Source: a virus. From it: a DNA stretch of 21,079 nucleotides. The translations under genes were made by a program, and so were the position numbers. Shown in pieces: positions 1 through 21,079 of the stretch. Within the stretch, counting starts at the first letter, position 1, and the number at the start of each line of letters is the position of its first letter. The notes beneath the pieces are model-generated. The model made no database searches. It saw only the letters and a program-made list of their open reading frames with translations, and was not told the DNA's origin. The stretch spans positions 1 through 21,079 of the IMG/VR virus record IMGVR_UViG_3300042486_001089; one strand, given 5' to 3'.

Positions 1-2
1 AT

Positions 3-1031
3 ACAGTAAAGGAATTAAATGCTATCTATCAAGAGAGTTTATCTATAGGAGTGCCTGTAGAAGATGTAAAACATGGTTGGTTAAAATCAGAAAAATCTTC
101 AATGTTTTTTACTAATCCATTATATAAAGAAGAAAATAGTTTTGATATTAATTCAATTAATTTTAAAGAATTATTTGGTAACATTGAACCTATTGTTATT
201 AAAAAAGTTGAAAATAATAAAAAAACAGCTTTATTTGATAGACTTGTTTTTACAGATGTACATGTAGGTATGGATGTTGCTAATTCTGGTTATTCTTTAT
301 ATGATTTAAAGTGGGATAAAGAAGAATTATTTAAGAGATTAGACATTATGGTAGAGCATACTGTAGAGCATCAAAAATCTAATACATTAATTATTAATGA
401 TTTAGGAGATTTTTTAGATGGATATAATGGTCAAACTACTAGAGGAGGACATAAGTTACCTCAAAATATGAGTACAAATGATGCCTTTGATACAGCTTTA
501 CATTTTAAAATAAAATTAGTTAAATCTCTTGCACCTTATTTTGACAAAATAAAATTTATAAATATTTGTAATGATAATCATGCAGGTAGTTTTGGTTATA
601 TTGTAAATTCAGCTTTTAAAATATATATTGAAGAAGCTATAAATAATGTAGAAGTAATTAACCAAAGAAAATTTATTGATTATTACATTATAGAAAATAG
701 ATGTTTTTGTTTAACTCATGGTAAAGATGATGTAAATATGAAATTTGGATTTAAACCTAAAGCAGATCCTGCAACTGTAAATAAAGTATTAGGATATTTA
801 AACCAGATTGAAGTATTAAATAAAGGTTATTTTGAAATAGAATTTGGTAAAGGAGATAGTCATCTAGCAGTACTAGATGATTCTAGTAGTGATATATTTA
901 ATTATTATTCTTACCCTGCATTTAGCCCTAGTTCAAATTGGGTACAATTAAATTTTAATAAAGGACGCAGTGGATTTGTTCATTTTAATTATATGGAAAA
1001 CAGAAAAAATATTAATCCTTATTATTTTTAA
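3..1031 (+). CDS. Calcineurin-like metallophosphoesterase, 5'-truncated by the window edge
   Basis: Probable metal-dependent phosphoesterase acting on nucleic acid or nucleotides. The calcineurin-like fold motifs appear in order: D-V-H at 255-263, G-D-F-L-D at 405-419, N-D-N-H at 570-581 (standing in for the usual G-N-H-D/E), and T-H-G-K-D-D at 714-731. These supply the Asp, His and Asn ligands of a two-metal centre. A GTG at 51 could serve as a start, but the frame is open back to base 3 and the upstream codons read like coding sequence (Ile-Tyr-Gln-Glu-Ser and so on). I therefore treat the gene as cut by the left edge, with about 342 codons visible. The C-terminus is complete, ending in Asn-Pro-Tyr-Tyr-Phe. 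The next gene starts 4 bases after the stop. The superfamily is fairly sure; the substrate is unknown. DNA repair exonuclease-like or tail-associated roles are both possible. Confidence 0.78.
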   Translation, partial: TVKELNAIYQESLSIGVPVEDVKHGWLKSEKSSMFFTNPLYKEENSFDINSINFKELFGNIEPIVIKKVENNKKTALFDRLVFTDVHVGMDVANSGYSLYDLKWDKEELFKRLDIMVEHTVEHQKSNTLIINDLGDFLDGYNGQTTRGGHKLPQNMSTNDAFDTALHFKIKLVKSLAPYFDKIKFINICNDNHAGSFGYIVNSAFKIYIEEAINNVEVINQRKFIDYYIIENRCFCLTHGKDDVNMKFGFKPKADPATVNKVLGYLNQIEVLNKGYFEIEFGKGDSHLAVLDDSSSDIFNYYSYPAFSPSSNWVQLNFNKGRSGFVHFNYMENRKNINPYYF

Positions 1032-1035
1032 ATGT

Positions 1036-1653
1036 ATGTGCAAAAAAATAGGAATTTATAAAATAATTAATCCAAAAGGTAGAATATATATTGGACAATC
1101 TGTTGATTTAGAAAATAGATTTTATCATTATAAAATAATGAACTGTAAAAAACAACCTAGATTATATAACTCTTTTATAAAATATGGAGTTGATAATCAT
1201 ATTTTTGAAATATTAGAAGAATGTCAATTAACTGTTTTAAATGAAAGAGAGAGATATTGGCAAGAACAATATGATGTTTTATCTAAACATGGATTAAACT
1301 GTGTTTTAACTTCGTATAAAAATGTAAGAGGTAAAATGTCTGAAGAATCAAAACAAAAAATATCTTTAAAAAATAAAGGAGTTAATAATGGTATGTATGG
1401 TAAAGTATCCTCAAAAAAAGGAATAAAAGTAAGTAAAGAAATTTGCAAAAAACAAAGTGAAGCTCAAAAAAGACTTTATAAAAATGGATATATAAATCCC
1501 TTTGCTAAAAAAGTAATAAATACAGAAAATGGAATTATATATAACAGTTCTGTTGAAGCTTGGATTGCAAGTGGATTAACTTGTCATAATAGACATTTTA
1601 GATCAATGTTGAGTGGAAAAAGTAAAAACAAAACAAATTTTAAATATATATAA
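1036..1653 (+). CDS. Free-standing GIY-YIG homing endonuclease with NUMOD DNA-binding motifs
   Basis: Site-specific DNA nuclease of the I-TevI/SegA type. From the ATG at 1036 (205 residues) the N-terminus holds G-I-Y (6-8) and Y-I-G (18-20). The catalytic Arg is at 28 (N-R-F-Y-H-Y-K), and the catalytic Glu at 72 (E-R-E-R-Y-W) aligns with E75 of I-TevI. Residues about 101-130 (M-S-E-E-S-K-Q-K-I-S and on) form a NUMOD3-like element. Residues about 160-204 look like a NUMOD1/IENR1 helix-turn-helix repeat (S-S-V-E-A-W-I-A-S-G-L). The frame is open further upstream, to 970, but that part overlaps the phosphoesterase; the ATG at 1036 puts G-I-Y at the usual place. It lies 4 bases after the preceding stop and 8 before the next start, with no sign of a split host gene, so it is called free-standing rather than intron-borne. 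The likely role is selfish spread between related phages. Confidence 0.9.
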   Translation: MCKKIGIYKIINPKGRIYIGQSVDLENRFYHYKIMNCKKQPRLYNSFIKYGVDNHIFEILEECQLTVLNERERYWQEQYDVLSKHGLNCVLTSYKNVRGKMSEESKQKISLKNKGVNNGMYGKVSSKKGIKVSKEICKKQSEAQKRLYKNGYINPFAKKVINTENGIIYNSSVEAWIASGLTCHNRHFRSMLSGKSKNKTNFKYI

Positions 1654-1661
1654 TATATAAA

Positions 1662-1898
1662 ATGGATCCAAGATATAATCAATATAGACAACAACATAAT
1701 CAATATAACCAACAATATAATATTAAGTTTAACCAAGCTAACTCTACTAATCATAGTGGAGTTAGCTTAACTTATTTATACCAACATTATTTAAATCATC
1801 CTAATAGGTTATATAATTTATCTTATCAGGATTTTAATTTTTTATATACTAAATGGATTAACGAAAATTATTACAATGACAATAAGAGAAATTATTAG
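1662..1898 (+). CDS. Small Asn/Gln/Tyr-rich protein of unknown function
   Basis: A 78-residue protein that I do not recognise. The first 25 residues are almost entirely N, Q, Y, R and H (M-D-P-R-Y-N-Q-Y-R-Q-Q-H). The second half is Tyr/Asn-rich and could form short helices (Y-Q-D-F-N-F-L-Y-T-K-W). There is no signal peptide or membrane segment. It ends in TAG and overlaps the start of the next gene by 23 bases, so the two are probably translated as a pair. A perfect 10-bp inverted repeat lies inside it. Its place between the homing endonuclease and the connector genes suggests a minor virion or assembly protein, but that is position-based inference. The translation is uninterrupted and has the same codon bias as its neighbours, which supports a real gene. 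Confidence 0.6.
   Translation: MDPRYNQYRQQHNQYNQQYNIKFNQANSTNHSGVSLTYLYQHYLNHPNRLYNLSYQDFNFLYTKWINENYYNDNKRNY
1735..1768 (+). repeat. Perfect 10-bp inverted repeat (hairpin) inside the 78-residue gene
   Basis: AAGCTAACTC at 1735-1744 pairs exactly with GAGTTAGCTT at 1759-1768 around a 14-base loop. In such an A+T-rich sequence it stands out because four of ten pairs are G-C. It lies in the middle of a coding frame and has no U-tract directly after it (the following bases are AACTTATTTATA), so it is not a typical terminator. It could form an RNA stem that affects translation or mRNA processing, or be a protein-binding palindrome. The repeat is seen directly; the function is unknown. Confidence 0.55.
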
Positions 1899-2568
1899 TG
1901 GGTTTAGAGTACCTATAGACAAAGGATTACCTTCAGATGATACTGCATTTCCTAATGCTTATTTATATCATCTAATGAAGATTTGTAGAGGTGTTTTATT
2001 ACATGAAAAATTAAAAGAATCTGACTATAATTTTAAATTAAACTTACAAACTTTAGATTGTATTGAATTAGAAGTAGCTGAACAAAATGAATGTTGTGAA
2101 AAAATACCTTCAGGTTGTAAATGGTTAAAGTCTAAAAAACCTATACCAGGAACTATTAATAACATTATTACTTCTGTATTTAATGATAGAGGAGATAAGT
2201 ATGTTAGAGTTAATTCTGAGTCTTCAAAGTCTTTTAAAAGGTATCAAGATTTAGGTAACTCTGAAAGTAATTATAAGTATTTAATTAAAAATAATCATTT
2301 ATTTGTACCTGATTTAGATAGTCCTAGATGGGTAAAAGTAGAAGCTTTATTTTATGATGACTATGAAGTAAAAAATATGTGTAATGGAGATAAAAGTTCA
2401 GTTTGTGACTTTTTAGATACTGAATTTCCTATTGATGAAAGATTAATAGATAAGATGTATGAGATGATGGTTAAAAGAATTGTTTCAACATACTTTTATT
2501 TTAACAGAGATATAAATAATAATAGTCAAAATGAAGATAGTCAAGGTGCACAGAAAACAGATAAATAA
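1876..2568 (+). CDS. Putative crAss-like head-tail connector (ring) protein, P22 gp4-like candidate
   Basis: A 230-residue protein whose layout matches the conserved crAss-like connector family usually placed before the muzzle gene. Its opening M-T-I-R-E-I-I-S-G-F-R leads into a helical region (residues about 20-50). A central L-D-C-I-E-L-E-V-A-E segment is followed by paired cysteines (E-C-C-E) and L-K-S-K-K-P-I-P. A beta-rich part includes H-L-F-V-P-D-L-D and V-K-V-E-A-L-F-Y. Related proteins are described as tail-stabilisation or ring components that sit below the portal. The C-terminal ~20 residues are polar and probably disordered. It overlaps the preceding gene by 23 bases and the following one by 38, which indicates a translationally linked set. 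The identification relies on remembered family pattern and synteny; the specific ring position is not assigned. Confidence 0.58.
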   Translation: MTIREIISGFRVPIDKGLPSDDTAFPNAYLYHLMKICRGVLLHEKLKESDYNFKLNLQTLDCIELEVAEQNECCEKIPSGCKWLKSKKPIPGTINNIITSVFNDRGDKYVRVNSESSKSFKRYQDLGNSESNYKYLIKNNHLFVPDLDSPRWVKVEALFYDDYEVKNMCNGDKSSVCDFLDTEFPIDERLIDKMYEMMVKRIVSTYFYFNRDINNNSQNEDSQGAQKTDK

Positions 2569-2932
2569 AAAAATAAAATACTTTTCTTTTAGTGATGCTT
2601 TTAAGTTATCTAATTATCCAGATAAAAATTTATATATTAATGTATTAAAAGAAATATTTTTAGTATCACAAGAAATGTTATTAAATAAATATCAAATAAA
2701 ATTAAAATCTATTGGTTATTTTAATATTATGTCTTATAAGTCTGATAAAAAATTAATAGATTTTGGTTTAACAAAAAAATTAGGAAAAGTAGTTTATTAT
2801 ACTAATTTCCATACTAATAGATTAAGATATAAAATAAGTTATAAGTATCCTATATTAGATACTTTTTATAAGTTTATACCTTATAGAAATTTAAATAGAT
2901 CTCTAGCAAAAATACTTAAAGAAGATGAATAA
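2531..2932 (+). CDS. Small virion connector protein, HU/IHF-like family of crAss-like phages (tentative)
   Basis: A 133-residue basic protein. Near the N-terminus K-K-I-K-Y-F-S-F-S-D-A-F is followed by a helix, then a K-S-I-G-Y-F-N-I strand that recalls the I-G-x-F core of HU/IHF proteins. After that come L-T-K-K-L-G-K-V-V-Y-Y, T-N-F-H-T-N-R-L-R-Y and a C-terminal Y-R-N-L-N-R-S-L-A-K motif. This order is familiar from a short protein conserved in the structural block of crAss-like phages, annotated as an IHF-like subunit or ring protein. The ATG at 2531 overlaps the previous gene by 38 bases; an in-frame GTG at 2546 is an alternative start. The next gene begins 8 bases before this one ends. 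A structural connector role is more likely than free DNA binding given its neighbours, but the HU/IHF likeness could also reflect real DNA contact. Confidence 0.55.
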   Translation: MKIVKVHRKQINKKIKYFSFSDAFKLSNYPDKNLYINVLKEIFLVSQEMLLNKYQIKLKSIGYFNIMSYKSDKKLIDFGLTKKLGKVVYYTNFHTNRLRYKISYKYPILDTFYKFIPYRNLNRSLAKILKEDE

Positions 2933-3875
2933 TTTACAATTTACAAGTTTATCTACAGTTATTGAAAACTGGAAGCAAATAGCTCCTAATGAAATTAATT
3001 TTAATGAAGATTTAATTACAGAATGGGTTATAGATGCTTATTATGATATAGGTACTTATAAACAATTTAAAGAAAAAATACAAATCTTAGATGTTAAAAA
3101 CTTTAAAGCAAAATTACCTTGTGGTTTTAAAGAAAGTATATTTGTTTTAGTAAAACCTAATTATCAAAACATTGATAACTTTTTTTTAACTGAATTAGTT
3201 AAACAAGATTTTAATGATCCTAACTGTACTTGGACTTATAGAAAAAATTGTAAATGTAATGATAATTGTATTTGTGACGATAGTTACTTAGAGACTAATG
3301 GTTGGTTATATATTGAAAACTTAGAAAAAGCTAAGTCTTTAAATTTTGCTACTGTTACAGACTTTACACCGTGGTTTACACAACATAAAAAAGATTGGGT
3401 TATTTTACAACCTAAAACAAGTGATTTTTCTTTAGCAAGACATGTTAGTAAAGAATTTGAAAAAGATTTTTCTCCTCAAAATGTTTATACTATTGATAAT
3501 GGCTATTTAATTACAGACTTCAAAGAAGCTAAGGTTTTAATAGGGTTTTTATCTACACCCTTAGATAATGAAAACTTACCTTTAATTCCTAATACTAAAA
3601 ACTATATATCTGCTTTAATAGCATCTATAGAAGAAAAGTTAGCTTATATTCAATATAGAAAAAGTAAATCTAATCAAGATTTAAACTTTTTTCAAGTTAC
3701 TCAAAAAGAATATATTAAATATAAAATAAAAGCTAGAGAAGATTTAAATAATCAAACTTTTGATGAAATGTGGGCTATGGGTGAAGCTACTAATCAATTC
3801 TTAGTACCTAATTCTTATCATGGTTTAGATAAAAGAAAACCCCAAAAAATTAATAATTACTTTACTAGATATTAA
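2925..3875 (+). CDS. Putative crAss-like connector/ring protein with a four-Cys cluster
   Basis: A 316-residue protein lying directly before the muzzle gene, where crAss-like phages encode a ring or tail-stabilisation protein. The N-terminal part (L-I-T-E-W-V-I-D-A-Y-Y-D-I-G, then N-F-K-A-K-L-P-C-G-F-K-E-S) matches the helix-then-strand opening I associate with that family. A striking element is C-x-C-x3-C-x-C at residues 109-117 (3249-3275), with another Cys at 101; it may bind zinc or be a surface loop. The middle is beta-rich (D-W-V-I-L-Q-P-K and I-D-N-G-Y-L-I-T). A helical segment (about 225-265, A-L-I-A-S-I-E-E-K-L-A-Y-I-Q-Y-R) follows, and the C-terminal tail is basic. The start overlaps the previous gene by 8 bases; the next gene follows after 5. 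The role is inferred from position and family resemblance. Confidence 0.58.
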   Translation: MNNLQFTSLSTVIENWKQIAPNEINFNEDLITEWVIDAYYDIGTYKQFKEKIQILDVKNFKAKLPCGFKESIFVLVKPNYQNIDNFFLTELVKQDFNDPNCTWTYRKNCKCNDNCICDDSYLETNGWLYIENLEKAKSLNFATVTDFTPWFTQHKKDWVILQPKTSDFSLARHVSKEFEKDFSPQNVYTIDNGYLITDFKEAKVLIGFLSTPLDNENLPLIPNTKNYISALIASIEEKLAYIQYRKSKSNQDLNFFQVTQKEYIKYKIKAREDLNNQTFDEMWAMGEATNQFLVPNSYHGLDKRKPQKINNYFTRY

Positions 3876-3880
3876 TAATT

Positions 3881-6800
3881 ATGGCAGAGAAAAATAATAA
3901 TAATAGAACTTTACAAGATGTAAAAAATTATACTTTTACCAAAGGTATTAATATAGAAACTTCTCCTGAAACTCAGCCTGAAAGTACTTATAGAGCTGCA
4001 TTAAATTTACTTAAAGAAAGTGAAGATGATCAAAACTTTTTAGCTACAGAATACTCTAATGAATTTAGATTAAAATTGCCAGGTAAAGTATTACACTCTA
4101 ATTTAATTAAACAAATTAATCAAGTAGTAGTATTTTTAAGTAATAATGAAATAGGTATATACGATCCTAATAAAAACACATATACTAAACTATATAATAA
4201 TCCTGATTTAAACTTTTCAATATATTTAGAATCTGTATCTTTTACAAAAACAGAGTGTGAAGATATTGTATTAATATTTTGGGATGGTGTTAATAGAATA
4301 AGAAATATTAACATTACTAAATTTTTAGACAATAATTTATCTGATGATAATGTAGAAGATTTAGAATTATTTAAAACAAGTGAAAAAAGTATATACTTAG
4401 ATACTGTAAATTTTAAAGAAAATTCTGCTTATAATATAGATGCAGGAATGTATAGACCTTTTATACAGTATGAAGATGAAGATGGTAATTCTACTAATTA
4501 TTATATTATATATGAAAATATACCTTTAATTGAAGATAGTTTAAACTCTAACTTTGAATTTATAGATGGTAATGATTCTAAAGTTTTAAATAAAAGTATA
4601 GAGTTAACTCTTAAAAGTGTTGATACAAAGTTTCCTTTTATAAATATTGGTTTTATAAAAACAGTTAAAGGAGTTTCTACTGCATTTTTATTTAAACAAA
4701 AGTATCCTGTTAGTCCTGAAATTAAAGTTACTTATGAAGGAGATACTACTTTTAACACAGGATTAAATATACAAGAGGTTGTTACAAAAAGAGCTTTTTA
4801 TTTATCAGCTAAACATGGATTAATCTATAATAATAGATTATTATTAAGTGGTTTAAAAGGTAAAAGAAATGTTGATTACCAGAAGTATGCCAATAATATT
4901 GATGTAAAGTATATTACAGGTAAGATTAATTTAAAAAGAACTAAAGGTTATAAAAATCCTCAACATATTATTCATCATAAGTCTTGGATGAGAGATGAAA
5001 ACTATATGTTAGGTATTGTTTTAGAATTTGAAGATTTAACAGAATCATTAGTTTATCCATTAATAAATAAAAAATATCCTAATTTTCCAGAGTTTACAGA
5101 TGAAGCAGGTTTATTTCCAGCTAATGATGATACTAAACTTTGTTGTAATAATGGAGAGAGACAGTTGTGGAAAGAAGTTAATACTGCAAAAAGAATTAAT
5201 GAAAAATATAATCCATATGCTGCAGATTTAAGTGTAAATGATGAGTGTCTAGGTAACATTAATCCTAATAGTAATTATATTAGATCTGAAGGTTATTTAG
5301 GTTATTATGAATCAGAAGAAAAATATCCTGTAATAGCTAGGTGTGAAAATTCTAATTCATTAGATCCTAATGATTATATATATCCTGTAGAAATTATAAA
5401 CAATAAAGTAGTAGGTAAAAATATTACTTTATTTAAAATGCCTGATTCTACTATAGAACCTTTTCATAATAATATAGTAGATGATGAAGCTATTACAGAT
5501 AATAAAAATAAATTTGATAGTAAGTTTGATGAAATTGAAATATACCCTTTAGGAATAAAATTAGAAAATGTGACAATGCCTACATTAGAAGAAACTGATG
5601 GAATTAAGGTAATTGGATATAGAGTAGTATATGTTAGAAGAGATAGTTTTAATAAATCAATTCAAGATAAAGGTTGGTTTGTTGAAATGTTTAAAAATAA
5701 GTTTAATGATAGAGAATATATTTATCCTAAACACAATGTAAACTCGGGAGCAAAGTGGGATTATTTTTCTAATTTAAGAGATAAAGCTATAGAAACTGAA
5801 AATCCTGTACAAAATTTTGTTAAAAATTCTGGTTATGGATCTCACTATGATAATGGTATTATGTTTTATGGAGCAAATACTTTATCTTACAAGCCAGGTT
5901 TAAATGTTAATCACATTAAAGTAGAGCAACAATATAACAGTATTGGTTCTTATATAGACTCTATAGATGGTATAAATACTAGTCCAGGAAGCGGAGGAGA
6001 TGAAGTTATAGATCCGTCAACATTTAAAGATAAAGATGGTAGATTAAGAAGTACAGCTATTCAAATATATAATCTATATAATTATGGTTATACTCAAAAT
6101 AATAATGGCTCTATAACCAAGCAAAATGAGTTTAAGAATAGGTCTTTAAAACACACTATAAAAAATGTATGTGTTGATAATTATTCTTATGTAAATAATA
6201 ATGTAATTTTAAATAAAATATTAAATTCTGATTATTCTTTAGTAAACTATTATAGAGAAGATGGGGTTTATTTAGATTTTAAAAATTCTTCAGATCTGTC
6301 TTTTAATAAAGATTTAAAGTTTTTTAACTCAGATACTTCTGCTAAGAAATGTGGAAATTTTCCTTCTCCAGGTTTTGAACCTTTAGATAGAATAGTTGCT
6401 GGAAGTTATACTATAATATCTTCTGACACTATAGAGATTCCAGCCGTAGGAGATATAGAAGATTATCAAATTAATGATATTTTATACTTTCAATCAGGGT
6501 TGTTTAATAATTTAGTTCCTGGTACACCTTTTAAACTTATAAGTAAAGTTAGTAATAAACTAAGAATACAATTAATTAGCGGAACATTACCTACTTTAGG
6601 TATACCTATGAGTTTTTCAGTGCAACCTAATATAGCTATAAATGTTAGTTTTGAAATTATTACTAATAAAATAGTTAATTTTGTAAATAAATTTCCTTTA
6701 AATAGTGAAATAACTGTTACATCATCGACAAATAACTTATTCTTACCCCCTACTACTAAATTTAAAGTAATCTCTAATACTCAAATAGAAGTAATAGGAA

Positions 6801-8821
6801 CTAATGAATTAACTCCTACTAATACAGTAACAGTAAATTTTATAGCCACAGGACCTCCTTTACCTCCTATAATTAATTTTAAAGAAGATTATATAGATAA
6901 TAAAACTGGTAGTGATATTTTTAGTAAATGTAATCATGGTTTTATTTACTATGGATCTATTAAAAATTTCTTACCTAAACAATATGGTGGTATAAATGAA
7001 ATGTTTTTTATAGATACAGGTTTAAAATCTAGACCTTGTGAAAAAAATATAGCAGGATTTTATGGAGATAGTTATATAAATACTTTTTCATTTGTAAGAA
7101 CAGGTGTTACAGGTATGCTAGAAGATTCTTATATTAATGATGAGAGTCATCTTTGGATTGATAAAAATGATAAAACTTATACTATTCAAAATATTGTAGG
7201 TACAGATAATAGATCTTATTTATTAAATTTGTTTTTACCTCAAAAACCAAATGTAACATTACTTAATACTGTAATTGAATCTGATGTAAATTTAGATTTA
7301 AGATACGAAGGTCCTACTTTTAATGAAACTTATTATCCTAAATTATCTAATAATAGATACAATTTATATTCTAATTTAAAGACTGATTACGCTGAAGATT
7401 GTTTTTTAAATAATTATTTTTATGAATTAATTTGTAGAGATAAAGATGACAACTGTACGTCTTCAATGACTGAAGAAATTGAATATAATGATGCTTATAA
7501 AAATTTCCATTCTAATTCTATTATTTTAAATAATGATTATAATGAATTAAATGGTATGAGGTTTTTATTATTAAAACCTGTCACAAATACAGACAAATTT
7601 TGTGACTGTGATTTTGAGTTTGATAATAGAATTGCAATATCTACAGCTAACAATGAAGCAATAAGTAGACTTAATTATAGTAAGTTTTTACCTAATGATT
7701 ATATTACTTTACCACACAAAGAAGGTAAAATAACCAACTTATTTAAAGAGAACCAAATACTATATGCTCATACAACAGATAATATCTGGAAGTTACTTAC
7801 TTTAGAGTCAAAATTACAAGCAAGTACTACTCAAGTATATTTAGGAACTAATGATTTTTTAAGTTCTCAACAGTTAGAGTTATTTGCCTCTAATGAAGGT
7901 TATATGGGTTTACAAGATAAAAGATTTAAATTCCAAAATAATGCAGGATATTTCTTTGTAGACTTAAAGACACAAAGTGTTAATTTAATGTCTGGAGGTA
8001 AATTAGATAGTATATCTAGTTATGGTATGAGTGGGTTTTTTAGAAGTAACTTTAAAAAGTATTTTAATTCTTATCAAGTAAATCCTGATTTAAAAAATGT
8101 TGAAATAAACTTTGGATATGATTACAGACATAAAAGACTTTTAATGACTGATAAGGGTAATGAATTTACTCTTTCTTATTATCCTGAAGATAAAGCTTTT
8201 TATTCATTCCATTCTTATCTTCCTATAGCTTATATACAAAATAGAGACACTTTTTTTACTCAAAGTGATAACTATGATTTATATATACACGAAGATAATT
8301 TTAATTCTTATAGAAGATTTTATGGAGTACACTATCCTTCTATTTTAGACGGAGTATTTACTTATCATCCTTTATTATATACTAATTTTAATAATATGGG
8401 ATTAAAGATAGATGCTTTTAATAATATAAATGGACAGCAAGTATTATTACAAGAGCCTCCTACAAGTGTTAGTATATGGAATGGGCATCAACACAGTGGA
8501 GAGATATTTATTAAAACTCCTGTAAATGAGGATTATATGTCTAATGTAGTATTAGGTAATCAACCACATCATTTTGTAAATGGAATACTATATTTAAATA
8601 ACTTCTCTAACTTTGTATTAGACCAAAGTCAACCATTTTTACAAGGTACTATCTTTAAAGAACCTAACAATAATGTATCTTTTAGTAAAAATTGGACAGA
8701 AATTAATAGACTAGAAAGTAACTTTTTCAACTATAGAGTTAAAATAGATGACAAAGATTTAGAAAATTTAAAATTTATACTTAAATTTACAATTCTTAAT
8801 TATAACATATCAATGAGATGA
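3881..8821 (+). CDS. Large tail tube / muzzle protein (P22 gp10-like N-terminus)
   Basis: A 1,646-residue virion protein, the expected size class for the crAss-like muzzle, which extends the short tail below the ring proteins. The N-terminus (F-T-K-G-I-N-I-E-T-S-P-E-T-Q, then P-E-S-T-Y-R-A-A-L-N-L-L and S-N-E) matches the pattern with which these proteins begin. Beta-propeller-like strands follow (V-V-V-F-L-S-N-N-E-I-G-I-Y). The rest is long, Asn/Tyr-rich and beta-dominated, with scattered Cys pairs (L-C-C-N-N-G, K-F-C-D-C-D). A beta-rich, partly repeated stretch with a Pro-rich end lies at about residues 841-995. The late section (S-K-L-Q-A-S-T-T-Q-V-Y-L-G, G-G-K-L-D-S-I-S-S-Y-G) resembles a phage tail fold near the C-terminus. 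The stop TGA overlaps the next start (ATGA). Confidence 0.75.
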   Translation: MAEKNNNNRTLQDVKNYTFTKGINIETSPETQPESTYRAALNLLKESEDDQNFLATEYSNEFRLKLPGKVLHSNLIKQINQVVVFLSNNEIGIYDPNKNTYTKLYNNPDLNFSIYLESVSFTKTECEDIVLIFWDGVNRIRNINITKFLDNNLSDDNVEDLELFKTSEKSIYLDTVNFKENSAYNIDAGMYRPFIQYEDEDGNSTNYYIIYENIPLIEDSLNSNFEFIDGNDSKVLNKSIELTLKSVDTKFPFINIGFIKTVKGVSTAFLFKQKYPVSPEIKVTYEGDTTFNTGLNIQEVVTKRAFYLSAKHGLIYNNRLLLSGLKGKRNVDYQKYANNIDVKYITGKINLKRTKGYKNPQHIIHHKSWMRDENYMLGIVLEFEDLTESLVYPLINKKYPNFPEFTDEAGLFPANDDTKLCCNNGERQLWKEVNTAKRINEKYNPYAADLSVNDECLGNINPNSNYIRSEGYLGYYESEEKYPVIARCENSNSLDPNDYIYPVEIINNKVVGKNITLFKMPDSTIEPFHNNIVDDEAITDNKNKFDSKFDEIEIYPLGIKLENVTMPTLEETDGIKVIGYRVVYVRRDSFNKSIQDKGWFVEMFKNKFNDREYIYPKHNVNSGAKWDYFSNLRDKAIETENPVQNFVKNSGYGSHYDNGIMFYGANTLSYKPGLNVNHIKVEQQYNSIGSYIDSIDGINTSPGSGGDEVIDPSTFKDKDGRLRSTAIQIYNLYNYGYTQNNNGSITKQNEFKNRSLKHTIKNVCVDNYSYVNNNVILNKILNSDYSLVNYYREDGVYLDFKNSSDLSFNKDLKFFNSDTSAKKCGNFPSPGFEPLDRIVAGSYTIISSDTIEIPAVGDIEDYQINDILYFQSGLFNNLVPGTPFKLISKVSNKLRIQLISGTLPTLGIPMSFSVQPNIAINVSFEIITNKIVNFVNKFPLNSEITVTSSTNNLFLPPTTKFKVISNTQIEVIGTNELTPTNTVTVNFIATGPPLPPIINFKEDYIDNKTGSDIFSKCNHGFIYYGSIKNFLPKQYGGINEMFFIDTGLKSRPCEKNIAGFYGDSYINTFSFVRTGVTGMLEDSYINDESHLWIDKNDKTYTIQNIVGTDNRSYLLNLFLPQKPNVTLLNTVIESDVNLDLRYEGPTFNETYYPKLSNNRYNLYSNLKTDYAEDCFLNNYFYELICRDKDDNCTSSMTEEIEYNDAYKNFHSNSIILNNDYNELNGMRFLLLKPVTNTDKFCDCDFEFDNRIAISTANNEAISRLNYSKFLPNDYITLPHKEGKITNLFKENQILYAHTTDNIWKLLTLESKLQASTTQVYLGTNDFLSSQQLELFASNEGYMGLQDKRFKFQNNAGYFFVDLKTQSVNLMSGGKLDSISSYGMSGFFRSNFKKYFNSYQVNPDLKNVEINFGYDYRHKRLLMTDKGNEFTLSYYPEDKAFYSFHSYLPIAYIQNRDTFFTQSDNYDLYIHEDNFNSYRRFYGVHYPSILDGVFTYHPLLYTNFNNMGLKIDAFNNINGQQVLLQEPPTSVSIWNGHQHSGEIFIKTPVNEDYMSNVVLGNQPHHFVNGILYLNNFSNFVLDQSQPFLQGTIFKEPNNNVSFSKNWTEINRLESNFFNYRVKIDDKDLENLKFILKFTILNYNISMR
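6401..6865 (+). other. Beta-rich repeat-containing segment within the muzzle protein
   Basis: Residues about 841-995 of the muzzle protein differ in character from the rest: richer in Ile, Val, Ser, Thr and Pro and poorer in Tyr and Asp. Two similar units can be seen, each with T-x-F-K-[LV]-I-S followed by an N and a strand (residues 882 and 959, about 77 apart). The stretch ends in the linker G-P-P-L-P-P. The DNA also uses more C-ending and CpG-containing codons here (for example near 6443 and 6724). This suggests a duplicated Ig-like or carbohydrate-binding type domain inserted into the muzzle. The boundaries are approximate. Confidence 0.45.
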
Positions 8822-10116
8822 TAAATAAAAAGAAAACTAATCTTAATAAAACTAAGTCTTCAGGGTGGTTAAATGACTACTCTGAAGATTTTTTTATTAA
8901 TAAATACCCTGCAGGTGGATTTATGACATATCAAGATGCTTATAAAGGGTTTGGGACAGGTCCTGAACTTTATCAAGATAATTCATACTTTAGAACTATA
9001 GTTCCAGATAACATTGAAGATATGGATGCTATGATAAATGAACCTAGTATTTTTTCTACTATTAATAATGTTTTAGGTACAGCTAATCAAGTTGTAAATG
9101 CTGGTACAGGGTTAATGAGTAGGTTTCAAACCTCACAAACAGGCTATGAAGGGTTAAGTGATAATGCTAAAAGTATGTTTGATTATTCTAAAATGATGAA
9201 TAATGCAGAACAAGGCTTTACAGGATTAAATTTCGATAATACAAATTTACCTTCAATGATAAGTGGAATAGGTGGAGAAGGTCAAACTTTTGGTGGATTT
9301 GGTTCACAGGGAAATAAAGGTATTTTACAAGGAATGTCCTTTATAAAAAAAGATGGAGGTATGGTTCCTAAATTTGCAGGAGGAGGGTTAGCAGAAATTT
9401 ATGGTAATAGTTATGGGGGTAATACTAATAATCCAAGAATATATAATTCAAATAATAATAGAGCTACTGTCCAAGACTTACAAAGAGTAAGAAGAAATGA
9501 CTTCTTAAACACTAAAGTTAGAAAAGATAGACAATCTTTTGAAGATGATAAAGTAGATTGGGGTTTTATGAATTGGGCTAAAGAACCAGTAGGAGCTACA
9601 CTAGGAGTACTTAGTACTGTTCCTGGAGTAGGTAATATAGTAGATGGTGCTTTAGGAGATTCTTTTTTAACTAGAACAGGAGGATATACTGTAGGTTCTG
9701 GAGTAGGTAATACTGCTATGGGAACAGCAAAAATAATTGGAGGTATAGGTACAGGTAACGTTGGAATGGTAAGTAGTGGTATAGGAGATGTTGGTGAAGG
9801 AGTTGGTAGTACAGTAGGTACTTTTCAAGCTAAAGATTCTTTAGCTAGTTATGATAAATCTGGTTATATTTCAGGTAACAGACTAGTAAATGCTTCTAAA
9901 GATTTTGGCAATATGATGGATACTGCAGGAAGTCTTTTTGGAAATGTTAAAGGTGGAGTAGATATGTTTGGTAAGTCAGGTAACTTTGGTAACATTATGG
10001 GTAATATGAAAGGTGGTCAAAAAGGTGCAAAAGGTTTTGGTAACTTTATGAGTAACTTTGTTATGGCTGAAGGTGGAAATATTAATAGTAAAAAAGGTTG
10101 GTTAGATCAACTATAA
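8818..10116 (+). CDS. Gly-rich putative cargo/ejection protein with GWL motifs at both ends
   Basis: A 432-residue protein immediately after the muzzle gene (4-base ATGA overlap), where crAss-like phages encode proteins packed in the tail and ejected into the host. The N-terminus has S-S-G-W-L-N-D-Y and N-K-Y-P-A-G-G; the C-terminus ends in K-K-G-W-L-D-Q-L, so a G-W-L-[ND] motif flanks the protein. Residues about 250-330 form a Gly/Val/Ile/Ala-rich stretch (G-V-L-S-T-V-P-G-V-G-N-I-V, then G-S-G-V-G-N-T-A-M-G) compatible with membrane insertion. Two copies of a short GG motif occur, K-D-G-G-M-V-P-K-F-A (from residue 178) and M-A-E-G-G-N-I (10063-10083). There is no signal peptide. Cargo function is inferred from position and composition; no enzyme motif is visible. 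Confidence 0.55.
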   Translation: MINKKKTNLNKTKSSGWLNDYSEDFFINKYPAGGFMTYQDAYKGFGTGPELYQDNSYFRTIVPDNIEDMDAMINEPSIFSTINNVLGTANQVVNAGTGLMSRFQTSQTGYEGLSDNAKSMFDYSKMMNNAEQGFTGLNFDNTNLPSMISGIGGEGQTFGGFGSQGNKGILQGMSFIKKDGGMVPKFAGGGLAEIYGNSYGGNTNNPRIYNSNNNRATVQDLQRVRRNDFLNTKVRKDRQSFEDDKVDWGFMNWAKEPVGATLGVLSTVPGVGNIVDGALGDSFLTRTGGYTVGSGVGNTAMGTAKIIGGIGTGNVGMVSSGIGDVGEGVGSTVGTFQAKDSLASYDKSGYISGNRLVNASKDFGNMMDTAGSLFGNVKGGVDMFGKSGNFGNIMGNMKGGQKGAKGFGNFMSNFVMAEGGNINSKKGWLDQL

Positions 10117-10127
10117 AAAATAATTAT

Positions 10128-12407
10128 ATGAAAGAATTAATTTTAAAATTAGCAGGTGTTAGTAGTGAAGAAGAATTTTACTCTTTATATCCTACACAAG
10201 AATCTTTCTTTGAAAAGAATCCTGAAGCTGTTGAAATAATTAATAATTATAAACAGAGTCAAGGTATAGAATCTATGGCTAATGGAGGACTTATGGGTAA
10301 TAAAGTACCTATTCAAGCAGAAACTTATCAAGGACAACCTGAACAAGTTGTACTTCCAGATGGAACTGTAGATTCTGTAAATGCTCAAACTTCCCATGAA
10401 AATATGTCAGATGATAAAGTAACTGATATATTACCTGAAGGAAGTCATATTCAAAGTGCTAGGAATAAACTTACTCCTGAGCAATATGAGCAACTATTAA
10501 GTATGTTTGACCCAAAAGGTGCTGAAAATAATAAGAAGCTGTTAGATCAAGTTTCTAAGGGTAAAAATAAGAAAATATCTCCTGCAGAAATATCAGAATA
10601 TGCTAAGAAAAATTATCAAAAGGAATCTACTCCTAATTCTTTTGATACTGATAAATTAAAAGAAAGTAATAAAAAATCTTTTATAGATTTATCTATGAAT
10701 TTAAATGATTTAATTAAAGCAGGTAAAGAATTATCTGAAGGTATTTTACCAACAGAAGTAATGGCTTGGGGAGGACCTATTGGTAAATATGCTGAAGGAG
10801 ATAAAGTAATAGATTATAACAATATTTCTATAAGTAATTTAGAAGATTTAAAAAAATATTTAAATCAGTTTGGAATAGATCCTGAAACTAATTTACCTAA
10901 TTATAAATTTAAAGATTTAGAAAATACTAAAAAAAGATATATTGATTTAGCTAACCAAGTAAATGATAAAGAGTTAGTAAGTAAATTAAAAAATTTACAA
11001 GGTTCTTCAGAAAAACAATTTGAAGAATTAAAAAAAGCTGCAGGTAAATTACAAAATTTTCATAAATTAAATAACCCTAAACTATCTTTAGATTTTACAT
11101 TAGATACTAAAGATACTAGAACTTCTTTACCTACAGTAATTAAATATGGTAAAGAACTAGGATTGTCTGAGAATGAAATAAGTTTATTATCTAAAAATAA
11201 AAATAAAGGGTATCATAGTCAACCTAAAAATATTCAAAATATTTTAGATAAAGCTAACGAGCAATTACCTTTAACTAGTCCAGAAATTCAAAATGAATTT
11301 GTAAATACTAGGTTTGTAGATAATGAAGCATATTATAGAATGCCTGAAAAGTTTCAATTTAACTTTGGAGATATTTCAAATCCTAATAGTCCACAGTCTC
11401 AAGCTTATAAATATTATTTAGAAAATTTTTATCAATCAGAACCTGTTCAAAATAATTTAGTAAAAAATTCTTACGGTAAATACAGTGCTCCTATAGGTTA
11501 TACAACTATGCCTGTAGATAATATTGAAGATTGGAAAAAAAGTAATAATGTAGAAAGTAGTTTTAATCCTGGTACTTTTTCAAATCCTGGTTCAGGATTA
11601 GGTAACATTTCTTTTAAACCTATATTAGAAAATGCAAATACACCTGAAAATGTTTTACCTAAAGTTGATAATTTAAGTTTAGGAAATCCTCAAAGTATAG
11701 TAGCTCCTCAAAATAATCCTATGACTAGATTTAATTCAGGATTATTAGAAAGTCAGTTAAATAGAGGTTTACAAGGTAATCAAGCTTACTTAAATGCAGC
11801 TATGGATTTATCTCCTGTTTATACTATGGAAACTCCTGATACATTTATTAGAAGTAGAAGGAATGAAATACCTGTAGGTAACATATTATATAATATTGAA
11901 AAAGCACAGAGAGATTCTGCAAATGCATTAGCTGCACAGACAGGAGATTGGAGTACTTTAGCAAGTAATATTGCAAATTCTGGAGCCAATGCTTATAATC
12001 AAATAGGTGATACTTTAAGTGCTCTTAATGAAAAAAATGTAGGTCTTTATAACACTACACAAGATTTACAACAAAACTTATTAAGTTCTAATGTAGGGGT
12101 AAGAAATCAAAATCTTACTAATATGCAAAATATGATGAATTATAAAAGGAACTTAATGGGACAAAAAGCTGTTAAAGATGCAGAACTATACTCTAATTAC
12201 TCTAAATCTATTTCTGAAAATGCTCAAAAGGAACAGAATCAAAAGATGGAATTACTTAATGTAATGGCATCTAAACCTGATATGTTTAAAGGAGAAAGAG
12301 GGCAACAGTTTGCAAATCAGATTATGGGTAATTATGGATCTTATAATAATCCTTTTTCAGGATCAGTATTAGATTTTGGTATAAACTTTTTTAATAAAAT
12401 AAATTAA
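10128..12407 (+). CDS. Putative cargo/ejection protein, 759 residues
   Basis: Start chosen at the ATG at 10128, 11 bases after the preceding stop; the frame also extends upstream to a TTG at 10098, but that lies inside the previous gene. The N-terminal 50 residues are a small acidic helical region (S-S-E-E-E-F-Y-S-L-Y-P). Then come M-A-N-G-G-L-M-G-N-K (10275-10304) and a segment with L-P-D-G-T-V-D-S-V, S-H-E-N and L-P-E-G-S-H-I-Q-S, a pattern I associate with crAss-like virion proteins. A second GG motif, M-A-W-G-G-P-I-G-K-Y, is at 10761-10790. The middle is hydrophilic and mainly helical. The last 200 residues are a long Ala/Asn/Gln-rich helical region (A-Q-R-D-S-A-N-A-L-A-A-Q). No catalytic motif is recognised. 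It is likely one of the proteins carried in the tail and injected, by position and composition. Confidence 0.55.
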   Translation: MKELILKLAGVSSEEEFYSLYPTQESFFEKNPEAVEIINNYKQSQGIESMANGGLMGNKVPIQAETYQGQPEQVVLPDGTVDSVNAQTSHENMSDDKVTDILPEGSHIQSARNKLTPEQYEQLLSMFDPKGAENNKKLLDQVSKGKNKKISPAEISEYAKKNYQKESTPNSFDTDKLKESNKKSFIDLSMNLNDLIKAGKELSEGILPTEVMAWGGPIGKYAEGDKVIDYNNISISNLEDLKKYLNQFGIDPETNLPNYKFKDLENTKKRYIDLANQVNDKELVSKLKNLQGSSEKQFEELKKAAGKLQNFHKLNNPKLSLDFTLDTKDTRTSLPTVIKYGKELGLSENEISLLSKNKNKGYHSQPKNIQNILDKANEQLPLTSPEIQNEFVNTRFVDNEAYYRMPEKFQFNFGDISNPNSPQSQAYKYYLENFYQSEPVQNNLVKNSYGKYSAPIGYTTMPVDNIEDWKKSNNVESSFNPGTFSNPGSGLGNISFKPILENANTPENVLPKVDNLSLGNPQSIVAPQNNPMTRFNSGLLESQLNRGLQGNQAYLNAAMDLSPVYTMETPDTFIRSRRNEIPVGNILYNIEKAQRDSANALAAQTGDWSTLASNIANSGANAYNQIGDTLSALNEKNVGLYNTTQDLQQNLLSSNVGVRNQNLTNMQNMMNYKRNLMGQKAVKDAELYSNYSKSISENAQKEQNQKMELLNVMASKPDMFKGERGQQFANQIMGNYGSYNNPFSGSVLDFGINFFNKIN

Positions 12408-12413
12408 AATTAA

Positions 12414-13763
12414 ATGAGTCAAAGAAGAAATCCAGCAGGGATGTTTCCTGGAGCTTTTGGAGGATTCTCTAGAATTGGAGAACAAGAGATGTATGATCCT
12501 ACTTGGACAAATATAAACTTTGGAAATTTTGAAGGACTAAATATGGATTTAGTCAATAGAAATGCTGAGTTTTCTCAAACTATAGCTAATAAAAGATATG
12601 AAGAGATGATGGAAGCTCAGAATAAGTTATTAGAAGAAGTTAAATTAGGTAAAAGATTTGATTACTTAGAGAATGAATTAAAGAATAAATTAGCATCTGT
12701 TATTGAAAATGCAGGTAATGTTCAATTATCTGATAATGCTAATTTCACAAAATTAAATAGTAATTTAATTTCTCTAAAGCATGATCCTAATTTAAAACAA
12801 GCTATGTACTCTACTGAACAAGCTAAGAAGTATAAAGAAATGTTGGATAAAGATCCTAATCTTAAAAATAGACCTTGGGATGATGCTAACTATACTCAGT
12901 TTAATAATTTTATAAATGGCCAGACAAATGATTTTGAATTAAAACCTGTTTATAAAGATGTTGATTTAGTTGCTACTTGGGATGATTTCTTTAAAACTTT
13001 ACCTAAGTCTGAAATAGATAAATTAGAAAAATATGGTCCTTATGGTTTATTACAAGCTAGAGAAGAAGGTAGAGATGTAGGAGAATTAATTAAAGCAATA
13101 GAACAATTTAAAAACTTTACTATATTAAATAATCCTGAAATTAATTCTAATTTAGAAAGAAGAAGAGGTTATTTTGCTAGTCAAGGTTTAGACCCAAATG
13201 AGAGTGTAGATAAATTTATTAATGATAGTTTAATGGCATCAGCTAGTAAATATGCTACTAAAAATAGAACTATTAAGGGTGTTGAAATGGATGTTAACCA
13301 AAGTGGTAGAATGCAAGATAGACAGTTACCAATTTCTGAAAGAAATGCTGCTAACAGTTCTTCATCTTCTTCATCAAATTCAAACTCAGGTTCAGGATCA
13401 GGTTCAGGACCTTATAGTTTAATAGGTACAGCAGTAATGCAAGGTAATAAAGCAGCTCCTGCACCTTTACAAAAACAATTAGCATCAACACTAAATGCAG
13501 AAGCAACAAGAAGACTACTTGCTAAAAATACAAAAAGTTTAAAAGAAGAGGATATAACAGAAGTACATCCTGCTTATGTTGACAATGATGGTAATTATGT
13601 AGTAAAAGTAGATTATACAAAATATGATCCTGTATCAGAAAAAGATGTAATAAGTAGTACTAAAGCAACTATTGAACCAAGTTTTGTAAATAATATTCTT
13701 CAAACTTTTAATTCAAACACACAATCAAATAATACCAACACACAAACTCCAAAATTTAACTAA
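12414..13763 (+). CDS. Putative cargo/ejection protein with Ser/Gly linker, 449 residues
   Basis: A hypothetical protein in the same operon, 6 bases after the previous gene and only 1 base before the next. The first 20 residues are Gly/Phe-rich (M-F-P-G-A-F-G-G-F). Residues about 50-110 are strongly helical and could be a coiled coil (R-Y-E-E-M-M-E-A-Q-N-K-L-L-E-E). A middle helical region runs to about residue 280. A flexible Ser-then-Ser/Gly linker (315-332) joins a C-terminal domain that is Ala/Lys-rich and then beta-like (Y-V-D-N-D-G-N-Y-V-V-K-V-D-Y). The tail is Asn/Thr/Gln-rich and probably disordered. No enzyme motif is visible. The family is not recognised with certainty; the cargo role is inferred from synteny between the muzzle and the giant ORF. 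Confidence 0.52.
   Translation: MSQRRNPAGMFPGAFGGFSRIGEQEMYDPTWTNINFGNFEGLNMDLVNRNAEFSQTIANKRYEEMMEAQNKLLEEVKLGKRFDYLENELKNKLASVIENAGNVQLSDNANFTKLNSNLISLKHDPNLKQAMYSTEQAKKYKEMLDKDPNLKNRPWDDANYTQFNNFINGQTNDFELKPVYKDVDLVATWDDFFKTLPKSEIDKLEKYGPYGLLQAREEGRDVGELIKAIEQFKNFTILNNPEINSNLERRRGYFASQGLDPNESVDKFINDSLMASASKYATKNRTIKGVEMDVNQSGRMQDRQLPISERNAANSSSSSSSNSNSGSGSGSGPYSLIGTAVMQGNKAAPAPLQKQLASTLNAEATRRLLAKNTKSLKEEDITEVHPAYVDNDGNYVVKVDYTKYDPVSEKDVISSTKATIEPSFVNNILQTFNSNTQSNNTNTQTPKFN
13356..13409 (+). repeat. Low-complexity Ser/Gly linker-coding stretch
   Basis: Seven serines, an S-N-S-N-S step and alternating Gly-Ser (residues 315-332 of the 449-residue protein) are encoded by TCT/TCA-rich near-repeats followed by GGTTCA/GGATCA repeats. 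The encoded peptide is a classic flexible linker separating the helical N-terminal part from the C-terminal domain. Such repeats are prone to length change by slippage. Confidence 0.8.
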
Positions 13764-13764
13764 A

Positions 13765-16700
13765 ATGGATTTATATAATTATTTAAGATCTAACAATTTA
13801 ACTGATTTAGATAGAGATTCTTTTTTTAAAAAATATTCTAATCCTCAAGAAGGTCAAAAAATTTATAATTATTTAAAATCTAAAGGAGGTACAGATCTAG
13901 ATTTTAACTCTTTTAATAGTAAATATTTATCTGTTAAACCTACTATTCAGCAACCTGCAAAACCTGTTGCTAAAAAAACAGAACCAGGACTCATTGATAA
14001 AGCTACAAATTTTATTGCTGATAAACTAGATGATTACAAAGTTGATTTAAGTAATTTAAAAACTCCTAAATCTAATAAAACTGTAGATCCTTTACTAGAA
14101 GGATATAAACCTACTGGTAATATTATTGATAAAAAAGAAGAGGTTGAAAATAAGTATAATACAGAATATAATAAAAAATTATCAGATATTTCTTTTGTGT
14201 TGTCAACAATGTATCCCGATGAAGTAGCTTCATCTGATATTAAAACTATAGAAAAAAAAATAAATAGTTTAAGTCCTTTACAAGGTGTATTAAAAAAAGA
14301 TTTAACTAGACAGTTAAATGAATTAAAAAAAACTAAAATTAATAAAAATTTAGAGTTAAATCAATTAAAATCAGAAGCTAATAATCCTAAGTATTATAAA
14401 GTAAGTGATGATGAAAGTAAGTCTATTGTTAACAAAAATATGACTGCTATTAATCAATCTAAAGAAAAAATAAAAAATATATCTAAAGAAAATATTCTTT
14501 TAAAGACTTTAAAAACACCTAATAAAAATGGTATATTAAGTAATATAGGAGAAATGTTTGGAGTGTCTACATTACTTGATACTTGGCAAAATTATAATGA
14601 TAAGAATAAAGTTATTAATGAAGAAAATAGAAAAATTAAATTAGCTAAAAAAGATTTAGATTATTTAAATAGATACAAAATAGATATAAATAAAACCTTA
14701 GCTTCTATGACTCCTGAAGAAAGGTTACAAACTGAAGCTTCTTTAGATCCTGAATTAAAAGGATTTTTAAAATCTGCTAAAAAACTTAAGAATAGAGAAG
14801 ATGAATTTTCTTTTAATAATTTATATGAAGAGTTAACAAATAAAAATTATAAAGGAGAAAAAGATGAACTCAAAGTAAAAGGATATAATTCAGAAAAAAA
14901 CTTAGAAAATTATTATAATAAAGTTGCTGAAAACACAAGATTAAGGACAGATAATTTAAATGCAAAACCTAAACAAGATTTACAAGAAATTATTGCACAA
15001 AATAAATTGCAAGATATTTTTAATGTAGATGATATAAAATTTCAAGACATTATTGAAAACTATGATATAGTTAAAAATAATCCTCAAGGATTAATAGCTC
15101 ATTTTAATGACCCTGAAGCTATTCAAAAATTTCAACTAATAGAACAAACTAAAGAGTTTCAAGAAATAGTAGCTAATCATAAATTAGCTAACACTGTAAA
15201 TGATGCAAGAGTTGAAAATAATTTTAAAAAACTTCTTGAAAATAAACAAAAAGGTTTAAATGCTTTAAATTATATTAACCAGTTAAATAAAAATCAACAA
15301 TTATCTGAAGACTATTTAGAACAAAAAGCTAAAGAATCTGGATTTTTTAGTAAAGATAATTTAAAGTTTTTATTATCTCAAGGAGGAGAAGCTGTAGATT
15401 ATACTTCAGCTTATACTAAACAACTAGCTGGTAAAATTGGAACTACTGTTAATGGTGATAGTGAGTCTTTAAGAAAGTTAGAATATGGTTTTGATTTGTA
15501 TAAAGAAGTTACTGATGCTAAAGGAGAAGAAGTTTTATCTCCATTTTCAGATGCTAAATGGATTGACTTACCAACTAAAGGAGGAAGAAGTTATCAAATA
15601 GCTGTTGACCCTAAAGGCAATTATTTAGGAGCTAGATATGATAAATTTAGTATACCCGTAGATGATGCTAAAAATGAACAACTAAGACAATATTATTTTA
15701 AAAACAAAGAAGAATTAGATAAGTTAAAAAAAGATATTACAGATATAGATGGTGGATTTTCAGCTTCAACAGGTTATATAGCATCTGAAGTAGCTGTAGG
15801 TGCTTTAGAAGAATTACCAACTACTGCTTTTGAAATTGCAGCAACAGCTATATCAAGAACTCCAGTAGCAGGGGCTAGACTTTTAAGTAGGGCACCTAAG
15901 TTTGCAAACTGGGGAAACAAATTAAGAAAAAGTGAGAACTATATTAAAGGTTACAATAACATAGCTGATAATTTTATAGGTTTAACTTCAACGTATGCTG
16001 AAGTAGGTCATGATATTAAAAAGAGTTATGAAGAAGCAGGATTAGATCCATCAGATTTAAATACAGGAATAACTGCAGGTGCTTTAACTGGAGTTGCACA
16101 ATTAACTCCTGGTATGGAAAAACTTGCTAGAAAGTTTGGTTCTGACTTAGTAGAAGGTACTATAAGAAAAGAAGCTAAAGAAGTTTTTTTAACAGATATA
16201 CCTAAGATATTACCTACACTTTCAAAAGGACTTGTAGATATTAAAGATGCAAAATTAAAGGATTATTTATTAAAAAAAGAATTAAGAAATTATGCTTTAT
16301 CTAGATTTACAGAAAGAAGTGTAAATGTTTTAAAACCTTTTGTAAATGAAGGTTTACAAGAGTCTGCAGAGGAAACAATTTTAGAGCCTATAGCACAGTT
16401 ACTAGCTAATCAAGCTAATTCTATGTTAACAGGTAATGAACTTTATAATAAAGAAACTTTACAAGACTTAGGATTTTTAGATCCTGAGACTGCATTAATT
16501 GCAGGTTTAACTGGAGGGGTAATGTCTTCAGGTATTAATACAGTTTCAAATTTAATGTTAAAAGATAAAAATGGATTAAATTCTTTAGAAGCTTTACAAG
16601 CTGCTATGGAGAATCCTAATAAATTTAAATCTTTATTATCTACTTATATTCAAGGCAATAGTGATTCTGACAAAACTTTAACTCAAGAAAAGTACGATGA

Positions 16701-19700
16701 AATTATTTCTAATTTTGACAATATAAAAGCTAATGTAGATAAAGTAAAAAAAGACTATAATTTAAATAATGAATTTACTACTAAAACAAATTTAGATAAT
16801 TCAACACTTCAAACTATGTTAAAAAGTGCAGGGTTAAATAAAGATAATTTTAGTACTCAAGAAGGTTCTAATACTTTAGAGAAAATTATTTTACAGAATG
16901 AAATAAATAATACTAAAAAACAAGATCTTTCTAAAGATATTTTAGAGAGACTTGGTGTACCTAATGATAAACAAGAATTAAGTTTAGATCAATTTTTAGA
17001 TCAAAATGGTTTGTTTGATACTAAAAAATATGCAGAAATTACAGGTAATAGTAATTTAGATCCTGAGACTGCTAAGATTGTAGCAAATTATAATCAATTA
17101 CAAACTAAAGATTTAAAATTAAAGAATACATTAAATTTATTTAATGAAAATTTTAAAGATATTCAAGATAATTATTTAAATAGTTATCAAGAAGTTATAT
17201 CTAATAGTCCTGATTTAACTAGACCTGAGTTATCTATATATGATGATGTTGTTAAAGATAAGCTTTATAATAAAGCTATTAATGATAAAAGAATTGCTCA
17301 GTTAGAGAAAGAAATAAGTTCTTTTGAAAATGTAGAAAAAGATAAAAAACTTAATGAAGAATTAAGGCAATTAAAAGATAATAATCAATCTTTACAGAAA
17401 TCTATTGATAATATAACTAATACTTACAAAGAAGGATTTATAGAAACACAAGATACTATTTCAGCTTTAGAAGATGAGTATATGTTAGCTAGTGCTAACT
17501 TAAATAATGCTTTAGAAAGTTATTATAAAACAGATGATGTAAATGAAGAAGAAGAAAATAATATAAGTGAGTTAATTGCTAATAAATCAAAAGCATTAGC
17601 TAAATTAAAGAAAGAATACAATGCTGCTAATAAAAAATATAATAATGGTATTACAGCTAATACTTTAAAAGCTAGTGTTTTAGAAGAAAGAAAGGATGGG
17701 TCTAGTACTAAAAATGTAGTTGTTGAAAAAGATTTTTCAGAGGACTTAGAAAAAGAATTAAAAAAAGGTAAAGATTATGTTAAAAAAATAAAAAGATATA
17801 AAGAATTATTAAATAAATTTAAAACATCTTTTTTAACAAAACAAGAATTTTTAGAATTTAGAAAATTTCAAAGAAGTTTTGACAATAAAGAAGTTTTAAA
17901 AAATGTATTACCTTATTTTGCTTCTTCTTTAACTAAAGAAGAGATAGATACAAGATTATCTGGCAACTTAGATTTAACTATTTCTCTATTTAACAACTTA
18001 ATGAGTTTAGGTTATATAATGCCTGGAGGTATTCCTAAGCAAATTAATTCTGAATTATTAATAACTAAAGTTCAAAATGCTTTATTAACTTTAAATAGAG
18101 ATTTAAGTTTAATTAATAGTAATAGAATTAATGAAATACCTTTATTTACTAGAGCGCAAAGTGCTATGTATGTTAATAGCTTAATAGATGCTTTAGAGAA
18201 TAATAATAAAAAAGAAGAAACATCTGCTGAAAAAGAAACAACTGATGAAACTGCAGATCCTATAATTGTAGAACCTGAAGCTATTGTAAATCCTACTGAA
18301 CAGAGTTATACTACTATTGAAAAACCTGTTATAAATGCTACTAATAAGCAACAAGAAGCTTTAGAGCTTATTGAAAAAAATAGTATTAAAAGAAGTGATT
18401 TAAATGATGAAGATATAACAGATTCTTTTTATATTATAAATAACAAACCTTATCAAAGAGTTACTACAGTAGATTCTGAAAAACCAACTATATCTGAAGC
18501 TTTAACAGCTGGAAGTAATGTAGGTAATTTTTTAGATAATGTAGGTAGAATAATTTTCGGTAATAATAATATTACTGAAAAAAATGCAGATGAAATATTT
18601 AATATTTTATTACTTACTTTTAAAGAAAAAGGTATAGAGTTAGAGATAGATAAAGATAATTATTTAAGAACTTTTAAATATCTTGTTGACAGAAGAAATG
18701 ATTTAATAACAAAAGGTTATATCTTTATTTCTGATGAAAGAGTAATTTATAACAAGTATGATGGTGTGTATATTAATACTGGAAATTTAGAAAAAATGCC
18801 TGAAGGATCTGTGGGTATTGCAGGTACAATGGATATTGTAGCTATAGCACCTAATGGTACTGTAGATATTATAGATTTAAAGTCAGTGTCTGACAACAGT
18901 AAAAAAGCTTCTACTAATGCCAGTTTATATAAAAAAACAAAATGGGCTAAACAATTAGGTATCTATAAAACTTTATTAGAAAAAATAAATGGAGTTAAAG
19001 TAAATAACTTAAAAGTATTAAGAAGTAATGTAACTTATAATGTAAACAATAATGGTAATAGAATTACTAATTTAAGATTTACTGAAAATAACTTTGAAAA
19101 TATTAATGTTTCTAAAGAGATTTTAGAAGTTATAAATAACTATTTATCAATTCCAACTTTAGTAGTAGATCCTACAAACAATGTAAATCCTGTAGATGAT
19201 TTTATAGAAGATAATCCTGAAGATAGTATTTCTGAAAGTGCATTTGAGGATATTCCTTTTCCTGATGAAGATGAATTTGAAATACCTGAAGATAGTAAAG
19301 GTATTATGGATTTTATGTTTCAACAAGAACTTGATGAAAGTTTACAAGAGTCTCCTGTGTTTGATGATGCTCCTATATTTGAAGATGAGGGTAGTTATGA
19401 ATATGACTCTAATGAAGAGGTGTTTATAGATGATAATACTAACCCTACTTTAGAAGAAGCTGATAGAATATTTGGTACAACTGATGTTGAAGAAAATACA
19501 ATATTAAGAACAGATTTAGAAATAAATCTAAACAATAATGAAAGAGGAAGTAAAAATTTTTCAGAAAAAGATAATACTATTTGGGTTAGTGCTGACCCAA
19601 GAGTTGTATTTAAACGTTTATTTAGAGAAAAAGGTATTAGAACTAATAGTCCTATTGTATTAAGTAATGTAAGAACAATTAACAATCAAAAAATTTATGA

Positions 19701-21079
19701 ATTTTATAGACAAAATCCTGATGCTACTAATGACCAAGGGTTTATAGGGTTTTCATTTATATTAAACAAAGAGTTAGACTTAACAGATGCTCAAATAGAA
19801 GAAATAACAAATTTAGCTCAAAATATTATAGATAGATTTGCTATAGAAAATGGTAAAGTAAAATATTATTCTTCTATGGGGGAACAACAAAGAAATAATA
19901 TTAGAGAAGAATTTGCTAATGGAATTTTAAATATAATAAATAATAAACAAGCACTAGAAAGTAAACAAACCCCTTTACAACCGACTGAAAAAAGTAAACA
20001 AGAAAGTTTACAAACTAATTTAGCTACACCTACTCCTTCAAATTTAATAAGTCAAACTGTTACTCAAGAAAATACTAAATCTGATTTTGAAGAGAATAGT
20101 AATTTCCTTGAGGATCAACCTTTAAATAATTATTATGATACAGGTAGATATACTTATATTAACTATGAAGTATTTGAAGATGAAAATGGAGATAAAGAAT
20201 ATTTAGTTTCAGTGTATAACAATTTTTCTTTAGATAAATTATTTGGTAAGAAAAAAATAAAAGAAAAAGAATTACAAGAAATATTTAAAAATAATAATTT
20301 ATTCTTTTCTCCTAAGATAAAAAGTAAAGGTACTTATTTATTATTATCTAAAGATAAACAACCTATAGATTCTTATGTATACTCTCAAATAAAAAATAAT
20401 CCTAATGTACCTTTTTCTACAACTATTAATAGTGTTAATTATCAAGATTTAGAAGGATTAGAAGGAGAAATAGTTTTATTAGATGTTCCATATAATAATA
20501 CTTTAAAAAATGAAAAAGATTTTAGAGATAAAGCAAGTTTAGGTATTAGGGTTGCAGGAGAAATAGTAGCAATGATTCCTTCTTTTTCTATTAATAATAA
20601 AAATAGTCAAGTAAGAAATACTTTAAATATAACTAATGTAAATGGAGTATTTCAAGTAGAACCTTTTAAAGTTAAGATAGATAAAGTAAAAGAAGGTTCA
20701 ATGATATTTAACCAATCTCCAGTTTCAGTTTCAAAAATATTAGATAATCCTCCGACAGGGTTTACTGTTAAAGTAGCTTATGTAGGTATTAAAGATAAGC
20801 AAAAAGTATTAGTTAATGCTTTTGGTGAGGATAGTTCTGATAGTTTAAAAAATATAAGTGCAAGTAAACTAACTCAGGGAGGTGTTTATTTAATTTTAGA
20901 AAAAAATGGAAAAGTAATTAAAGTACCCTTAAATACTCCTAAAGTTGGAGAGGTAGGACTTTTAGGAAAGGTTTCTGATAATATTAAGAAAAAAGAAATT
21001 ATATTAAATACTTTAAATTTAATTCCTATAAATTATAATAATAATATAGCTTCTAAAGAACAATTAGTTACTGATAATT
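13765..21079 (+). CDS. Giant multidomain virion/ejection protein with PD-(D/E)XK nuclease domain, 3'-truncated by the window edge
   Basis: An uninterrupted frame of 2,438 codons from the ATG at 13765, still open at the right edge. It follows the previous stop by 1 base. In order: a duplicated N-terminal motif (residues 3-54); a hydrophilic helical region to about 600; hydrophobic Gly/Ala segments at about 665-780 and 875-930, separated by a more polar helical part and carrying the related pieces L-D-P-S-D-L-N-T-G-I-T-A-G and L-D-P-E-T-A-L-I-A-G; coiled coil at about 1170-1265; a Glu/Thr/Pro-rich linker at about 1478-1520; a PD-(D/E)XK nuclease domain (about 1563-1795); an acidic linker (about 1811-1912); a mixed alpha/beta domain (to about 2065); a Gln/Ser/Thr linker; and a beta-rich C-terminal part with V-A-G-E-I-V-A-M-I-P. 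Size and position match the giant ORFs after the cargo genes in crAss-like phages. The D-x-D-G-D motif expected of their RNA polymerase is not seen here. Confidence 0.8.
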   Translation, partial: MDLYNYLRSNNLTDLDRDSFFKKYSNPQEGQKIYNYLKSKGGTDLDFNSFNSKYLSVKPTIQQPAKPVAKKTEPGLIDKATNFIADKLDDYKVDLSNLKTPKSNKTVDPLLEGYKPTGNIIDKKEEVENKYNTEYNKKLSDISFVLSTMYPDEVASSDIKTIEKKINSLSPLQGVLKKDLTRQLNELKKTKINKNLELNQLKSEANNPKYYKVSDDESKSIVNKNMTAINQSKEKIKNISKENILLKTLKTPNKNGILSNIGEMFGVSTLLDTWQNYNDKNKVINEENRKIKLAKKDLDYLNRYKIDINKTLASMTPEERLQTEASLDPELKGFLKSAKKLKNREDEFSFNNLYEELTNKNYKGEKDELKVKGYNSEKNLENYYNKVAENTRLRTDNLNAKPKQDLQEIIAQNKLQDIFNVDDIKFQDIIENYDIVKNNPQGLIAHFNDPEAIQKFQLIEQTKEFQEIVANHKLANTVNDARVENNFKKLLENKQKGLNALNYINQLNKNQQLSEDYLEQKAKESGFFSKDNLKFLLSQGGEAVDYTSAYTKQLAGKIGTTVNGDSESLRKLEYGFDLYKEVTDAKGEEVLSPFSDAKWIDLPTKGGRSYQIAVDPKGNYLGARYDKFSIPVDDAKNEQLRQYYFKNKEELDKLKKDITDIDGGFSASTGYIASEVAVGALEELPTTAFEIAATAISRTPVAGARLLSRAPKFANWGNKLRKSENYIKGYNNIADNFIGLTSTYAEVGHDIKKSYEEAGLDPSDLNTGITAGALTGVAQLTPGMEKLARKFGSDLVEGTIRKEAKEVFLTDIPKILPTLSKGLVDIKDAKLKDYLLKKELRNYALSRFTERSVNVLKPFVNEGLQESAEETILEPIAQLLANQANSMLTGNELYNKETLQDLGFLDPETALIAGLTGGVMSSGINTVSNLMLKDKNGLNSLEALQAAMENPNKFKSLLSTYIQGNSDSDKTLTQEKYDEIISNFDNIKANVDKVKKDYNLNNEFTTKTNLDNSTLQTMLKSAGLNKDNFSTQEGSNTLEKIILQNEINNTKKQDLSKDILERLGVPNDKQELSLDQFLDQNGLFDTKKYAEITGNSNLDPETAKIVANYNQLQTKDLKLKNTLNLFNENFKDIQDNYLNSYQEVISNSPDLTRPELSIYDDVVKDKLYNKAINDKRIAQLEKEISSFENVEKDKKLNEELRQLKDNNQSLQKSIDNITNTYKEGFIETQDTISALEDEYMLASANLNNALESYYKTDDVNEEEENNISELIANKSKALAKLKKEYNAANKKYNNGITANTLKASVLEERKDGSSTKNVVVEKDFSEDLEKELKKGKDYVKKIKRYKELLNKFKTSFLTKQEFLEFRKFQRSFDNKEVLKNVLPYFASSLTKEEIDTRLSGNLDLTISLFNNLMSLGYIMPGGIPKQINSELLITKVQNALLTLNRDLSLINSNRINEIPLFTRAQSAMYVNSLIDALENNNKKEETSAEKETTDETADPIIVEPEAIVNPTEQSYTTIEKPVINATNKQQEALELIEKNSIKRSDLNDEDITDSFYIINNKPYQRVTTVDSEKPTISEALTAGSNVGNFLDNVGRIIFGNNNITEKNADEIFNILLLTFKEKGIELEIDKDNYLRTFKYLVDRRNDLITKGYIFISDERVIYNKYDGVYINTGNLEKMPEGSVGIAGTMDIVAIAPNGTVDIIDLKSVSDNSKKASTNASLYKKTKWAKQLGIYKTLLEKINGVKVNNLKVLRSNVTYNVNNNGNRITNLRFTENNFENINVSKEILEVINNYLSIPTLVVDPTNNVNPVDDFIEDNPEDSISESAFEDIPFPDEDEFEIPEDSKGIMDFMFQQELDESLQESPVFDDAPIFEDEGSYEYDSNEEVFIDDNTNPTLEEADRIFGTTDVEENTILRTDLEINLNNNERGSKNFSEKDNTIWVSADPRVVFKRLFREKGIRTNSPIVLSNVRTINNQKIYEFYRQNPDATNDQGFIGFSFILNKELDLTDAQIEEITNLAQNIIDRFAIENGKVKYYSSMGEQQRNNIREEFANGILNIINNKQALESKQTPLQPTEKSKQESLQTNLATPTPSNLISQTVTQENTKSDFEENSNFLEDQPLNNYYDTGRYTYINYEVFEDENGDKEYLVSVYNNFSLDKLFGKKKIKEKELQEIFKNNNLFFSPKIKSKGTYLLLSKDKQPIDSYVYSQIKNNPNVPFSTTINSVNYQDLEGLEGEIVLLDVPYNNTLKNEKDFRDKASLGIRVAGEIVAMIPSFSINNKNSQVRNTLNITNVNGVFQVEPFKVKIDKVKEGSMIFNQSPVSVSKILDNPPTGFTVKVAYVGIKDKQKVLVNAFGEDSSDSLKNISASKLTQGGVYLILEKNGKVIKVPLNTPKVGEVGLLGKVSDNIKKKEIILNTLNLIPINYNNNIASKEQLVTDN
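13771..13926 (+). repeat. Tandem duplicated N-terminal protein motif of the giant ORF
   Basis: Residues 3-24 and 33-54 repeat the same pattern with a 30-residue period: [LI]-Y-N-Y-L-[RK]-S, then T-D-L-D, then S-F-x-x-K-Y. The two copies share most hydrophobic and aromatic positions. Similar short repeats sit at the N-terminus of other large Bacteroidota phage proteins, as far as I recall. They may be a docking tag that targets the protein to the virion. Confidence 0.7.
18451..19149 (+). other. PD-(D/E)XK (RecB/Cas4-like) nuclease domain inside the giant ORF
   Basis: All core elements of the superfamily appear in order. The domain opens with Y-Q-R-V-T at residue 1563 and a helix with G-S-N-V-G-N-F-L-D (from 1583), in the place of the usual G-x-x-x-H helix but without its His. 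The first acidic residue is D1690 in G-T-M-D, ahead of a strand (I-V-A-I-A). Next comes I-I-D-L-K, giving D1704-x-K1706, and then Q1730-L-G-I-Y1734, which fits the Q-x-x-x-Y motif of the RecB/AddB/Cas4 branch. Together these predict a magnesium-dependent DNA nuclease. The superfamily assignment is strong from motifs; the substrate is unknown. The end is approximate. Confidence 0.8.
19195..19500 (+). other. Highly acidic linker after the nuclease domain
   Basis: Residues about 1811-1912 of the giant ORF are dominated by Asp and Glu with scattered aromatic and Pro residues (F-E-D-I-P-F-P-D-E-D-E-F, V-F-D-D-A-P-I-F-E-D-E-G) and almost no basic residues. It is likely disordered. It could be a spacer, a DNA-mimicking inhibitor of the neighbouring nuclease, or a region that eases passage through the tail. 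Composition is seen; function is inference. Confidence 0.65.

Follow-up and report, generated by a model that had tools for sequence, protein, structure and literature searches.

Is the nuclease motif in the middle of a giant phage protein part of a real nuclease domain, and what would such a domain do there? The question is raised by a viral DNA of 21,079 nucleotides (positions 1 to 21,079 of IMG/VR record IMGVR_UViG_3300042486_001089), called the window below. The explanation that best covers the evidence as a whole, and that seems rather probable, is that the protein carries a nuclease domain of the kind found in gp47 of phage phi-crAss001, is packed in the virion, is injected, and engages DNA.

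The giant gene and its neighbours

The window contains an open reading frame on the plus strand (13765-21078) that runs through 2,438 codons without a stop and leaves the end of the contig still open. An earlier note on this DNA, made from its letters alone, had described an ORF of at least 2,438 residues behind muzzle and cargo genes, and this description holds. The genes are arranged as follows, with the basis of each assignment in brackets.

3881..8821, plus strand: homologue of the muzzle (tail tip) protein, 1,646 residues (PHROG 15100; tblastn to Fipvunavirus structural proteins)
8818..10116, plus strand: cargo-like protein 1, 432 residues, no cysteine (position, conservation in relatives; cysteine count)
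10098..12407, plus strand: cargo-like protein 2, 769 residues, no cysteine (position, conservation in relatives; cysteine count)
12414..13763, plus strand: cargo-like protein 3, 449 residues, no cysteine (position, conservation in relatives; cysteine count)
13765..21078, plus strand: giant cargo protein in the position of crAss001 gp47, 2,438 codons, 3' end past the contig (gene order, no cysteine)
20179..21069, plus strand: second conserved region 3' of the nuclease, residues 2139-2435 of the giant (phmmer, close relatives)

The muzzle homologue matches PHROG 15100, "virion structural protein", with E=4e-35. The order of muzzle, cargo, and giant is the same as in cr106_1, DAC15, frurule, and crAss001, which is the Steigviridae order. 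In the relative G014, whose muzzle is 63% identical to that of the window, the giant gene next after the nuclease giant carries the DxDxD motif of RNA polymerase. The gp47-type order of muzzle, cargo, giant, and RNA polymerase giants is thus present, as far as the giant in the window and for the rest in G014. Outside the 21-kb window, crAss001-like terminase, portal, and capsid proteins are encoded by G009, G010, G014, and G015, as found with crAss001 queries. Judged by sequence, the window represents a crAss-like phage lineage far from the gut families, and its muzzle lies closest, among the phage collection, to Fipvunavirus and Lbo-JY46. Residues 2139-2435 of the giant have phmmer matches in G009, G014, G016, L053, and L054.

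Several other features of the region can be mentioned. The N-terminus of the giant protein (13765-14000) has two short repeats of the form Y-N-x-L-x-x-x-x-x-x-D-x-x-x-F-x-x-K-Y, possibly a packaging element, which also occur in the relatives L041, L046, and L053. At the other end of the window, positions 51-1031 encode a homologue of DNA repair exonucleases of the metallophosphatase type (PHROG 22398/704), and a GIY-YIG homing endonuclease gene at 970-1653 overlaps it. G014, the closest relative of the window phage, has a ferritin-like protein (PF00210, 5e-15; 14871-15365 of locus L041) between two giants of the RNA polymerase block. The homologues of the cargo proteins at 8818-10116 and 10098-12407 have large insertions on the N-terminal side in L020, L021, L022, L023, L027, and L028. 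These measure hundreds to about 1,400 residues and are absent from the window copies; four of the enlarged proteins were scanned, three of them without a Pfam match. Finally, the G010 contig (119,980 bases) contains two diverged copies of the cargo genes and the nuclease giant. L053/L059 lie at the start of the contig and L051/L062 at the end. The doubling may come from a chimeric assembly or a mixed population, or it may be a true duplication.

The nuclease domain

The earlier note had proposed a RecB/Cas4-type nuclease domain at 18451-19149 of the window, corresponding to residues 1563-1795 of the giant ORF. Its three motifs are found exactly where it had placed them, and the region can be described by the following features.

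18298..19170, plus strand: PD-(D/E)XK nuclease domain as modelled, residues 1512-1802 (Pfam, AlphaFold, Foldseek)
18535..18537, plus strand: motif I position, D1591 (family alignment)
18823..18834, plus strand: GTMD, residues 1687-1690, with the catalytic D1690 (family alignment)
18874..18882, plus strand: DLK, residues 1704-1706, with the catalytic D1704 and K1706 (family alignment)
18952..18966, plus strand: QLGIY, residues 1730-1734, the QxxxY motif (family alignment)
19156..19569, plus strand: acidic linker, residues 1798-1935, 31% D+E and 4% K+R (composition)

The linker before the domain is only mildly acidic, in contrast to this strongly acidic one after it.

A strict form of the motif (GTxD, 8-20 residues, DxK, 12-40 residues, QxxxY) occurs once in the giant protein and in 0.1% of its shuffles (n=2,000). 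A loose form turns up in 5.8% of the shuffles, so the motif by itself is moderate evidence. When the domain is scanned alone, Pfam PDDEXK_1 matches it with E=3e-6 and 27.8 bits, against a curated cut-off of 22 (4.8e-6 for the domain as modelled), and PHROG 298, "exonuclease", matches it with E=8e-4. A Pfam scan of the entire 2,437-residue protein gives no match. Automatic annotation may therefore overlook the domain.

Structure prediction, a check that the earlier note had suggested, came out in favour of the domain. The AlphaFold model of residues 1512-1802, made from an alignment with 39 homologues from the loci gathered in this analysis, has a mean pLDDT of 88.2 and a pTM of 0.86. Its Foldseek matches in the PDB are PD-(D/E)XK nucleases, namely AddAB, AdnAB, RecE, ACE1/Cas4, Exo5, and MGME1, with modest TM-scores (best about 0.42). 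Among viruses, the top matches are proteins of crAss-like phages that already bear the name PD-(D/E)XK domain-containing. The layout of the model is the usual one, with D1690 in the region of the second core strand, D1704 and K1706 in the third, and Q1730 and Y1734 on the next helix. The motif-I histidine of RecB and Cas4 is replaced by an aspartate, D1591, as in nearly all of the family, and by a glutamate in L104.

Could the motif be a chance pattern in a disordered protein that has no nuclease fold? The rate of the loose motif in shuffles and the empty whole-protein scan would be in keeping with this. The idea is refuted, and left with next to no probability, by a Pfam score above the cut-off, a confident fold, matches to AddAB, RecE, and Exo5, and residues that are conserved over 40 sequences. 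Residues 1563-1795 are a PD-(D/E)XK domain of the AddA/RecE/Exo5-like kind in a gp47-type crAss-like cargo protein. By alignment, the catalytic set of the window copy is complete (D1591, D1690, D1704, K1706, Q1730, and Y1734). The superfamily given in the earlier note is thus borne out by Pfam and by the fold, but "Cas4-type" was too specific for a protein without cysteine, and AddA, RecE, and Exo5 are closer.

Conservation and the virion protein gp47

Relatives of the domain were found only with an alignment as query. A single-protein scan of IMG/VR with the domain gave no relative, nor did tblastn of the whole protein against the phage collection, and comparison of the domain model with PDB sequences gave chance matches only. 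The family gathered has 48 distinct sequences, of which 40, from very different phages, keep GxxD, DxK, and QxxxY. In the alignment, 39 other sequences line up with D1690, D1704, K1706, Q1730, and Y1734 of the window. The invariance of GT[LV]D is partly built in, having been demanded by one of the search patterns; the patterns of the main scan contained neither DxK nor QxxxY, and a QL/QV pattern was part of a smaller first scan. PDDEXK_1 is matched by 32 of 40 homologues and the Cas4 model, weakly, by 7 of 40.

The domain profile also detects phi-crAss001 gp47, at residues 1641-1910, with GEVD, DVK, and QLSAY intact. This is a 262.5 kDa protein of the virion, as established by mass spectrometry (Bayfield et al. 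2023, PMC10172136). Bayfield et al. describe it only as RNA-polymerase-associated and do not mention a nuclease. Its gene is transcribed late, unlike those of gp49 and gp50 (PMC8375218). The homologous domain in a protein detected in the particle agrees with the view of the earlier note that the nuclease sits in a giant, probably virion-borne protein.

Profile comparison with hhalign links the nuclease segment of the window clade to Steigviridae with a probability of 97.6 (E=3.7e-12) and to the crAss001 group with a probability of 92.4 (5e-7). No other segment of this protein of about 2,400 residues can still be recognised between the window clade and Steigviridae. The nuclease is therefore its conserved core, and no stray or casual insertion. 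The domain is not detectable in g067 of phi14:2, a protein detected by mass spectrometry and encoded beside the polymerase, so some crAss-like entry complexes can dispense with it. The C-terminal parts of gp47-type proteins vary, with an ADP-ribosyltransferase (ART-PolyVal) and zinc-peptidase-like sequences in cr85_1, cr128_1, and G009; that of G009 has an ART-like and an HEFGH sequence.

The arrangement is not new. Yutin et al. 2021 (PMC7886860) reported that large transcription-associated proteins of crAss-like phages can carry PDDEXK domains, and a 2023 review (PMC10136315) restated this, so a nuclease within a giant is a kind already known. What the comparison adds is an intact nuclease in a virion protein verified by mass spectrometry, a catalytic loss that recurred while the domain stayed constrained, and, as the most surprising lead, the cysteine rule described below.

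Loss of catalytic residues in close relatives

Do homologues in related phages keep the catalytic residues, as the earlier note had asked? Here the answer is divided, since close relatives lack them while more distant homologues keep them. In G014 the motifs read TTMD, INLR, and QLAFD. In G009, G016, and L053 they read TTPI and DFK, with QxxxY gone, and in G010 and G015 TPPI and DFR. A maximum likelihood tree, which has long branches, pairs the window with G014 (100/100) and puts the other five changed relatives in a separate clade, so there must have been at least two independent losses.

For the five relatives with lost catalytic residues, dN/dS is 0.14-0.23 in the domain, which amounts to strong purifying selection, and 0.25-0.36 in the protein part before it, from a small number of non-independent pairs. 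With dN/dS taken in windows of 150 codons, some of the lowest values in the protein fall in the domain. This low dN/dS despite the lost residues suggests that selection acts on a role other than catalysis. Judging again from sequence, catalysis is dispensable and the fold indispensable in this clade. A dN/dS value for the window and G014 was discarded, the pair being only 36-43% identical and saturated or misaligned. Sequencing artefact was likewise rejected as the cause of the losses; several contigs agree on the changes, and elsewhere the domain is under constraint.

The AlphaFold model of one changed copy, L052, has a pLDDT of 69 and a pTM of 0.72 and still finds ACE1 and AdnA in Foldseek, with the help of intact relatives in its alignment in reaching the PD-(D/E)XK fold. 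All four large relatives searched have a separate intact RecE-like PDDEXK gene of about 300 residues, and compensation of the decayed copies by this nuclease is possible. Further PDDEXK genes, however, also occur in crAss-like phages whose gp47-type domain is intact (PMC7886860). With catalysis lost in relatives, the activity of the window copy cannot be assumed; this copy keeps the complete set of residues and is probably competent.

Terminal cysteines of the giants

No cysteine occurs in the 4,087 residues of the window's giant protein and the three cargo proteins beside it, while the muzzle has 14. In related phages, the giant cargo and RNA polymerase proteins are nearly devoid of cysteine except at their ends. 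Of the 35 nuclease-bearing giants whose 3' end is complete, 25 carry a cysteine within their last seven residues, compared with 0.2 expected from their own composition, and eight of the remaining ten start with a cysteine near position 3-5. The adjacent proteins of the polymerase block start with MxxC, and the middle members have a cysteine at both ends. Control ORFs from the same loci have a terminal cysteine in 6-7% of cases and 10.8 cysteines per 1,000 residues.

At 63 junctions of adjacent large ORFs, a cysteine is present on both sides in 28, on neither in 34, and on one side in a single case (Fisher p=5e-17, which ignores relatedness). The junctions without cysteine are the starts of the muzzle, the cargo proteins, and gp47, apart from a broken gene in L054. 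Five further genomes, from three subfamilies of Suoliviridae, Intestiviridae and Steigviridae, all fit a prediction made beforehand, and the rule also fits phi14:2, p-crAss, FpV4, and Lbo-JY46. Loci on which it rests include L086, L096, L041, L043, L014/L048, L074, L084, L095, L103, and L104, among others; from named phages, crAss001 gp47/gp50/gp49 (L032), phi14:2 (L120), and p-crAss (L122); and cr271, cr118, cr53, cr50, and cr108 (L125-L129). crAss002 has the cysteine at the end of the upstream protein, but the next protein, with its start as annotated, shows none in its first 34 residues. In cr108_1 the break lies inside the DxDxD motif, is intron-like, and has no cysteine. The window sequence stops before the stop codon; its relatives G009, G014, and L053 have a cysteine near the C-terminus.

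The virion polymerase of N4 has no cysteine in 3,008 residues. The absence of cysteine from injected proteins is thus not special, and it is the paired terminal cysteines that are. A literature search, with little coverage of subscription literature, found no report of such a rule. Bayfield et al. 2023 (PMC10172136) ran samples both with and without reduction. The pairs are most readily read as a link between successive cargo proteins, through a disulfide or a metal, or else as a packaging tag; a processing signal may be an alternative to the disulfide. One specific version, possible but short of probable, is that disulfides join consecutive cargo giants under the oxidising conditions of the virion, that the chain is threaded out in sequence, and that the reducing cytoplasm of the host frees it. 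Here the pattern of cysteines is an observation, and the bond and its use are what we infer from it.

Possible functions

By analogy with gp47, the giant protein is probably part of the virion cargo and would reach the cell together with the DNA and the virion RNA polymerase. The likeliest of the mechanisms considered, put forward tentatively, is that the domain is the DNA-engaging part of this injected entry and transcription complex. The domain would grip the incoming genome, probably at a genome end. Where the active site is intact, it would trim or open that end and so allow polymerase loading or circularisation of the genome. In a few lineages the grip alone would be enough, and catalysis would have gone. 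A DNA-engaging role is favoured since the fold forms the protein's conserved core and outlasts the loss of catalysis.

The main rival is an injected effector. In this case the nuclease, as a domain of a polyvalent protein, would attack the DNA of the host, of plasmids, or of rival phages, or a DNA-based defence, early in infection. The giant homologue of cr85_1 (L006) has an ART-PolyVal domain in its C-terminal part (PF18760, 8e-22), and HExxH metallopeptidase-like motifs occur in cr85_1, cr128_1 (L007), and G009 (L043). Early host manipulation by injected multidomain proteins is argued for in the parts of Iyer et al. 2017 (PMC5512222) consulted here; for DNases, the same parts give ParB-like domains and no PD-(D/E)XK domain. 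Moreover, the nuclease is better conserved than any other part of the protein, unlike a fast-swapping effector, and the clade of the window keeps it under purifying selection after catalytic loss, which makes an effector unlikely. The same history, in which the closest relatives lost the active site at least twice independently while the fold was kept and dN/dS stayed low, could instead point to a mainly structural domain. Such a domain would be a module for DNA binding or protein docking, its catalysis vestigial in the window and its clade, and the separate intact RecE-like nuclease of the four large relatives fits this picture. It is doubtful, however, given that every catalytic residue is present in the window and in 39 other family members, and that the model of the changed copy L052 drew on an alignment with intact relatives.

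A nuclease for packaging or end maturation would work on the phage's own DNA in the maturing head, and not on the host. This is improbable, as tailed-phage terminases have a nuclease of their own, nothing in this analysis connects gp47 with packaging, and an active nuclease beside packaged DNA would need to be kept inactive. On its side are the late expression of crAss001 gp47 (PMC8375218) and the location of cargo near the portal (PMC10172136), beside the packaged end.

Whether the domain binds DNA or cuts it is the first question to ask, in view of repeated catalytic loss with a constrained fold. The virions of the most abundant gut phages contain megadaltons of protein of poorly known function. 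The intact nuclease site of crAss001 gp47, a protein detected in the particle, is a concrete enzyme to assay. The cysteine rule, if the disulfide reading is true, would explain how the giants are held together and ejected in order.

Comparison with known systems

Polyvalent proteins (Iyer et al. 2017, PMC5512222) are giant and multidomain, are encoded close to late virion genes, and are presumed to be injected. Relatives of the window share ART-PolyVal and metallopeptidase-like domains with them. In the 2,437 residues of the window protein, which lack the C-terminus, the nuclease is the only domain detected, and no polyvalent marker domain was found.

Cas4 and the Cas4-like ACE1 share the fold of the window domain. 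Cas4 has a four-cysteine Fe-S cluster; the window protein, with no cysteine in 2,437 translated residues, has no such cluster. Unlike for Cas4 and ACE1, no CRISPR or Argonaute context was seen around the window gene. AddA, AdnA, RecE, and Exo5 share both the fold and the order of the catalytic motifs. The window domain differs from them by its motif-I aspartate, by the absence of a helicase, and by its place inside a giant cargo protein.

The crAss-like proteins of Yutin et al. 2021 (PMC7886860) share the order-level group, the gene block, and the domain class with the window, and some of those phages likewise have the PDDEXK domain inside one large protein. The window lineage is divergent from them, and the catalytic loss of its relatives is not mentioned there. 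A parallel in position and size is phi-crAss001 gp47. While the two proteins have no detectable sequence similarity outside the nuclease, both are giants encoded after muzzle and cargo genes, and both carry the homologous PD-(D/E)XK domain.
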